Below are positions 1 through 64,000 of a stretch of 64,000 nucleotides of DNA, in pieces. Source of the DNA: Candidatus Planktophila vernalis (GTDB taxonomy: Bacteria > Actinomycetota > Actinomycetes > Nanopelagicales > Nanopelagicaceae); the NCBI RefSeq assembly GCF_002288185.1, contig NZ_CP016776.1, positions 1,054,001 through 1,118,000 on the forward strand, written 5' to 3'. Under the pieces are notes generated by a model. It saw only the letters and a list, made by a program, of their open reading frames with translations. It did no database searches and was not told where the DNA came from. Positions within the stretch are counted from its first letter, which is position 1; the number at the start of each line of letters is the position of its first letter. Both the position numbers and the translations under genes were made by a program.

Positions 1-1156
<1,156 letters not shown>

Positions 1157-1223
1157 TTATCGACTGCGGTCAGGAGCCTAGGTTACTGCCCCCACGCCTA
1201 AAGCGAGTCATGAAGGCGCGCAC

Positions 1224-2585
1224 CTAGCCACGAATAAGGGCGAGAACCTCGTCACGTAGTGCGTTCATACGCTCTGGCTCCCTGGCCTCAACGTTAAGTC
1301 TTAGTAGTGGCTCTGTATTAGAGGGGCGCAGATTAAACCACCATGTGTCCCCATTAACCGTGAGTCCATCAAGATGATCAGTTGTCACCCCGGGCATTGA
1401 GCTAAATGTGGCTTCCACCAATGCAGTTGCTGCAGCTGTATCGGCAACTTTTGAATTGATTTCACCACTAAGGCAATATCGCTGATACGGCTTTAAAATC
1501 TGCGACATCGATTTATCTGACTCCCCCAAAGCTGCAATCGCATGAAGTGCTGCAAGTGCTCCAGAATCTGCTCTCCAGAAATCATCAAAGTAAAAGTGCC
1601 CTGAGTGCTCTCCGCCAAAGATCGCTTTACTCTCCGCCATCATTTTCTTAATATAAGAATGACCAACTCGAGAGCGAAGTCCAACGCCACCATTTTCTTC
1701 AATGACTTCTAATACAGCCCTTGATGAGATTAAATTATAAATAATCTTCGCTCCAGGATTTTTCTTGAGCTCACGCTGTGCAATCAATGATGTTAAGTCG
1801 GATGGATTAACTGCATTTGCTTTCTCATCAACTAAAAAGCATCGATCAGCATCGCCATCAAAAGCTAAGCCCAAATCCGCTCCATGTTCCAAAACTGCCT
1901 TTTGAAGATCTCTCAAATTCTTTTCATCTATTGGATTTGCCTCATGATTTGGAAAAGTTCCATCAAGTTCAAAGTACATCGGGATTAATTCACAGTTAAG
2001 GCGTGCAAATATGGCAGGAGCCGTGTGGCCAGCCATGCCATTTCCTGCGTCCACAACGATTTTAAGTGGACGAATATTGGAGAGATCCACAAGGCTTAAA
2101 AGGTGATCCACATACTCTTCAAGCATGTTCCGTTGTGTTTCAACCCCCACTGATCGAAGCTCAAGTGGAGAACCTTTTCGAACAAAGTTCTCGATTGTTA
2201 GTAATCCAGATTCCTTACCAATTGGGCGAGCCTGACTTAAGCAGAGTTTTATACCGTTGTATTCAGCGGGGTTATGGCTGGCGGTAAACATCGCACCCGG
2301 TAAACCAAGTTTGCCCGAAGCAAAATACAACATGTCTGTTGACGCTAAACCAATTCGAATGACATCCATTCCTAAGGAAGTGACTCCAGCAGAGAATGCA
2401 TCTGCAAGTGGAATTGAGGATGGTCGCATATCTTCACCAATGACAACTGTTCCTGGTTCACGTTGCTGTTGTAGGAAGTGTGCAAAGGCAACACCTGTAG
2501 CAAAAGTGAAGTCAGGAGTTATCTCTTCATCAACGAGTCCTCGAATGTCATAGGCTTTAAAAATATTTGCTATCTCTTGCGACAT
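1224..2585 (-). CDS. manB: Phosphomannomutase/phosphoglucomutase
   Basis: Alpha-D-phosphohexomutase of 453 residues, about normal length. It interconverts mannose-6-P and mannose-1-P (or the glucose equivalents), supplying GDP-mannose for envelope glycans. Visible are the N-terminal FKAYDIRG, the active-site phosphoserine loop TASHNPAEYNG (about residue 102), the metal site DGDADRC (about 244) and the C-terminal phosphate loop RPSNTEP. It follows the DUF3499 gene by 10 bases with AAGGA before its ATG, so the two are probably cotranscribed. Pmm next to DUF3499 and near whiB is also the mycobacterial order (Rv3257c region), which supports the phosphomannomutase reading. A second family member, at 39732, has a different predicted role. 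Confidence 0.93.
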   Translation of the reverse strand: MSQEIANIFKAYDIRGLVDEEITPDFTFATGVAFAHFLQQQREPGTVVIGEDMRPSSIPLADAFSAGVTSLGMDVIRIGLASTDMLYFASGKLGLPGAMFTASHNPAEYNGIKLCLSQARPIGKESGLLTIENFVRKGSPLELRSVGVETQRNMLEEYVDHLLSLVDLSNIRPLKIVVDAGNGMAGHTAPAIFARLNCELIPMYFELDGTFPNHEANPIDEKNLRDLQKAVLEHGADLGLAFDGDADRCFLVDEKANAVNPSDLTSLIAQRELKKNPGAKIIYNLISSRAVLEVIEENGGVGLRSRVGHSYIKKMMAESKAIFGGEHSGHFYFDDFWRADSGALAALHAIAALGESDKSMSQILKPYQRYCLSGEINSKVADTAAATALVEATFSSMPGVTTDHLDGLTVNGDTWWFNLRPSNTEPLLRLNVEAREPERMNALRDEVLALIRG

Positions 2586-2595
2586 TAATCAATCC

Positions 2596-2967
2596 TTAGG
2601 ATGGAACAGCTCGTAAATGACCTCGACGTCCGATGGAGGCATGTGAATCATCTTCACTTGATTCTGCAGGAGTTTCTTCAGTGCGCTTTGCAACTTCACG
2701 CACTGCATCTGCAATAGCCATCAAGTCATCATCTGAAGGACCTGGTTCATTTCCAGTTAACTCTTGTTTAATCACATTCCATCCATGTGGAACCTTCAAG
2801 CGCTCTCCATGACTTGCACAGAGATCGTAAGCATGTGGTTCTGAATACGTAGCAAGTGGTCCAACTACAGCAGTTGATTCAGCATAGATATATGTAAGAG
2901 TCATTGTTGCAACAGAACGGCAGCCCACGCGAGAGCAAGCGCGTCCAACCTGTGCTGGTGACTTCAT
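2596..2967 (-). CDS. DUF3499 family protein
   Basis: Small actinobacterial protein of 123 residues without assigned function. The N-terminal half has a CSRVGC pair and later a CASHGERL motif, a Cys4/His pattern that could bind a metal, followed by a conserved PHGW segment. The C-terminal third is acidic and Ser-rich, then ends in a basic GRRGHLR stretch. The ATG at 2967 has no Shine-Dalgarno but has TAATGT seven bases upstream, so the message is probably leaderless. Adjacency to phosphomannomutase is conserved in actinobacteria, but nothing visible says what the protein does. Confidence 0.88.
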   Translation of the reverse strand: MKSPAQVGRACSRVGCRSVATMTLTYIYAESTAVVGPLATYSEPHAYDLCASHGERLKVPHGWNVIKQELTGNEPGPSDDDLMAIADAVREVAKRTEETPAESSEDDSHASIGRRGHLRAVPS

Positions 2968-2974
2968 GGTTAGA

Positions 2975-2980
2975 ACATTA
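2975..2980 (-). promoter_or_regulatory. -10 element of leaderless DUF3499 promoter
   Basis: TAATGT on the minus strand, separated by 7 bases from the ATG at 2967. This spacing places the transcription start at the start codon. No Shine-Dalgarno is present. Confidence 0.55.
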
Positions 2981-3009
2981 GTGGCCTGTGTGCCAATTTT
3001 TTGGGATTG

Positions 3010-4320
3010 TTAGGGATTTAGAACGCGAATGTTTGAATTTGGAACTTCCACTCGGGTCAGAGCGCTACCGTTCACAATAGGGATAAATCCATAACCATTA
3101 GTTGAGGCTATGAGTGCGCCGGCAAAGACTCCTTTACTGCTGGAAACAATGGTGATTGATCGGGCATTTGCAGGAACGCGCCATGTAGCAATATCGCTAC
3201 CTTTAACTGATGCACTCACAGTCTTACCATTTACTAATTTGGCTTGGACTTTCACAGAGATTGATTCTCCAGCAAATGTGATGAGTGGTGATAGTCCCGT
3301 CACAGCAATAGACATTGGCGTAAGGGGTGGCGTTGCCGTGCTCCAAACAAAGTCCTTGTGGCGACTGATCGTCACAGAAGAGGAAACTGAAGCGACGATT
3401 GGTTCTGCAGATGTCACTCGAACCGCAAAGGCACTAGCTGAGATTTTTGGCTCAAAGGAAAACTCAGAGACAACTCCTGCTTCAATTGAACGCGAGCTCA
3501 TGCCGACAGGTATGAACTTTCCATCAGCAGATAAAACTTCTAATGTAAATGTTGTGTTGACATCTCCTGGTGTAAGGATTCGTAACGTATGTGAGGCTGA
3601 AGCTTTTTGACCCGCTTTAGGAAGCTGGTTTGGAATCGCTGGGATTACAACTTCCTTAGATGCAGTGGGATATGAGTTTACAAAATCACCACCGAGAGCC
3701 TTTAATCCAGCACCTTGTTCATCAATCATGAATGCATTTACGCGACCAGATCGTGGAGTCACTTGAACTGCCAAAGATTTATCCCCCGGTGCAAGTGAGT
3801 CTAGTGAGAGTTGAATGTAGCTCTTCGACTTTAAATTCACAGATTTAATGGGTTGCTTCGCATTCTCGGTATAACTCTGAACATCCACAATGGAATCGCT
3901 CAATCCACTATTTATGAGAATTAATCGTCCGCGGCTTGTGACATTTGCCGTACCACCAACAAACCATGCTGCAGCGTTTGGACCAGAACACAATGTTCCA
4001 CCCGCCCAACTTCCAGTTCTACTTTGCCAAATAAGTGGAGTGGTTCCCTCAGCAGAAATAACTAGGGAATCTTTGGTTACTGGAAAGCGAAGTGCCTTAA
4101 AAGGCACAGTCTTACTGCTTCGATTTTCCAATCGTTGGTATTGAGTCTTACGTGAAGAGATAGATATCTGTGAAGTTAAACCATTGAGCGTTGGCGGACA
4201 AACCACCACTGGGTAGCTTTCAGAGAAATTGCTTGGCTTCGAGACTGTCGTTACCCCTGATGCAATCACGAAACATGCAATAAGTGCAGATAAGAAAAGA
4301 AAAGGCTTTTCGAATTTCAT
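3010..4320 (-). CDS. DUF5719-like secreted or membrane-anchored protein
   Basis: Predicted 436-residue exported protein. The start chosen is the ATG at 4320: it overlaps the TGA of the upstream glycosyltransferase (ATGA) and has GAAGGAGC before it; longer starts would run into that gene. An N-terminal hydrophobic segment (about residues 6-25, FLFLSALIACFVIASG) serves as signal or anchor. The rest is rich in Ser, Thr and Val and reads as repeated beta-sandwich-like segments, with no catalytic motif recognised. Position next to the large membrane glycosyltransferase matches the DUF5719 family of actinobacteria. A role in envelope glycan assembly is inferred from context only. Confidence 0.8.
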   Translation of the reverse strand: MKFEKPFLFLSALIACFVIASGVTTVSKPSNFSESYPVVVCPPTLNGLTSQISISSRKTQYQRLENRSSKTVPFKALRFPVTKDSLVISAEGTTPLIWQSRTGSWAGGTLCSGPNAAAWFVGGTANVTSRGRLILINSGLSDSIVDVQSYTENAKQPIKSVNLKSKSYIQLSLDSLAPGDKSLAVQVTPRSGRVNAFMIDEQGAGLKALGGDFVNSYPTASKEVVIPAIPNQLPKAGQKASASHTLRILTPGDVNTTFTLEVLSADGKFIPVGMSSRSIEAGVVSEFSFEPKISASAFAVRVTSAEPIVASVSSSVTISRHKDFVWSTATPPLTPMSIAVTGLSPLITFAGESISVKVQAKLVNGKTVSASVKGSDIATWRVPANARSITIVSSSKGVFAGALIASTNGYGFIPIVNGSALTRVEVPNSNIRVLNP

Positions 4321-7300
4321 GCCAGCTCCTTCTCTGAAATTTCGCGCTTTCTGCGACCAGCAGGTGCAGCCAAGATAATTACCAAGGTCCAAGCGATTAG
4401 CTGAAGTGACAGCCACGCTCTCCTAATGGTTCCATCGTGAAGCAATGATATTTCGCCAGCTTCCTTTACCTGGAACTGTGGCAATGACTGTTCATCTTTA
4501 GCGCGATCTAATCGATATCCATTTTGCAAGATTTGCCATGATCGATCAAAAGTTTCTGTCAACGTAATGGAGCCTGGACCGTTAACGGTGGTACGAGCTC
4601 CTACTTCACCAGCCTCTAACACAGAACGTGTTCCATCTTTTGCAGTAAAAATGATTCTTCCAGTAACTCCAGTGACTCTCCAAACAACACCAGCTGAAGT
4701 TGCTGATGTGCGAGCAAAACCACCAAGACCATCGATGGTGCGGATAACATTGCGACTAAATGGGTTTTTAACAAATACATACTTGATTCCATAGGAAGAA
4801 AAGACTTGGCTACTGCTAATTCCAGAACCATCAATGAGTTCTTGAGCTGCTAGTTCAATCGCTCGTACTTGCCCAGGTGCCACATCTGGTTCACCCAGTG
4901 AAATATCCTCACCTCGTGAAATGTAGTACTGAATTGATTTTGAGTTCTCAGCGCCAACTTCACGTAAGACTAATGTTTTAGTATCAGCTTCAGCAGTGAG
5001 AAAAGCTGGCATAACTCCCTTCATATTGCTCTGCACAGGTGAATCTGCACCAGCAGTAATGGACCAGCCAACACTAGAGAGTGAATAAAGCGAGGTAATA
5101 ATTAAAAGTAGGCCAGCTAAAATATGCCGGTAATGAATATTGCTTGCAATGAGCACAGTTCGTAAACGATCCAAAATGACAACACCGGCTGCCACAGATG
5201 CAAGAGTTGCTCCAACTAAGAAAGTTCCAACCCAAGTTCTAGTCCCAGCGCTATTGCCGTGCACTGTGATTGAGATAGATGAGAACAGAACTGCTGCAGA
5301 CAAAAATGAAATACCAACTTGTGCGAAAGAGCGCGCATTGGAGGATGAAAAAAGAGCGATAACTAAGAGAAGCAGAATCGGACTAATTGCCCACCAAGGA
5401 AGAGATCCAGCGCCTCCAGGATTACCTGAGAGAACTAGCGCGGTAGGACCGCCTGCAAGGTTTAAACCTGGTTCAGCAAGAAAGCGTGCAGGGCGAATGA
5501 GTGCTTCAAATGAATATGGAGCAACCAATACAAATGGGAATATCAGCAACGTTAAACGCTTGTAGAGCCTTGCCAGAAATAATGGCTTCTCCAATTTCTC
5601 GTTGTAGTCACCCAAAATTGCAATTCCTATAACTCCCAAGCTCACAAGAGTTGTTATCAAAGTAAATGAAGTTAAGACAGCTAGCAAAATAGTTAACGCA
5701 TAGATGCGACGCCAGTTGTTGGTCTCTACTTGCTTCCAATCACTGAGGATCATCGGGATTTGCGGTGCAATTATTAAAGCCACAAGAGTTGCCAATCGCC
5801 CTGAGTTCACTGAAGCTAAAGCCACAGGTGAGAGGGCATACAAGAAACTAGCTGGGATTGTTATGAATTGATTACTAGAGAGCTTTCGCAGGAATGTGTG
5901 GGCCGACCACATAATGAGTAAAGGTGCAGCTAAAAAGAACAATGTTATGAGAAGCGGTGCTTTACCCAGAAATAAAGTGGAGGCTAGTGCCACAACTGCA
6001 ATCCATGCTGGGGATGCATGTGAACTACCCATTCCAACTTGGTGCCACGATTCAAAATAGAAGCCCCATAGATCTCGAGCGCCACTTGGCGAAGCAGCAA
6101 GTGCGCCGCCATTTAAAGCACCGAGACGATTTCGAGATTGAATAAGTGTGATTATGGCCAGTAAGAGATATCCAAAGATTGCTGGGTTCTTTAAGACTTT
6201 ACTAATCTGGAAACGTTGAGTTGGTACTAGTAAATCCTCTTCCTCGAGTGAGCTTAAAACAGATGGTGAAGAGCTCTCTGGAACAGGAAGAATTCTGGCT
6301 CTAATTACTTCAGTAACACGCGCTGCCGATAAGCGAATCTGTGACCATCGAGGTGGAATGTAAGAAGAGATGACTCGAGCAGAAACTAACCGCTTTGTTT
6401 TTCTAAATTTTCTAGCTTTAACTATTTCAGCTGGCTTAACAATCAAGGTGGCCACAGCCAATAATTCATCGGCTGCATACCCAGGTAGTTTTGCAAGCAA
6501 ATAACCAATTGAACGTGCCATCGCAGATCCGAGTAACTGAATTGATAGCCATGGAATCATCCACCACGATGAGTTAGCTAATAAAACATATGCTGCATTA
6601 CGGCGATCTAAAAGTAATGGTCGGTGTAAGAAGGCGCCGTTAACATCCACACTACGTCGCTCTGATGCCGAAGCCTGGGCATGGTGAGCAACAGCAGCTG
6701 TCGTGGCGATAACTCCATGACCGGCAACTCTTGCCCTCCAGCCAAAATCAATATCATCGCGAAACAGGGAAAGGTTTGAATCAAAACCGCCAAGTTCTTC
6801 GAATATGTCACGGCGTATTAGAGCGCCTGCAGTGCTAACTGATAAAACATCATGAACACCATCATGTTGACCTTGGTCATATTCATCGGTCTCTAATCCA
6901 GTCCAGCGAGCACCGTTACCAGCAATGCTTATTCCAGCTTCGAGTATGTGAGTGCGATCATGCCAACCAAGAAGTTTTGGACCAACCATTGCAACTTGAG
7001 GTCGATCTTCAATTGCTTCTAAGAGTTTTTCAAGGGCGGTAGGTGTTGGTGCGCAGTCATCATGGATTAACCAAATCCATTCGCTATTGCCTTCAATGTG
7101 TTTTGGCATTTTTGCTACTGCGAGCGCAACCGCATCGCCAAATCCGCAATCACGATCTGCAGAAATTAAAGGAATACGGGCAGCTTTAATAAGTTTTGTG
7201 GATGAATCATTGGAATCTGTATCAACTGCAACAATTTGGTCTGCAGGTCTAGTTTGAGAAGCTAATGCTGCGACAACTGCAGGCAACCAAGTTTCACCGT

Positions 7301-7349
7301 CGTGTGTAACAACAATTGCGGTGACTAAATGTCTATCGGTTACTGCCAC
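4317..7349 (-). CDS. Large membrane glycosyltransferase, family 2 domain plus multi-TM region
   Basis: Protein of 1010 residues with two parts. Residues 1-270 form a GT2 (GT-A fold) catalytic domain: the VVTHDGETWLP opening, a VAVDTDSNDSS nucleotide-binding strand, the IHDDCAP acidic motif (about 95-101) and FRDDIDFGWR (about 195) are visible. Residues 400-800 are a series of hydrophobic helices, followed by a soluble segment and a last membrane helix near 985-1000. It probably moves sugars onto a lipid-linked or surface acceptor at the membrane. The start is a GTG at 7349. It sits downstream of whiB and upstream of DUF5719, overlapping the latter by 4 bases. Sugar and acceptor are not readable from sequence; the neighbouring pmm and manC genes suggest mannose. 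Confidence 0.88.
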   Translation of the reverse strand: MAVTDRHLVTAIVVTHDGETWLPAVVAALASQTRPADQIVAVDTDSNDSSTKLIKAARIPLISADRDCGFGDAVALAVAKMPKHIEGNSEWIWLIHDDCAPTPTALEKLLEAIEDRPQVAMVGPKLLGWHDRTHILEAGISIAGNGARWTGLETDEYDQGQHDGVHDVLSVSTAGALIRRDIFEELGGFDSNLSLFRDDIDFGWRARVAGHGVIATTAAVAHHAQASASERRSVDVNGAFLHRPLLLDRRNAAYVLLANSSWWMIPWLSIQLLGSAMARSIGYLLAKLPGYAADELLAVATLIVKPAEIVKARKFRKTKRLVSARVISSYIPPRWSQIRLSAARVTEVIRARILPVPESSSPSVLSSLEEEDLLVPTQRFQISKVLKNPAIFGYLLLAIITLIQSRNRLGALNGGALAASPSGARDLWGFYFESWHQVGMGSSHASPAWIAVVALASTLFLGKAPLLITLFFLAAPLLIMWSAHTFLRKLSSNQFITIPASFLYALSPVALASVNSGRLATLVALIIAPQIPMILSDWKQVETNNWRRIYALTILLAVLTSFTLITTLVSLGVIGIAILGDYNEKLEKPLFLARLYKRLTLLIFPFVLVAPYSFEALIRPARFLAEPGLNLAGGPTALVLSGNPGGAGSLPWWAISPILLLLVIALFSSSNARSFAQVGISFLSAAVLFSSISITVHGNSAGTRTWVGTFLVGATLASVAAGVVILDRLRTVLIASNIHYRHILAGLLLIITSLYSLSSVGWSITAGADSPVQSNMKGVMPAFLTAEADTKTLVLREVGAENSKSIQYYISRGEDISLGEPDVAPGQVRAIELAAQELIDGSGISSSQVFSSYGIKYVFVKNPFSRNVIRTIDGLGGFARTSATSAGVVWRVTGVTGRIIFTAKDGTRSVLEAGEVGARTTVNGPGSITLTETFDRSWQILQNGYRLDRAKDEQSLPQFQVKEAGEISLLHDGTIRRAWLSLQLIAWTLVIILAAPAGRRKREISEKELA

Positions 7350-7388
7350 AACTAAACCACCATCTCTTAAAGAGTTGGGATTAAAAGC

Positions 7389-7688
7389 TTACGCAGAACG
7401 GCGCTTTAAGCGACGACGTTCGCGCTCTGATAGTCCGCCCCAAATTCCAAAACGTTCGTCATGTGCAAGTGCGTATTCCAAGCACTCTGAACGAACATCG
7501 CAGGAAAGGCAAACACGCTTTGCTTCGCGAGTTGAGCCGCCTTTTTCAGGGAAGAAAGCTTCTGGATCTGTTTGCGCACATAGTGCGCGTTCTTGCCAAG
7601 AGAGTTCAATACTCTCGCCGGTCGCTAGTGTGATTTTTGGGCCAGTCGTGGGGGTTGGGGAGTTCGTGGCTTCAGGTTTAATCGGCAT
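7389..7688 (-). CDS. whiB2: WhiB-family iron-sulfur regulator (WhiB2/WhmD-like)
   Basis: WhiB-like transcription factor of 99 residues that should carry a [4Fe-4S] cluster on four cysteines: C37, C60, C63 and C69 (the C-x2-C-x5-C core is complete). After it come the GIWGG turn (81-85) and a basic tail ERERRRLKRR that contacts DNA. In the family the protein works with the principal sigma factor. Placement between manC and the pmm/DUF3499 block matches mycobacterial whiB2 (Rv3260c), so a role in septation, as shown for WhmD, is the best guess. AAGGAG lies upstream of the ATG. Its promoter carries a perfect palindrome over the -10, suggesting repression or autoregulation. Confidence 0.93.
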   Translation of the reverse strand: MPIKPEATNSPTPTTGPKITLATGESIELSWQERALCAQTDPEAFFPEKGGSTREAKRVCLSCDVRSECLEYALAHDERFGIWGGLSERERRRLKRRSA

Positions 7689-7750
7689 AGTCGATTCTCC
7701 TTGAAAACTTCTGGTCTCATCCCTCTTGGAAAAGACTTACTTAAGAGTGA

Positions 7751-7779
7751 ATTACACGCGTGTAAGTCGAATAAGTCAA
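7751..7779 (-). promoter_or_regulatory. whiB promoter with palindromic operator over the -10
   Basis: On the minus strand TTGACT (7779 to 7774), a 17-base spacer and TGTAAT (7756 to 7751) form a near-consensus sigma-70 type promoter. The perfect 14-base palindrome TTACACGCGTGTAA occupies 7752-7765 and covers most of the -10 and the end of the spacer. A dimeric regulator bound there would block polymerase. Confidence 0.7.
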
Positions 7780-7818
7780 GCCGAGACGAGCCCTTATTGG
7801 AGGAGATTTACGCTTAAA

Positions 7819-8826
7819 TCAAGCTGGGATTTCAATTATTTCTGTATTTGTCACAAAAGATACCGATATTTTAGCGAAATCGGCCACTACTGCCCCGGAT
7901 GCGATAAATGAATTAACAATTGTTGCACCTGCTCCCACGTGAGCTCCTGATTCAATAATCGATCCAGAGATATGTGCATCGGCGCCAACTACTGCCCCAC
8001 GCGAGATGCAGCTACCGCCATCAATGCGGGCAGATGGGTCTACCTGCGCGCCCTTCATAGTTAAAAATTCCTTGCCCGCGCTCTCAACGAGTCCTGAAGT
8101 TAAGGCTGAGGCATCAGCTATCCCTGTTACTAAATCCCGTGATCCTTTAAGAAGTGCTTGTGGTGTGCCGATATCTAGCCAATAAGAATCATCAATGAAA
8201 CCAAATACTTTGCCGTGGCTATCTACAAGATTTGGGAAAACTTCTCTTTCAACACTGACAACTCGATCTGGCTCAATTGATTGAATTACTGAAGATTTGA
8301 AAACATAGCACCCAGCGTTGATGGTATTTGTAACTGGATTTTCCATTTTTTCTAGAAAAGCTGTGACACGACCATCAGAATCTGTAGGAACACAGCCATA
8401 AGCACGAGCATCCTCTACTGCAGTTAAATGCAATGTTACATCGGCATTATTCGCTTCATGTTCTTGAATTTGAAGGGCTAAGTTGTGTGAACTTAAGACA
8501 TCTCCATTAAAAACAACAACAGTTTCATCTCCAGGCAATAATTTTGCAGCATTTCTAATGGCACCGCCTGTTCCCAAAGGCTCTTTTTCAACGGCATAAA
8601 GCAGTTTCATTCCCCATTTAGATCCATCGCCAAAATAAGGGATGAATACTTCAGATAAATATGAAGTAGCAAGAACTACTGTTGTAATTCCTGCCTTTTT
8701 TGCCAAAGCTAGTTGGTGCTCTGTTACGGGCAAACCAGCAACTGTGAGCATTGGTTTTGGTGTGTTTTTAGTAAGTGGCATCAGACGTGTGCCAAAGCCA
8801 CCAACTAGAAGGATTCCAACTGCCAT
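7819..8826 (-). CDS. manC: Sugar-phosphate nucleotidyltransferase (mannose-1-phosphate guanylyltransferase-like)
   Basis: Nucleotidyltransferase of 335 residues. It opens with the pyrophosphorylase signature GGFGTRLMPLTKNTPKPM (residues 9-26); VFNGDVL (about 107) and the substrate-loop Lys in FLEKMENP follow. The C-terminal 80 residues (SARIDGGSCISRGAVVGADA) form left-handed beta-helix hexapeptide repeats. Synteny with mycobacterial Rv3264c, and the pmm gene 5 kb away, favour making GDP-mannose from mannose-1-P; a glucose- or other NDP-sugar substrate cannot be excluded. It starts 3 bases after the dapC stop, so it probably belongs to the fdxA-dapC transcript. Confidence 0.85.
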   Translation of the reverse strand: MAVGILLVGGFGTRLMPLTKNTPKPMLTVAGLPVTEHQLALAKKAGITTVVLATSYLSEVFIPYFGDGSKWGMKLLYAVEKEPLGTGGAIRNAAKLLPGDETVVVFNGDVLSSHNLALQIQEHEANNADVTLHLTAVEDARAYGCVPTDSDGRVTAFLEKMENPVTNTINAGCYVFKSSVIQSIEPDRVVSVEREVFPNLVDSHGKVFGFIDDSYWLDIGTPQALLKGSRDLVTGIADASALTSGLVESAGKEFLTMKGAQVDPSARIDGGSCISRGAVVGADAHISGSIIESGAHVGAGATIVNSFIASGAVVADFAKISVSFVTNTEIIEIPA

Positions 8827-8829
8827 CGG

Positions 8830-9894
8830 CTAAGCCTTTAAGCGGTTAACTGCATCTTTTATGGCTGCATCGGTCACAGTCATTGCGATGCGAATGTGGT
8901 TCTTTCCCTTTTCACCATAGAAACTACCTGGGGTTGCCAGGATTCCGCGCTCGGCTAACCAGTCAACACTTGTCCATGCATCTTCATCACGTGTGCACCA
9001 GATGTAGAGACCTGCATCGCTAAATTCAATTTTAAATCCGCAAGCTTCAAGTGCTGGTCTTAGCGCATCACGTCGTGCGTTATATCGCGCGCGTTGCTCG
9101 GCAACATGTGAATCATCACCCAGTGCAACAGTCATTGCTTTTTGCACGGGCAGTGAAACCATCATGCCTGCATGCTTTCGAAGTTCACGAATCTTTGCAA
9201 TGAGCGAAGAATCACCAATCAAAAATGCAGCACGATAGCCAGCCATTGATGAGCGCTTAGATAATGAGTGAAGTGCCAGAATATTCTTGTTATCGCCTTG
9301 AGTTAAAGCCATGATTGAAGTTGGTGCTGCACTGTGCTCAAACTCCAAATAGCACTCATCTGAAATCAGGACTGCATCATTGGCGCGTGACCATGCAATG
9401 CACTCTTTGATTTCTTCAACACTATGAACTCGCCCAGTTGGATTTGATGGTGAGTTCAGCCAGGCTAAATCAGCGCTCGGCCAGCTCTGTGCGCTAATTG
9501 GAACTGGTACTGACTGTGCTTGTGCGATCAATGCACCCACGTGATACGTCGGATAGGCAATTTCTGGAATGAGAACTTTCTTAGATTCTAAAATTGTAGG
9601 TAACCATGCAACTAACTCTTTAGAACCAATGACAGGTAGAACATCAAAATCACCGGTGGCACCTAAACGAGATTTTGCCCATGCTGTTATTGCAGCTCGT
9701 AGTTCGGGTGTGCCCGCAGTTACTGGGTAACTAGGTGAGTTAGAGGCATCGCGTAAGGCTGTTTGAATAAATTCAGGTGTGGGATCTACAGGAGTTCCAA
9801 CGGAGAGATCAATAATCCCACCAGGGTGAGCGCGAGCCTTATCTCCATAGGGGGCAAGAGCGTCCCAGGGGAAATCTGGGAGTGAAGAGCGCAA
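8830..9894 (-). CDS. dapC: Succinyldiaminopimelate aminotransferase DapC
   Basis: Pyridoxal-phosphate aminotransferase (class I/II) of 354 residues, converting N-succinyl-2-amino-6-ketopimelate to N-succinyl-LL-diaminopimelate in lysine and peptidoglycan synthesis. Visible: DLSVGTPVDPTP at the N-terminus, the SPSNPTG substrate/PLP motif (about 150), the ISDECYLEF Asp, and the Schiff-base Lys in SLSKRSSMAGYR (about 211). It follows the ferredoxin gene by 6 bases, the same fdxA-dapC order as in mycobacteria (Rv1177-Rv1178). The dapD gene of the same pathway is at 24835. Confidence 0.93.
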   Translation of the reverse strand: MRSSLPDFPWDALAPYGDKARAHPGGIIDLSVGTPVDPTPEFIQTALRDASNSPSYPVTAGTPELRAAITAWAKSRLGATGDFDVLPVIGSKELVAWLPTILESKKVLIPEIAYPTYHVGALIAQAQSVPVPISAQSWPSADLAWLNSPSNPTGRVHSVEEIKECIAWSRANDAVLISDECYLEFEHSAAPTSIMALTQGDNKNILALHSLSKRSSMAGYRAAFLIGDSSLIAKIRELRKHAGMMVSLPVQKAMTVALGDDSHVAEQRARYNARRDALRPALEACGFKIEFSDAGLYIWCTRDEDAWTSVDWLAERGILATPGSFYGEKGKNHIRIAMTVTDAAIKDAVNRLKA

Positions 9895-9900
9895 GAAGAA

Positions 9901-10221
9901 TTACTCGCTCTTAGGTGGAAGAGCTTTTACTAGTTCGTGGTCGGTGCCAGTTGCTCCGACTTTGCTTGCACCACCTGGTGAACCGATTTCAACGAAAAAT
10001 TCAGTGTTAACTTTTCCAAATTGCTTCCACTGTGGTGGGACATCATCCTCATAGTAAATAGCCTCAACGGGACACACAGGCTCACACGCACCGCAGTCAA
10101 CACATTCATCAGCTTGGATATAGAGCATGCGGTCGCCTTCATAAATGCAGTCCACAGGACATTCAGCGATGCATGATTTATCTTTCACATCGATACATGG
10201 TTCGGCGATCACATAAGTCAC
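9901..10221 (-). CDS. fdxA: Seven-iron ferredoxin FdxA
   Basis: Electron carrier of 106 residues with one [3Fe-4S] and one [4Fe-4S] cluster. The cysteines sit in CIAECPVDC (about 17-25) and CVDCGACEPVCP (about 40-51); the second set is a normal CxxCxxCxxxCP. The acidic C-terminal half is typical of actinobacterial FdxA. The start is a GTG at 10221 with a strong GGAGG eight bases upstream; a downstream in-frame GTG is less well placed. It could serve many reductases, including the cytochrome P450 at 46408, but no sequence evidence links the two. Confidence 0.95.
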   Translation of the reverse strand: MTYVIAEPCIDVKDKSCIAECPVDCIYEGDRMLYIQADECVDCGACEPVCPVEAIYYEDDVPPQWKQFGKVNTEFFVEIGSPGGASKVGATGTDHELVKALPPKSE

Positions 10222-10307
10222 GACTTGCCTCCGTAAGAAATATTAGTTACCAACTCTCAGATTCTAATCGTATCGGCTCTCCTGGCGCGATATTTGAAGT
10301 TAAGGTT

Positions 10308-10313
10308 TATCGT
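10308..10313 (+). promoter_or_regulatory. -10 element of leaderless promoter before the 66-aa gene and cysS
   Basis: TATCGT followed by 6 bases and the ATG at 10320. No Shine-Dalgarno is present, so transcription probably begins at the start codon. No convincing -35 is seen. Confidence 0.55.
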
Positions 10314-10319
10314 TGAGCC

Positions 10320-10520
10320 ATGAATCAGGGTCTAGAGGCCACTTTTAGCGCCCTCATCGGAAAGCGAGTCACCATCCGCTTGCATGATCCCGAGGGTGGA
10401 TTTCGCGACATCGTGGGCCATCTCGAGTCCCCTATCACCCTTCGCAATCGACATGGAAAGCTCATCGAATTTTCCTACGACAAGATTGCTCTCTGGAGAG
10501 AAGTGGTTGAAAAAAAGTGA
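10320..10520 (+). CDS. Small SH3-like protein, translationally coupled to cysS
   Basis: Protein of 66 residues: after a short Asn/Gly lead comes GKRVTIRLHDPEGGFRDIVGHL and a strand pattern ending in RHGKLIEFSYDKIALWREV. It resembles the N-terminal beta-barrel domain found on some actinobacterial GNAT acetyltransferases (Rv0428c type), but no acetyltransferase domain follows; the downstream reading frame is cysS. The stop overlaps the cysS GTG by 4 bases (GTGA), so the pair is translationally coupled and this gene carries the leaderless start of the operon. Function unknown; RNA, nucleotide or protein binding would be possible for such a fold. Confidence 0.75.
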   Translation: MNQGLEATFSALIGKRVTIRLHDPEGGFRDIVGHLESPITLRNRHGKLIEFSYDKIALWREVVEKK

Positions 10521-11875
10521 GCCTTCGACTCTATGACACAGCTTCCAGAAAGCTTGAACCTGTCACTTCAACTAATGGCACGACAACTATGTATTGCTGT
10601 GGGCCTACCGTTTATCGGGATGCACATGTTGGAAATTTAAGGACCTTCCTACTTTCAGATTTGGTGCGCCGAGTTCTAACCGTCAATGGCGTTAATGTGA
10701 AACTTATTCAAAACATTACCGATGTTGGGCACATGTCTGAAGATATTGAGAACGAAGACAAAATGCTTGCCCAAGCTAAAGCTGAATCTATAGATCCATT
10801 TACTGTGGCTCGAAAATATGAGGCAGGTTTTCACACAGACTTAGCACGCCTGAATATTGAAAAAGCAGATGCTTATCCAAGAGCTAGCGAATCAATTGAG
10901 TTAATGCTTGCCATGATTGAGGAACTCATCTCTAAGGAATTTGCATATGTGGGTGAGGATGGCACGGTCTATTTTTCTGCCCAAGCATTTCCAAGTTACG
11001 GCGCAATAAGTGGTAATCGCTTAGATGCACTCAAGCCTGGCCATCGCTATGAATACAGTGAAGATGGCGCAAAACGTTTTCACGCTGACTGGGCGCTCTG
11101 GAAGAACGCTGGTGGTCGTAAAGAAATGATTTGGGATTCACCATGGGGTCCAGGTTTTCCTGGTTGGCATATTGAATGTTCAGCAATGTCACTTCATTTC
11201 TTGAATTCACATATCAATCTTCACGTTGGAGGAATTGATCTGCGTTTTCCACACCATGAAAATGAGCGAGCTCAATCAAATGCCATTACAGGAAATGAGA
11301 GCGTGGATCTCTGGCTTCATGGAGAGCATCTGCTTTTTGAAGGCCGCAAGATGTCAAAAAGCGCCGGAAATGTTGTTCTTCTTAAAGATGTTATAGAGCG
11401 CGGCTTTGATCCCCTTGCCGTCAGACTTTGTATTCTAGAAAACCGCTATCGATCTCAAATGGACTTAACGTGGGCCTCAATTGAGGCTGCTGACTCAACG
11501 TTGAAACGTTGGCGCAAAAAGATAAAGACATGGGGAACGCAGATTCCTGTGAAAGATGCAGAGTTCTTAGAAATTCTCGATAACGATTTGGACACTCCAA
11601 AAGCCATTCAGTATCTGCGCACTTTGGAAAAGAATGAAAACATCAATAATCGTGCAGCGCACTTTCTATTTGCAGATCAGATATTGGGGCTTGATCTTGC
11701 AAGAGAAGAAGTAATTAGCGCTTTAACTTTAGAACAAGAAGACATTCTTAAACTGCGCCAGATTGCAAGAAATGAAAAGCGATGGGCAGACAGTGACGAG
11801 TTAAGAGTAAAACTAGAGCAGAGTGGCCTTGAAATTATGGATGGTCCTGATGGGCAAACTTGGAATTGGCGTTAA
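10517..11875 (+). CDS. cysS: Cysteinyl-tRNA synthetase
   Basis: Class I aminoacyl-tRNA synthetase of 452 residues that charges tRNA-Cys. It shows the HIGH-equivalent AHVGNLR in CGPTVYRDAHVGN (about 28-40), the zinc ligands Cys in YCCGP, HIECSAMS and the HHENERAQ His, and the KMSKSAGN loop (about 275). The CGPTVY...HVGN form and the length separate it from the related mycothiol ligase MshC, which begins differently and is shorter. The start is GTG at 10517, overlapping the preceding stop. Its stop TAA shares the bases TTAA with the stop of the convergent DUF6113 gene. Confidence 0.93.
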   Translation: MSLRLYDTASRKLEPVTSTNGTTTMYCCGPTVYRDAHVGNLRTFLLSDLVRRVLTVNGVNVKLIQNITDVGHMSEDIENEDKMLAQAKAESIDPFTVARKYEAGFHTDLARLNIEKADAYPRASESIELMLAMIEELISKEFAYVGEDGTVYFSAQAFPSYGAISGNRLDALKPGHRYEYSEDGAKRFHADWALWKNAGGRKEMIWDSPWGPGFPGWHIECSAMSLHFLNSHINLHVGGIDLRFPHHENERAQSNAITGNESVDLWLHGEHLLFEGRKMSKSAGNVVLLKDVIERGFDPLAVRLCILENRYRSQMDLTWASIEAADSTLKRWRKKIKTWGTQIPVKDAEFLEILDNDLDTPKAIQYLRTLEKNENINNRAAHFLFADQILGLDLAREEVISALTLEQEDILKLRQIARNEKRWADSDELRVKLEQSGLEIMDGPDGQTWNWR

Positions 11876-12186
11876 GCAGGAAGTAAAACTGCAACTACTA
11901 AAGCTAGAAATCCAATATTGATCAGTGATATTCCAACAGAGGTACCTTCAATTAAGTACTCCTGATTGATACCTGGAAAGCCTGCACGTAAGACCACGAA
12001 GGTCCAAGCTGCTGCTGCCAATACTTTTAGAGTTCGCCCGCCCCACATGCGACCAATACTCCAAATACCGACCAAGGTTGCAAGTAGAACAAAGATCAAA
12101 CCAAATGGAACTAAAGAAGCATGAAGAAAAACCGAACCCGCTCCGAGTCCAGCGCCAATCACAATTGCATGGATTTTTCTCATCAC
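11872..12186 (-). CDS. DUF6113-like small membrane protein
   Basis: Predicted integral membrane protein of 104 residues with about four hydrophobic helices (residues 7-24, 27-45, 53-70, 84-102). It has no charged catalytic residues in the membrane. It begins with GTG at 12186 overlapping the mshB stop (GTGA), with an ATG directly after, so it is translationally coupled to mshB. A small membrane protein beside mshB is conserved in many actinobacteria (DUF6113). Its role is unknown. Confidence 0.75.
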   Translation of the reverse strand: MMRKIHAIVIGAGLGAGSVFLHASLVPFGLIFVLLATLVGIWSIGRMWGGRTLKVLAAAAWTFVVLRAGFPGINQEYLIEGTSVGISLINIGFLALVVAVLLPA

Positions 12187-13037
12187 AGAACAACTCCAGA
12201 AGTTAAATCACTTTCACGGCCTTGTTCATCAAAAGGCTCACTCTTTGGCCCTTTAACTAAGGTGTAGTACTCATGGCCCCAGACTTGTAAACCTAGGTTG
12301 TTTGAAAGGGCAAAGAATGGCCCATCTAACGCAATCTGTGTTTCATGGGCTTTCATAGCTGCCATCTTGGCATCCACAAAATCATTACCGTCAATTAAAG
12401 TGGTTACAAATGAATCATCTTTTACAAATGGCAGATCATCAATACTTTCAGCCCCAAAGAAATCAGAGCCAATCTCTTTCATGGCTTCCATCCCTTGCGC
12501 GATAACTGATTTAGGAACCGTATTCCAATAAATCTTTTGGATTTGCCACGTTGCTAATTCACTTGCCCTCATAGCAACTAAATGCGCTTTTATATGATCT
12601 GGGTGTCCATAGCCACCGATTTCATCATAAGTAATCAAAACGTGCGGCTTTATCTCTTCAATTATTGTGACTAACTCGCCAGCTGCCAAATCCAAATCTG
12701 CTTGCCAAAAAACATCAGGGCGATTATTTGGTTCCGTTCCCATCATTCCACTATCTCGATAGTTTCCTAAAAATCTAAAATCTGTAATGCCCAGTGCTTT
12801 CATGGCAAGTGCTAATTCAATTTCGCGGTGCTTTCCTAATTCATCTTTTTCGCTGCTAGCTAAATGAGAAAGGGAGGGGACCAGAACTTCTCCCTCTTCA
12901 CCACGCGTGCACGTCACTAAAGTTACTTGTGCGCCTAATGATGCATAAAGAGCCATGGTTGCACCGTTGTTAATAGTTTCATCATCTGGGTGCGCATGCA
13001 CAAGCAGAATTCGATAACCCTGATAAGAATTTTTCAC
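12183..13037 (-). CDS. mshB: Mycothiol deacetylase MshB
   Basis: Zinc-dependent LmbE/PIG-L deacetylase, about 284 residues, that removes acetate from GlcNAc-inositol in mycothiol synthesis. Zinc ligands are in HAHPDDE near the N-terminus and YGHPDH (about 130); an intervening TRGEEGE is typical. I choose the GTG at 13037: it overlaps the moeZ stop by 4 bases (GTGA) and has GGGAG upstream. An ATG at 13049 would add four residues. MshB shows that the cell uses mycothiol, an actinobacterial thiol; the other msh genes are not in this window. Confidence 0.92.
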   Translation of the reverse strand: MKNSYQGYRILLVHAHPDDETINNGATMALYASLGAQVTLVTCTRGEEGEVLVPSLSHLASSEKDELGKHREIELALAMKALGITDFRFLGNYRDSGMMGTEPNNRPDVFWQADLDLAAGELVTIIEEIKPHVLITYDEIGGYGHPDHIKAHLVAMRASELATWQIQKIYWNTVPKSVIAQGMEAMKEIGSDFFGAESIDDLPFVKDDSFVTTLIDGNDFVDAKMAAMKAHETQIALDGPFFALSNNLGLQVWGHEYYTLVKGPKSEPFDEQGRESDLTSGVVL

Positions 13038-14167
13038 TGCTTCTCCCATGCAAGTATTCCCCCGCCTAGGTGGCGTGAATTCATAAAGCCTGCTCCTTGA
13101 ATGATGGCTAGACAATGTGCAGATCTAACCCCAGAGCGACAATGAAGAATAATCTCTTTATCTCTGGGAAGTAGATCTAAAGCCGTTGCGTCGAAAAAAT
13201 GCGCCTTAGGAATCAATACTGAACCAGGGATTCTAGAGCTTGCAAATTCATCAGGCTCTCTGACATCAATGAGAATAAAGTCATCATTTGCAGCAAACTT
13301 CTTCTTTAGGTCTTCAACGGAGATTTCTGGTGCTGAAGCAACACCGCAAAAGCTTTCATAGTTCTCTAAAAGGCTCACCTGCGTTGGATTCTCACCGCAT
13401 ATTACACAGAGTGGATTTTTGTGAATATCAATCTTTGAATGCTCTGCCTCTAACGCTTCATAGATCATGAGCTTTCCAATTTGAAGCTCGCCTATGCCGG
13501 TGATGGCTTTAATAACTTCATTAACTTGAATCGATGCAATTGATGCACACAAAACACCCAACACGCCTGCATCTGCACAGTTTTGAACTGTCCCTGGTGC
13601 AGGAGGTTCTGGATGTAGACAGCGATAGCAAGGTCCAAGAGAGCTCCAGAAAACTGCAGCTTGCCCATCAAAGCGATTAACTGAACCCCACACATAAGGT
13701 TTGTTGAGTAAGACTGCTGCATCGTTAATTAAGTAGCGCGTTGCGAAGTTGTCTGTGGCATCAATAACAATGTCGTATCCGGCCATAATTTCAAGAACAT
13801 TTGAAGGATTGACTCTTACTGGATAAGTAGTGACTGAAACTAATGGGTTACTTTCTTCAATTTTTGATTTAGCAACATCGACTTTCTTTTTTCCGATATC
13901 AGACTGGCCATAAAGGACTTGGCGGTGCAGATTGGTTTCATCAACAGTATCAAAATCAACTATTCCAATAGTTCCAACGCCAGCTGCTGCTAAATACATA
14001 AGCGCTGGAGAACCAAGACCACCTGCACCAATGCACAAAACCTTTGCATTTCGAATGCGCTCTTGGCCACTTGCTTGAATCTGTGGAATAACAATCTGGC
14101 GACTATATCGACGCGCTTGCTGAGCACTCAGTGCTGGGCCAGGATTTACAAGCGGTGGTGTTTTCAT
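13034..14167 (-). CDS. moeZ: Adenylyltransferase/sulfurtransferase MoeZ (ThiF-rhodanese fusion)
   Basis: Two-domain protein of 377 residues. Residues 15-260 form an E1-like ThiF/MoeB adenylyltransferase with the nucleotide loop GAGGLGSPA (about 47-55), RQVLYGQ, TDNFATRY, and zinc pairs CYRC and CVIC. Residues 275-377 are a rhodanese domain with the persulfide Cys in CRSGVRS (about 350). It activates the C-terminus of small sulfur carriers (molybdopterin synthase, thiamin, CysO-type) and passes sulfur to them. Actinobacterial MoeZ has this fusion. Leads an operon with mshB and the DUF6113 gene; upstream I see no convincing leaderless motif. Confidence 0.92.
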   Translation of the reverse strand: MKTPPLVNPGPALSAQQARRYSRQIVIPQIQASGQERIRNAKVLCIGAGGLGSPALMYLAAAGVGTIGIVDFDTVDETNLHRQVLYGQSDIGKKKVDVAKSKIEESNPLVSVTTYPVRVNPSNVLEIMAGYDIVIDATDNFATRYLINDAAVLLNKPYVWGSVNRFDGQAAVFWSSLGPCYRCLHPEPPAPGTVQNCADAGVLGVLCASIASIQVNEVIKAITGIGELQIGKLMIYEALEAEHSKIDIHKNPLCVICGENPTQVSLLENYESFCGVASAPEISVEDLKKKFAANDDFILIDVREPDEFASSRIPGSVLIPKAHFFDATALDLLPRDKEIILHCRSGVRSAHCLAIIQGAGFMNSRHLGGGILAWEKQ

Positions 14168-14236
14168 AGGAGGTTAATTCTGCCGTATTCACGCATGTGT
14201 TGCTACAGCTATTAGCGCATTCACCTATAGAGCCTC

Positions 14237-14242
14237 TACGAT
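14237..14242 (+). promoter_or_regulatory. -10 element of leaderless TetR-gene promoter
   Basis: TACGAT, then 7 bases, then the ATG at 14250. There is no Shine-Dalgarno upstream of this ATG. Confidence 0.55.
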
Positions 14243-14249
14243 TACACCA

Positions 14250-14861
14250 ATGAGCACTATTGATTCATCAAATAAGCCGCGTTTGCCGCGTGACGAGCGC
14301 CGCGCACTTTTGCTCTCAGCAGCCCTAGAGGTTTTTACTGCTGCTGGTTATCACTCTGCGGCAATGGATGAAATCGCAGATCGCGCAAATGTTAGCAAGC
14401 CAGTTTTGTATCAGCACTTTCCGTCAAAATTAGAGCTTTATCTTGCAGTTCTTGATTTACACATTGACTCATTAGTTTTTGAAATTCAGAGAGCTATCGC
14501 CTCAACTCCTGATAACGCTAATCGTGTGCATGCCACTGTTGATGCATATTTTGCTTTTATCGAAAAAGAGGGTGAAGCTTTCAGACTTCTCTTTGAAAGT
14601 GACATGAGTGTTGAGCCATCTGTGCGTGAGCGCCTTAATCGAATGACTTATGACTGCGCAGCTGCTGCTAGTGCCGTAATTTCTATTGATACAGGTCTTC
14701 CAAAAGAAGCTTCAATGCTCTTAGGTGTTGGAATGATTGGCTATGCCCAAGTAACAGCGCGGCATTGGTTAGATCGAGACAGTGCATTAACGCGTGAACA
14801 GGCAGTTGAATTGGTCAACAACCTCATGTGGCGAGGAATTTCGGGTTTCCCTCGCAATTAA
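14250..14861 (+). CDS. TetR-family transcriptional regulator
   Basis: Regulator of 203 residues. The N-terminal helix-turn-helix is clear: LLSAALEVFTAAGYHSAAMDEIADRAN and VSKPVLYQHFPSKLELY (about residues 19-64), with the usual YQHFPSK. The rest is a helical ligand and dimer domain of TetR_C type. It contains many acidic residues and no transmembrane helix. Ligand and targets are unknown; the neighbours are divergent moeZ and the downstream helicase, neither of which predicts a signal. Probably transcribed as a leaderless message. Confidence 0.92.
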   Translation: MSTIDSSNKPRLPRDERRALLLSAALEVFTAAGYHSAAMDEIADRANVSKPVLYQHFPSKLELYLAVLDLHIDSLVFEIQRAIASTPDNANRVHATVDAYFAFIEKEGEAFRLLFESDMSVEPSVRERLNRMTYDCAAAASAVISIDTGLPKEASMLLGVGMIGYAQVTARHWLDRDSALTREQAVELVNNLMWRGISGFPRN

Positions 14862-14867
14862 CTCCGA

Positions 14868-14873
14868 TAGGAT
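14868..14873 (+). promoter_or_regulatory. -10 element of leaderless promoter for the 12-codon ORF and helicase
   Basis: TAGGAT followed by 7 bases and the ATG at 14881. The geometry matches that at other leaderless starts in this window. Confidence 0.5.
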
Positions 14874-14880
14874 TACTTCT

Positions 14881-14919
14881 ATGAGCTCCACTAATAAACA
14901 AATTTCTGGCGCCGCTTAA
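14881..14919 (+). CDS. Putative 12-codon leaderless upstream ORF of the DEAD-box helicase
   Basis: ATG at 14881, TAA at 14917-14919, peptide MSSTNKQISGAA. The ATG has TAGGAT seven bases upstream, the same arrangement as the leaderless genes around it. One base after its stop comes the GTG of the helicase, which has no Shine-Dalgarno. The helicase would then be read by reinitiation after this ORF. The peptide has no recognisable function. It could instead be a chance ORF, with the helicase GTG read from a short untranslated leader. Confidence 0.4.
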   Translation: MSSTNKQISGAA

Positions 14920-14920
14920 C

Positions 14921-16255
14921 GTGTCGAAAACTTTCGCAGAACTCCCACTACGCCCTGAAACCATTGAGGCTCTTCATGCTCATGGCTTCATCGCTCCATT
15001 TGCTATTCAAGAGATGGTTTTGCCAATCGCACTCAGTGATGGTGATGTTATTGGTCAAGCTAAAACAGGCACCGGAAAGACTCTGGCCTTTGGCGTTCCA
15101 GTTATCGAGAGAGTTATTGCACCTAATGACAAAGAGTGGGCAGATTTTGAGCACAAGGGAATGCCACAGGTTTTAATCGTCGTTCCAACTCGCGAACTTT
15201 GTACACAAGTAACCAAAGACATTGAAGAGTTAGCAAGTAATCGTGGAATTAGAACATTAGCTGTTTATGGTGGACGCGCATTTGAACCACAAATTGAAGC
15301 GCTACAAGCTGGAATTGAAATAGTTGTTGGAACACCTGGTCGCTTGCTAGATCTTTCTCGCCAAGGACAGCTGCGCCTAAAGCAAGTTTCACGCTTAGTT
15401 CTAGATGAAGCAGATGAGATGTTGGATCTTGGTTTCCTGCCAGATGTTGAAAAGATTTTGGCAAACACACCAAATCGCATGCAAACCATGTTGTTCTCAG
15501 CAACTATGCCTGGAGACATCATCGCTCTTGCCCGTCGCTTTATGAATCAACCTATTCATATTCGAACACAAGATTCAGAAGATGAAGGCGCAGTTGTTAC
15601 GCGTATTAAGCAGCATGTTTTACGCGCTCATGCCATGGATAAGATTGAAATGCTCGCTCGTATTTTGCAAGCCGAAGGTCGTGGACCAACCATGGTTTTC
15701 TGCCGCACCAAGCGCACCTGCCAAAAGACGGCAGAAGACTTAATGGAACGAGGCTTTAAAGCTGCGCCTATCCATGGAGATCTTGGTCAAAATGCGCGTG
15801 AAAAAGCTTTGGGTGATTTCAAAGCAGGCAAATCAGATGTTCTTGTTGCAACAGATGTTGCGGCACGTGGAATTGATATTGATGGAATTACACATGTAAT
15901 TAATTACCAGTGCCCTGAAGATGAAAAAACTTACGTGCACCGTATTGGTCGCACAGCTCGTGCCGGAGCACATGGAATTGCAGTCACATTCGTTGACTGG
16001 GATGAATTAGCTAGATGGAAGATGATTAACCAGGTTCTAGATCTCGGTTTAGCTGAACCAGAAGAGACTTATTCCTCTTCTCCACACCTCTATGAAGTTC
16101 TAGATATCCCAGCAGGTTCAACAGGGCGAATCACGAAGAGCAAGCCCGTAATAGAACAAAAGGCTGCCCCTGAAAAACGTGTTGAGAAGAAGGTTGAATC
16201 AAAGCCAAAAGTTGAGCGAACTCGCACGCGTACTAAGAAGTTTAAAGAGAGTTAA
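14921..16255 (+). CDS. DEAD-box ATP-dependent RNA helicase
   Basis: RNA helicase of 444 residues, RhlE/DeaD-like. All core motifs are visible: Q motif (FAIQ), Walker A AKTGTGKT (about 47-54), PTREL, GTPGR, DEAD (about 162), SAT, and the C-terminal ARGID and HRIGRTARAG (about 344). A Lys/Arg-rich tail of about 40 residues (EKRVEKKVESK, TRTRTKK) probably binds RNA. It unwinds structured RNA in ribosome assembly or mRNA decay, often in the cold. The start is a GTG at 14921 one base after the stop of a 12-codon ORF. The stop shares TTAA with the convergent marC gene. Confidence 0.93.
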   Translation: MSKTFAELPLRPETIEALHAHGFIAPFAIQEMVLPIALSDGDVIGQAKTGTGKTLAFGVPVIERVIAPNDKEWADFEHKGMPQVLIVVPTRELCTQVTKDIEELASNRGIRTLAVYGGRAFEPQIEALQAGIEIVVGTPGRLLDLSRQGQLRLKQVSRLVLDEADEMLDLGFLPDVEKILANTPNRMQTMLFSATMPGDIIALARRFMNQPIHIRTQDSEDEGAVVTRIKQHVLRAHAMDKIEMLARILQAEGRGPTMVFCRTKRTCQKTAEDLMERGFKAAPIHGDLGQNAREKALGDFKAGKSDVLVATDVAARGIDIDGITHVINYQCPEDEKTYVHRIGRTARAGAHGIAVTFVDWDELARWKMINQVLDLGLAEPEETYSSSPHLYEVLDIPAGSTGRITKSKPVIEQKAAPEKRVEKKVESKPKVERTRTRTKKFKES

Positions 16256-16863
16256 GTAGTAACAAAAACTCGAATTGCATCCACCAGCATCTGAACTGCA
16301 ATGGCGGCAAGTAACAAACCAGCAATGCGTGCCACAAGTGTTACGCCAGCTTCCTTTATTACTTTCATGATGGTTGTGGAAGCCATCAGCGCTGCTGCAA
16401 TAGCAACATGAACTGCAATTACTGCACCAACTAAGCCCGCAGCCATGCTTGGGCTATCTATTTGCTGAACGAAAATCATTGTTGCAACGATTGCACCAGG
16501 TCCAGCAAGTAAAGGTGTTCCTAGAGGCACAAGTGCGATATTTTCATCTTTAGAATCACCGCGACCGCTTCCCTTGCCTCCGGTTAAAAGATCTAAGGAG
16601 ATAAGCAAAAGTAGTAGTGCGCCAGCAGCTTGTAATGCTGCGATTGAGACATTGAGATAGCTCAAAATAAAGCGACCAAATAATGCAAACATCGAAATTA
16701 CAAGCAGAGAAACTAAAGCAGCTTTGATAGCAAGAATCCTGCGCTCTTTTGCAGACTTATCTGCAACGAGGGCTAAGAAAATTGGCGTAGCACCAGGTGG
16801 ATCCATGATTACAAATAAAGTTACAAATGACTGGACGGCAAAGGTTAAAGCGCTAACTTTCAT
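16252..16863 (-). CDS. MarC family (UPF0056) membrane protein
   Basis: Integral membrane protein of 203 residues with about six hydrophobic helices. Family signatures are VTLFVIMDPPGATPIFLAL near the N-terminus and the PLGTPLLAGPGAI loop about midway. MarC proteins are widespread; substrate and transport activity are not established. The gene starts at an ATG overlapping the stop of the PHP gene by 4 bases, so it is the last gene of the tatB-mrp-EamA-PHP-marC run on this strand. Confidence 0.9.
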   Translation of the reverse strand: MKVSALTFAVQSFVTLFVIMDPPGATPIFLALVADKSAKERRILAIKAALVSLLVISMFALFGRFILSYLNVSIAALQAAGALLLLLISLDLLTGGKGSGRGDSKDENIALVPLGTPLLAGPGAIVATMIFVQQIDSPSMAAGLVGAVIAVHVAIAAALMASTTIMKVIKEAGVTLVARIAGLLLAAIAVQMLVDAIRVFVTT

Positions 16864-17705
16864 GCCCGTACCACCCTTCGTTTATCAGCAAGAGATTCCA
16901 GTTTTTCCCATTGAGCTGGGCTGGTTTGGAACTCTGCAAGTGCGTTGAGTTTACCGCTTCCGTGATAGTCGCTGGAGCCAGTTATTACTAAATCTAATTC
17001 CGTGGCAATTGAGCGCAACATCTCTCTTTCCTCTGGATTTTGATCTCTGTGATCAACTTCTATTCCGTTTAATCCAGCAGCAACTAACTCTTGAAAATCA
17101 CTTGCCTTAAGAATTTGACCGCGATGTGATGCAAAAGGATGTGCAATTACAGCCACTCCTCCAGCCTTTCGGATCATTGCAATTGCTTGAGCAGGAGTGG
17201 GTGCTGCGTGAGAAACATAAAACTCGGATTCATTATTGAGCATGCCTTGAAAAGCTTCATCCCGCGTGCTTATGACTCCCTTGTTTACTAATGCATCTGC
17301 TAAATGAGGACGCCCAAGAGTTGCACCTTCAGGGCGCGCAGCTTCAACATCTGCCATTGAAATATCAATTCCAGCAGCTTGCATCTTTTCAACCATCTTG
17401 CGCATCCGCGGTAATCGTCCATCGCGCGTTTCCTCAAGCATGACTTGCATCTGCTCATGTGCACCATCAAAGAGAAGCCCCAACATATGCACGCTAATGC
17501 CGTCTTCGGTTAAGCAGGATATTTCACTGCCCAGTGCTAGTTGTAAATTTCCACGTAAACTTTCAGTGGCCTCTTGCCAACTAGAAGTGGTGTCGTGATC
17601 ACTGATACCCAGAACCGTTAATCCTTGAACTATTGCTTTATTTACTAGCTCGCGGGGACTATCTGTTCCGTCGCTTTTGTTGGTGTGCGTATGTAAATCA
17701 ATCAT
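16860..17705 (-). CDS. PHP-domain phosphoesterase
   Basis: Metal-dependent phosphoesterase of 281 residues. The chosen start is the ATG at 17705, which overlaps the EamA stop (ATGA) and gives the canonical opening MIDLHTHTNKSDGTDSP; a longer frame runs back into EamA. Metal ligands are visible in DLHTHT, ISDHDT (about 42), IAHPFASH and GSSDYHG near the end. The closest known group hydrolyses 3',5'-bisphosphonucleotides or trims 5' ends of RNA (YciV/RNase AM). That role would fit nucleotide recycling, but the assignment is by family only. Confidence 0.88.
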   Translation of the reverse strand: MIDLHTHTNKSDGTDSPRELVNKAIVQGLTVLGISDHDTTSSWQEATESLRGNLQLALGSEISCLTEDGISVHMLGLLFDGAHEQMQVMLEETRDGRLPRMRKMVEKMQAAGIDISMADVEAARPEGATLGRPHLADALVNKGVISTRDEAFQGMLNNESEFYVSHAAPTPAQAIAMIRKAGGVAVIAHPFASHRGQILKASDFQELVAAGLNGIEVDHRDQNPEEREMLRSIATELDLVITGSSDYHGSGKLNALAEFQTSPAQWEKLESLADKRRVVRA

Positions 17706-18607
17706 GGAGCCAGCTCCACTGCCCCAGGTCTTGAGCGAGTAACAACTAAAACACATCCAATTAATATCAAAGCGATTCCAGGCAAAATTCCAAGTGGTGG
17801 TTTTTGTCCAAGCCACCAAATCGCAAGTAGTGAACTTACAGGTACTTCGAAAAAGATAATAAGAGAAACAATTGCTGGTGATACTCGCTTGAGTGCGGCA
17901 TTAAACATTGAATGGCCCAAAATCTGTGCGCCAACAACTAGGCCTAAAAGAATCCACCATTCGCGCCCATCAAAATTAAATATTGGAAATCCCATCAGCA
18001 ACGCCATTGGTAGAGCGGTCATGGCACAAACGAAATAGCAAACTGTCGTGTATACGGTTGTCTCCACTGTGCGCTGTGCTCGTGAACCAGCCATCATGTA
18101 AAGAGCAGCCAGGGCTGCAGAAACTAGTGCGGCAATATCTCCCAAAAATGCTCGAAGAGAGATCTGTAAATCAATCCCTGAAATCAAAAGCACGCCAGAA
18201 AAACTAACAACCATCCCAAGCCAGGCTTTGGAAGGAATATGACCACCACTGAGCTTTACAAACAAAGCAGCAAAAATTGGTTGCAGTGCAACAAGTGCTG
18301 TACCTGCTGCAACTGTTGTCCAGCGCATTGCTAGAAAGAATCCAACGAAGTGAATAGCTAAAATGAAGCCGGCAATAACCGACCACTTAATGCCTTCGCG
18401 ATCTCTTGGATGTTTAAGAGCAAAGGGAAGTGTTAATAACGACCCACCAAGATTTCTCCAAAAAATCAACGTGGGAATTGACATTGCACTCATTGCAATA
18501 AGTGGGCCTGAAGTTCCAATGCCCATGATTCCAATACCGAGACGAATTAAGTCGGGTCTTGCCGGAATAGTTGTGTGACTATCGCGCGAATCTGCTTGCG
18601 AACTCAA
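17702..18607 (-). CDS. EamA/DMT-family transporter
   Basis: Predicted drug/metabolite-superfamily transporter of 301 residues with about ten membrane helices in two EamA halves, each with the usual Gly/Pro-rich helices (for example TTVAAGTALVALQPIFAALF in half one, VSPAIVSLIIFFEVPVSSLLA in half two). It probably exports a small metabolite; substrate unknown. Its ATG overlaps the mrp stop by 4 bases and its stop overlaps the PHP start by 4, so it is embedded in one polycistronic transcript. Confidence 0.9.
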   Translation of the reverse strand: MSSQADSRDSHTTIPARPDLIRLGIGIMGIGTSGPLIAMSAMSIPTLIFWRNLGGSLLTLPFALKHPRDREGIKWSVIAGFILAIHFVGFFLAMRWTTVAAGTALVALQPIFAALFVKLSGGHIPSKAWLGMVVSFSGVLLISGIDLQISLRAFLGDIAALVSAALAALYMMAGSRAQRTVETTVYTTVCYFVCAMTALPMALLMGFPIFNFDGREWWILLGLVVGAQILGHSMFNAALKRVSPAIVSLIIFFEVPVSSLLAIWWLGQKPPLGILPGIALILIGCVLVVTRSRPGAVELAP

Positions 18608-19734
18608 TTGCTCTCCGGAGAAATACCTAGGCGAACACCCACTAGAGATTTACTTCGCTTAACGAGAATTTCTGCAATCGCAAGAATTGACTGCGCAGAA
18701 TCAGAATCAGGTGCAGCTTGAACTAGCGGTACTCCATCATCGCCACCGGTTCTAAGCTCTGGATTAAAGGCGATCTTGCCAAGAAGCGGAACATCGATGC
18801 CAACAAGTGCCGATAAGCGCCTTGAGGTTTCCTCACCGCCACCAGAACCAAAGAGTGCAATCTTCTCACCGCATGTTGGGCAGCCATATTCAGACATGTT
18901 TTCAATAACACCGATAACACGTTGATGAATTTGGTGCGCAATTCTCCCTGCACGTTCTGCAACCTCGGCTGCAGCAATTTGAGGTGTTGTTACTACAACT
19001 ATCTCTGAGTTTGGAATCAGCTGTCCTAGAGAAATTGCTAAATCGCCAGTGCCAGGAGGTAGATCAATGAGCAAAACATCTAGATCACCCCAGTGAGCAT
19101 CTGAAAGAAGTTGCTCGAGCACGCGGTGTAATAGTGGCCCACGATAAGCAACTGGATCTGAGCGCTCTGGCTTAAACATCTCCATTGAAACTACTTTTAC
19201 GCCAAAAGACTCCAGTGGGATAAAGAGCTGATCAATAGCAGTTGGTCGCTGACCCATTAAACCCATCAAACGAGGGATTGAGTGACCATAGACATCTGCA
19301 TCTAAAATTCCAACGCGTAAACCTTTTTTAGCAAATGCAACTCCAAGGTTTGCAGTCACAGATGACTTTCCAACACCACCTTTTCCAGAAGCAATGCCAA
19401 TAACTCGTGTCAGGGATTCTGGTTGGGCAAAGGTAATTGTTTTTTCACGGCCACCACGAACCACTTTTTTAACATAATCACGTTGCTCTTGTGACATGAC
19501 TCCAAAAGCTAATTCAACGCTCTTCACGCCTTCGACATTCTTTAGGGCCGTAGTGATATCACCACGTAGTCGATCTTGCATTGGACAACCAGAAATCGTT
19601 AACAAAACTTTAATACTCACGTCGCCGTTGACCTCAGTGAGCTCTTCAACCATTCCAAGTTCAGTTATAGAACGATGGAGTTCTGGATCCTGAACCTTTG
19701 AGAGTGCAACATTGAGTGAATCGATTAAGTTCAT
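18604..19734 (-). CDS. mrp: Mrp/NBP35-type iron-sulfur carrier P-loop ATPase
   Basis: Iron-sulfur cluster carrier of 376 residues. Residues 1-85 form a MIP18 (DUF59) domain with the ISGCPMQ motif; then comes a P-loop with the deviant Walker A SGKGGVGKSS (about 115-124), DADVYGHS, LIDLPPGTGD (about 222) and the cluster-binding CPTC (about 285). It loads or ferries Fe-S clusters to apo-proteins such as ferredoxin or WhiB. Same neighbourhood as mycobacterial mrp (Rv1229c) near tatB and htrA. Overlaps the tatB stop by 4 bases. Confidence 0.93.
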   Translation of the reverse strand: MNLIDSLNVALSKVQDPELHRSITELGMVEELTEVNGDVSIKVLLTISGCPMQDRLRGDITTALKNVEGVKSVELAFGVMSQEQRDYVKKVVRGGREKTITFAQPESLTRVIGIASGKGGVGKSSVTANLGVAFAKKGLRVGILDADVYGHSIPRLMGLMGQRPTAIDQLFIPLESFGVKVVSMEMFKPERSDPVAYRGPLLHRVLEQLLSDAHWGDLDVLLIDLPPGTGDLAISLGQLIPNSEIVVVTTPQIAAAEVAERAGRIAHQIHQRVIGVIENMSEYGCPTCGEKIALFGSGGGEETSRRLSALVGIDVPLLGKIAFNPELRTGGDDGVPLVQAAPDSDSAQSILAIAEILVKRSKSLVGVRLGISPESN

Positions 19735-20036
19735 ATGAGGTCTGGGTCAATCTTTGCAGTTGGTCGTTTTGGTTTTGTCGCTGGAGTTTCATCCAATAAA
19801 TCACCCAACTGTTTTTTAACAAAAGTCTTTGGATGTAGATCTGCTGGCTGAAGATTTTCAAAGCCAGGTCCTAAGTTCTCTCGAAGTTCAGCAGTTGCTG
19901 TCTGTGACAAGGTGCGAACCTTCTTAACCCACTTTGCAGCCTCTGCAGCAGCCTTTGGAAGTCGCTCTGGACCCAGCAAAAGCATTCCCACAATAGCCAG
20001 GCCGAGAATTTCACCCGCGCCGAGATCAAAGAACAT
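19731..20036 (-). CDS. tatB: Sec-independent protein translocase TatB
   Basis: TatA/B family protein of 101 residues. A single N-terminal membrane helix (about 5-21, ending at the hinge LLGPERLP) is followed by an amphipathic helix AAAEAAKWVKKVRTL and a charged tail. The GPERLP hinge and length favour TatB over TatA. It should form the twin-arginine substrate receptor with TatC, which is not in this window. The ATG has TAGGCT six bases upstream and no Shine-Dalgarno, so this probably starts the operon tatB-mrp-EamA-PHP-marC. Confidence 0.9.
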   Translation of the reverse strand: MFFDLGAGEILGLAIVGMLLLGPERLPKAAAEAAKWVKKVRTLSQTATAELRENLGPGFENLQPADLHPKTFVKKQLGDLLDETPATKPKRPTAKIDPDLI

Positions 20037-20042
20037 AGCGAA

Positions 20043-20048
20043 AGCCTA
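20043..20048 (-). promoter_or_regulatory. -10 element of leaderless tatB promoter
   Basis: TAGGCT on the minus strand with 6 bases to the ATG at 20036; no Shine-Dalgarno. Confidence 0.55.
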
Positions 20049-20064
20049 CCTGCTAAATCGGTCT

Positions 20065-21195
20065 CTAGTTATTGCCAGCTACCAAGGTAACGGTGACCGT
20101 GACCTCTTTATTATCTCGGATATAAGTCAGGGTGACCTTATCCCCCACATTCATAGCGCGTATGGCAACAATTAATTGTTCAGGGGAATCAATGGCCTTA
20201 TTTTCAAATTTGATGATTAAGTCACCCGCACGAATTCCAGCTTTAGCTGCTGGTCCGCCAGGCAAAATAGATGTGCCCGAATTAGCAACAAGTGCACCAA
20301 CTCCACTGTAATTCATATCCAATGAAACGCCTAAGAACGGATATGTTGCTTTACCAGATTTAATCAATTGATCCGCAGTTTTTCTCGTTTGATTAATTGG
20401 AATTGCAAAACCCAAACCAATGGAACCGGTCTGTGACACTGAACCAAGGGTTGCGATTGCTGAATTAACGCCAATGACCGCCCCCGTTGCATCAACTAGT
20501 GGGCCGCCAGAATTTCCTGGGTTGATTGCAGCATCAGTTTGTAGTGCATTAATGAATGAGCTTCCAGAACCAGAATCACCAGCAGTTACAGGTCGATCCT
20601 TAGCGCTAATAATTCCAAGTGTCACAGTGCCTGAGAGTCCAAGCGGTGAACCAATTGCAATCACTGAGTCTCCGACAGCAACTTTGTCACTGTCTCCAAA
20701 CTCAAGTGCCGGCAGATTTGTGGCACTGATTTTTATAACCGCTAAATCATAAGAAGCATCACGACCAATGATGGTCGCGCTGTAGATATCACCATTGTTT
20801 AAGGTAACTCGTATTGCACCATTTCCGTTACCGACACTGGCAATAACATGATTATTGGTCAGGATGTAACCATTGCTATCGAAAATAAAACCGGAACCAG
20901 TTCCCCCACGACCTGTTGCTGAGCGAGTATTAACAGAAACAACTGAGGGCAAAACTCTGGCAGCAATACCTGCAACAGAATCTGGTGCACGCTCGATTGT
21001 GCTGGAAGAATTAACAATGTTGGCAGAATTAAAAATAGTTCCACCTGTAGCTGTAACTCCTAGAAAACCACCAAGGCAACTTGCCAGTAACGCGATGATA
21101 AATACCTTGCCTCGCGAGCTCTTGCTTGGCGCACTTGTTTCCCACCAAGGTCGAACACTGTGGGTTACCTTTTGTCTAGGAAAAATCATGTTCAT
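20065..21195 (-). CDS. htrA: HtrA-type membrane serine protease with PDZ domain
   Basis: Protein quality-control protease of 376 residues. A short cytosolic N-terminus, one membrane helix (about 29-50), a Ser-rich linker, a trypsin-like domain with catalytic His in TNNHV, Asp in YDLAVIKI and Ser in NPGNSGGPL, and a C-terminal PDZ domain (about 275-370, with the FLGVSL and AGIRAGD signatures). It acts outside the membrane, cutting or refolding damaged proteins. Similar placement next to tatB and an O-methyltransferase is seen in mycobacteria (Rv1220c-Rv1224). It follows the O-methyltransferase gene by 6 bases; AGGAAG precedes the ATG. Confidence 0.93.
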   Translation of the reverse strand: MNMIFPRQKVTHSVRPWWETSAPSKSSRGKVFIIALLASCLGGFLGVTATGGTIFNSANIVNSSSTIERAPDSVAGIAARVLPSVVSVNTRSATGRGGTGSGFIFDSNGYILTNNHVIASVGNGNGAIRVTLNNGDIYSATIIGRDASYDLAVIKISATNLPALEFGDSDKVAVGDSVIAIGSPLGLSGTVTLGIISAKDRPVTAGDSGSGSSFINALQTDAAINPGNSGGPLVDATGAVIGVNSAIATLGSVSQTGSIGLGFAIPINQTRKTADQLIKSGKATYPFLGVSLDMNYSGVGALVANSGTSILPGGPAAKAGIRAGDLIIKFENKAIDSPEQLIVAIRAMNVGDKVTLTYIRDNKEVTVTVTLVAGNN

Positions 21196-21201
21196 ATCTT
21201 C

Positions 21202-21828
21202 CTATAACTTTGTTGCAACTAACAAACCATCGCCAGTTGGAAGCAAGGTACTCACCCAATGCTCTGTGTCATTTTTAATGATTTTCCCAGCATCGCGAAG
21301 TGCCACAGTTTTAGGGTCTCTCTGAGCTGGATCGTTGACCTTTGAGCCTCCAAAAAAGCTATCAATAACCATTGCCCCGCCACTTCGTAAAATGCGATGC
21401 GCTTCACTGATTACAAAGGCTAGATCTTGAGGATCATGGCGGACTACAACTAAGTCATAAGCTCTATCAGTTAACTTTGAAATAACATCTAGAACTGAGT
21501 TGGTAATTAATCTGTAGCGAGTAGGAGAAATCTCTGCATCAGCAAATGCCAACTTTGCAATCTGTGTATGTTCCATTTCATCATCTATAGAAGTTAGAGT
21601 ACCGCTAGCCAACATGCCATCTAGCAACCACAGACTTCCAACACCTGAGCCTGTTCCAATTTCAACGACTGATTGCGCGGAGAGTGTAAAAGCTAAATGC
21701 TTGAGATAAGCACCTACACCTGGTGTGACATCGTGTGCACCAATTTCAACGCCGCGAGCACGTGCATAGGTTTTGAATGGATCTTCAGTTATAAAGCTTT
21801 CTGCATATGAATGAGGATCTATTTTCAT
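21202..21828 (-). CDS. O-methyltransferase (Rv1220c-like)
   Basis: SAM-dependent methyltransferase of 208 residues. The SAM-binding motif VEIGTGSGVGSLWLLDGM (about 55-72) and the acidic end of beta-2 (TSIDDEMEH) are plain, followed by YDLVVVRHD. It belongs to the COG4122 group of cation-dependent O-methyltransferases; substrate unknown. The gene starts at an ATG overlapping the pepA stop by 4 bases and is followed by htrA, so the three are cotranscribed from the leaderless pepA promoter. Confidence 0.88.
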   Translation of the reverse strand: MKIDPHSYAESFITEDPFKTYARARGVEIGAHDVTPGVGAYLKHLAFTLSAQSVVEIGTGSGVGSLWLLDGMLASGTLTSIDDEMEHTQIAKLAFADAEISPTRYRLITNSVLDVISKLTDRAYDLVVVRHDPQDLAFVISEAHRILRSGGAMVIDSFFGGSKVNDPAQRDPKTVALRDAGKIIKNDTEHWVSTLLPTGDGLLVATKL

Positions 21829-23315
21829 TTAAGATTCATAATCCACTGAGTTAACAAGCGAACCCCATATCCAGTTCCACCTTTAGGATTCTCTCCTGCA
21901 TCAGCTTCACTTCGTGCAGGGCCAGCAATATCTAAGTGAACCCAACGGCGATTGCCAGCAAAGTGTTCTAGGAAAAGTGCTGCAATAATTGAGCCCCCAG
22001 AGTATTTTATTTTTTTAGCTATATTATTGAAATCAGCCACATCACTTGCAAGAGCATCTCTATAGTCATCAACTAGTGGCATATGCCAGACTCGATCACC
22101 AGATTCAATTCCTGCAAACTCCAAATCACGTGCAAGTTGCTCATCTCGCGTATACATCGCGGCATGCTGCTTACCAAGTCCTAGGGTTGCTGATCCAGTT
22201 AAAGTTGCAATATCTACCAAATAATCAGGATCTAAGTTTTTATCGGCATATGCCAAGCCATCAGCTAGAACTAAACGTCCCTCTGCATCAGTATCAGTTA
22301 CTTCAACAGTTGTTCCGCCATAGTGAGTAATAACATCACTTGGACGCTGGGCGGTGCCTGAAAATGCGTTCTCAGCACACATCATTAACGCTGTGACGCG
22401 AATATTTGGTTGCAATTCCTCCAGCGCAGTTAGCGTTGCCAGAATTACCGCCGCTCCTGTCATGTCACTTTTCATTGGGATCATCAAGTCATAAGGGCGT
22501 TTGAGAACTATTCCACCAGTGTCATAGGTGATTCCTTTGCCCACTAATACAACGTGCGGAAGGGCATTAATCGCGTTTTTCTTCTTTGAAGGCGCGTACC
22601 CAACTTCAATAAAACGTGGTCCAGGTTTGGGAGATGAATTACCAACAGCTCGCAATCCACCAAATTCTTTGAGTTCTTTTCCAGCAAGTACTTTTACTGT
22701 GAGCCCGGTTCCTTTGGCGAATTCTTGGGCTTTTGTAGCCATCCACGCAGGATTCTTAATATTAGAAGGCGTATGCACCAAATCACGAGCGCGCGTAATT
22801 GCTTTCGAAATAGCGATAGCAACATCTATAACCTCTTTTTCATTTGTAGCTACTAGGAAATTTGGCTTACCTGCAGGCTCTCCAGTTTTGAGATTCCAAA
22901 GGTAGGCACCTAATGTCAGAGCGATTGCATGTGCTTTAACGTCTTTACTATTCATTGCACATGCAGAGTAGACGGTGGTGTTCTTGCCACGAACTTTTCT
23001 AGCAATTGTTGTGGCGGCAATACGAAGTGATGCAGTTGATGAATCACCAACTCCAACTAGAAATATACGATCTGTTTGGGCATCCTGTGAACTAACAGGA
23101 ATTTCAAATAATTCCCCCGATTTGTAAGTGGGAGAAAAGAATGACAGCTCATCCAAAAGGTTGATTTCAAAAAACTTTTCAATATCCTGAACTAGATTGC
23201 CAGGAGCAGAAAATGAAACAACTCCTTCTGAATCTTTAGCAAAAGCGAGCGCAATTGAATCAGCGCTAGTGGCTATTGAGAGTTGAGGCTTGGCAGCTTT
23301 AAGTGTCCAGAACAT
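21825..23315 (-). CDS. pepA: Leucyl aminopeptidase (M17 family)
   Basis: Cytosolic dizinc aminopeptidase of 496 residues that removes N-terminal residues from peptides. The C-terminal catalytic domain shows LVGKGITYDTGG (metal-binding Lys/Asp, about 255) and the signature VTDTDAEGRLVLADGLAY (about 345). The N-terminal half is the variable macro-like domain. The ATG at 23315 has TAGCCT seven bases upstream, the leaderless arrangement. It heads an operon with the O-methyltransferase and htrA. Context with a protease suggests peptide recycling, but pepA is a general house-keeping gene. Confidence 0.93.
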   Translation of the reverse strand: MFWTLKAAKPQLSIATSADSIALAFAKDSEGVVSFSAPGNLVQDIEKFFEINLLDELSFFSPTYKSGELFEIPVSSQDAQTDRIFLVGVGDSSTASLRIAATTIARKVRGKNTTVYSACAMNSKDVKAHAIALTLGAYLWNLKTGEPAGKPNFLVATNEKEVIDVAIAISKAITRARDLVHTPSNIKNPAWMATKAQEFAKGTGLTVKVLAGKELKEFGGLRAVGNSSPKPGPRFIEVGYAPSKKKNAINALPHVVLVGKGITYDTGGIVLKRPYDLMIPMKSDMTGAAVILATLTALEELQPNIRVTALMMCAENAFSGTAQRPSDVITHYGGTTVEVTDTDAEGRLVLADGLAYADKNLDPDYLVDIATLTGSATLGLGKQHAAMYTRDEQLARDLEFAGIESGDRVWHMPLVDDYRDALASDVADFNNIAKKIKYSGGSIIAALFLEHFAGNRRWVHLDIAGPARSEADAGENPKGGTGYGVRLLTQWIMNLK

Positions 23316-23322
23316 GCGTTGA

Positions 23323-23328
23323 AGGCTA
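23323..23328 (-). promoter_or_regulatory. -10 element of leaderless pepA promoter
   Basis: TAGCCT on the minus strand with 7 bases to the ATG at 23315; no Shine-Dalgarno. Confidence 0.55.
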
Positions 23329-23343
23329 TCGCCTGTTAGTGAT

Positions 23344-23523
23344 TTACTTCTTAACTAATGCAACCGCGGCATGAAGTGCGGCGCTGAGATTATTAGCTTC
23401 TTCAGAGTTGAGTTCGACGACTAGGCGTCCGCCACCCTCTAGTGGAATTCGCATCACAAGTGAGCGAGCCTCTTTAGTGACCTCCATTGGACCATCACCG
23501 GTACGAGGTTTCATGGCTGCCAT
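23344..23523 (-). CDS. DUF3117 small conserved protein
   Basis: A 59-residue protein, one of the most conserved small proteins of actinobacteria. It begins MAAMKPRTGDGPMEVTKE, continues with an RIPLEGGGRLVVEL beta hairpin and ends in a short helix. AAGGAG lies upstream of the ATG at 23523, so unlike its neighbours this gene uses a Shine-Dalgarno. No function is known. It sits between pepA and the sigma-region-4 gene, the same general neighbourhood as in mycobacteria (Rv1211 area). Confidence 0.92.
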   Translation of the reverse strand: MAAMKPRTGDGPMEVTKEARSLVMRIPLEGGGRLVVELNSEEANNLSAALHAAVALVKK

Positions 23524-23609
23524 GTGGGGACTCCTTTAAAGATGGACGAGGAAAGTTCAAGAGGAGAAGTATCTCGCATTTAGAGCACAAGCGCGAAATC
23601 GAGAAGGCG

Positions 23610-23801
23610 TTAAAAGCCTAGAACCGCGCTCAATCTGGCTTTTCCAGCCGAAATGACAGCATCAACTGCGCGCTCTGGCACCTGAAGCGTTAGGGCAATC
23701 TCACTCGGTGACATCTGGCGCATGTAATGCAAGGTCAAGATGATCCGCTCTTCTTCAGGCAGCGAGGCCAGCACCTGGGCCAATGTTGGGGACTCGCTCA
23801 T
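23610..23801 (-). CDS. Stand-alone sigma-70 region 4-like DNA-binding protein
   Basis: Protein of 63 residues that consists of little more than a sigma region 4 helix-turn-helix: LASLPEEERIILTLHYMRQ followed by SPSEIALTLQVPERAVDAVI and a final KARLS. There is no region 2, so it cannot melt a promoter on its own. It may act as a small regulator or sigma mimic that contacts DNA or the polymerase flap. Its ATG has TAGCCT seven bases upstream (leaderless). Similar short proteins occur next to DUF3117 in other actinobacteria as far as I recall, but none has an established role. Confidence 0.8.
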   Translation of the reverse strand: MSESPTLAQVLASLPEEERIILTLHYMRQMSPSEIALTLQVPERAVDAVISAGKARLSAVLGF

Positions 23802-23808
23802 GGTTATA

Positions 23809-23814
23809 AGGCTA
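23809..23814 (-). promoter_or_regulatory. -10 element of leaderless promoter for the sigma-region-4 gene
   Basis: TAGCCT on the minus strand with 7 bases to the ATG at 23801; no Shine-Dalgarno. Confidence 0.55.
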
Positions 23815-23848
23815 CTGGCTCTTAACGCCTATGCGGGTGAGGATGCTC

Positions 23849-24274
23849 TCAGCGGAATGTTCGTGCAAAGCGGGATAAAGAGATTCGCACACCAATATAG
23901 AGCGCAGGAAGCATCGCCAAGAAGAGTACGCGCGGAGCTATTACTTCTTCAGACCAGTCAAAGATTGTTGTATCTGAAGAGATTTCACGTAAATGAAATC
24001 TGCCTGTTCCTTTGATTATTTTGCCGGTATGGAGCACATCGCATGTGTGTGGAGGCTGCCATGAAGTAACTGTCATTGAATCCAAAACTCCTAATGGACC
24101 AACGCCAGTGAATGCATTAATAGATGTTCCAACGCCTTCTGTGATCTCTGAAGTCACCCAGACTTTAGTCTGAAGCATCCACTCGCCTTGTTTTTCCCAT
24201 TGCGCCAGCGAATCCCAAACTTTTTGTATTGGTGCATTAATTTTTAAAGAAATTGCAATGTGATTACTTGACAT
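23849..24274 (-). CDS. SRPBCC (START-like) family protein
   Basis: About 141 residues with the helix-grip fold of the polyketide cyclase/dehydrase group: ISLKINAPIQKVWDSLAQWEKQGEW at the N-terminus, WQPPHTCDVLHTGKIIKGTG in the middle and a hydrophobic C-terminal helix. Such proteins bind small hydrophobic ligands; no ligand can be named. I choose the ATG at 24274, which overlaps the TAA of the LOG gene by one base (TAATG); longer in-frame starts lie inside that gene. Cotranscribed with LOG. Confidence 0.82.
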   Translation of the reverse strand: MSSNHIAISLKINAPIQKVWDSLAQWEKQGEWMLQTKVWVTSEITEGVGTSINAFTGVGPLGVLDSMTVTSWQPPHTCDVLHTGKIIKGTGRFHLREISSDTTIFDWSEEVIAPRVLFLAMLPALYIGVRISLSRFARTFR

Positions 24275-24804
24275 TAAGAACATGCCTTTAGTGCTTGCGT
24301 TACATCTGTTGTCCAAGAAATTAACTCACGCATTCCCGGCTTAATAAAGTTTTCAACTTCTAGGTGCTCGACTAGTTCATGTAAGGGGTTATAGATTCCA
24401 AATGGATCTAGAATTACAACTGGCTTATTGTGAAACTTTAAATAACGTCCCACCCAAATCTCAAAGAACTCTTCAAGAGTTCCTGCGCCGCCAGGCAATG
24501 TAATAAACGCATCTGCGATATCGGTAATCATCGCCTTGCGCTCACCCATCGTCTCAACGACATGTAGTTCATCGTTATCGTGATCAGCAAATTCAATATC
24601 AACAAGGGCTTGTGGGATAACGCCGATAGTTCGTCCGCCGCCCTGACGAGCTCCCCTAGAAACTGCGCCCATCATTGAAATGTGACCGCCCCCAGTGACT
24701 AATTCCCATGAGTTAGCTGCAATAGCCCCACCGAGTTCAAAGGCAAGGTCTACATACTTAGGGTCAATCGTTGGCGAAGATGAACAAAAGACTGCAATGC
24801 GCAT
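24274..24804 (-). CDS. LOG family (TIGR00730) nucleotide phosphoribohydrolase
   Basis: Rossmann-fold protein of 176 residues. It opens MRIAVFCSSS and contains the GGGHISMMG loop and the signature LPGGAGTLEEFFE (about 100), i.e. PGGxGTxxE. Family members cleave nucleoside 5'-monophosphates to base and ribose-5-phosphate (cytokinin-activating in plants and in M. tuberculosis Rv1205). The ATG at 24804 has TATCCT seven bases upstream; a longer frame has no supporting signal and would run across the dapD promoter. Its reaction complements the nucleoside salvage genes further right. Confidence 0.9.
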   Translation of the reverse strand: MRIAVFCSSSPTIDPKYVDLAFELGGAIAANSWELVTGGGHISMMGAVSRGARQGGGRTIGVIPQALVDIEFADHDNDELHVVETMGERKAMITDIADAFITLPGGAGTLEEFFEIWVGRYLKFHNKPVVILDPFGIYNPLHELVEHLEVENFIKPGMRELISWTTDVTQALKACS

Positions 24805-24811
24805 GCGGGTA

Positions 24812-24817
24812 AGGATA
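24812..24817 (-). promoter_or_regulatory. -10 element of leaderless LOG-gene promoter
   Basis: TATCCT on the minus strand with 7 bases to the ATG at 24804. It lies 5 bases from the oppositely directed dapD -10. Confidence 0.55.
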
Positions 24818-24822
24818 GGGGT

Positions 24823-24828
24823 TAGGCT
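24823..24828 (+). promoter_or_regulatory. -10 element of leaderless dapD promoter
   Basis: TAGGCT with 6 bases to the ATG at 24835; no Shine-Dalgarno. The divergent LOG start codon is 31 bases away. Confidence 0.55.
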
Positions 24829-24834
24829 TAGGAC

Positions 24835-25752
24835 ATGACCACCATTGCATCTGGCCACGGCATTGCAACGATGGCTGCCGGAAAAACTCTTGATGTTTGG
24901 TTTCCAGCGCCGCAACTTGCTTCCTTGTCAGCAACTGTTCCAAATGAACTAAGCGCGTTAGTCGGCAAAGATGATGCTCGCGGAGTGACTCGAGAACTTG
25001 TTGCAGTTGAAATTGATATCACCGCGGCGCCTGTTGATGCAAAAGATGCGTATTTGCGTTTACATCTGTTATCACATCGCTTAGTTAAGCCTCATGGCCT
25101 CTCACTCGAAGGCGTTTTTGGCTTACTCAATAATGTTGTCTGGACAAACTTTGGTCCTTGCGCTGTTGAAGGTTTTGAATTAACTCGAGCACGTCTAAAG
25201 GCTGCGTACGGTCACGTAACTGTTCTTTCTGTCGATAAATTCCCACGCATGGTTGATTACGTAATTCCAAGTGGAGTTCGAATCGCTGATGCTGATCGCG
25301 TAAGACTGGGAGCACACTTAGCTTCTGGCACAACAGTCATGCACGAAGGATTTGTGAATTTCAATGCCGGAACACTTGGAACTTCAATGGTTGAGGGTCG
25401 CATCTCAGCTGGGGTTGTTGTTGGCGATGGCTCAGATATTGGTGGCGGCGCATCCATTATGGGAACGCTCAGTGGTGGAGGAAAAGAAGTTATTTCAATC
25501 GGTGAAAAATCACTTCTGGGCGCAAACTCTGGCTGTGGAATTTCACTCGGTGATAACTGTGTGATTGAAGCTGGAACTTATGTAACAGCTGCTTCAAAAG
25601 TTCGTTTGCCTGATGGAGAGATTGTGAAAGCTGCAGCACTCTCTGGTGGCAATAACTTACTCTTTCGTCGCAATTCACTCGATGGAGCACTTGAAGCAAT
25701 TAACCGCACTGGTACTTGGGGCGGACTTAATTCAATTCTGCACGCTAACTAA
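24835..25752 (+). CDS. dapD: Tetrahydrodipicolinate N-succinyltransferase DapD
   Basis: Trimeric acyltransferase of 305 residues that succinylates tetrahydrodipicolinate in lysine/diaminopimelate synthesis. The N-terminal actinobacterial-type domain (GIATMAAGKTLDVWFPAP) precedes a left-handed beta-helix of hexapeptide repeats (about 155-270: VRLGAHLASGTTVMHEGFV, the GGGASIMGTLSGGG loop). It matches the mycobacterial DapD type (Rv1201c) rather than the proteobacterial one. Partner of dapC at 8830. Its last 21 bases overlap the 3' end of the convergent SpoIID gene. Confidence 0.93.
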   Translation: MTTIASGHGIATMAAGKTLDVWFPAPQLASLSATVPNELSALVGKDDARGVTRELVAVEIDITAAPVDAKDAYLRLHLLSHRLVKPHGLSLEGVFGLLNNVVWTNFGPCAVEGFELTRARLKAAYGHVTVLSVDKFPRMVDYVIPSGVRIADADRVRLGAHLASGTTVMHEGFVNFNAGTLGTSMVEGRISAGVVVGDGSDIGGGASIMGTLSGGGKEVISIGEKSLLGANSGCGISLGDNCVIEAGTYVTAASKVRLPDGEIVKAAALSGGNNLLFRRNSLDGALEAINRTGTWGGLNSILHAN

Positions 25753-26967
25753 GCTAAACCATGCTGAAGGTATTTTAGTTCTACTTCTAAAAGTCTCACC
25801 GCGCAGAGCAACCTTCACGCCAGTACTAGACGTTGCTTGAATCTGAGCAACTGTTCCACTTTCATTCATTCCTAAGATCTCTAAACTCACTACATCAGGC
25901 AAAACAAATGCGGCAGCAATAACGCTCTGTGGTACTTCTCGATTCCAAGTAACAAATCGTGGATTGATAGTGAGGTCCAATGAACCAGGATCATCAACAA
26001 TCTGCGTGTAAGCCCTGGCACTACCCCAGGCATTTATCGAAAGCTCTGTCTTGCCACCTGATGAAGAGGAGAAATAAGCAGTAATTGGCAAACCAGATTG
26101 TGTGATCGTTAAACCCGCAGTTCGCGTTACAACATCTTTCCAAACCACACCGAACTTCTTTTCAATCTCCTTGGCATAACCCAGGAAAGTTTGATCAGAA
26201 ATCGTTCCATATAAATCACAATCACAAGCACTTCTATATACCCCCGCCTTACTCAACGCATAGGTGCGTGAAGCAATTGCTTGCGCTTCAAGTGCGGCAA
26301 TCGGCCAAAAGGATGGCATCTCACTAATACCCCAGAGGTATTCATCAGCTAACCGAACTGAGTTTGTCATTGCAATTCGATATCCCGTTGGGGTTTTAAT
26401 AGCCTTTACTTGAATCTGTCCATATCGAAGTCGCTGAGATACACCTGAGTGATTAACGGATATGACTGTCTCTGGTCCTTCTAAATAGCGAGTGCCAGAC
26501 CAACGAACCGTGAAAACTCTGCTGCGAGGTAGTACTTGTGAAGTTTTCCCATTTGTTATCCGTGGGCTAACCGTTGAACCAATAATTGAGAAACTAATTG
26601 AATCTGCCAAGGAAAATACTGGGATAACGCTTTCACCACCCGCATCACCTTGAATGATTTGAAGCTGTGATCCCTTTAACGTGCTTGAAATCTTTGCGCT
26701 AGAAATGAGGTTTCCAATATTGACTCGTAGAATTTTCGAATCATCTTTTGGTTCAATCTCAACATCCTTATAGAAATACTTAATAATCTGCTCAGCACTT
26801 TGACCAGCATTGGCCATGTAGCGTGCACCCATCTGACTTAAGCCAACGCCATGACCATATCCTGAACCTTGAAATGAAAAGGTTGCAGGTATATCCACTG
26901 CATGTGCAGTGGGAATCAATGTTGAAAAAACTAGCAATAGCGCTAGAAAAGCTTTAGACATCCTCAT
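25732..26967 (-). CDS. SpoIID/LytB-domain secreted protein
   Basis: Exported protein of 411 residues. A signal peptide (about 1-23, AFLALLLVFSTLIPTAHA) is followed by a GSGYGHGVGLSQMGARYMA segment and a SpoIID domain with ALEAQAIASRTYAL and the DQTFLGY/AYFSSSSGGKTE stretch. SpoIID-type enzymes trim denuded peptidoglycan glycan strands; nothing else here suggests sporulation, so a role in wall remodelling is likelier. The start overlaps the stop of the ABC ATPase gene by 14 bases; an ATG two codons later is also possible. Confidence 0.87.
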   Translation of the reverse strand: MRMSKAFLALLLVFSTLIPTAHAVDIPATFSFQGSGYGHGVGLSQMGARYMANAGQSAEQIIKYFYKDVEIEPKDDSKILRVNIGNLISSAKISSTLKGSQLQIIQGDAGGESVIPVFSLADSISFSIIGSTVSPRITNGKTSQVLPRSRVFTVRWSGTRYLEGPETVISVNHSGVSQRLRYGQIQVKAIKTPTGYRIAMTNSVRLADEYLWGISEMPSFWPIAALEAQAIASRTYALSKAGVYRSACDCDLYGTISDQTFLGYAKEIEKKFGVVWKDVVTRTAGLTITQSGLPITAYFSSSSGGKTELSINAWGSARAYTQIVDDPGSLDLTINPRFVTWNREVPQSVIAAAFVLPDVVSLEILGMNESGTVAQIQATSSTGVKVALRGETFRSRTKIPSAWFSLVSVQN

Positions 26968-27757
26968 CGATGGCTGCGCTCTTTCCTAGCTGCAAAAACT
27001 CGCGATATGCAGTAATTACAGTTTTTGGATCTCCGCGTTGAACGAGCTTTCCCTTATGGAGCCAAGCAACGTCATTGCAGACATCTTCCAAAGTAGCCAT
27101 TGCATGACTGACTAAAATTAATGCACGATCATCACTTCGTAGTTCCTTGATGCGATTAAGAGATTTTTCTTTAAACTTTGCATCACCGGTGCTCAATGCC
27201 TCATCGACAATCAAAATATCTGGTCGAACAGTTGCTGCAACCGAAAATGCTAAGCGGGCATACATACCTGATGAATATGTGCGCATTGGGGCGTCGATTG
27301 CCTCACCTAATTCCGAGAATTCTGCTATTTCTTCGAAGTGGCTATCAATTTCATCGCGTGACATTCCTGCAGCTAATCCACCTAAATAAACATTGTCTCG
27401 GCCTGACATTGAAGGGTTAAAACCAACGCCCAGAGCAAGCAAAGTACTAACGCTTCCATAGACTTCAATTCGCCCTTGTGTGGGAGGCAAAATTCCTGCA
27501 ATAACGCGCATCAGTGAAGATTTGCCTGCACCATTTGTTCCAATAATTCCTAATACCTGGCCATATTCAACATCAAGATTTACTTCATCCAATGCACGGA
27601 TAACGCGAGTTTGTTTTCCGCCACGACCCAATGACTTAACGCGTGCTTTTAGAGTTGGTCTACGATCAATTGCAGTGGTGTATGTAAGGCCAAGTCCGCG
27701 AACTGATACGGCAACTTCATTGGTCTTATGAGAGTTAGAGACGGACGGCAAATTCAC
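26954..27757 (-). CDS. Polysaccharide/teichoic-acid type ABC exporter, ATP-binding subunit (Wzt-like)
   Basis: ABC ATPase of 267 residues. Walker A GTNGAGKSS (about 74), the signature YSSGMYARLAFS, Walker B DILIVDEAL and the H-loop SHAM are all visible, with an N-terminal extension of about 35 residues typical of the Wzt/TagH group. It energises export of a lipid-linked glycan with the permease encoded upstream. The start is a GTG at 27757 preceded by AAGGGAG, overlapping the permease by 23 bases. The ABC-glycosyltransferase trio resembles the mycobacterial galactan flippase locus (Rv3781-Rv3783). Confidence 0.92.
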   Translation of the reverse strand: MNLPSVSNSHKTNEVAVSVRGLGLTYTTAIDRRPTLKARVKSLGRGGKQTRVIRALDEVNLDVEYGQVLGIIGTNGAGKSSLMRVIAGILPPTQGRIEVYGSVSTLLALGVGFNPSMSGRDNVYLGGLAAGMSRDEIDSHFEEIAEFSELGEAIDAPMRTYSSGMYARLAFSVAATVRPDILIVDEALSTGDAKFKEKSLNRIKELRSDDRALILVSHAMATLEDVCNDVAWLHKGKLVQRGDPKTVITAYREFLQLGKSAAIDEDV

Positions 27758-28562
27758 GCTCCCTTGATAAAAAGAAGTATGTGCCTATCAAGAAAATTCC
27801 AACTGCCCAACCAAGACCGATGAGCATGTGAGAAGTAAGTGGTGCCTGCCCATGAACTAAAGCACGCGACCAACTATCTAAAATTGGAAACAGCGGATTG
27901 AAGAGTTCAAGAGTTCTTAGCTCAGGCTTCAAGTCGGATGCTTCATACAAGATGGGTGACAAATACAAAAGTGTGCGTGTCATGTATGGCAAGAAACTTG
28001 CAATGTCGCGGAAATACACATTGATACAGGAAATTGTCACCGCAAGGCCCAATGCCAACAACATGGTTATTAGCAGTACTGGAATAGCCCAAAACATTTC
28101 CCAAGCAAATGGCAGACCCAAAACTGTCCTGATTGCCAGAAAGACGGCAAGAGTTGGCAGGAATTTAAAGATTGCAATTACAACTGCTGAGACTGGCAAC
28201 ATAATTCGAGGAAAGGCTGTATTTAGAATTAAGCGTTGGCCTGCTGTAATTGACTTCACGCCACCTGTTAAAGAGTTAGCTACTAAATAAAAGAGAAAAA
28301 GCGTTGCAGTGAGATGTGCATACCGCGTGCTGTCAGATGACCCGCTAATGATCACGATTAGCAAGAAATAAACAGCTGATAACAGCAAGGGATTAAGAAC
28401 TAGCCATAGTTGACCAAATGCTGAGTCAAAATGCTGTTCCCGAAGTTCTGAGCGCGAGTATTCAGAGATGAATGTGCGGCGCGACCAGAGAGACTTCCAA
28501 TATTTCCTCAGGGGTGGCAGGCCAGCACGAAATGGCTCATAGACCTGCGTTGGAGTGCTCAC
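27735..28562 (-). CDS. Polysaccharide ABC exporter permease (Wzm-like)
   Basis: ABC-2 type permease of 275 residues with about six membrane helices (FGQLWLVLNPLLLSAVYFLLIVI opens the first). The motif SELREQHFDSAFGQLWLVLNP is typical for Wzm/TagG proteins. I choose the GTG at 28562, which overlaps the TGA of the glycosyltransferase (GTGA), rather than an ATG 60 bases earlier inside that gene. It carries a lipid-linked polysaccharide across the membrane with the Wzt-like ATPase downstream. Confidence 0.9.
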   Translation of the reverse strand: MSTPTQVYEPFRAGLPPLRKYWKSLWSRRTFISEYSRSELREQHFDSAFGQLWLVLNPLLLSAVYFLLIVIISGSSDSTRYAHLTATLFLFYLVANSLTGGVKSITAGQRLILNTAFPRIMLPVSAVVIAIFKFLPTLAVFLAIRTVLGLPFAWEMFWAIPVLLITMLLALGLAVTISCINVYFRDIASFLPYMTRTLLYLSPILYEASDLKPELRTLELFNPLFPILDSWSRALVHGQAPLTSHMLIGLGWAVGIFLIGTYFFLSREREFAVRL

Positions 28563-29569
28563 GGTCGTAAGGTTACCGCAGGCGCTAACGACTTTGGCGA
28601 AGTTAGAAAGCCAATACCCCATGTCATATGCATTGTCAGCAAAATAAGTGGCAACGAGACAAATTCAGCAAGTGATTTTCCAATTCTTGCCGATGCGATG
28701 AGAATAAACAACGCATATACCAATGCTGGTACGAAAAGAATAGGTGAAACAACTGCGCCAAGAATCAGTGATGAAGCAACGCCGATTACGGTAAATGGTG
28801 GGGCAAGATATCTGTAGTTAATTGTTCCCTCATGTCTGCGAGATACAACTCGTCGCCAACGGCCATATTCGAAATACTGTTTAGCAAGAGCTTTAACAGT
28901 TGAACGCGGACGATAAGTCACAACTAATCGAGGATCAAAAAAGATTGTTCCTCCAGCAGCACGCAAACGAAAATTAAGCTCCCAATCTTGTGCACGTGTG
29001 AATCTCTCATCAAATCCACCCACTGCAACCAAAGCTTGTTTTCTAAATGCCCCTAGGTAAACCGTATCCACCGATGCAGCTCCACCACCTGTGTGAAAAC
29101 GTGAGGCACCAACACCTAAAGGACTACGCATTGCTCGCGCAACGCCTCTCTCAAAAACAGTGTGACCTTCTGCAGCCATGATTCCGCCAACGTTTACGGC
29201 ACCAGTTTCTTTCAAGATTTCAAAAGCAAGAGATAGGTAATTCTTAGGGATTTTTGAGTGGCCATCTACTCGCACAATGATGGAGTATCTACTTGCAGCA
29301 ACTGCCAAATTAAGTCCTGAAGCTGTGCGTCCTGAAGGATTTGAAACAACTACAACACGCGAATCCACTTTAGCCAATGATTGAGCAATCACTTCTGTTC
29401 CATCATTGGAAGGCCCAATTGCCAAAATAATTTCAATCTCGCCGCCAAAATCCTGATCAAGAACAGCCTTCACAGCCTCTTCTAAATATTTTGATTCGTT
29501 GAGGACCGGCAGGATGACTGAGATTTTGGGCTCCGGTGAGCCATATAACTCATTTGCTGATGTCGTCAT
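28559..29569 (-). CDS. Family 2 glycosyltransferase (ExoA-like)
   Basis: Glycosyltransferase of 336 residues. It has a GT-A domain: ISVILPVLNESKYLEEAV, a nucleotide strand ending SGRTASGLN, the metal motif VRVDGHSK (about 99), GGFDERFTRAQDWELNFR (acceptor/base region) and then two to three C-terminal membrane helices (about 255-320). Middle segments such as GASRFHTGGGAASVDTVYLG resemble ExoA-type enzymes. It leads the operon with the ABC exporter and SpoIID genes, so it probably adds a sugar to the exported lipid-linked glycan. TACGGT lies 9 bases before the ATG. Confidence 0.88.
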   Translation of the reverse strand: MTTSANELYGSPEPKISVILPVLNESKYLEEAVKAVLDQDFGGEIEIILAIGPSNDGTEVIAQSLAKVDSRVVVVSNPSGRTASGLNLAVAASRYSIIVRVDGHSKIPKNYLSLAFEILKETGAVNVGGIMAAEGHTVFERGVARAMRSPLGVGASRFHTGGGAASVDTVYLGAFRKQALVAVGGFDERFTRAQDWELNFRLRAAGGTIFFDPRLVVTYRPRSTVKALAKQYFEYGRWRRVVSRRHEGTINYRYLAPPFTVIGVASSLILGAVVSPILFVPALVYALFILIASARIGKSLAEFVSLPLILLTMHMTWGIGFLTSPKSLAPAVTLRP

Positions 29570-29593
29570 AACCCCTACACCGTATCGTCCAAG

Positions 29594-29599
29594 TACTCT
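29594..29599 (+). promoter_or_regulatory. -10 element of leaderless LCP-gene promoter
   Basis: TACTCT with 6 bases to the GTG at 29606; no Shine-Dalgarno. A GTG-initiated leaderless message is predicted. Confidence 0.5.
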
Positions 29600-29605
29600 T
29601 ACACG

Positions 29606-30721
29606 GTGAAAGCGACGCGACCAATACGCATTATTACTTCCCTATCCCTTGCCGTTGTCGCAATCTCGGCATTTTCTTGGTTGGGATTAGGCCAAGTCAG
29701 CGGAGCAATTAACCGTATCGATGTGTTTGGCTCACTCGATAATCGCCCAGATAAGCCAAGTTCAGCACTCAATTATTTGTTGGTGGGTTCAGATACACGC
29801 GAAGGTTTAACTAAAGAACAATCAAAGTTGTTGCGAGTAGGAACTACCAAGTCAGCAGCAGGTGCACGATCAGACACAATGCTTCTTGTTCACATCAGTA
29901 AATCTCGAGATAAAGCAACCATCATCTCTATTCCACGAGATTCACTTGTGACTATTCCAGAACATCCCTCTTCCTTAAACAAAGAAAAGATTGTTCCTGC
30001 AGCAAAAGGAAAAATTAACGCTGCTTTTGCTTGGGGTGGAGCACCACTTTTAATTCAAACTATCGAACAAGAAACAAACATTAAAATTGACCACTATATT
30101 GAAATCGGCTTCGCTGGTTTCGCAGGAATGGTTGATGCATTAGGCGGAATTGATGTTTGTACAAAGCGCGACATTGATGATCCAAATAGCCACCTTGTAT
30201 TGAGCGCTGGAGTTCACACTCTTAATGGAATTGAGTCGCTCAAGTATGTTCGTACTCGTGACTTTGACGGCATGGGTGACCTTGGGCGCATGCAACGCCA
30301 ACAGCAATTCATGAGCGCAGTGCTAAGAAAAGTGACAAGTACTGGCGTTCTTCTCAATCCAGTTAAGTTAGTCAATTTCTTCAATGCCACTATTGCAACA
30401 GTTCGAACAGATTCTGAACTCAATCGAAATGACTTAATAGTTTTGGCCAAACAACTCAAGAATCTCTCCCCAAGTAAGGTCCGCACTCTCACAATTCCTT
30501 TAGGTAACGCAAATGCTCGCGTACCAGGGCTTGGATCGGTTGTGACCTGGGATTCAGTGCTTGCACCTGATCTATTTAACCGTTTGCGTGAAGATCTACC
30601 GCTAGTTGATGAGGTAACCCCTTCACCTTCAGCATCTTCAAGCGCTTCAGCATCACCAACTGTGATTGATAAATTCAAGACTCGTACCGCTGATGAAAAT
30701 CCTTGCGGAGCACTGAAGTAA
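29606..30721 (+). CDS. LytR-CpsA-Psr (LCP) family glycopolymer ligase
   Basis: Membrane-anchored phosphotransferase of 371 residues that attaches lipid-linked polysaccharides to peptidoglycan. An N-terminal membrane helix (about 8-28) precedes the LCP domain: LLVGSDTREG, the RSDTMLLVHIS arginine/aspartate motif (about 92-102), SIPRDSLV, and the polyprenyl-phosphate-binding LKYVRTRDFDGMGDLGRMQRQQ stretch (about 212-233). A Ser/Ala/Pro-rich tail ends the protein. The start is GTG at 29606 without a Shine-Dalgarno. Divergent from the glycosyltransferase/ABC exporter operon, so substrate supply and attachment sit together. Confidence 0.92.
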   Translation: MKATRPIRIITSLSLAVVAISAFSWLGLGQVSGAINRIDVFGSLDNRPDKPSSALNYLLVGSDTREGLTKEQSKLLRVGTTKSAAGARSDTMLLVHISKSRDKATIISIPRDSLVTIPEHPSSLNKEKIVPAAKGKINAAFAWGGAPLLIQTIEQETNIKIDHYIEIGFAGFAGMVDALGGIDVCTKRDIDDPNSHLVLSAGVHTLNGIESLKYVRTRDFDGMGDLGRMQRQQQFMSAVLRKVTSTGVLLNPVKLVNFFNATIATVRTDSELNRNDLIVLAKQLKNLSPSKVRTLTIPLGNANARVPGLGSVVTWDSVLAPDLFNRLREDLPLVDEVTPSPSASSSASASPTVIDKFKTRTADENPCGALK

Positions 30722-30731
30722 ACTCGCGCCC

Positions 30732-32042
30732 ATGACTTTGACTCTCTCAGTAGTTGGCTGCGGCTATCTAGGCGCAACACACGCCGCATGCATGTCTTCT
30801 CTTGGCTTTACCGTTATTGGTGTTGATACCGATCCCAATAAAGTGGCGATGCTGCAAAATGGCGAGCTTCCTTTCTACGAACCTGGGCTAGATACCTTGC
30901 TTGCACAAGAGATGAAGACAGGTCGACTTTCATTTACTACTGATTTCTCTGCAGTTAAAGATGCTGATATTCACTTTGTTTGCGTTGGAACTCCACAGAG
31001 TAAAGATGGACTTGCTGCTGATCTGACTTACGTGCGTTCTGCAGTTGCTGAAATAGCACCGTATCTGAAAGATGGCTCTTTAGTTGTTGGAAAATCAACT
31101 GTTCCTGTTGGAACCGCGCAATCACTTCGTGATGAGCTTGCAAAAACGGCGCCGCAAGCAGATCTAGCCTGGAATCCAGAGTTCTTGCGCGAAGGTTTCG
31201 CTGTTGAAGACACACTCACACCTAATCGCTTAGTCGTCGGTGTTGCTAACGATCGCGCTGAGCAGATACTTAAGGAAGTTTATAAGCCAATCATTGACTT
31301 AGGTACTCCATGGATTAGAGCGGATCTTCCAACAGCAGAGCTAGTAAAAGTTGCGGCTAACTCATTCCTTGCGACAAAAATTTCTTTCATCAATGCTATG
31401 GCTGAAGTTTGTGAAGCTGCTGGCGGTGATGTGACAGTCCTTGCACAAGCAATTGGATATGACCCACGTATTGGAAACAAGTTCTTGCAAGCTGGTATCG
31501 GTTTTGGTGGCGGTTGCCTTCCAAAAGACATCCGAGCATTCATGGCACGCGCAGAAGAGTTGGGCGCCAAGCAAGCCCTTGAGTTCTTGCGTGAAATTGA
31601 TGCAATTAACTTGCGCGCACGCCAGCGTGTTATCGATGTTGTTCGAGACGAACTTTCAGAGGATCTAACTCAATACAAGATTGCTGTTCTCGGAGCTACT
31701 TTCAAACCAGATAGTGATGATGTGCGTGACTCCCCAGCACTCGACATCGCAGTTCAGTTACAAGCAGCTGGAGCAGCTGTGGTTGTTCATGATCCCAAAG
31801 GAATTGAACCTGCACGCAAGCGTTTTCCAAAGCTTGAATATGCAGAAGTAGTCACAAATGCTGTTAAAGACGCTGACTTGATCTTGCACTTAACTGAGTG
31901 GAAAGAGTATCGAGCAATCGATCCATCAACTCTGTCTTCACTCGTTAAAAGTAAAATCATTATCGATGGTCGCAATATGCTCGACCGAGAACTATGGCGC
32001 AAAGCTGGTTGGAAGTTCCATGCTTTAGGACGCACTGATTAA
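30732..32042 (+). CDS. ugd: UDP-glucose 6-dehydrogenase
   Basis: NAD-dependent dehydrogenase of 436 residues oxidising UDP-glucose to UDP-glucuronate, a precursor of acidic envelope glycans. N-terminal Rossmann VVGCGYLGATHA (about 6-17) with VDTDPNKV, GKSTVPVGT, the Glu in NPEFLREG (about 150) and the catalytic Cys in GFGGGCLPKD (about 261) are all present; C-terminal LGATFKPDSDDVRDSP completes the fold. UDP-N-acetylmannosamine dehydrogenase is a less likely alternative. It follows the LCP gene by 10 bases, in the same transcript. Confidence 0.93.
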   Translation: MTLTLSVVGCGYLGATHAACMSSLGFTVIGVDTDPNKVAMLQNGELPFYEPGLDTLLAQEMKTGRLSFTTDFSAVKDADIHFVCVGTPQSKDGLAADLTYVRSAVAEIAPYLKDGSLVVGKSTVPVGTAQSLRDELAKTAPQADLAWNPEFLREGFAVEDTLTPNRLVVGVANDRAEQILKEVYKPIIDLGTPWIRADLPTAELVKVAANSFLATKISFINAMAEVCEAAGGDVTVLAQAIGYDPRIGNKFLQAGIGFGGGCLPKDIRAFMARAEELGAKQALEFLREIDAINLRARQRVIDVVRDELSEDLTQYKIAVLGATFKPDSDDVRDSPALDIAVQLQAAGAAVVVHDPKGIEPARKRFPKLEYAEVVTNAVKDADLILHLTEWKEYRAIDPSTLSSLVKSKIIIDGRNMLDRELWRKAGWKFHALGRTD

Positions 32043-32073
32043 CGAGCAAGAAAGCATTGATGCAGTCCTTGCA

Positions 32074-32436
32074 ATGAAAACCTGGGCTGTTGTTGGGCTT
32101 GGAAATACCCCAGAGCGCGCAGCGTTCGGCGTGGCAAAGCTTTTACAAGATAAAGGTCACCGCATCATTCCTGTTTATCCTCGTGCAGAAACTGTGCATG
32201 GTGAGGTTGGCTATAAAACTCTTTCAGAGATTCCAGGTTCCGTAGATGTTGTTGATTGTTTTGTTAATTCCACTCTTGTTGGCAAAGTTGTGGATGAAGC
32301 AATCGCTATTGGTGCCAAAGCAGTATGGCTGCAATTAGATGTTATTGATAACGATGCAATTGCTCGTGCACAAGCTGCGGGGTTAGTAACAGTGATGGAT
32401 CGTTGCCCAGCTATTGAATATAGAAAGAAAAGCTAA
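32074..32436 (+). CDS. CoA-binding (YccU-like) protein
   Basis: Small Rossmann-like CoA-binding protein; from the ATG at 32074 it has 120 residues. Visible: [42 protein letters not shown] and the C-terminal WLQLDVID and VMDRCPAIE signatures of the family. Family members usually have about ten residues more before the first strand. In frame upstream I read the codons NEQESIDAVLA, which fit that missing helix, so the true start may be a non-ATG codon (CTG 32035, ATT 32038 or ATT 32056) overlapping the ugd stop. Function in vivo is unknown. The stop shares CTAA with the convergent purE stop. Confidence 0.85.
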
Positions 32437-32942
32437 AAACCAGTTTTTTGCCCACGACGTGAATTTAAGTTCGCGCCTTTAGCTTTAGCTTCAGTATTAA
32501 TCTCCTTTAATGCATCTGCAACTTTGGCGCTAATTGCTGAATCAGAGATTCCTAGAATTCTGGCCGCCAGTAAGGCTGCGTTCTTGGCATTACCCACTCC
32601 AACAGTTGCCACGGGAACACCTGCAGGCATCTGCACAATAGAGAGAAGTGAATCCATTCCATCAAGGTTTTTTAGTGCAACAGGAACACCAATTACTGGA
32701 AGTGTGGTTAAGGAAGCAACCATCCCAGGTAAATGCGCAGCTCCACCAGCGCCAGCAATGATTACTTTAAATCCTTTGCCTGCGGCGCTTTGTGCAAACT
32801 CAACCATTTCAAGTGGCATGCGATGAGCTGAAACAACATCTGCCTCATAAGAAATTCCCAATTGATCTAGAACTTTCGCAGCCTCTTCCATTACCGGCCA
32901 ATCAGAATCTGATCCCATGATGATTGCTACATCACTCATCAA
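32433..32942 (-). CDS. purE: N5-carboxyaminoimidazole ribonucleotide mutase PurE
   Basis: Class I PurE, 169 residues, moving the carboxyl group of N5-CAIR to give CAIR in purine synthesis. Visible: [14 protein letters not shown] (about 8-21), [11 protein letters not shown] with the catalytic His (about 41), [11 protein letters not shown] and a conserved PAGVPVATV segment. The start overlaps the purK 3' end by 11 bases, so the two are coupled. The purK-purE pair is needed when bicarbonate is fixed via N5-CAIR. Confidence 0.95.
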
Positions 32943-34044
32943 TTTCTCCGCTCATGTAATCAAGGGCATGCTGCACTTCTTGGGTTAATTCTAGGAGGTT
33001 ATCTCCCAGTAAATTAACATGGCCAATCTTGCGCCCAGGGCGTACTTCCTTCTTATAGTGGTGGAATTTCAACTCTGGCGTGCGGGCCATGAGATGAAGA
33101 TATGGACGATACATATCTTCCTTATCCCCGCCCAAGATGTTGCCCATGACGGCAATGGGGGCAGTCATCTGCGGATTTCCAAGAGGAAGATCTAATACAG
33201 CTCGCAGATGTTGTTCAAACTGAGATGTTAGAGAACCTTCAATTGTCCAGTGTCCAGAATTATGTGGGCGCATCGCTAATTCATTGATGAATAACTCTTG
33301 GCCCTTAACGAAGATTTCAACTGCCATAACCCCAATGACACCAATTTCATTTGCAATATCAAGAGCTAACCTCTGAGCCTTCTCACTTAAATCATTTGAG
33401 AGTTGTGGGGCCGGTGTAATTGTCATTACGCATATGCCATCACGCTGAATTGTTTGCGTTGGAGCCCAGGTTGTTGCCTGTCCATGCGGAGATCTAGCCA
33501 CCATGACAGCTATTTCATAATCAAAATCAATCAGTTCTTCAATTAAGACTTTGCCAACTTCTTTCAATACTGCAGCGAGCTCTGTTTGGCTATTGATTTT
33601 CCATACTCCGCGGCCGTCATAACCACCTGAGATAGCTTTAGCAATTACTGGAAATTCACGCACTTCTTCGGCTTTAGTTACCACGGCGTTCTTTGGTGAA
33701 GGAAAATTGCTCAGGCGCTCTCGCATTGCAGCTTTATCTTGGGAAAATATAAAGCTGGCAGAACTTGGACGGACTACAACTCCATCTGCTTCTAGTGCCT
33801 TAACAATGCTTAGGGGAATTAGTTCATGCTCAAAAGTGATTACATCGCACTTACGGGAAAATGCACGGACAGTTTCTAGATCTTTATAGTCACCGACTAC
33901 GTGGTTTGTTATCTGTGCTCCACTTTCTTGAGCATTATTTGCAAGTAATAAGAGATTGACTCCAAGTGCTGCGGCAGGAGCAACGCTCATGCGTGCTAGT
34001 TGCCCAGCACCAATCACGCCGACTGTTGGAAAATGATTACTCAC
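32932..34044 (-). CDS. purK: N5-carboxyaminoimidazole ribonucleotide synthase PurK
   Basis: ATP-grasp enzyme of 370 residues that carboxylates AIR with bicarbonate and ATP. N-terminal [12 protein letters not shown] (about 8-19), FEHELIP, the ATP-grasp core [32 protein letters not shown], and the metal ligands in [15 protein letters not shown] (about 273) are visible. The start is a GTG at 34044; the preceding birA stop is 4 bases upstream, so birA-purK-purE form one operon, the order also found in mycobacteria. Confidence 0.94.
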
Positions 34045-34048
34045 TGGC

Positions 34049-34807
34049 TTATCGTAGATGAACTACGTCTCCAGCTTGCACATGTGTTCCTGAGTCTAAA
34101 ATCAACTCGCCCCGGGCTGAAATGCACATTGCAATTCCTTTTTCTATCAAATCATTTGGATAGTGAATCTGAACTTTTGTTCCAAGGGTTGAACACAGGG
34201 ATGCATATAGCCCCGTGATTGATTCATCACCCAGATCCCAGCTGGTGAAAATCGATTCGAACTCATTTAATACATTGGCCAAAAGGTGGTTCCGATCAAT
34301 ATTGGTTGCACCTTCAATTGCAAGTGATGTTGCAGTTGGGACAGGTAATTCACCTATCGTCATTCCTACGTTAATTCCAATTCCAACAACAACACCTTCT
34401 CCATGAATTTCAGATATTAATCCTGAAACTTTTTTTTCCTTAATTAAAATATCATTTGGCCACTTAACTGTTGCATTATACTTTTTGAGAACTTGTGCAA
34501 CAGATGCACCGGCGATTAAGGAGATCCAACCCCAGTCTTCTTTTTTCCTCTGTGGTTTCAAATAAAATGAAAATAAAAGAGCACTATTTTTCGGTGCCTC
34601 AAAAGTACGCGACATCCTCCCGCGCCCAGCTCTCTGAAAATTCGCAGTAATGACATCACCAGGTTTTACTTTTCCGGCAATCGCACGTGTTGCTAAAGCG
34701 GTCTGAGTCGATGTGGTGACATCAACCACGCTTACTCGCCAGTACTGCGTAGTCAATGAGTTGATAACTGACTTATCAAGTGCCGCTCTTAGCATTTGCT
34801 TGCCCAT
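34049..34807 (-). CDS. birA: Biotin-protein ligase BirA (ligase domain only)
   Basis: Attaches biotin to the acceptor lysine of carboxylases, here the EAMKM site of the AccA protein encoded downstream of the divergent promoter. About 252 residues: [15 protein letters not shown], the biotinyl-AMP loop [15 protein letters not shown] (about 74-88), KWPNDILI (about 130) and GIGINVGM are visible. There is no N-terminal helix-turn-helix, so it is not a repressor like E. coli BirA. I choose the ATG at 34807 because TACGGT lies 7 bases upstream (leaderless); an ATG at 34795 is possible. Confidence 0.92.
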
Positions 34808-34813
34808 GACATG

Positions 34814-34820
34814 TACCGTA
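34814..34820. promoter_or_regulatory. Shared symmetric -10 for divergent birA and accD
   Basis: TACCGTA. On the plus strand TACCGT (34814-34819) lies 6 bases before the accD ATG at 34826. On the minus strand TACGGT (34820 to 34815) lies 7 bases before the birA ATG at 34807. Five of the base pairs serve both directions. The start codons are 19 bases apart. Confidence 0.6.
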
Positions 34821-34825
34821 GGGGT

Positions 34826-36397
34826 ATGAGCCGTGATCTGCATACAACTGCCGGGAAAATCGAAGATCTGCGTGCCCGCGTTGAGGAAGCCGTACACGCT
34901 GGTTCGGCACGCGCCGTTGAAAAGCAGCATGCTAAAGGCAAGAACACTGCCCGCGAGCGTATTGAAATGTTGGTCGATCCAGATTCATTTACGGAAATTG
35001 ATGAGTTCGCGCGCCACCGCTCAACACAATTCGGGATGGAAAATAATCGTCCATACGGTGATGGCGTTGTAATCGGAACTGCGACAGTAGATGGACGACC
35101 TATTGCTTTGTACTCACAAGATTTCACAATCATGGGTGGATCACTGGGTGAAGTTCATGCCGAAAAGATTGTAAAGATTGCTGAGTTTGCACTAAAGAGT
35201 GGAATTCCACTTATTGGAATTAATGACTCCGGTGGAGCGCGTATTCAAGAAGGCGTTGCATCTCTTGCAGGCTATGGAAAAATCTTTCGCCTTAACACTC
35301 GCTCATCCGGTGTGATTCCTCAGATCTCATTGATTCTTGGCCCTTGCGCAGGAGGCTCTGCATACTCTCCAGCACTTACAGATTTCACTGTGATGGTTAA
35401 TGAAACATCACACATGTTTATTACTGGTCCTGACGTCATTAAAACTGTGACTGGCGAAGAAGTGGGAATGGAAGAGCTAGGCGGTGCTCGTACTCACAAT
35501 GTTCGAACCGGTAACTCTCACTACTTAGCTGAAAATGAAGCTGATGCAATTGATTACGTTAAAGCGCTTCTTTCATATTTGCCATCAAATAATATGGATA
35601 GAGCTCCGCATCTTCCGCCAACAGAGCTTTTGGAAAAGAATGCAAAAGATATTGCACTAGATACTTTGATTCCAGATAGTCCAAACCAGCCATATGACAT
35701 GAAGGTTTTGATTCAAGCATTGGTAGATGAAGCAGAGTTCTTAGAAGTCCATGCACTCTATGCGCCAAACATTGTTGTTGGATTTGCCCGAATTGAGGGT
35801 GAAACCATTGGAATCATTGCAAACCAGCCTAATCAATTGGCTGGAACACTAGATATTAACTCCAGCGAGAAAGCTGCACGTTTCTTGCGCTTTTGCGATG
35901 CATTCAATATCCCCATCCTGACACTTGTTGATGTGCCTGGTTTCTTGCCTGGTACTGAACAGGAATGGGATGGAATCATTCGCCGTGGAGCTAAGTTGCT
36001 CTACGCCTACGCAGAAGCATCTGTACCACTTGTAACACTCATTACTCGTAAAGCATATGGCGGCGCATTTATCGTTATGGGCTCTAAGTATCTTGGTAGC
36101 GATATCAACTTCGCGTGGCCAAGTGCAGAGATTGCAGTTATGGGAGCACAAGGCGCAGTTAACATCTTGTATCGCAAGGAAATTGCTGAAGCCAAAGATC
36201 CAGTTGCTGCAAGAGCTGAGTTAATCGATGAATACAACGAATCACTTGCAAATCCATATTTAGCTGCTGAGCGCGGAACAATCGACACAGTTATTGAACC
36301 AAATCAGTCACGTGCATACATCACGAAGGCTTTTAGAACTTTGCGTACAAAGCGCGACACATTACCGGCCCGCAAACACGGAAATATTCCGCTGTAA
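34826..36397 (+). CDS. accD: Acyl-CoA carboxylase, carboxyltransferase (beta) subunit
   Basis: Carboxyltransferase of about 523 residues that moves carboxyl from biotin to acetyl- or propionyl-CoA. The two crotonase-like halves are visible: [17 protein letters not shown] and [16 protein letters not shown] in the first (biotin/CoA site), [14 protein letters not shown] and [13 protein letters not shown] in the second. Synteny (birA, accD, epsilon, maf, accA) is that of mycobacterial accD5, which favours propionyl-CoA, but specificity rests on one residue I cannot assign with certainty. The ATG at 34826 is chosen because of the leaderless -10; a longer frame would overlap the birA start. Confidence 0.93.
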
Positions 36398-36579
36398 TGG
36401 AGTTTTCAATCATCAAAGGCAATCCAACGCCTGAAGAGTTAGCGGCACTTAAAACCGCTTTGGCTCAACATAAGCGTGAAGAGCTAAAGCCTGTGATCCG
36501 CAGAAGTGTTTACGGTTTACCGCAACTACGAGAAGCCTTGCCCCATCAAATTACTTTCGGCGCTCGAAAGAATTCATAA
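36397..36579 (+). CDS. accE: Acyl-CoA carboxylase epsilon subunit
   Basis: A 60-residue protein with the epsilon pattern: FSIIKGNPTPEELAALKTAL at the N-terminus, then a basic middle and a short Gly/Arg tail. In actinobacteria the epsilon subunit binds the carboxyltransferase and stimulates the complex. The ATG overlaps the accD stop by one base (TAATG), so translation is coupled and stoichiometric. It is the ordinary location of this gene. Confidence 0.88.
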   Translation: MEFSIIKGNPTPEELAALKTALAQHKREELKPVIRRSVYGLPQLREALPHQITFGARKNS

Positions 36580-36582
36580 ACG

Positions 36583-37185
36583 ATGCCAAAAATAGTTTTA
36601 GCTTCTGCATCCGTGTCCAGACGACGCTTACTTGAGTCAGCTGGATTAAAGCCAACCATTATGGTGAGCCATGTTGATGAGGAAACTGATTTTTTCAATG
36701 CAATGTCTCCTGCCGATATGGTGATTGCTCTAGCTATAACCAAGGCTCACACAATTCGAGAGCAAATAGATTTTCCAGCAATAATCATTGGTTGTGATTC
36801 AACCTTTGAATTTGATTCAAAATCCTTAGGTAAGCCAGAAACTCCAGAAATTGCAATCGAACGTGCTTCAAGAGTGCGCGGTAATTCTGGACTGCTCCAC
36901 ACTGGTCACTGCATTATTGATACAACAAAGGACAAAGAGATTTCAAGTATCGTCACAACAAAGGTGACCTTTGACAACATGACTGATGCAGAGATTGCAG
37001 ACTATGTTGCTACCGGTGAACCCTTACATGTTGCTGGTGGATTCACCCTTGATGGGTTTAGCTCCCCCTTTATTCCTTCAATTGAAGGTGACTACACAAA
37101 CGTAGTTGGAATCTCTATGCCATTTGTGAGAAAAGCCTTTGAGCAACTTGGCTACTCCTGGCCTGAGGTTAAGGTGATGCAATGA
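36583..37185 (+). CDS. maf: Maf-like nucleoside triphosphate pyrophosphatase
   Basis: Pyrophosphatase of 200 residues that hydrolyses non-canonical or modified NTPs to the monophosphate. Visible are the N-terminal [16 protein letters not shown] (about 5-20), [20 protein letters not shown] and the [18 protein letters not shown] stretch (about 145). Three bases separate it from accE and it overlaps accA by 4 bases; its place between accE and accA is an actinobacterial habit and need not be functional. Confidence 0.92.
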
Positions 37186-38900
37186 AGCGCGTTTTAATTG
37201 CCAACCGTGGAGAAATTGCAGTACGCGTAATTCGCGCATGTAAAGATCATGGCTTAGAAAGTGTTGCGGTTTATTCAGAGGAAGATCGCAATGCAATTCA
37301 TTCTCAGATGGCTGATACTTCCTATTCTCTGCATGGAACAACCGCGACTGAAACATATTTGAATATTGAAAAACTCATTGGAGTTGCCAAGCAATCAGGT
37401 GCAGATGCCGTTCACCCTGGGTATGGATTCTTATCTGAAAATGCAAACTTTGCTCAAGCCGTTATTGATGCTGGTCTTATTTGGATTGGACCTCCTCCTG
37501 CTGCAATTCGGGCACTGGGCGATAAAGTCTCTGCACGCAAAATCGCAGCTAAAGCAGGTGCACCACTAGTTGCTGGAACTAAAGATCCAGTTGAAGGACA
37601 TGAAGAAGTTTTAGCTTTTGCTAAGGAACATGGATTACCTGTTGCCATTAAAGCTGCCCATGGTGGTGGTGGACGTGGTTTAAAGGTCGCGCATACGATG
37701 GAAGAGATTCCAGAACTATTCGCATCTGCAGTTCGTGAGGCCATAAGCGGTTTTGGCCGCGGTGAATGCTTTGTTGAACGCTATTTGGATAAGCCCCGCC
37801 ACGTTGAAACCCAAGTTTTAGTGGATAAGCACGGTCATGCCGTAGTCGTAAGCACGCGCGATTGCTCACTGCAACGCCGCCACCAAAAACTAGTTGAAGA
37901 AGCACCCGCTCCATTTTTAAGTCAAGCCCAGATTGATGAGCTCTATCGATCCAGTAAAGCCATCATGAAAGAGGCTGAATACATCGGTGCGGGTACTTGT
38001 GAATTCTTAATTGGACTTGATGGCACTATTTCATTCCTAGAAGTAAATACTCGCTTGCAAGTAGAGCATCCGGTGAGCGAAGAAATCACAGGCATTGATT
38101 TAGTGCGTGAACAATTTAGAATTGCAATGGGTGAAGCACTTGGCTTTGATGATCCAGTTATCCGTGGACACTCAATCGAGTTTCGTATTAACGGTGAAGA
38201 TCCAGGTCGCTCATTCTTGCCTGCGCCAGGCCGAATTACTGAATGGGTTATTCCAACTGGTCCTGGCGTAAGAGTCGATGCTGGCTTTAGAAATGGTGAC
38301 ACTATCGGCGGCAACTTTGATTCATTACTAGCAAAACTTATTGTTACGGGTGCAACTCGCGAACAAGCAATAGACCGTGCTCGTCGTGCACTTGCTGAAT
38401 TTTCAATCGAAGGCTTAGCTACCGCCCTGCCTTTCCACCGTGCGATTATGGAAGATCCTGCGTTTACACAAGATTTCAAGATTTATACCAGCTATATTGA
38501 AAATGAATTTAACAATGACATTCCTATGTATCACGCACCGGTTGTGCCACTTGAAACACATATGGCACCTGAGCAATTAGTTGCTGAAGTAAATGGGAAG
38601 CGTTTTGAGGTTTTAGTACATGCTCCTAAGCCTGTAGTTAAGCGCCATCGGGCAAAACAATCGATGGCAGGGGGCGCTGGTGGCTCTGCACTTGCCAGCC
38701 CTATGCAGGGAACTGTTGTGAAGATTGCAGTTAATGAAGGTGACCGAGTTGAAATTGGCGATCTAGTAATCGTTCTAGAAGCGATGAAAATGGAACAGCC
38801 GTTAATGGCACATAAAGCTGGTGTGATTAGTAATTTGAGCGCAGTCATAGGGGCCACAGTTTCTAGTGGAACAGCTCTTTGTGACATCATTGATGCATGA
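37182..38900 (+). CDS. accA3: Acyl-CoA carboxylase alpha subunit (biotin carboxylase plus BCCP)
   Basis: Protein of 572 residues that carboxylates its own biotin with ATP and bicarbonate. Residues 1-450 are biotin carboxylase: [16 protein letters not shown], the ATP-grasp loop [13 protein letters not shown] (about 163), GTCEFLIG and [14 protein letters not shown] (about 290). The C-terminal 70 residues are the biotinyl domain with the acceptor Lys in EAMKMEQP (about 537). Works with AccD and AccE, and is modified by BirA encoded across the shared promoter. Overlaps maf and punA by 4 bases each. Confidence 0.94.
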
Positions 38901-39727
38901 CAAATAGCGAGCTCCTCTATTCCGATCCATTAGCCGCAGCAGCTGCTGCTGCTAAAGAAATCACAGAACGCACAGGGGTTGCATCTCATGATGTTGCCTT
39001 AGTAATGGGTTCTGGTTGGGTGAGCGCGGTTGATGCGTTGGGAACTCCAGCATATGAATGTAATGCCGAAGATATAACTGGCTTCCTTCCCCCAACAGTT
39101 GAAGGCCATTCGGGAAAAGTTCGCTCTTACGAAATTGAATCAAATGGCAAGAAACTACGAGCACTTGTATTTTTAGGGCGCACACACCTCTATGAAGGTA
39201 AAGGTGTTGAACCTGTAGTGCATAGCGTGCGAACTGCGGTTAAAGCTGGATGCAAGGTTGTCATTTTAACTAATGCATGTGGTGGCATAAACAAGAGCTA
39301 CAAAGTTGGCCAGCCAGTACTTATTCGTGATCACATTTCATTAACAGCAGTCTCTCCACTATCTGGTGCCACTTTTGTTGATTTGACTGATCTCTACAGC
39401 AAGCGCATTCGTGAAATTGTTAAGAAGGAAGATTCTTCACTTGAAGAAGGTGTCTACGTGCATTGGCGTGGACCAACTTATGAAACTCCTGCAGAGATTT
39501 TAATGATGCGCACTATGGGCGCAGATTTGGTGGGTATGTCAACAGTGCCTGAAGCAATTGCCGCTCACGCACTTGGCGCTGAAGTTCTTGGAATCTCATT
39601 AGTTACTAACGCAGCTGCCGGTGTTACTGGTGAAAAACTAAACCATGAAGAAGTTATTGCCGCTGGAAAGGCCGCTGCAGATCGAATGGGCGCTCTTCTC
39701 AAAGGGGTAATCCCGAAGTTATTCTAA
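38897..39727 (+). CDS. punA: Purine nucleoside phosphorylase (trimeric type)
   Basis: Phosphorolyses purine (deoxy)nucleosides, mainly inosine and guanosine, to base and (deoxy)ribose-1-phosphate. The 276 residues show VMGSGW (about 37), [10 protein letters not shown] (phosphate site), LTNACGGI (about 127), [12 protein letters not shown] and [15 protein letters not shown], the trimeric PNP family signatures. Overlap with accA (ATGA) places it in the carboxylase operon, and pmmB follows 4 bases later. Adenosine must be deaminated first, for which add at 47592 is available. Confidence 0.94.
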
Positions 39728-39731
39728 GAAC

Positions 39732-41342
39732 ATGGATCTGACTCAAGAAGTTCAAGCATGGATTGCTGATGATCCAGATCCAAAGACTGCTGCCCAATTA
39801 CAGCAATGGCTCGATTCCAAAAATGAAGTAGAACTACGCGCATCATTTAACGGCTTTTTGCAGTTCGGAACTGCTGGATTACGCGGTCCTATTCGCCCAG
39901 GGCCCTCTGGTATGAATCGCGCAGTAGTTGGTCGTACTGCAGCAGGATTAGTCGCTTATATGAAAGAGCGGAATTTAACTTCCGTAGTGATTGGTCGCGA
40001 TGCTCGTTATGGCTCAGAAGATTTTACCTTTGAAACCGCTGAAATTATGAGTGGTGCCGGCATGAAGGTATATATCTTGCCCCGCCCGCTTCCAACGCCA
40101 GTATTAGCTTTTGCAACCAATGAATTGAAATGCGATGTGGGAATCATGGTCACTGCAAGCCATAATCCACCGCAAGATAACGGATACAAAGTTTATTTAG
40201 GTGGCACCGTTGATGGAATTCATTATCGTGGATCACAAATAATCTCTCCAACAGATGAATCAATCGCCAAAAAGATTGATTCGATTACTTCTCTTGCCTC
40301 GCAACCCCGTGGCAAAGAATGGACAGTTCTTGGTGAAGAAGTTGTTCACAAATATGTCGGGATTACCGCTGCTCTTGCCCAACGTCCTGGAAACCTAAAA
40401 ATTGTTTATACGGCTATGCATGGTGTTGGGACCCAGACTCTTCAACATGTTTTTCATAAAGCAGGTTTTCCTCAACCTATTCTTGTGGATGCACAAGCAC
40501 AACCAGATCCAGATTTTCCAACTGTTGCATTTCCTAACCCCGAAGAGCCAGGTGCAATTGATTTAGCTCTCGAGACAGCACGTACATTTGATGCTGATTT
40601 AGTGATTGCTAATGATCCAGATGCAGACCGCTGCGCTGCTGCAGTTAAGGATCCAAATAAAGGCTGGAGAATGCTACGTGGGGATGAGTTAGGTGTAATC
40701 CTTGGTGAAACCATCGCCCGAACAACAAGTAAGGGCATCCTCGCAAACTCGATTGTTTCATCATCAATTCTGAGCAAGATTGCTGCCCACTACAAACTTG
40801 AGTTCAAAGAAACGCTCACCGGCTTTAAGTGGTTAGCAAAAATTGATGGATTAACTTTTGGCTACGAAGAAGCCTTGGGATATGCCGTTGATGCAATAAC
40901 AGTTAACGATAAGGATGGAATCTCTGCTGCAATCAAACTAGCTCAGATCGCCACTGATTTAGCGGCCGAAAACAAAACACTTCTTGATTTACTCGATGAA
41001 GTTTGGGCTCGTCATGGCTTCCATGCAACTGAACAAATCTCCATTCGCCTGACAGATCTTTCGCAAGTGGGTGTGATCATGGGAGGTTTGCGCAGCAATT
41101 CCCCTAAGGAAATTGCTGGCCGTTCAGTTACATCTATTGATGACCTCGCTAATCCAAGTGATGGTTTGCCTCCCACTGATGGTTTGCGTATTTGGCTAGA
41201 TGGTGGAATTCGAATCATCATTCGTCCAAGTGGCACAGAAGCAAAGATGAAGTGTTACATTGAGGCAATTGCAAAGGATTCTGCAACTGCGCAAACAGTT
41301 CTGGATCAGTTACGAGCCCCACTGAAGGAATTGCTATCGTGA
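39732..41342 (+). CDS. pmmB: Phosphohexomutase family protein, probable phosphopentomutase
   Basis: Alpha-phosphohexomutase of 536 residues, longer than the enzyme at 1224 and of the PGM2-like group. FGTAGLRGP (about 45-53), the phosphoserine loop TASHNPPQDNG (S143), NDPDADRC (about 295), GYEEALGYAVD and RPSGTEAKMK (about 497) are all intact. It is annotated as phosphomannomutase in relatives (pmmB). Its place between punA and deoC, the absence of deoB here, and the phosphopentomutase activity known for the PGM2 group make conversion of (deoxy)ribose-1-P to the 5-phosphate the best guess. Confidence 0.9.
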   Translation: MDLTQEVQAWIADDPDPKTAAQLQQWLDSKNEVELRASFNGFLQFGTAGLRGPIRPGPSGMNRAVVGRTAAGLVAYMKERNLTSVVIGRDARYGSEDFTFETAEIMSGAGMKVYILPRPLPTPVLAFATNELKCDVGIMVTASHNPPQDNGYKVYLGGTVDGIHYRGSQIISPTDESIAKKIDSITSLASQPRGKEWTVLGEEVVHKYVGITAALAQRPGNLKIVYTAMHGVGTQTLQHVFHKAGFPQPILVDAQAQPDPDFPTVAFPNPEEPGAIDLALETARTFDADLVIANDPDADRCAAAVKDPNKGWRMLRGDELGVILGETIARTTSKGILANSIVSSSILSKIAAHYKLEFKETLTGFKWLAKIDGLTFGYEEALGYAVDAITVNDKDGISAAIKLAQIATDLAAENKTLLDLLDEVWARHGFHATEQISIRLTDLSQVGVIMGGLRSNSPKEIAGRSVTSIDDLANPSDGLPPTDGLRIWLDGGIRIIIRPSGTEAKMKCYIEAIAKDSATAQTVLDQLRAPLKELLS

Positions 41343-42286
41343 GTTTTTATGGTTTAGTCGATGGTACTGAAGCCTCCCTAAAAAAATATTTGGGTTCGCT
41401 ATCAGGGGTTGACCAAGTTGGTGCAGATGCTCGTGCAGCCATGCTTGCTACTCGCAGCATTAAGACAACTTCTAAGCGCTGGGCAATCGACACTGCAATC
41501 ACCATGGTGGATCTAACAACTCTAGAAGGAGCAGATACTCCTGGAAAAGTTAAGGCGCTGTGCACAAAAGCGGTTCGTCCTGATCCAACAGATTCAACGG
41601 TCCCAAGTGTTGGCGCAGTGTGTGTTTACAACGATATGGTTGAAATTGCCCGCACACATTTAGATCTTATTGGCGGCCAACATGTTGGTGTGGCGGCTGT
41701 TTCAACTGCTTTTCCTTCTGGTCGTGCATCAATGGCAGTAAAGATTCAAGATACAAAAGATGCCGTCGATGTTGGTGCATCTGAAATAGATATGGTCATT
41801 GACCGGGGCGCATTTCTCTCAGGACGATACATCGAAGTCTTTGATGAGATTGTAAAAATTCGTGAAGTTTGTGGCACTAAGGCCCATTTGAAAGTTATCT
41901 TTGAGACAGGCGAGCTTGTTACTTATGACAATGTTCGTAAAGCTTCCTTCTTGGCAATGGCTGCTGGAGCAGATTTCATTAAAACTTCCACAGGCAAAGT
42001 GGCACCAGCTGCTACCGCCCCTGTTGTTCTTGTGATGCTTGAAGCGGTGAGAGATTTTTATGCAATGACCCAGGTGCGAATTGGTGTGAAACCAGCCGGT
42101 GGTATCAGAAACACAAAAGATGCCATTAAGCAGCTAGTCCTAGTTAATGAGACTGCAGGGCCAGAGTGGCTCAAGCCTTCACTATTTCGTATCGGAGCAA
42201 GTGCTCTGCTTAATGATTTGTTAATGCAACGCATGAAAATGGATGATGGCTACTACGCTAGCCCTCAGTACGTGACGATCGACTAA
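41339..42286 (+). CDS. deoC: Deoxyribose-phosphate aldolase
   Basis: Class I aldolase of 315 residues that splits 2-deoxyribose-5-phosphate into glyceraldehyde-3-phosphate and acetaldehyde. The Schiff-base Lys lies in DFIKTSTGKVAP (about 217-224), the proton-relay Lys in GVKPAGGIRN (about 248) and the IDMVIDRGAF segment is conserved. It is longer than the E. coli enzyme, as in other actinobacteria. The start is a GTG at 41339 overlapping the pmmB stop (GTGA). The acetaldehyde product explains the aldehyde dehydrogenase gene directly downstream (TAATG overlap). Confidence 0.93.
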   Translation: MSFYGLVDGTEASLKKYLGSLSGVDQVGADARAAMLATRSIKTTSKRWAIDTAITMVDLTTLEGADTPGKVKALCTKAVRPDPTDSTVPSVGAVCVYNDMVEIARTHLDLIGGQHVGVAAVSTAFPSGRASMAVKIQDTKDAVDVGASEIDMVIDRGAFLSGRYIEVFDEIVKIREVCGTKAHLKVIFETGELVTYDNVRKASFLAMAAGADFIKTSTGKVAPAATAPVVLVMLEAVRDFYAMTQVRIGVKPAGGIRNTKDAIKQLVLVNETAGPEWLKPSLFRIGASALLNDLLMQRMKMDDGYYASPQYVTID

Positions 42287-43737
42287 TGGAGGAAAAATTG
42301 TCTTTTGAATACGCGCCGGCTCCAGAGTCACGCGCCCTCGTTACGATCAAGCCTAAGTATGGCCACTTCATCGGCGGAAAGTTTGTTGCAGGAAGTAAGC
42401 ACTTCCCCACAATCAACCCAGCAACTGAAGAAGTTCTATCTCAAATTTCACTAGCCGGAAAAGCTGATGTTGATGCTGCTGTAAAGGCTGCACGCAAGGC
42501 ATACACAACTACGTGGTCAAAAATGTCTGGCAAAGAGCGTGGAAAGTACCTGTTTCGTATCGCCCGCATCATGCAAGAGCGCTCACGTGAGTTCGCAGTT
42601 CTTGAGACCCTAGATAACGGTAAGCCGATTCGTGAATCACGCGATGTTGATGTTCCACTTGCTGCCGCACACTTCTTTTATCACGCAGGCTGGGCTGACA
42701 AGCTTGAATATGCAGGTCTTGGAACAACACCTAAAGCTCATGGTGTTGCAGGACAGATTATTCCTTGGAACTTCCCATTATTGATGTTGGCGTGGAAGGT
42801 TGCACCGGCACTTGCTGCTGGAAACACTGTTGTATTAAAGCCAGCTGAAACAACTTCACTCACCGCACTTTTATTTGCCGAAGTATGTCACCAGGCAGAA
42901 CTTCCAGCAGGTGTTGTAAACATCGTAACTGGTGATGGTTCAACTGGTGCACTCATTGTTAATCACCCTGGAATCGACAAGATTGCATTTACTGGATCTA
43001 CTGAGGTTGGCAAGATAATTGCTCGAGCTGTTGCTACTACCAATAAGAGTGTAACTTTAGAACTTGGTGGAAAAGCTGCCAATATCATCTTTGAAGATGC
43101 AGCAATTGATGAGAGCGTAGAAGGTATTGTTAATGGAATTTTCTTTAATCAAGGCCATGTCTGCTGTGCTGGTTCGCGCTTAATTCTTCAAGAGAGTATT
43201 GCTGATGAAGTTATTGAGAAGCTAAAAAATAGAATGGCTAAGATTCGTGTCGGTGATCCCATGGATAAGAACACTGATTTGGGAGCCATTAACAGCAAGG
43301 AACAACTATTAAAGATTCGTGAACTTACTGCTGCCGGAGATTCTGAAGGCGCTGAGCGTTGGAGTGCGCCATGTGATTTGCCAGGCAAGGGCTTCTGGTT
43401 TGCACCAACAATCTTTACTGGTGTGACTCAAGCCCACCGCATTGCACGCGAAGAAATCTTCGGTCCAGTGCTTTCAGTATTAACTTTTAGAACACCTCAG
43501 GAAGCTATAGATAAAGCCAATAACACTCCTTTTGGACTCTCTGCGGGTATCTGGAGTGAAAAGGGATCCAAGGTCTTATGGGCATCTCAGCAACTCCGTG
43601 CTGGTGTGATCTGGGCAAATACCTTCAATAAATTTGATCCTACTTCCCCATTTGGTGGATACAAGGAATCTGGTTGGGGTCGTGAAGGCGGACGACATGG
43701 TTTATCTGCGTATTTGAAGGGAGTCTCACATGAGTAA
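42286..43737 (+). CDS. Aldehyde dehydrogenase (catalytically complete)
   Basis: NAD(P)-dependent aldehyde dehydrogenase of 483 residues, probably oxidising acetaldehyde from DeoC. Visible: GQIIPWNFP (cofactor and Asn), KPAETTSLTAL, FTGSTEVGK, the general-base Glu in LELGGKAA (about 259), catalytic Cys in GHVCCAGSR (about 290) and EEIFGPVLSV. There is no acylating CoA signature that I can recognise, so acetate rather than acetyl-CoA is the expected product. The C-terminus ends SAYLKGVSHE. Overlaps the next, truncated homologue by 8 bases. Confidence 0.93.
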   Translation: MEEKLSFEYAPAPESRALVTIKPKYGHFIGGKFVAGSKHFPTINPATEEVLSQISLAGKADVDAAVKAARKAYTTTWSKMSGKERGKYLFRIARIMQERSREFAVLETLDNGKPIRESRDVDVPLAAAHFFYHAGWADKLEYAGLGTTPKAHGVAGQIIPWNFPLLMLAWKVAPALAAGNTVVLKPAETTSLTALLFAEVCHQAELPAGVVNIVTGDGSTGALIVNHPGIDKIAFTGSTEVGKIIARAVATTNKSVTLELGGKAANIIFEDAAIDESVEGIVNGIFFNQGHVCCAGSRLILQESIADEVIEKLKNRMAKIRVGDPMDKNTDLGAINSKEQLLKIRELTAAGDSEGAERWSAPCDLPGKGFWFAPTIFTGVTQAHRIAREEIFGPVLSVLTFRTPQEAIDKANNTPFGLSAGIWSEKGSKVLWASQQLRAGVIWANTFNKFDPTSPFGGYKESGWGREGGRHGLSAYLKGVSHE

Positions 43738-44572
43738 TCGAATTGATGTGAAAAGGACCTACAAACTATTTATTAATGGGGCGTTCCCTCGCACAGAATC
43801 TGGTCGCACCTATGAAGTTAAGAACGCTAAAGGTGTATTCATTGCAAACCCATGCCTAGCATCTCGTAAAGACTTAAAGGATGCAGTTGTAGCAGCTCGT
43901 GCAGCCCAACATGGATGGAACAAAGCAACTGCATATAACAAGGGACAAATTCTTTACCGACTTGCAGAAATGCTTGAAGGTCGTCGCGCGCAGTTTGTGG
44001 ATGAGATTGTCACAGTCACTGGTGTATCAAAAGCCAAAGCTGAGAAAGAAGTAACAGATTCTGTAGATCGACTCGTTTGGTATGCGGGATGGAGCGACAA
44101 GATCTCTTCACTTTCAGGTGCTCTCAACCCTGTTGCTGGTCCTTATTACAACTTCACAATCCCAGAAAGCATGGGCGTGATTGCAGCGATTGCTCCAGAG
44201 ACGCCTTCTTTGCTTGGTTTAATTGATTCAATTGCACCAATCATTGTTGGTGGTAACACCGTGGTTGTTCTTGCTAGTACCAAAGCTCCACTTTCTGCGA
44301 TGAGCTTTGCTGAAGTGATTGCAACAAGTGATGTTCCAGCTGGAGTAATTAATATTTTGACTGGAAAGAAAGATGAAATCACCCCATGGATGGCTTCACA
44401 CATGGATATTGATGGCTTAGATATCTCAGGTTTAGGTGCTAAAAAGCATGCAGACGTTAAAACAGCTGGAACTGAAAACCTAAAGAGAATCTATAGCTTC
44501 AAGAGCGCTGATCCTGGACGCATTCTGGCATTCATGGAAAACAAGACGGTCTGGCACCCAATAGGGCTATAG
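43730..44572 (+). CDS. Truncated aldehyde dehydrogenase-like protein without catalytic residues
   Basis: A 280-residue relative of the preceding gene that covers only the N-terminal cofactor-binding part. It keeps FINGAFPRTESGRTYEV, GVIAAIAPETPS (where the active family has PWNFP), and a GGNTVVVLAS strand, but has no ELGGK Glu, no catalytic Cys and no EEIFGP motif; it ends with a short unrelated helix instead. The reading frame is open and its codon use looks like its neighbours, so it is a gene, not decay. Pairs of a full and a half ALDH after deoC occur in other actinobacteria as far as I recall; a regulatory or structural partner of the active enzyme is possible. Confidence 0.85.
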   Translation: MSNRIDVKRTYKLFINGAFPRTESGRTYEVKNAKGVFIANPCLASRKDLKDAVVAARAAQHGWNKATAYNKGQILYRLAEMLEGRRAQFVDEIVTVTGVSKAKAEKEVTDSVDRLVWYAGWSDKISSLSGALNPVAGPYYNFTIPESMGVIAAIAPETPSLLGLIDSIAPIIVGGNTVVVLASTKAPLSAMSFAEVIATSDVPAGVINILTGKKDEITPWMASHMDIDGLDISGLGAKKHADVKTAGTENLKRIYSFKSADPGRILAFMENKTVWHPIGL

Positions 44573-45520
44573 CCAGCCTTTATCAATGGTTTTAAACCAC
44601 AACTGCTCAACTGCTTCTACATCTAAATCTAGAACAACTCGGACTGCAGCAGAATCAGTTAAATCATTAGGTTCGATGGACTTTAGAAATGGTGCTCTAC
44701 GATCACAGATAGTTTGACCGCGCGCAGGGCCTTGGGATGTGTCGACAACAACGTCAAAGACTTCAGTTGTAAATAGCTCTGGATGAATCACACATGCAAC
44801 TGCCCCATAGTCGCCCAAAGTAATGGGAGAGACATGCAGGCGCTCAATAAATGCTTGAATAAGCGTTGCAGCAAACTGTGGAGCAGGATCAGATGATTTG
44901 AGTAGCTTTGCTGCATTCTCACTTGTTGCACCTGGACGCATGAAAACATCAAGTCCATACATAGTTATTGGAACACCGCTTTGGAAAACGATTGCGGCTG
45001 CTTCAGGATCGTGCCAAACATTGAATTCGGCTGCAGCTGTTGCATTACCGGCAGATGCTGATCCGCCCATTAAAACAATTCGATGTAGTTTCTTGGCAGT
45101 TTCTGGAAACGCTCGCAAAAACAAAGCAATGTTTGTAAGCGGAGCAATTGGAACAAGAGTTACTGGCTCTTTTGATTCTTCAATTAAATCGCGAAGGAGT
45201 TCAATGGCAGAGCGAGAATCAACTTTTCGATGAGAGGGCGTAATCCCAAGATCACCCATTCCATCTGCGCCATGCACATATTCGGCATACTCTGATTTAC
45301 CAAGTAGCGGACGAACAGCGCCTCTAGCAACTGGAATATCTCCTGCACCGGCTGCATCTAAAACTTTCAAAGTGTTGGCAATAACCTGGTCAACATTTGT
45401 GTTGCCATCCACGCAGGTAACTCCAAGTAAGTTGATTGCTGGATGCATTGCGGCAAATAGGACTGCAAAGGCATCATCAACGCCGGTATCAACATCAAGA
45501 ATGATTGAAGTTTTTTCCAT
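44567..45520 (-). CDS. Nucleoside hydrolase (inosine-uridine preferring type)
   Basis: Calcium-dependent N-ribohydrolase of 317 residues that cuts nucleosides to free base and ribose. The Asp cluster DVDTGVDDA (9-17) is intact, followed by GVTCVDGN, VARGA, HGADGMGDLG and the WHDPEAAAI motif. It shares a promoter core with the divergent ribokinase gene, which fits, since the free ribose it makes must be phosphorylated. The ATG at 45520 has TAGGCT seven bases upstream and no Shine-Dalgarno. The last 6 bases (CTATAG) overlap the convergent ALDH-like gene, both stops being TAG. Confidence 0.92.
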   Translation of the reverse strand: MEKTSIILDVDTGVDDAFAVLFAAMHPAINLLGVTCVDGNTNVDQVIANTLKVLDAAGAGDIPVARGAVRPLLGKSEYAEYVHGADGMGDLGITPSHRKVDSRSAIELLRDLIEESKEPVTLVPIAPLTNIALFLRAFPETAKKLHRIVLMGGSASAGNATAAAEFNVWHDPEAAAIVFQSGVPITMYGLDVFMRPGATSENAAKLLKSSDPAPQFAATLIQAFIERLHVSPITLGDYGAVACVIHPELFTTEVFDVVVDTSQGPARGQTICDRRAPFLKSIEPNDLTDSAAVRVVLDLDVEAVEQLWFKTIDKGWL

Positions 45521-45526
45521 AAGCGA

Positions 45527-45533
45527 TAGCCTA
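45527..45533. promoter_or_regulatory. Shared symmetric -10 for divergent nucleoside hydrolase and ribokinase
   Basis: TAGCCTA. On the plus strand TAGCCT (45527-45532) lies 6 bases before the ribokinase ATG at 45539. On the minus strand TAGGCT (45533 to 45528) lies 7 bases before the hydrolase ATG at 45520. Geometry is identical to the birA/accD promoter at 34814, with start codons again 19 bases apart. Confidence 0.62.
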
Positions 45534-45538
45534 GCGGT

Positions 45539-46435
45539 ATGAGCAAAGCAGTTATAGCGGTAGTAGGCAGTGCAATGATTGATTTAACTGCCTATGCCAC
45601 AGTGATTCCGGCTCCTGGGCAAACCTTAGAAGGTGATCTATTTACTACTGGTTTTGGCGGTAAAGGAGCTAATCAAGCCGTAATTGCCGCCCATTGCGGA
45701 GCCGAAGTTCACTTTGTTGGAAAGCTAGGACGAGATCTATTCGGTGACTCAATTGCTGAAAATTTCAAAAAGCTTGGTATTGATTCAGAATATGTAGAGC
45801 GTAGTGATACTCCAAATGGTGTGGCACATATCTGGGTCGATGCCAATGGTGAAAATAGAATCATAATTATTCCTGGTGCCAATCATGAGATTGAATCTAA
45901 AAAGGCTATTGAAGCTATCGAGTCAATCGCAGGCTTAGCGGTCGTTGTTGCACAATGTGAAATAAAACAAGAAGTGACTCTGGCTGCATTTTCTGCCGCT
46001 AAAAAGCGAGGTTGTGTAACAATCCTAAATCCAGCACCATACCAACCACTAAGTGAAGAACTATTTGCAGTGACCGACTGGATTATTCCTAATGAAACTG
46101 AATTCAAAGAACTCCTTGGTCAAGACCCAACAAGTGATGAAGTACTTAAGAAATTTAGACCGGGTAAGAATTCAATTGTGACTTTAGGATCTGAAGGTGC
46201 TGTGTTAATTACTTCCGAAGGAAACCTCACTCGAGTGAGTGCTCCAAAAGTTAATCCCGTAGACACCACTGGTGCAGGTGATGCATTTGTTGGCGTTTTT
46301 GCTTTCGGCTTAGCCAGTGGAAAGAATCCAGAAGATGCGATGAAGTTAGGAGTTAAAGTTGCATCTATGAGTGTCACGCGAAAAGGTGCGCAATCCTCAT
46401 ATCCTTCTCAAGCAGAGATTGACACGCTTTCATAA
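45539..46435 (+). CDS. rbsK: Ribokinase (PfkB family)
   Basis: Sugar kinase of 298 residues making ribose-5-phosphate from ribose and ATP. Visible: GSAMIDLTAYA, the sugar site GGKGANQAV (about 38-46), NPAPY, NETEF and the C-terminal signature DTTGAGDAFVGVFAFG (about 240-255) with the catalytic Asp. Its divergent neighbour releases free ribose, so the two form a short pathway. Deoxyribokinase activity is an alternative. The last 28 bases overlap the 3' end of the convergent P450 gene. Confidence 0.92.
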   Translation: MSKAVIAVVGSAMIDLTAYATVIPAPGQTLEGDLFTTGFGGKGANQAVIAAHCGAEVHFVGKLGRDLFGDSIAENFKKLGIDSEYVERSDTPNGVAHIWVDANGENRIIIIPGANHEIESKKAIEAIESIAGLAVVVAQCEIKQEVTLAAFSAAKKRGCVTILNPAPYQPLSEELFAVTDWIIPNETEFKELLGQDPTSDEVLKKFRPGKNSIVTLGSEGAVLITSEGNLTRVSAPKVNPVDTTGAGDAFVGVFAFGLASGKNPEDAMKLGVKVASMSVTRKGAQSSYPSQAEIDTLS

Positions 46436-47592
46436 CCTCGTAAAACAAATGTAGGTCTGCGCACTGGATCCCCAGCTAATCGCATATTTGGATACTTCTC
46501 CCACAGCGCTGGAAGTGAGACGCTCATTTCTAGGCGAGCAAGAGGTGTGCCCAAACAAAAATGAATTCCTGCTCCGAAACCAATATGTGGGTTTGGATCA
46601 CGAGTTAAATCCATTTCATCAGCACGCTCAAACACTGCAGAATCACGATTAGCAGAACCAATCAGGGCCGCAATCTTCTGCCCCCTCTCTATCTTTACGC
46701 CTCCCAGCTCCGTATCAACTGTTGCCGTGCGCTCAAATAAGTGAAGCGGGGCATCAAATCGCATGAATTCTTCAAGGGCTGTATCAGTTATTGCTCGTGA
46801 GTTTTTGCGTAGAAGCTCGGCTTGATCTGGGCGCTCAAGAGCTGCAACCATTCCATTTCCAAATGCATTCACACTTGCTTCATGCCCGGCATTGAGTAGA
46901 AGCACACACGTTGCCACTAGTTCATGAGAGTTGAGCTTTTCCCCATTTTCTTCAACCATTGCTAAATCAGTGATGAGATCTTGACCAGGATTCTTCTTAC
47001 GGTGTTCAGCCAAAGAGCGCACATATTCAGCAAATTCGGCTGCTGCTATTTTGGCTTCCATTTGATACTGCTCGGATGGATTGACTTCATACATCTTCAC
47101 AATTGACTGTGACCATGGACGCAATAAGTGCTCTTCAGATTCTGGAAAGCCCAATAAGTCAGCAATAATTTTCACAGGTAACGGTTCTGCATATTCTGCA
47201 ATCAAGTCGAAGTTCTCTCCTGATTTAACCTTCTCGTCTATGGCATCCAATAATTGTTGCGTGATGCGTTCAACGACAGGTCGCATACCTTCTATCTTGT
47301 TTCGATTGAAAGCTTTTGCAACTAAGGAACGAAGGCGTGTGTGCTTAGGAGGTTCGCTATCTAATATCGAATCGGAGTGAAGCCAGTTGAATGTTTCCCA
47401 TTCAAAATCTGGCTTCTTATCTGTGAAAATACGGCCTAATGACTTATTTCTAAATACGTCGTTTGCATCGCTATGGCGAGCAGCTAAAAATATCTGCATT
47501 CCCTCGTGCCAGACGGGCTTGCCAAATTCGCGAAGTTCTTTTAACTGCTCGTATGGATTAGCAACAAAAGTGGGGTTATTGAAATCAATCAT
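46408..47592 (-). CDS. Cytochrome P450
   Basis: Soluble bacterial P450 of 394 residues, normal length. The K-helix ExxR lies in EEFMRFDAP (about 275), the heme loop is FGAGIHFCLG with the axial Cys (about 346), and the I-helix reads AGHEAS where most members have AGxxT(T/S), so the usual acid/Thr pair is Glu then Ser. It oxidises a small molecule with electrons from a ferredoxin; substrate unknown. The ATG overlaps the adenosine deaminase stop by one base (TAATG), so it is the last gene of the nucleoside importer operon. This partner is unusual, as the mycobacterial operon lacks it. Confidence 0.92.
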   Translation of the reverse strand: MIDFNNPTFVANPYEQLKELREFGKPVWHEGMQIFLAARHSDANDVFRNKSLGRIFTDKKPDFEWETFNWLHSDSILDSEPPKHTRLRSLVAKAFNRNKIEGMRPVVERITQQLLDAIDEKVKSGENFDLIAEYAEPLPVKIIADLLGFPESEEHLLRPWSQSIVKMYEVNPSEQYQMEAKIAAAEFAEYVRSLAEHRKKNPGQDLITDLAMVEENGEKLNSHELVATCVLLLNAGHEASVNAFGNGMVAALERPDQAELLRKNSRAITDTALEEFMRFDAPLHLFERTATVDTELGGVKIERGQKIAALIGSANRDSAVFERADEMDLTRDPNPHIGFGAGIHFCLGTPLARLEMSVSLPALWEKYPNMRLAGDPVRRPTFVLRGYESVSISA

Positions 47593-48686
47593 TACTCAGC
47601 AGAGATTTTCGCATAGCCGGGTTTGATGACCCCATCAATGATCTTTAAGCGCTCTGGATATGGAATAAACGCGCTTTTCATCGCATTAATGGTGATGCGC
47701 TGTAGCTCTGCAAAATCCCAACCAAAAGCTTTTACTGCTTCTTCCATCTCAAATGACATAGAAGTTTGGCTCATTAAGCGATTATCTGTATTGAGTGTGA
47801 CTCTAAAGCGCAAGCGGGCCAAGGCCCCGATTGGGTGCTCGGCATAACTCTTTGCCGCACCTGTTTGAAGATTTGATGTTGGGCATAGTTCAAGTGGAAT
47901 TCTGCGATCACGAACGTATGAAGCTAGTTGACCTAACTTTGGCTCAGGGCCTGAGAAATCAATGTCATCAATGATTCGAACACCATGACCTAAGCGTTCA
48001 GCACCACAGAGTTGAATTGCCTCCCAAATAGAAGGAAGTCCGTATGCCTCACCTGCGTGAATTGTGAAGTGAGCATCTTCTTTACGCAAGTAATCAAAAG
48101 ATTCTTTCTGATCACTTGGTGGAAAGCCATCTTCTGGGCCAGCAATATCGAATCCAACAACACCTTTGTCGCGATACTTAACTACTAGCTCTGCAACTTC
48201 TTGAGAGAGTTTGTTTTGGCGCATTCCGCAGAGCAACGAGAAGACCTGAATCTCATGACCTTCAGCTTTTGCCTCTGCCATTCCTTGCTTGTAACCTTCA
48301 ATTGTTGCATCAACAACATCGGCCATCGACAAACCTTTTTCAGTAAAGAGTTCTGGTGCACCGCGAACTTCAGCATAAACAACACCATCTCGTGCTAAAT
48401 CCAATGCGCACTCACGAGCAACTCGAATAATGTCTTCACGTCGCTGCATCACTGCAATAGTGTGGGAAAAAGTGTCTAGGTAGCGAACTAGTGAACCTGA
48501 ATCACATGATTCACGGAACCATGTTGCAAGCTCGAGAGCATCATGAGTTGGAAGTGCGGTGTAACCAATTTCTTGTGCAATATCAATAATTGTTTGAGGA
48601 CGTAATCCACCATCTAAGTGATCATGTAGCAGTACTTTTGGGACGCGCTTAATCTGGGCTGGTGATGGTTTACTTGTAAGACTCAC
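47592..48686 (-). CDS. add: Adenosine deaminase
   Basis: Zinc enzyme of 364 residues that deaminates adenosine and deoxyadenosine to (deoxy)inosine. Metal ligands and catalytic residues appear in LLHDHLDGG (about 20-28), HAGEAYG (about 210), RLGHGVRI and LNTDNRL (about 295); ELCPTSN is the expected substrate segment. It follows deoA by 10 bases and is coupled to the P450 gene. Product inosine is the preferred substrate of PunA at 38897. Confidence 0.94.
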
Positions 48687-48696
48687 CTTAAAGCTC

Positions 48697-50001
48697 TCAA
48701 TCCGTAATTCGCTCGACTACTAGTGGCAATCTATCGATTTTTCCATCTTTTGGTAAATCGCCGATAGTTACTGAATTAGTTAGTGATTCTTGCGCACGGG
48801 CAAAAGCTGCTGGCGTATCAGTGTGCAATGTATACAGCGGTGCTCCTGCGGCCACAACATCGCCTGGTTTTGAGTGAATTTCTATCCCAGCCCCAGCCTG
48901 AACTGCTTCGCCTTGGCGTGATCGGCCTGCACCTAAGCGCCAAGCAGCCAGTCCCACTTTCATTGCATCCATTGAAAGAATCGTTCCACTTGATTGGGCA
49001 GTAACAGTTAAATTCTCTTTTGCAGTTGGAAGCTTTGCATCGGGATCTCCGCCTTGGGCGCTAATCATCTGGCGCCACACATCCATTGCTTTTCCATTTT
49101 TTAACATTTCAGCTGGATCAACGTTTGTGATTCCAACTGTCTCTAACATCTCTCGCGCAAGTAGAACAGTGAGTTCGACGATATCTGATGGACCTCCACC
49201 TGCTAAAACTTCGACAGATTCACGCACCTCTAAAGCATTTCCTGCAGTTAGTCCCAATGGAATATCCATAGCCGTTACAAGTGCAATTGTTTTCACGCCA
49301 GCACGTTTTCCAAGACCCACCATTACATGAGCTAACTCTTTAGCCTTCTCAGGATCACTCATGAATGCGCCAGCACCAGTCTTAACATCAAGTACTAGTG
49401 CACTCGTTCCTTCAGCAATCTTCTTACTCATAATCGATGATGCAATGAGTGGAATAGCCTCCACTGTCGCAGTCACATCACGCAGTGCATACAACTTCTT
49501 ATCTGCCGGAGCTAGCCCTGCTCCTGCTGCACAAATTACTGCTCCGCAATCTTGCAAAACTTTAAGCATCTCTTCATTTGATAGTGAGGCTCGCCAACCA
49601 GGAATAGATTCCAACTTATCTAAAGTTCCGCCCGTGTGGCCAAGACCTCGACCAGAAAGTTGTGGGACAGCAGCACCGCAGGCAGCAACTAGTGGCGCAA
49701 GAGGCAAAGTAATTTTGTCTCCCACTCCACCTGTTGAGTGCTTATCCACTGTTGGTCGCGACAATGCTGACCAGCTCATGCGCTCACCGCTATTGATCAT
49801 TGCATCAGTCCAACGAGAAATTTCACGAGATTCCATGCCGTTAAGCAAGATTGCCATTAATAGTGCAGACATTTGCTCATCGGCAACTGCGCCGCGGGTG
49901 TATGCGTCAATCACCCAATCAATTTGTGGATCAGTTAATGAATGCCGATCACGTTTTGCAGCGATTACTTCCGCTGCTGAGAAAGCCTCAACCTGCGACA
50001 T
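48697..50001 (-). CDS. deoA: Thymidine/pyrimidine-nucleoside phosphorylase
   Basis: Phosphorylase of 434 residues that splits thymidine, deoxyuridine or uridine into base and (deoxy)ribose-1-phosphate. The family signature [16 protein letters not shown] (about 113-128) is intact, as are [10 protein letters not shown] (about 83) and the C-terminal [16 protein letters not shown] domain. It begins directly after the cdd stop (TAAATG), inside the importer operon. With Cdd it turns cytidine into uracil plus ribose-1-P. Confidence 0.94.
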
Positions 50002-50403
50002 TTAGCGCTCGTTGCGGTCTAAATCATCAGGACCAAAAGCCCAAGGCAACATTGCAGCCATTGTCTGAGGTCCATCATCGGTCATCAAGAGTGCATTCGA
50101 TCCACCATGCTCGAACAACAGTTGGCGACAACGCCCACATGGTGCCAAGTGATTTCCCTGTCCATCAACGCATGAGATCGCAACTAAACGACCTCCGCCT
50201 GTTGCAATGAGGTTTGAAACTAAACCACACTCTGCACAAAGTCCTAAGCCATAACTGGCATTTTCAACATTACATCCAGAGACTATGCGTCCATCATCTA
50301 CTAGCGCAGCAACACCAACTGGAAACTTTGAATAAGGAGCATAGGCCGTTTTCATTGCTGCAACTGCAGCATTGTGCAACGCATCCCAATCTATAGCCTT
50401 CAT
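50002..50403 (-). CDS. cdd: Cytidine deaminase
   Basis: Tetrameric zinc enzyme of 133 residues that deaminates cytidine and deoxycytidine to uridine and deoxyuridine. GCNVENASYGLGLCAECG (about 52-69) holds the first zinc Cys and the catalytic Glu; PCGRCRQLL (about 98) holds the other two zinc cysteines. The start ATG overlaps the permease stop by one base (TAATG). It is the first enzyme after the transporter genes in the operon. Confidence 0.95.
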   Translation of the reverse strand: MKAIDWDALHNAAVAAMKTAYAPYSKFPVGVAALVDDGRIVSGCNVENASYGLGLCAECGLVSNLIATGGGRLVAISCVDGQGNHLAPCGRCRQLLFEHGGSNALLMTDDGPQTMAAMLPWAFGPDDLDRNER

Positions 50404-51635
50404 TACATTCCACCACGACGGTATGGAATACCGTCAGCTGCTGGCATTCGAAGTCGCTGTGATGCAAGGGATAGAACAAGAAGAGTTGCAATATATGGAG
50501 TCATTGTTACTAATTGACCTGGAAGTTCATCGACTGCCAAGTAGAACCATAGGAATCCAGCTGACATAACACCACTAATCGCTGCAGAAACTAACTTGCC
50601 CTTGCGCACATCGCGATAAACAAGGTAGGCAAGAGTTACAACAATTAAAAGAATAAGGGCATGGATTGCCGCTGAATCGCGTAACTGCAGCGCATCAGCG
50701 AATCCAAATAAACCAGCACCCATCAAAATTCCACCTGGGCGATAATTTCCAAAGAGTAATGCGGCAAGACCGATATATCCTCGTCCGGCTACCTGATTTT
50801 CTTGATAGTGGTTTGCCGCAACAATTGCTAAGAATCCACCACCTAATCCAGCCAAACCGCCTGAGATGAGAACACCTGAATACTTCATGAGGTAAACATT
50901 TACACCTAGTGATTCAGCGGCAATTGGTGCCTCACCAGCGCTGCGTAGTCGAAGCCCGAATGATGTTTTCCAAAGAATAAAGAACGAGATTGGAACTATT
51001 GCTACTGCAATTGCAGTTACATAGGAAAGATCTCCGGTGAAACCACGAAGAATTGATGCTACGTCAGAGATGAAAAACCATTGTTTTTCAGCGATTGGCG
51101 TCAAAATATCAGGGCTCTTCCAACCAAAGTAAGTTCCACCTGAAAGTACAGGCAATCCATTGTTTGAGATTGGGCCAACATCTGGTGATTGCGATGGCCC
51201 TGGCCACGATCCACCTTGGTAAAGGATTGTTGAAAGATAGCGAACTAATCCAGCGGCGATGATGTTGATAGCAACACCAGAGACCACATGATCTACACCG
51301 AAAGAAATTGTTGCAATTGCGTGCACAAGTGCACCCACTGCTCCAAAGAAAATTGCAGCTGCCAAGCCCAGCCACGGACCATGTTTAGAACCAATAAATC
51401 CACCAGCCCAAGCACCAAGAATCATCATGCCTTCAAGACCGATGTTTACAACTCCTGCGCGTTCAGAAAATAAACCACCTAGTCCTGCTAAAACAATTGG
51501 GACTGAGAGCAGAAGCGCTGCGGATGCAGTTCCAACACTAGTTAAGTCACTTGCACCAGTAATCAAGCGAATTATCGAAATGATAAGTAAAACGAGTGTT
51601 GCGTTAAGTAAGAGTTTGGTTGCTTTAGTTTTCAT
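50403..51635 (-). CDS. Nucleoside ABC transporter permease (NupQ/YufQ-like)
   Basis: Permease of 410 residues in the BPD_transp_2 family, with about ten membrane helices; GVVNIGLEGMMILGAWAGG (about 62-80) and EAPIAAESLGVNV (about 238) are family signatures. It pairs with the permease encoded just upstream (4-base overlap) to form the channel of the importer. The C-terminal 60 residues carry further helices and a soluble Gly/Arg-rich tail. The transported solute is inferred to be nucleosides from the operon partners. Confidence 0.92.
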   Translation of the reverse strand: MKTKATKLLLNATLVLLIISIIRLITGASDLTSVGTASAALLLSVPIVLAGLGGLFSERAGVVNIGLEGMMILGAWAGGFIGSKHGPWLGLAAAIFFGAVGALVHAIATISFGVDHVVSGVAINIIAAGLVRYLSTILYQGGSWPGPSQSPDVGPISNNGLPVLSGGTYFGWKSPDILTPIAEKQWFFISDVASILRGFTGDLSYVTAIAVAIVPISFFILWKTSFGLRLRSAGEAPIAAESLGVNVYLMKYSGVLISGGLAGLGGGFLAIVAANHYQENQVAGRGYIGLAALLFGNYRPGGILMGAGLFGFADALQLRDSAAIHALILLIVVTLAYLVYRDVRKGKLVSAAISGVMSAGFLWFYLAVDELPGQLVTMTPYIATLLVLSLASQRLRMPAADGIPYRRGGM

Positions 51636-52735
51636 GCTGCCGCCACCTTTGCTAGTTCTTTACTCTGCAGTGTTATCTTGTAGCGACGAATAACTTCATA
51701 GGCAATAACTGAGCTAAGGAGAATAGAACCTTGCATAATCACATAAGTCTCAGGAGCAATATCGATGAGCTCAAGTGAACGTGAGCTCACTTCAAGGAAA
51801 GCGAACAATACTGCGCTAATTGCCATTCCAACTGCGCCATTTCGACCTAGTAGCGCTACAGCAATAGCTGTGAACCCTACTCCAGATCTAAATCCCATGG
51901 TGTAGGAATGAGTGTCACCGAGAATATCTGGAAGTCCAGCCAATCCAGCTATTGCACCTGAAATAACTAAAGCAAAAAAAGTCATTTTCTTTGAATTTAC
52001 ACCGCTCACACGAGCTGCAATTGGGTTGGCACCGGAAGCTCTTAATTCAAAACCAAAACGTGTGCGGTTAACAATGAACCAGAAAGCAATTCCAAGTGCA
52101 ATCGCGACCAACAACATTCCATAAACGCCGCCGCCAGGTTGATCTTCTACGCCTAATTTGTTCAATAATGGCATCAAATCTGGAATGTGCGCAGAGGGTG
52201 GAAGAACCTTGGTTGTTAAATTATTAGAGCCTTCAACAATGTCTGCAAAATATTGAGCGAAGAGAAAAGAGGTTAAACCTACGGCGAGGGAGTTCAACAT
52301 GATTGTTGAGATAACTTCGCTCACACCCCGCTTAACCTTGAGATATGCAGCGATCGCAGCCCATAAGCCACCAACAGTCATAGCAATCAAAAAGACTGCC
52401 AGCACGTGAAGGACGGGTGGTAAAACAAACTTAGCAGCCAGGTATGCACTGAAAAGGGCACCTAAACGCAGTTGGCCTTCAATACCAATATTAAACAAAC
52501 CTGCTCTAAAAGTTACGGCGATCGCAATTGCTGCAATGTAATAAGGGGTTGCAATGTTGAGAACCTCAAGTAAAGAGCCGGCTTGTGTACCAAACTCCCA
52601 CATAGTCTTGTAAGCATCCATCGGAGATTTTTTCGATGCTAAAACTGCAAAGCTAGAGACAACAATTGAAACAACAGCTGCAGCTATCGGCGCTGCGACT
52701 GCTAGAAGTACCTTTGAGGTTGATGGTTTTTTCAT
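51632..52735 (-). CDS. Nucleoside ABC transporter permease (NupP/YufP-like)
   Basis: Second BPD_transp_2 permease, 367 residues, about nine to ten membrane helices, with GLFNIGIEGQLRLGALFSAY (about 80) and ASGANPIAARVSGVN (about 234) as the matching family motifs. It starts 4 bases inside the ATPase stop (ATGA) and ends 4 bases inside the next permease start. Two different permeases, one double ATPase and a BMP binding protein are the layout of nucleoside importers such as NupNOPQ. Confidence 0.92.
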   Translation of the reverse strand: MKKPSTSKVLLAVAAPIAAAVVSIVVSSFAVLASKKSPMDAYKTMWEFGTQAGSLLEVLNIATPYYIAAIAIAVTFRAGLFNIGIEGQLRLGALFSAYLAAKFVLPPVLHVLAVFLIAMTVGGLWAAIAAYLKVKRGVSEVISTIMLNSLAVGLTSFLFAQYFADIVEGSNNLTTKVLPPSAHIPDLMPLLNKLGVEDQPGGGVYGMLLVAIALGIAFWFIVNRTRFGFELRASGANPIAARVSGVNSKKMTFFALVISGAIAGLAGLPDILGDTHSYTMGFRSGVGFTAIAVALLGRNGAVGMAISAVLFAFLEVSSRSLELIDIAPETYVIMQGSILLSSVIAYEVIRRYKITLQSKELAKVAAA

Positions 52736-54237
52736 TGTGCACCAGTCATCGCAGAACCAAGTTGCTCAGGAGTTGTCTTCTGAGGATTAAGTTCTGCAGT
52801 AATCACACCACGCAGCATCACCAAAAGTCGATCAGACATTCCAATGAGCTCTTCCAGGTCAGCTGAGATTAATACGATTGCCATTCCCTTTTCGCGCGCA
52901 CTGCGAAGTTCATCCCAAATTGCCGCTTGTGCACCCACATCCACGCCACGTGTTGGGTGGGATGCAACAAGAAGTGCGGGGGCCTTACTCATTTCACGAC
53001 CTACGATAAATTTTTGTTGGTTACCACCTGATAACGCAGTGGCCAAAGTGTGTGGTCCTGGTGCGCGGACATCAAACTCATCCATGATTACTCGAGTATC
53101 TGCAATTGTTGCTTTCTTATCTAATATAAAACCACGCATAACGGGCTTACTTCTTTGATGTCCAAGAATTCTATTTTCCCACAGTGGTGAATTCATCATT
53201 AATGCCTGTCGCTGACGATCCTCTGGAATCAAGCCAATACCTGCATCATGGCGGTGAGCCACCGAGTAGTGATCTATATTTTCGCCTTTAAATTCAACCT
53301 GGCCAGTGTATTCGCGCAAGCCCATAATCGCTTCAACTAATTCAGCTTGGCCATTTCCCTCAACTCCAGCTATGCCAATAACTTCACCAGCCTGTAAGTC
53401 AAAAGAGATGTGAGAAATCAAATCGCGGCTACCTGATTTAGTAGGAACCGAAACATCCTTAAGTGAAAGTGTCACTTCAGGGCGGCGAGTATCACCATGA
53501 GTAGTTGGCTGTGGAAGTTCGCTGCCAACCATGAGTTCAGCTAACTGTCTTGCCGTGACATCTTTAGATTTCACCTGGGCAACAGTTGACCCGGCGCGCA
53601 CCACAGTCACATCATCGGCAACGCGCAATACCTCATCAAGTTTGTGAGAGATAAAGATAATTGCCATTCCTTCGGCGCGCAGACCTTTGAGTGCATTGAA
53701 CAGGTCATCTACTTCCTGAGGAACTAGTACCGCTGTTGGCTCATCAAAAATCAAAATTCGAGCACCACGATAAAGAACTTTCAAAATTTCAACACGTTGG
53801 CGCTGCCCAACGCCTAGCTCTTCCACCAAAATATCTGGATCAACATCTAAACCATAAGCCGCAGACATGTCAGCAACTTTCTTGCGAGCTGCAGCAAAAT
53901 CAATCGTAATTCCATGTTTCGGTTCAGCACCTAAAATGATATTTTCCAAAACTGTGAAATTATCAGCCAACATAAAGTGCTGGTGAACCATTCCAATGCT
54001 GGCATCGATGGCATCGTTAGGGTTTTTGAAATTAATCGCCTGGCCATTGACTAAAATCTCGCCACCATCTGGGCGTTGCATGCCATACAAAATCTTCATA
54101 ACGGTGGACTTGCCTGCACCGTTTTCGCCAACAAGGGCATGAACAGTTCCAGTTTCAACTTTCATTGAGACGTCTTTATTTGCGATTACGCCTGGGAAAC
54201 GCTTGGAGATGTGTCGCAGTTCAACAGCTACTGACAC
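52732..54237 (-). CDS. Nucleoside ABC transporter ATP-binding protein with two ABC domains (NupO/YufO-like)
   Basis: Double ABC ATPase of 501 residues. The first domain has Walker A GENGAGKST (about 36), LGVGQRQRVEI as signature and LIFDEPTAVL. The second has GVEGNGQAE as a degenerate Walker A, LSGGNQQKFIVGREM and LLVASHPTRGVD, in which the usual Asp-Glu after Walker B is changed, typical for this group. The start is a GTG at 54237 with AAAGGAG upstream. A terminator-like hairpin separates it from the binding-protein gene, so it is probably made in smaller amounts than that protein. Confidence 0.93.
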   Translation of the reverse strand: MSVAVELRHISKRFPGVIANKDVSMKVETGTVHALVGENGAGKSTVMKILYGMQRPDGGEILVNGQAINFKNPNDAIDASIGMVHQHFMLADNFTVLENIILGAEPKHGITIDFAAARKKVADMSAAYGLDVDPDILVEELGVGQRQRVEILKVLYRGARILIFDEPTAVLVPQEVDDLFNALKGLRAEGMAIIFISHKLDEVLRVADDVTVVRAGSTVAQVKSKDVTARQLAELMVGSELPQPTTHGDTRRPEVTLSLKDVSVPTKSGSRDLISHISFDLQAGEVIGIAGVEGNGQAELVEAIMGLREYTGQVEFKGENIDHYSVAHRHDAGIGLIPEDRQRQALMMNSPLWENRILGHQRSKPVMRGFILDKKATIADTRVIMDEFDVRAPGPHTLATALSGGNQQKFIVGREMSKAPALLVASHPTRGVDVGAQAAIWDELRSAREKGMAIVLISADLEELIGMSDRLLVMLRGVITAELNPQKTTPEQLGSAMTGAQ

Positions 54238-54264
54238 TTAATGACTCTCCTTTGAGTTGATAAT

Positions 54265-54316
54265 TAAAAAACATTTGGCCCAACAAGGAGATTTAACTCC
54301 ATTGTTGGGCCAAATG
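54265..54316 (-). terminator. Hairpin with T tract between binding-protein gene and ABC genes (attenuator)
   Basis: CATTTGGCCCAACAA (54272-54286) and TTGTTGGGCCAAATG (54302-54316) are exact inverted repeats, extended inside by GGAG/CTCC around a 6-base loop. In the direction of transcription the stem is followed by GTTTTTTAATT. This is a strong intrinsic terminator signal placed inside the operon, so only part of the transcripts should continue into the ABC genes. Confidence 0.85.
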
Positions 54317-54334
54317 CCACTATTTAATCTGTGA

Positions 54335-55390
54335 TTATGGCTTTGTTGGAACCTTAATCTTGCCAGACTTGATTCCTGCTGCAGCCTTGTCGATTGCAGC
54401 TTTGAACTTGGTGATGTATCCGCCAGAGTATGAAACTCCAACGCCATCTAGAGCCAAGTTGTATTGACGTCCGTAGATACCAGCCTTGGCATCGATAACG
54501 TCGTTAACTGAAGAACCAGCAACTGATGTTGCGATTACGTCATAGACAGCACGGTCAACGCGCTTGATCATTGATGTAAGCATGTTCTTCTTCTCAGCAG
54601 CTGTAGCTGATAGGTACTGATCAGAGTCAACTCCGATAGTCCAAACCTTCTTGCCAGCCTTTCCTGCATCTAGTGCAGCTGCGAAGTTACCCGCACCTGA
54701 ACCACCAGCAGCTGAGTAAATAACATCTACGCCCTTATCGATCATTCCCTTTGCAATAACCTTTAACTTAGCTGGGTCATTGAAACCAGAGAAATCAGGG
54801 AACTCAGTTACGTACTTAGCGTCAACTGTTGCAGACTTCTTTGTTGCCTTAACACCAGCAACAAATCCTGCTTCAAACTTCTGAAGTAGTGGTGTGCGAA
54901 CTCCGCCGATGTAACCGATCTTTCCTGATTTTGATCCAAGTGCTGCTGCAACGCCAGCTAGGTATGAACCTTGCTCTTCAGCGAACACAAGTGATGCAAC
55001 ATTGAGAAGATCTACAGATGCATCATCGATAATTCCGAATTGAACATTTGGATAATCAGATGCAACAGCCTTAATTGGGCCTCCGTATAGGAAACCAACT
55101 GCGATGATTGGGTTGTATCCAGCCTTAGCGAGCAAGCGGAGCTTGTCTTCGCGCTCTGAATCTGAACCAGTTGTAACTGTTACTTCTTTAGCAGTAACAC
55201 CAAACTTCTTCTTGGCAGCATCTAGACCAGCTGCAGCAGAGTCATTGAAAGACTTGTCTCCGCGGCCACCGATGTCATAAGCAAGTCCAACTTTTACCTT
55301 TGATGCTGCAGTAGCTGATGGTGCAACAAATGCAGTTGCTGCAATAGCTGCTGCAGCGATAACTGCTACGAGACGAAATACTTTCTTCAA
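54335..55390 (-). CDS. BMP/PnrA-type nucleoside-binding protein
   Basis: Periplasmic-type solute receptor of 351 residues for the ABC importer. Signal peptide about 1-29 (RLVAVIAAAAIAATAFVAPSATA) followed by KVGLAYDIGGRGDKSFND, the opening of BMP proteins; DVIYSAAGGSGAGNF and WTIGVDSDQ are further family stretches. The start is TTG at 55390 behind a very good GAAGGAGG. No lipobox Cys follows the signal peptide, only A-x-A type cleavage residues. Nucleosides as ligand are inferred from the salvage genes in the same operon. Confidence 0.92.
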   Translation of the reverse strand: MKKVFRLVAVIAAAAIAATAFVAPSATAASKVKVGLAYDIGGRGDKSFNDSAAAGLDAAKKKFGVTAKEVTVTTGSDSEREDKLRLLAKAGYNPIIAVGFLYGGPIKAVASDYPNVQFGIIDDASVDLLNVASLVFAEEQGSYLAGVAAALGSKSGKIGYIGGVRTPLLQKFEAGFVAGVKATKKSATVDAKYVTEFPDFSGFNDPAKLKVIAKGMIDKGVDVIYSAAGGSGAGNFAAALDAGKAGKKVWTIGVDSDQYLSATAAEKKNMLTSMIKRVDRAVYDVIATSVAGSSVNDVIDAKAGIYGRQYNLALDGVGVSYSGGYITKFKAAIDKAAAGIKSGKIKVPTKP

Positions 55391-55566
55391 TTTTCCTCCT
55401 TCAAGGGGCTCCCCTACACCAACTAAACGCTGACATAGGAGCTCTGTGTATAAGTGAGCCTAGTAGTTATGCATGAATAAACTCAACACACGCCAGCAGA
55501 ATTAGGCGCGAGGCATGTAACGTTTTGGATAAGTCTCAACCTGGAGTTGATACTGCTATTGCTGGG
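55391..55566 (-). promoter_or_regulatory. Intergenic region with promoter and leader of the nucleoside importer operon
   Basis: No gene is seen in this stretch. Reading toward the binding-protein gene, TTGAGT, an 18-base spacer and TAGGCT form a plausible promoter, giving a leader of about 70 bases. A small GGGG-CT-CCCC inverted repeat lies at 55405-55414 just before the Shine-Dalgarno GAAGGAGG. No known riboswitch pattern was recognised. Confidence 0.4.
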
Positions 55567-56565
55567 TTACTTAACGATCCCCAGGTTTTCATAGGCCTTT
55601 TCAAGGGTTTGTGACGCCACTACACGGGCTTTTGTTGCCCCGTCATGCAAAATATCAAGCAAGTGCTTCTCATCGCTCAATAAATCAATTGCCTTTGCGC
55701 GAATCGGTCGGAAATATTCAACAACAACCTCAGCCACAGCCCCTTTAAAGTCGCCATATCCCTTGCCATCAAATTCAGCTTCTAAGGCTGGGATTGTTTT
55801 GCCCGAGAGCGCACTGTGAATCGTCAGTAAATTACTAATTCCAGGCTTTTCTTTTTCATCAAATTTCACTTCGCGCCCAGCATCAGTTGCCGCACTCTTA
55901 ATCTTCTTAGCATTTGATTCTGGGGTATCCATTAACTCCAAAACGCCTGCAGCAGAGCCAGATGATTTACTCATCTTGGCTGATGGATCTTGAAGGTCTT
56001 GAATTTTAGCTGCAGTTTTTAAAATAAAGTTTTCTGGGATCGTAAAAGTCTGACCAAAGCGAGTATTAAAGCGTCCTGCTAAATCACGTGTTAACTCAAT
56101 GTGCTGGCGCTGATCTTCACCGACTGGAACTAAGTTTGCTTGATACAACAAAATATCTGCTGCCTGCAACATTGGGTATGTAAAAAGTCCAACCCGGGCA
56201 GAATCAGACCCACCCTTTGCAGATTTATCTTTGAACTGTGTCATGCGACTTGCTTCGCCAAAACCAGCCATGCATTCCATGAGCCAACCCAATTGATTGT
56301 GTTGTGGAACTTGTGACTGAACAAATAGCGTTGACTTTTCTGGTGAAATTCCTAGAGAAATTAACTGGGCAGCAGAAGCCAATGTCCGCTTTCGCAATAG
56401 TGCAGGTTCGATTTCGCCAGTGAGTGCATGCAAATCCACAATGCAATAAAAGGCATCATGGCCATCTTGTAAATCTACCCATTGCTTAACGGCGCCTAAG
56501 TAGTTACCCAGGTGGAAGGAATCACTGGTTGGTTGGATTCCAGATAAAACTCGCTTGGCGCTCAT
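55567..56565 (-). CDS. trpS: Tryptophanyl-tRNA synthetase
   Basis: Class I synthetase of 332 residues that charges tRNA-Trp. HIGH equivalent [10 protein letters not shown] (about 17-26), the substrate [15 protein letters not shown] (about 146) and KMSKSSGSA (about 196) are visible. It follows the CNNM gene by 19 bases on the same strand and is probably cotranscribed. Length and motifs are ordinary. Confidence 0.95.
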
Positions 56566-56584
56566 GCGCTAATTCTTTCACACA

Positions 56585-57880
56585 TCATGCGTTGCGAGAG
56601 ATCAATAGCTGGCCAGCGCGCTTACCTTCCATAGAAAGCACTGTAATTCGCACTCCATCGACCACTACTACGTCATGCTCCTTAGGAATTCGGCCCAAAT
56701 GATGCATGACAAAGCCGCTGGCTGTTTCATACGGACCATCTGGAACTTCTAGGTTAGTTTGCTCAACTAAATCCTCAATTGAAATAAGGCCATCGACCTC
56801 AAAATCACCCGTGCGAGATTCGATTGCAATATCAGTCTCATCTTCATCATATTCATCTCTGATATCACCGATTAAGCACTCAACTAAATCTTCCAAGGTC
56901 ACAATGCCATCAGTGCCACCGTATTCATCAAGAACGATTGCAACGTGCTGGCCTTGTTTACGCATCTCAGAAAGTGCAGGCAAAATTCCTTTTGTTCCAG
57001 GCAAAAAGATTATGGATCGAACTAGTTCAATAATCTTTTTTTCTCTAGTTGCCAAAGAGGTATCTAGTAAATCGCGCACGTGAATAAAGCCAATCACTTC
57101 ATCGGAAGAACCCCGAATGACTGGATAACGAGAATGGGCTTTATCGACCGCTAAATCAATAGCCTTGCCAACAGTTAATGAAACATCCATGAAATCTACT
57201 TCAGTGCGTGGGACCATAACTTCATGGATCTGTCGCTCGGAGGCGTTAAAGACTTCTTCAACAATGTCTCGTTCTTCATCACTTAATGCGGCATGGCCAG
57301 ATACAAGATCCAATAACTCTTCTTCAGAGATTTGGCTTCTAGCCTCTTTGGGATCGATGCCAAATGCGCGCAGAACAATGTCTGTAGATTTTGACAGTAG
57401 CCAGATCAATGGGCGGAAAATGTTGGCAACGACATTAATGATTCCAGCCGTTGCCAAGGCAATCTCTTCAGCCCTAAATAGAGCCACTCTCTTTGGAACT
57501 AACTCGCCAAAGACTAAAGAGAAATAAGCAATCACTAAAGTGACACCCAGCAGAGAAATAGTCGTACTCCAGGCGTTGGAAATGCCTAGAGACTCCAGCC
57601 ACGGAATGACATAGTCACCTAGCTGATCAGCACCAAGGGCGGCAGAGAGAAAGCCGCTGACTGTTACGCCAATTTGAACCGCAGCCAGCAATCGGTTGGG
57701 GTGTGCGGCTAGGGCTGCAACGCGAGCGCCACGTTTGCCACGGGTCGCAATTTCTCGGACTTGGCTATCTCGAAGTGAGATGAGGGCGATTTCAGCTGCT
57801 ACGAAGAATGAGGCCAGAACAATAAGGCCAGCGATCAGGGCTAAATCTGTAAGTAACGTACCGACCGAGTGAGTCTCCAT
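56585..57880 (-). CDS. CNNM/CorC-type membrane protein with CBS domains
   Basis: Protein of 431 residues in the HlyC/CorC/CNNM group. Residues 1-195 form a DUF21 membrane domain with about four helices (FFVAAEIALISLRDSQV is the usual SxxE segment). Then come two CBS domains (about 215-340, with EVMVPRTEVDFMDV and IVLDEYGGTDGIVTLEDLVE) and a CorC_HlyC domain at the end. Family members are linked to magnesium or cobalt efflux; the ion here is not determined. A TATAGT lies 10 bases before the ATG at 57880, suggesting a very short leader. Confidence 0.92.
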   Translation of the reverse strand: METHSVGTLLTDLALIAGLIVLASFFVAAEIALISLRDSQVREIATRGKRGARVAALAAHPNRLLAAVQIGVTVSGFLSAALGADQLGDYVIPWLESLGISNAWSTTISLLGVTLVIAYFSLVFGELVPKRVALFRAEEIALATAGIINVVANIFRPLIWLLSKSTDIVLRAFGIDPKEARSQISEEELLDLVSGHAALSDEERDIVEEVFNASERQIHEVMVPRTEVDFMDVSLTVGKAIDLAVDKAHSRYPVIRGSSDEVIGFIHVRDLLDTSLATREKKIIELVRSIIFLPGTKGILPALSEMRKQGQHVAIVLDEYGGTDGIVTLEDLVECLIGDIRDEYDEDETDIAIESRTGDFEVDGLISIEDLVEQTNLEVPDGPYETASGFVMHHLGRIPKEHDVVVVDGVRITVLSMEGKRAGQLLISRNA

Positions 57881-57942
57881 TAGGTCTCTAACTATACGGC
57901 AATGCTCGAAGGGCCGGTCTAGCCAATTTCCCCCTTTACGCG

Positions 57943-58030
57943 TAACCTTCGGTGCGTTGGTCCACCCGGACCATCACCTTCATCCACGGACCGTCGGGCA
58001 CGTACCTGCCCGGAGAAGGAGAGCAATCTC
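57943..58030 (+). promoter_or_regulatory. Promoter and structured leader of the sugar ABC ATPase gene
   Basis: A TAACCT at 57943-57948 would start a leader of roughly 75 bases. It contains two small hairpins: GGTCC-ACCC-GGACC (57959-57972) and GGGCA-CGTACC-TGCCC (57996-58011). The second ends just before the Shine-Dalgarno region GGAGAAGGAG. This contrasts with the leaderless starts common in this window. Confidence 0.5.
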
Positions 58031-59110
58031 ATGGCATCAGTAGTTTTCGAAGCCGCATCACGTATCTATCCAGGAACAACTGCACCTGCAGTCGATAAAT
58101 TAAATCTCACTGTCAATGACGGTGAGTTTTTGGTTTTAGTTGGCCCATCAGGTTGCGGTAAGTCAACATCACTTCGTATGTTGGCAGGACTTGAAGAAGT
58201 CGATAACGGAAGAATCTTGATCGGCGATCGCGACGTTACAAACGTTGCACCAAAAGATCGCGATATCGCGATGGTATTCCAGTCATATGCGTTGTACCCA
58301 CACATGACAGTTGCAGAAAATATGGGCTTCGCACTAAAGATCGCTGGAACTCCAAAAGAAGAACGTGAACGCCGCGTTCTTGAAGCAGCTAAGTTGCTAG
58401 ACCTTGAACCATACCTAGAGCGCAAGCCAAAAGCTCTTTCAGGTGGACAGCGTCAGCGCGTTGCTATGGGTCGCGCAATTGTTCGCGAACCTCAGGTTTT
58501 CCTTATGGATGAACCTCTATCAAACCTTGATGCGAAGTTGCGCGTTGCAACTCGTACACAGATCGCTGCATTGCAGCGTCGCTTAGGAATCACAACTGTT
58601 TATGTAACACACGACCAGGTTGAAGCTATGACTATGGGTGATCGTGTTGCAGTTCTTAAGGATGGCTTGCTCCAGCAAGTAGACACACCTCGTAATCTCT
58701 ATGACAACCCAGCAAATGCTTTCGTTGCAGGCTTTATTGGTTCTCCTGCCATGAACTTGCTCAACGCTCCAATCGTGGGCGGCAAGGCAATGCTTGGAAA
58801 TCTTGGACTTGCAGTTCCAGCCTCTGCTGGAAATGAAGTAACTGTTGGTGTTCGCCCAGAAGGCTTCACACCATCAACTGAGGGATTCCATGTTTTGGTT
58901 GAAGTAGTTGAAGAACTAGGTTCAGATGCTTTCGTTTATGGAAAGCCAGCTGATACAAATGTTAAGTTCGCTAATGCAACAGATGAAGGCGCACAGATCA
59001 TTGTTCGCTGGGATCCAAAGAATCCTCCAAAGGCAGGTCAAACAATCACTGTTACTGCAAATCCAAGTGCAGTTCACTTGTTTAACTCAACAACTGGAGA
59101 GCGTATTTAA
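58031..59110 (+). CDS. msmK: Sugar ABC transporter ATP-binding protein (MsmK/UgpC-like), orphan
   Basis: ABC ATPase of 359 residues. Walker A GPSGCGKSTS (about 38-47), VFQSYALYPHMTV Q-loop, signature LSGGQRQRVAMGRA, Walker B VFLMDEPLSNLD and H-loop THDQ are visible. The C-terminal 120 residues are a TOBE/MalK regulatory domain (VTVGVRPEGF). No permease or binding-protein gene is adjacent, so it probably energises several sugar importers encoded elsewhere, as MsmK does in streptococci. The codon use looks more biased toward a few preferred codons than in its neighbours, suggesting high expression. It has its own Shine-Dalgarno and ends at a strong terminator. Confidence 0.93.
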   Translation: MASVVFEAASRIYPGTTAPAVDKLNLTVNDGEFLVLVGPSGCGKSTSLRMLAGLEEVDNGRILIGDRDVTNVAPKDRDIAMVFQSYALYPHMTVAENMGFALKIAGTPKEERERRVLEAAKLLDLEPYLERKPKALSGGQRQRVAMGRAIVREPQVFLMDEPLSNLDAKLRVATRTQIAALQRRLGITTVYVTHDQVEAMTMGDRVAVLKDGLLQQVDTPRNLYDNPANAFVAGFIGSPAMNLLNAPIVGGKAMLGNLGLAVPASAGNEVTVGVRPEGFTPSTEGFHVLVEVVEELGSDAFVYGKPADTNVKFANATDEGAQIIVRWDPKNPPKAGQTITVTANPSAVHLFNSTTGERI

Positions 59111-59127
59111 GCTATTAAATAAGAAAA

Positions 59128-59157
59128 CCCGCCGTATCCATACGGCGGGTTTTTTTA
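59128..59157. terminator. Bidirectional intrinsic terminator between msmK and icd
   Basis: CCCGCCGTAT (59128-59137) and ATACGGCGGG (59140-59149) form a perfect stem. Plus-strand transcripts meet TTTTTTTATTT after it; minus-strand transcripts meet GTTTTCTTATTT. It can end both convergent genes and is the only intrinsic terminator seen between convergent genes in this window. Confidence 0.93.
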
Positions 59158-59165
59158 TTTAATTT

Positions 59166-60380
59166 TTATGCCATAGCTTTTTTTAGGTTTTCATCGATTG
59201 AATTCAAGAACTCCTGTGTAGTTTGATATGGAGCATCATTTGAAATCAACAGTGATAAATCCTTAGTCATCTTGCCTTGCTCAACAGTCTCGATACAAAC
59301 GCGCTCGAGGGTGTCGCAGAACTTAGCAAGATCGGCGTTGTTATCTAGCTTTGCACGGTGTGCAAGACCACGAGTCCACGCAAAGATTGATGCAATTGGA
59401 TTTGTAGAAGTCGCCTTGCCCTTTTGGTGATCACGGTAGTGACGAGTAACAGTGCCGTGTGCAGCTTCAGATTCAACAACCTTTCCATCTGGTGTCATCA
59501 AAACTGAAGTCATTAACCCGAGTGAACCATAACCCTGAGCAACGGTGTCTGATTGAACGTCGCCGTCATAGTTCTTACATGCCCAGACATAGCCACCTTC
59601 CATACGAAGTGACATGGCAACCATGTCATCGATGAGACGGTGCTCATACCAAATGCCTGCAGCATCAAATGCGCTCTTGAACTCTGCTTGGTAAATCTCT
59701 TCAAAGATATCTTTGAATCGACCGTCGTAGGCCTTCAAAATTGTGTTCTTTGTTGAGAGATAAACTGGATACTTACGGATTAGTCCGTAGTTCAAAGATG
59801 CACGAGCAAAATCACGGATTGATTCATCCAAGTTATACATACCCATGGCAACACCTGATGACTTGAAGTCATAGACAGTGTGCTCGATTGGCGCAGATCC
59901 ATCTTCTGGAACAAATGACATTGTGAGCTTGCCTGGACCTGGAACCTTGAAATCTGTTGCACGGTACTGATCACCAAATGCGTGGCGACCAATAACAATT
60001 GGCTTAGTCCAGTGTGGAACTAAACGTGGAACATTGCTAATAATGATTGGCTCACGGAAAATTACACCGCCCAAGATGTTACGGACAGTTCCATTAGGAG
60101 ACTTCCACATCTTCTTAAGACCAAACTCTTCAACGCGGGCCTCATCAGGAGTAATAGTTGCGCACTTAATGCCAACGCCATGCTTTTGAATTGCATGAGC
60201 TGAATCAATAGTTACTTGATCATCTGTGGCATCACGGTTTTCCATACCAAGGTCGTAGTACTCAAGATTGACGTCCAAATAAGGAAGGATTAATGAGTCT
60301 TTGATGAACTGCCAGATGATGCGAGTCATCTCGTCGCCATCTAGTTCAACAACAGTGCCTTCAACTTTGATCTTGGCCAT
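59166..60380 (-). CDS. icd: NADP-dependent isocitrate dehydrogenase
   Basis: TCA-cycle enzyme of 404 residues, of the dimeric eukaryote-like type (IDH1/Icd1 group), oxidising isocitrate to 2-oxoglutarate. Visible: [12 protein letters not shown] (about 10-21), [12 protein letters not shown] (substrate site, about 95), the metal Asp in YDGDVQSD (about 275) and [12 protein letters not shown] (about 306). I choose the ATG at 60380 with GGGAG upstream; a longer frame without signal reaches into mdh. It lies 13 bases after mdh, so the two TCA genes are cotranscribed. Confidence 0.94.
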
Positions 60381-60393
60381 GTAACGCGCTCCC

Positions 60394-61344
60394 TTAGAGT
60401 GTTTGTACGTCTGCTTGTTTTGCACGAACCGCTTCAGCTGCTGCCTTGAGGGCTTCAACTTCAGAATCGGTCAACTTACTTTCAACAACTTTCTTGATTC
60501 CACTACGGCCAATCTCTGCTTCAACGCCTAGATAGACACCAGAAATTCCATATTCGCCATCAACCCATGCACACACTGGCATTACCGCACCAGAATCTTC
60601 AATAACAGCTTTTGCCATTCTGGCAGCTGCTGCAGATGGTGCGTAGTAGGCAGATCCTGTCTTAAGAAGTGCAACAACTTCAGCGCCACCATTGCGTGTG
60701 CGATCAACTAATTCATCAATTTCAACTTGTGATAGCAAATCACTTAGGGCCTTGCCATCTACTGTGCAACGACTTGGAACTGGAACCATCGTGTCACCGT
60801 GTGAACCTAGAGTGAGAGTCTTAACTGAACCAACTTTAACGCCCAGCTTTTCGGCAACAAAGTTAGTAAAGCGGGCAGTATCGAGCATTCCTGCTTGGCC
60901 CATAACGCGATTCTTTGAAAACTTAGTTGCAAGCTGAGCAAGGGCAGTCATTTCATCGAGTGGATTTGAAACCACAATGATTACTGCATTAGGAGAATGC
61001 TTAGCAATGTTTTCGGCCACTCCGCGAACGATTCCCGCGTTAACACCGATGAGATCCATACGGCTCATGCCGGGCTTGCGTGGAAGTCCTGCAGTAATGA
61101 CAACTACATCAGAGTTAGCTGTTGCTTCATAACCAGCACCGTCAGGTGATGTTGTTGCGCCAATAATTTTTGTCTCAAAACCTTCAATTGAACGAGACTG
61201 GTTCATATCAAGGGCTAGACCTTCAGGCTTACCTTCAAGAATGTCAGTTAAAACGACGGTGTCGAAGATGTTGTACTCGGCTAAACGAAGCGCAGTTGTT
61301 GAACCATAAAAACCTGCACCGACTACTGTGACTTTTCCGCCCAT
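60394..61344 (-). CDS. mdh: Malate dehydrogenase (LDH-like type)
   Basis: NAD-dependent dehydrogenase of 316 residues that interconverts malate and oxaloacetate. Rossmann [14 protein letters not shown] (about 5-18), the substrate Arg of [13 protein letters not shown] (about 81-93), VSNPLDEM and the catalytic His in LGSHGDTMV (about 177) are seen. The Arg-Lys-Pro-Gly-Met loop is that of malate rather than lactate dehydrogenase. The ATG at 61344 with AAGGAG is the start. Operon with icd. Confidence 0.93.
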
Positions 61345-61385
61345 GGCGTACTCCTTATGTTCGCTCAATACGCCCAACTCTACCC

Positions 61386-61607
61386 TCAGCGAGGAAGTGC
61401 AATTGCCAGAGCAAATAGGGCTATAGCTATTAGTAGTGGGAAATAAAACTCGAATTTACGTTGATTCCGAGCCTTTATGGCCATCCCTGCGGTTCCAGCA
61501 GCGATGAAAAGTGACGCACCTCGCACTACTCCAAATATGCCTAATGCAATCCCAATCAGGATTGCGACATTGCTAGCAAGAGTTAAGAGACGATCATTTA
61601 TCCGCAT
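61386..61607 (-). CDS. DUF3017-like small membrane protein
   Basis: A 73-residue membrane protein with about three hydrophobic segments (10-26, 28-43, 53-71) separated by a basic [11 protein letters not shown] loop. Its start overlaps the end of folD by 10 bases, the conserved position of DUF3017 proteins in actinobacteria. No function is known and no motif beyond hydrophobicity is visible. Confidence 0.75.
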
Positions 61608-62437
61608 GCATCAACAACATTCTTAACTAACATCGCGCGCGTCATTGGTCCAACTCCACCTGGCATTGGCGCAACCCATGAAGCCACATCCATCACAGAT
61701 GGATCAACATCACCAAGCAAGCCTTTATCAGTGCGAGAAATACCAACATCAATTACTACAGCGCCCGGCTTTATCATTGAAGCTTTCAAGAAATGTGCTT
61801 GTCCAATTGCAGCGACAATGATGTCGGCGTTCTTGGTATGCATTGTTAAATCTTTAGTTCCAGTGTGTGTCAAAGTTACAGTCGCATTTTCTTGTTTGCG
61901 AGTGAGCAATAATCCAAGAGGTCGGCCAACAGTTAATCCACGTCCAATGACAGTTACTTCGGCGCCTTTGGTACTAATTCCATAGTGAGTTAAGAGTTCA
62001 ACAATTCCATGAGGTGTGCAAGGTAGCGGTGCGTCATAACCTGAAACTAAGCGGCCTAAGTTCATTGGGTGCAAACCATCAGCATCCTTTGATGGATCAA
62101 TTGCTTCTAGGACTCTTTGAGTGTTAATTCCCTTAGGCAATGGAAGCTGCACGATGTAGCCGGTGCATTCTTTAGATGAATTCAAATCTTTAATCGCCGC
62201 CATAACATCGGCTTCACTTGCGCTATCTGGAAGATCCACGCGAATTGAGTTAATACCAATTTCATGGCAGTCGCGGTGTTTTCCACCAACGTATGAATGT
62301 GATCCTGGATCATCACCCACAAGGACTGTTCCAAGACCTGGAGTGATTCCGCGTGATTTAAGTTCAGTAACGCGGATAGCTAATTCGCCTTTGATTTTTG
62401 AAGCTAATGCTTTTCCATCCAGAATTTGTGCGCTCAT
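61598..62437 (-). CDS. folD: Methylenetetrahydrofolate dehydrogenase/cyclohydrolase FolD
   Basis: Bifunctional folate enzyme, about 279 residues, that makes 10-formyl-THF from methylene-THF. Visible: [32 protein letters not shown] (catalytic Lys in the YxxxK pattern, about 48-57), [17 protein letters not shown]-like MNLGRLVSG and the NADP loop [13 protein letters not shown] (about 160). I choose the ATG at 62437, placed 8 bases after AGGA; an ATG at 62446 overlaps that AGGA. It follows purH by about 20 bases; PurH consumes the formyl-THF. Confidence 0.94.
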
Positions 62438-62458
62438 AGCGCTCATCCTAATAGCCGT

Positions 62459-63997
62459 TTAGGCGTGAGAGAAATGCCGTACGCCTGTGAAGAACATCGC
62501 AATACCAGCCTTTTTTGCTGCTGCAATCACCTCTTCATCACGCACGCTTCCACCTGGTTGCACTATTGCAACCACTCCAGCATCGATCAAGATCTGTAAC
62601 CCATCAGCAAATGGGAAGAAAGCATCACTTGCAGCAACAGAGCCTTTTACTCGCTCGCCTGCTCTATCAACAGCTAATTTCGCAGAATCAACCCGGTTTA
62701 CTTGACCCATACCAATTCCAACTGAAGAAGTCATTTTTGCTAACAAAATCGCATTGCTTTTAACACTTCTCACACTTCGCCATGCAAACTCGAGATCTTT
62801 CATAGTTTGTTCATCAACTGGTCCACCACTAACTTGCTTCCAATTACTTGGTGAATCTCCTGGTGCATCAATCAAATCAGTCTCTTGAAGAAGAACTCCC
62901 CCTAATACAGGGCGCAGTTCAAGTGGAGCAATTTCAGGAACTGCACACTTTAGAATTCGAATTGAAGGCTTTTTCATGAGAAGCTCTAATGCATCTTCAT
63001 CATAATCAGGAGCAATTAATACTTCGGTGAAAATATCTGAAAGTGGTGTTGCCATTGCAAGATCCACTTTACGATTCGCAGCTACTACCCCACCATAGGC
63101 AGAAACTGGATCACAATCATGGGCATGCTGGTAAGCAACTGCAACTCCAAGTGCACACACTGCAATCCCACAAGGGTTTGCATGTTTCATAATTGCAACT
63201 GCTGGGTCGCGATGATCGAGAACGGCCCTCCATGCAGATTCTGCATCGGTGTAGTTGTTAAATGACATCTCTTTTCCATGTAGTTGAACTGCATTCACAA
63301 TTCCAACAGGGCCACCTGAATAAATCGCTGCGCTTTGATGAGGATTCTCCCCATAACGCAAAACATTCTCACGATGCCAAATCCGTCCAAACCATTCGGG
63401 CAGTTCATCGCTTTGACCCAGCCAATTGGCAATCGTTAAATCGTATTCAGCTGTAGTTCTAAAAACCTCTAGTGCTAACTCTTTACGCTCTGATTGTGTG
63501 AATCCCCCGGCTTTAATTGCAGAGAGCAACTGGTCATATTGTGTAGGCCTGCAAATAACAGCAACAGAACCATGGTTTTTAGCAGCCCCTCGCAGCATGG
63601 AGGGACCACCAATATCAATTTGTTCTATGCATTCTGCAAAGTCTGCCCCTGATGCGATGGTGGCAGCGAATGGATAAAGATTGATAATTACTAAATCAAA
63701 AGGTTCGATATCTAAATCTTTAATTGCCGCTAAATGCTCTGGGTTATTTTGATCCGCCAAAATTCCTGAGTGCACGCGTGGATGCAGGGTCTTTACTCGC
63801 CCACCCATAATCTCTGGAAAACCCGTGTATGCACTTACTTCTGTCACTGTAATACCGGCAGCTTGTAATGTTTTTGCAGTTGATCCAGTTGAAAGAATTT
63901 CAACCCCAGCACCACTGAGAGCATTTCCTATTTCAAGCAAGCGCTCTTTGTCATAGACACTTACCAGTGCTCTACGAATAGATTTGCGATCAGACAT
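62459..63997 (-). CDS. purH: Bifunctional AICAR formyltransferase/IMP cyclohydrolase PurH
   Basis: Last two steps of purine synthesis in one protein of 512 residues. Residues 1-190 are the MGS-like IMP cyclohydrolase (RALVSVYDKERL, LSTGSTAKTLQ, GGRVKTLHPRVHSGIL). The rest is the AICAR transformylase with RYGENPHQSAA (about 216), the catalytic Lys-His in IMKHANPCGIA (about 267) and a C-terminal PGGSVRDEEV. The ATG at 63997 is complete but its promoter or upstream gene lies outside the window. Operon with folD. Confidence 0.95.
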   Translation of the reverse strand: MSDRKSIRRALVSVYDKERLLEIGNALSGAGVEILSTGSTAKTLQAAGITVTEVSAYTGFPEIMGGRVKTLHPRVHSGILADQNNPEHLAAIKDLDIEPFDLVIINLYPFAATIASGADFAECIEQIDIGGPSMLRGAAKNHGSVAVICRPTQYDQLLSAIKAGGFTQSERKELALEVFRTTAEYDLTIANWLGQSDELPEWFGRIWHRENVLRYGENPHQSAAIYSGGPVGIVNAVQLHGKEMSFNNYTDAESAWRAVLDHRDPAVAIMKHANPCGIAVCALGVAVAYQHAHDCDPVSAYGGVVAANRKVDLAMATPLSDIFTEVLIAPDYDEDALELLMKKPSIRILKCAVPEIAPLELRPVLGGVLLQETDLIDAPGDSPSNWKQVSGGPVDEQTMKDLEFAWRSVRSVKSNAILLAKMTSSVGIGMGQVNRVDSAKLAVDRAGERVKGSVAASDAFFPFADGLQILIDAGVVAIVQPGGSVRDEEVIAAAKKAGIAMFFTGVRHFSHA

Positions 63998-64000
63998 TGC

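Follow-up and report, generated by a model that had tools for sequence, protein, structure and literature searches.

In the DNA analysed here, a stretch of 64,000 nucleotides (the window), a perfect palindrome lies across the -10 element of a whiB promoter, which raises the question of whether the palindrome is an operator and, if so, which protein reads it. The genome is a single contig of 1.364 Mb, and the organism is probably a streamlined, acI-type freshwater actinobacterium. The promoter is read on the minus strand, where TTGACT (7779-7774) is followed by a 17-nt spacer, TGTAAT (7756-7751) and then the ATG at 7688. The palindrome covers exactly five of the six -10 bases and nine spacer bases; the initial annotation had placed TTACACGCGTGTAA at 7752-7765 on the whiB -10, and the sequence agrees with every coordinate and overlap that it gave. 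The features of the locus are listed below.

7389-7688, minus strand: whiB2-class gene, 99 amino acids, PF02467 (E 1.5e-27), the gene under the predicted operator
7697-7702, minus strand: ribosome-binding site AAGGAG of whiB (sequence inspection)
7714-7736, minus strand: hairpin GTCTTTTCCAAGAGGGATGAGAC in the whiB leader, within the predicted 5' untranslated region (seen in individual folds, with varying pair types)
7750-7767, no strand: predicted McdR-type operator of 18 bp, ACTTACACGCGTGTAATT in the minus-strand reading, with 13 of the 14 specified bases of AATnACAnnnnTGTnATT
7751-7756, minus strand: -10 element TGTAAT, overlapped by the predicted operator (sequence inspection and same-genus alignment)
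7752-7765, no strand: perfect 14-bp palindrome TTACACGCGTGTAA, the dyad core; TTACA and TGTAA arms invariant in same-genus loci, inner four bases variable
7774-7779, minus strand: -35 element TTGACT in the whiB promoter (sequence inspection; 59 of 60 same-genus rows have TTGAC in the corresponding position, the exception, L025, being ended by a contig edge)

The WhiB2 class was assigned from similarity to relatives rather than from a tree, and an NCBIfam search with the whiB protein returned no match. A sigma-70 scan listed no promoter, its rule requiring an A at the second position of the -10 element; consequently, the promoter call rests on conservation. A side observation concerns the leader, where the hairpin refolds in most same-genus relatives despite strongly different stem sequences (58 folds). 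This hairpin was judged from individual folds, by eye, and from pair counts, and RNAalifold found no consensus structure when applied to the raw leader alignment.

Conservation of the dyad at whiB2 promoters

Palindromy by itself is weak evidence and, in one genome, mildly unusual at most. The window contains 10 perfect palindromes of at least 14 bp, where 40 dinucleotide shuffles give 4.4 on average, and such a palindrome arises in the 130-bp whiB intergenic stretch in 19 of 2000 shuffles. Conservation is decisive. The same-genus sample comprises 59 whiB2 upstream regions from 58 genomes (one genome contributes two; L007, a second copy of the window's own locus, was dropped), and TTACA-N4-TGTAAT is present in all 59. 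The inner bases vary (CGCG, AGCG, CGGG, CCGG, TGGG and others). Since the CGCG of the window is not conserved, the perfect character of the palindrome is partly incidental, and the conserved object is TTACA-N4-TGTAA.

The promoter alignment has 59 rows, of which 56 are unique; it includes L007 and leaves out the truncated L025. The search expression used to build it fixed TTGAC and a few -10 forms, such that independent evidence comes from the remaining columns only; this expression was matched by 59 of 60 same-genus rows and by 71 of the 80 additional rows, which come from the best of 582 loci. The left arm TTACA, which is absent from the search expression, is invariant in the 56 unique promoters, against a background of mostly variable spacer columns. 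The right arm GTGTAATT is also invariant, and the dyad starts at the identical column in every row whose promoter is intact (59 rows from 58 distinct loci, with the own locus counted twice and L025 out). When the promoter and dyad were searched as one pattern (at most one mismatch), 58 of 61 same-genus genomes matched, compared with one match for a reversed-pattern control. The three genomes that failed to match, G008, G017 and G057, have no strong WhiB2-class match (none, E 1.5e-12 and E 1.2e-16, respectively). The initial annotation had considered that relatives might keep the promoter and lose the palindrome, which would have spoken against its reading; the opposite was found, with the palindrome kept together with the promoter.

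Outside the genus, the wider sample was the best 80 of 582 whiB2 loci, twelve of which look same-genus (L035-L045 and L050, the last at 99% protein identity). In this sample, AATnACAnnnnTGTnATT occurs at two mismatches or fewer within 330 bp upstream of 73 of the 80 loci, against 0.55 expected from shuffles, and within 700 bp of 78; the best site within 700 bp of L076 and L099, both Nocardiopsis, has three mismatches. With the twelve removed, 66 of the 68 loci apparently outside the genus carry the motif at this threshold. Anchoring the wider loci at the -10 element reveals a second dyad 14 bp downstream that abuts the first. Among the 71 recognised promoters of these best 80 loci, and with columns counted from the first -10 base, the best site (at most three mismatches) begins at -9 in 35, at +5 in 35 and at -23 in one; the twelve same-genus-like loci are all at -9, leaving 23 at -9 and 35 at +5 without them. 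The site in the window starts at -9, as do those of Cellulomonas, Flexivirga and Dermacoccus. Where a promoter is recognised, the +5 register is found in Mycobacterium (including L072 and L078), Nocardia, Rhodococcus, Amycolatopsis and Saccharothrix, and Streptomyces loci mostly have a two-mismatch site at +5, with L096 better at -9. The operator thus shifts between two fixed registers on one promoter. Across 196 genomes of the class, the exact single dyad is present in 85 (reversed-pattern control, 0 of 196) and the tandem form (at most two mismatches) in 44, with one control match.

McdR as the likely regulator of whiB2

The consensus derived here from the whiB and crgA sites, before PMC9040748 was read, is letter-for-letter equal to the published motif of McdR. 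McdR/ResR (Rv1830) is described as an essential MerR-family protein that represses whiB2 in mycobacteria by binding AATnACAnnnnTGTnATT (PMC9040748). Mutation of either arm or of the spacer length abolishes this regulation, and mutation of the spacer sequence does not (PMC9040748). The invariant arms and variable inner bases at the present locus parallel these effects and thereby support an McdR operator, as does the 4-bp spacer of free sequence found between the arms in the 59 same-genus loci. McdR is also reported to bind the promoter of Rv0996/MSMEG_5468, and mcdR is reported to be activated by WhiB2 through cGACACGc (PMC9040748). The Kd for the M. tuberculosis whiB2 promoter is given as 0.33 uM, with some mismatches tolerated, and the terminal regions of McdR differ between lineages and affect DNA recognition (PMC10336103). 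A ribosomal operon (rplN) has likewise been reported to be under McdR control in M. tuberculosis.

Results from the genome itself are consistent with the presence of McdR. The initial annotation had found no evident regulator in the window, and this holds, as the likely regulator is an mcdR orthologue encoded approximately 360 kb from the whiB site (G000:C1:698989-699489). It is one of five MerR_1 matches in the genome. The order of its neighbourhood is gcvH, an FHA protein, ftsR (NF050798), DUF151 (PF02577) and merR, which corresponds to the order of Rv1826-Rv1830 in M. tuberculosis. The protein shares 63% identity with its homologue in the Mycobacterium-like genome G063, 71% with the one in G192 and 61% with the one in G224, and the helix-turn-helix region is closely similar among them; orthology is assigned from gene order and the 63% identity rather than from a tree, "Mycobacterium-like" and the family likenesses being inferred. 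No NCBIfam model names either this protein or the Mycobacterium-like homologue as McdR. A GACAC element (CGTGTCGGTC) lies upstream of mcdR in this genome, as feedback from WhiB2 would predict, and GTGTC is found upstream of mcdR in nine of nine family-f1 genomes examined; three genomes outside f1 have an uncertain mcdR start codon, which leaves their GACAC/GTGTC matches unconvincing. As a separate observation, an inverted repeat like AACCTC...GAGGTT, resembling the published FtsR site, occurs upstream of mcdR in several loci (L401 at about 1268-1292, minus strand; L404, L407, L408 and L411), and mcdR may be regulated by FtsR.

Taken with the mycobacterial loop, the locus has in common the 18-bp dyad with its N4 spacer, the whiB2 target, an orthologous MerR-family protein and GACAC upstream of mcdR. 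The McdR-type operator stands at the whiB2 promoter in 59 of 59 same-genus loci. Two differences count against assignment to McdR. First, the AATnACA/TGTnATT arms are matched in the window at 13 of 14 specified bases, the one exception being ACT for AAT in the outer flank; all 59 same-genus sites likewise have exactly one mismatch to AATnACAnnnnTGTnATT, also in the flank. Second, the operator here lies on the spacer and -10 element, in contrast to M. tuberculosis whiB2, where it is located around the transcription start (PMC9040748); that position is a property of the published example and not of the binding motif. The host also differs, being a non-mycobacterial actinobacterium with a small genome.

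On balance, the palindrome is very probably the operator through which a dimer of McdR, a MerR-family protein of the Rv1830/ResR type, represses whiB2. The initial annotation had read the site as that of a dimeric repressor that may set the division programme, a reading that gains support from a dyad conserved beyond the needs of the promoter and matching the published operator of a whiB2 repressor. One McdR subunit would contact each AATnACA/TGTnATT arm, and McdR bound over the -10 element and the half of the 17-bp spacer next to it would block sigma-A RNA polymerase and lower WhiB2. WhiB2, presumably together with WhiA, would in turn activate mcdR via the GACAC element in its promoter, and the resulting negative feedback loop would set the level of this division regulator. 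Binding, repression and feedback have been demonstrated in mycobacteria; the motif, its conservation, its promoter register, the orthologue and the GACAC element are what is seen here, and from these we infer binding and repression in this organism as well as the steric mechanism. Repression is the predicted sign of regulation here, given that activation is common among MerR proteins bound to promoter spacers (PMC9040748). At 17 bp, the spacer does not call for the distortion by which classical MerR proteins activate, which speaks against activation of that kind. These results suggest a named regulator for a division regulator in a streamlined actinobacterium, and they indicate that the McdR-whiB2 circuit, known from tuberculosis-related bacteria, is widespread in Actinobacteria.

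Several other proteins have to be weighed against McdR. BldD, a known whiB repressor in Streptomyces, might bind the dyad when dimerised by c-di-GMP, and it has a putative orthologue in this genome between nusB and pyrR that keeps an RxD-X8-RxxD signature (NF050110, E 1.1e-29, below the model cut-off). The TNAC and GTNA half-sites are common to the BldD box of Streptomyces developmental promoters (PMC4151990) and the present dyad, and whiB is a BldD target; however, the inner spacing is 5 bp in the BldD box (TNAC-N5-GTNA) and 6 bp (TNAC-N6-GTNA) in the window and the 59 same-genus loci, which makes BldD an unlikely occupant. WhiA or WhiB could act instead through a GACAC-type half-site, as WhiA recognises GACAC and TGACAC occurs in the left arm of several other Actinobacteria. 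The window has TTACAC rather than GACAC, and its symmetric, invariant arms do not suit WhiA, a monomer on an asymmetric site, so that autoregulation of this kind appears very improbable.

A different dimeric regulator, for example FtsR, BldM or the TetR protein encoded at 14250, has a similarly slight probability. FtsR (NF050798) is a division regulator encoded two genes from mcdR, and its control of ftsZ as Rv1828 (PMC6683498) offers the parallel of a MerR-family division regulator from the mcdR cluster; its site is a different 25-bp inverted repeat, and neither the FtsR motif AACCCTAAAGTAAAGGTTGAGGGTA nor the BldM group I site TCACcCgnncGgGTGA fits the whiB dyad when compared by eye. The TetR protein had been put forward by the initial annotation as a formal candidate, and nothing connects it with the dyad. 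Finally, it is extremely improbable that there is no operator and that the left arm arose by chance or as a symmetric by-product of the -10 element, for example in a bidirectional promoter (itself considered and judged unlikely): 14-bp palindromes are not rare in the window, and the reverse-strand TGTAAT is complete where column -10 is A, but that is the case in just 27 of the 56 unique promoters in which TTACA, outside the search expression, is invariant, and in the crgA loci examined the same dyad stands downstream of that gene, flanked by convergent genes. As a side observation, the divergent BldD orthologue between nusB and pyrR (L194:1272-1769, minus strand) keeps RxD-X8-RxxD, the c-di-GMP signature of BldD, in a streamlined genome.

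The dyad beside crgA and elsewhere

Searching the genome with the 18-bp form gave 11 sites, against one in the control. Of the seven that were sorted by position, three are intergenic (whiB2, the crgA side and upstream of infA) and four lie inside open reading frames (142864, 630129, 1143656 and 1087334, the last being 33334-33351 of the window); the other four sites are at 287489, 463376, 479840 and 725861. Single-genome counts of shorter patterns are uninformative: TTACACGCGTGTAA at two mismatches gave 5 matches against 9 in the control, TTACANNNNTGTAA at one mismatch gave 31 against 40, and a pattern search of the window at three mismatches gave chance-level matches. The infA site and the DnaA-box locus beside crgA distinguish this genome from the mycobacterial McdR loop.

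The crgA-side dyad is at C1:10481-10498 (L144:982-999), between the 3' ends of a rhomboid gene and crgA, adjoining TTATCCACA and approximately 10 kb from dnaA, an origin distance taken from this genome only. The crgA sample (L225-L284) comprises 30 same-genus loci and 30 class loci, the latter being the best-scoring and hence a non-random set from 194 genomes with a match. The dyad (at most two mismatches) is found downstream of crgA in 51 of the 60 loci, namely 27 of the 30 from the same genus and 24 of the 30 from the class (shuffles 0.4 and 0.15). All 27 same-genus dyads and 23 of the 24 class dyads (50 of 51) have a DnaA box with no more than one mismatch within 80 bp, and the box is exact in 27 and 18. 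Near the whiB sites, by comparison, a DnaA box at this threshold was found in 10 of 59 same-genus and 11 of 73 wider loci, exact in 3 and 0. The dyad is absent beside crgA in three of the 30 same-genus loci (L280, L281 and L283) and in six of the 30 class loci (L233, L239 and L249-L252); in L249-L252, which belong to families f15 and f17, the DnaA boxes are kept.

The neighbours of the dyad also change. G001, one of the three same-genus genomes that lack the crgA-side dyad, has a site at the rhomboid gene (L301), and in four same-genus genomes the dyad is at the rhomboid 3' end with no crgA nearby (L286, L287, L290 and L301; exact DnaA box in three). In three others it is upstream of gyrB (L305, L415 and L416; gyrB model-confirmed in L415 only), with DnaA boxes at one mismatch. 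That the dyad changes neighbours yet stays with DnaA boxes suggests a role in replication, as a variable gene neighbour (crgA, rhomboid or gyrB) with constant DnaA boxes is expected of a replication-control locus and not of a promoter operator. A tentative proposal is that McdR is an ancient actinobacterial switch coupling division to replication through the whiB2 operator and this near-origin element of dyad and DnaA boxes. McdR bound to the element might alter DnaA titration or inactivation, which, if true, would explain the rise in origin-proximal copy number reported on McdR overexpression in M. smegmatis (PMC9040748). With the element beside crgA, the mechanism by which McdR overexpression increases origin copy number becomes open to experiment. 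No report linking McdR to DnaA was found in the literature searched, most subscription papers lying outside it, and none of the matches listed concerned Rv1830 together with crgA; crgA is not mentioned in the main text of PMC9040748, the supplements with predicted sites being outside this scope.

In Mycobacterium-like genomes, the motif also precedes two other genes (L345-L350, L352 and L355). One encodes SepX/GlpR, identified by NF045516 in L345 and by eye in four similar loci; the other encodes RipA, identified by NF033741 in L350 and by eye in L349 and L352. SepX/GlpR is presumably Rv0996, the published McdR target. MtrA was considered after ripA emerged as a target and was dropped once the published McdR motif matched exactly. 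Seven same-genus matches among those listed (L417-L423) lie inside coding sequence and were discarded. Upstream of infA, the dyad at C1:210356-210373 has counterparts in the corresponding position in three relatives from the genus among the matches listed, G221, G263 and G038 (L413, L414 and L424).
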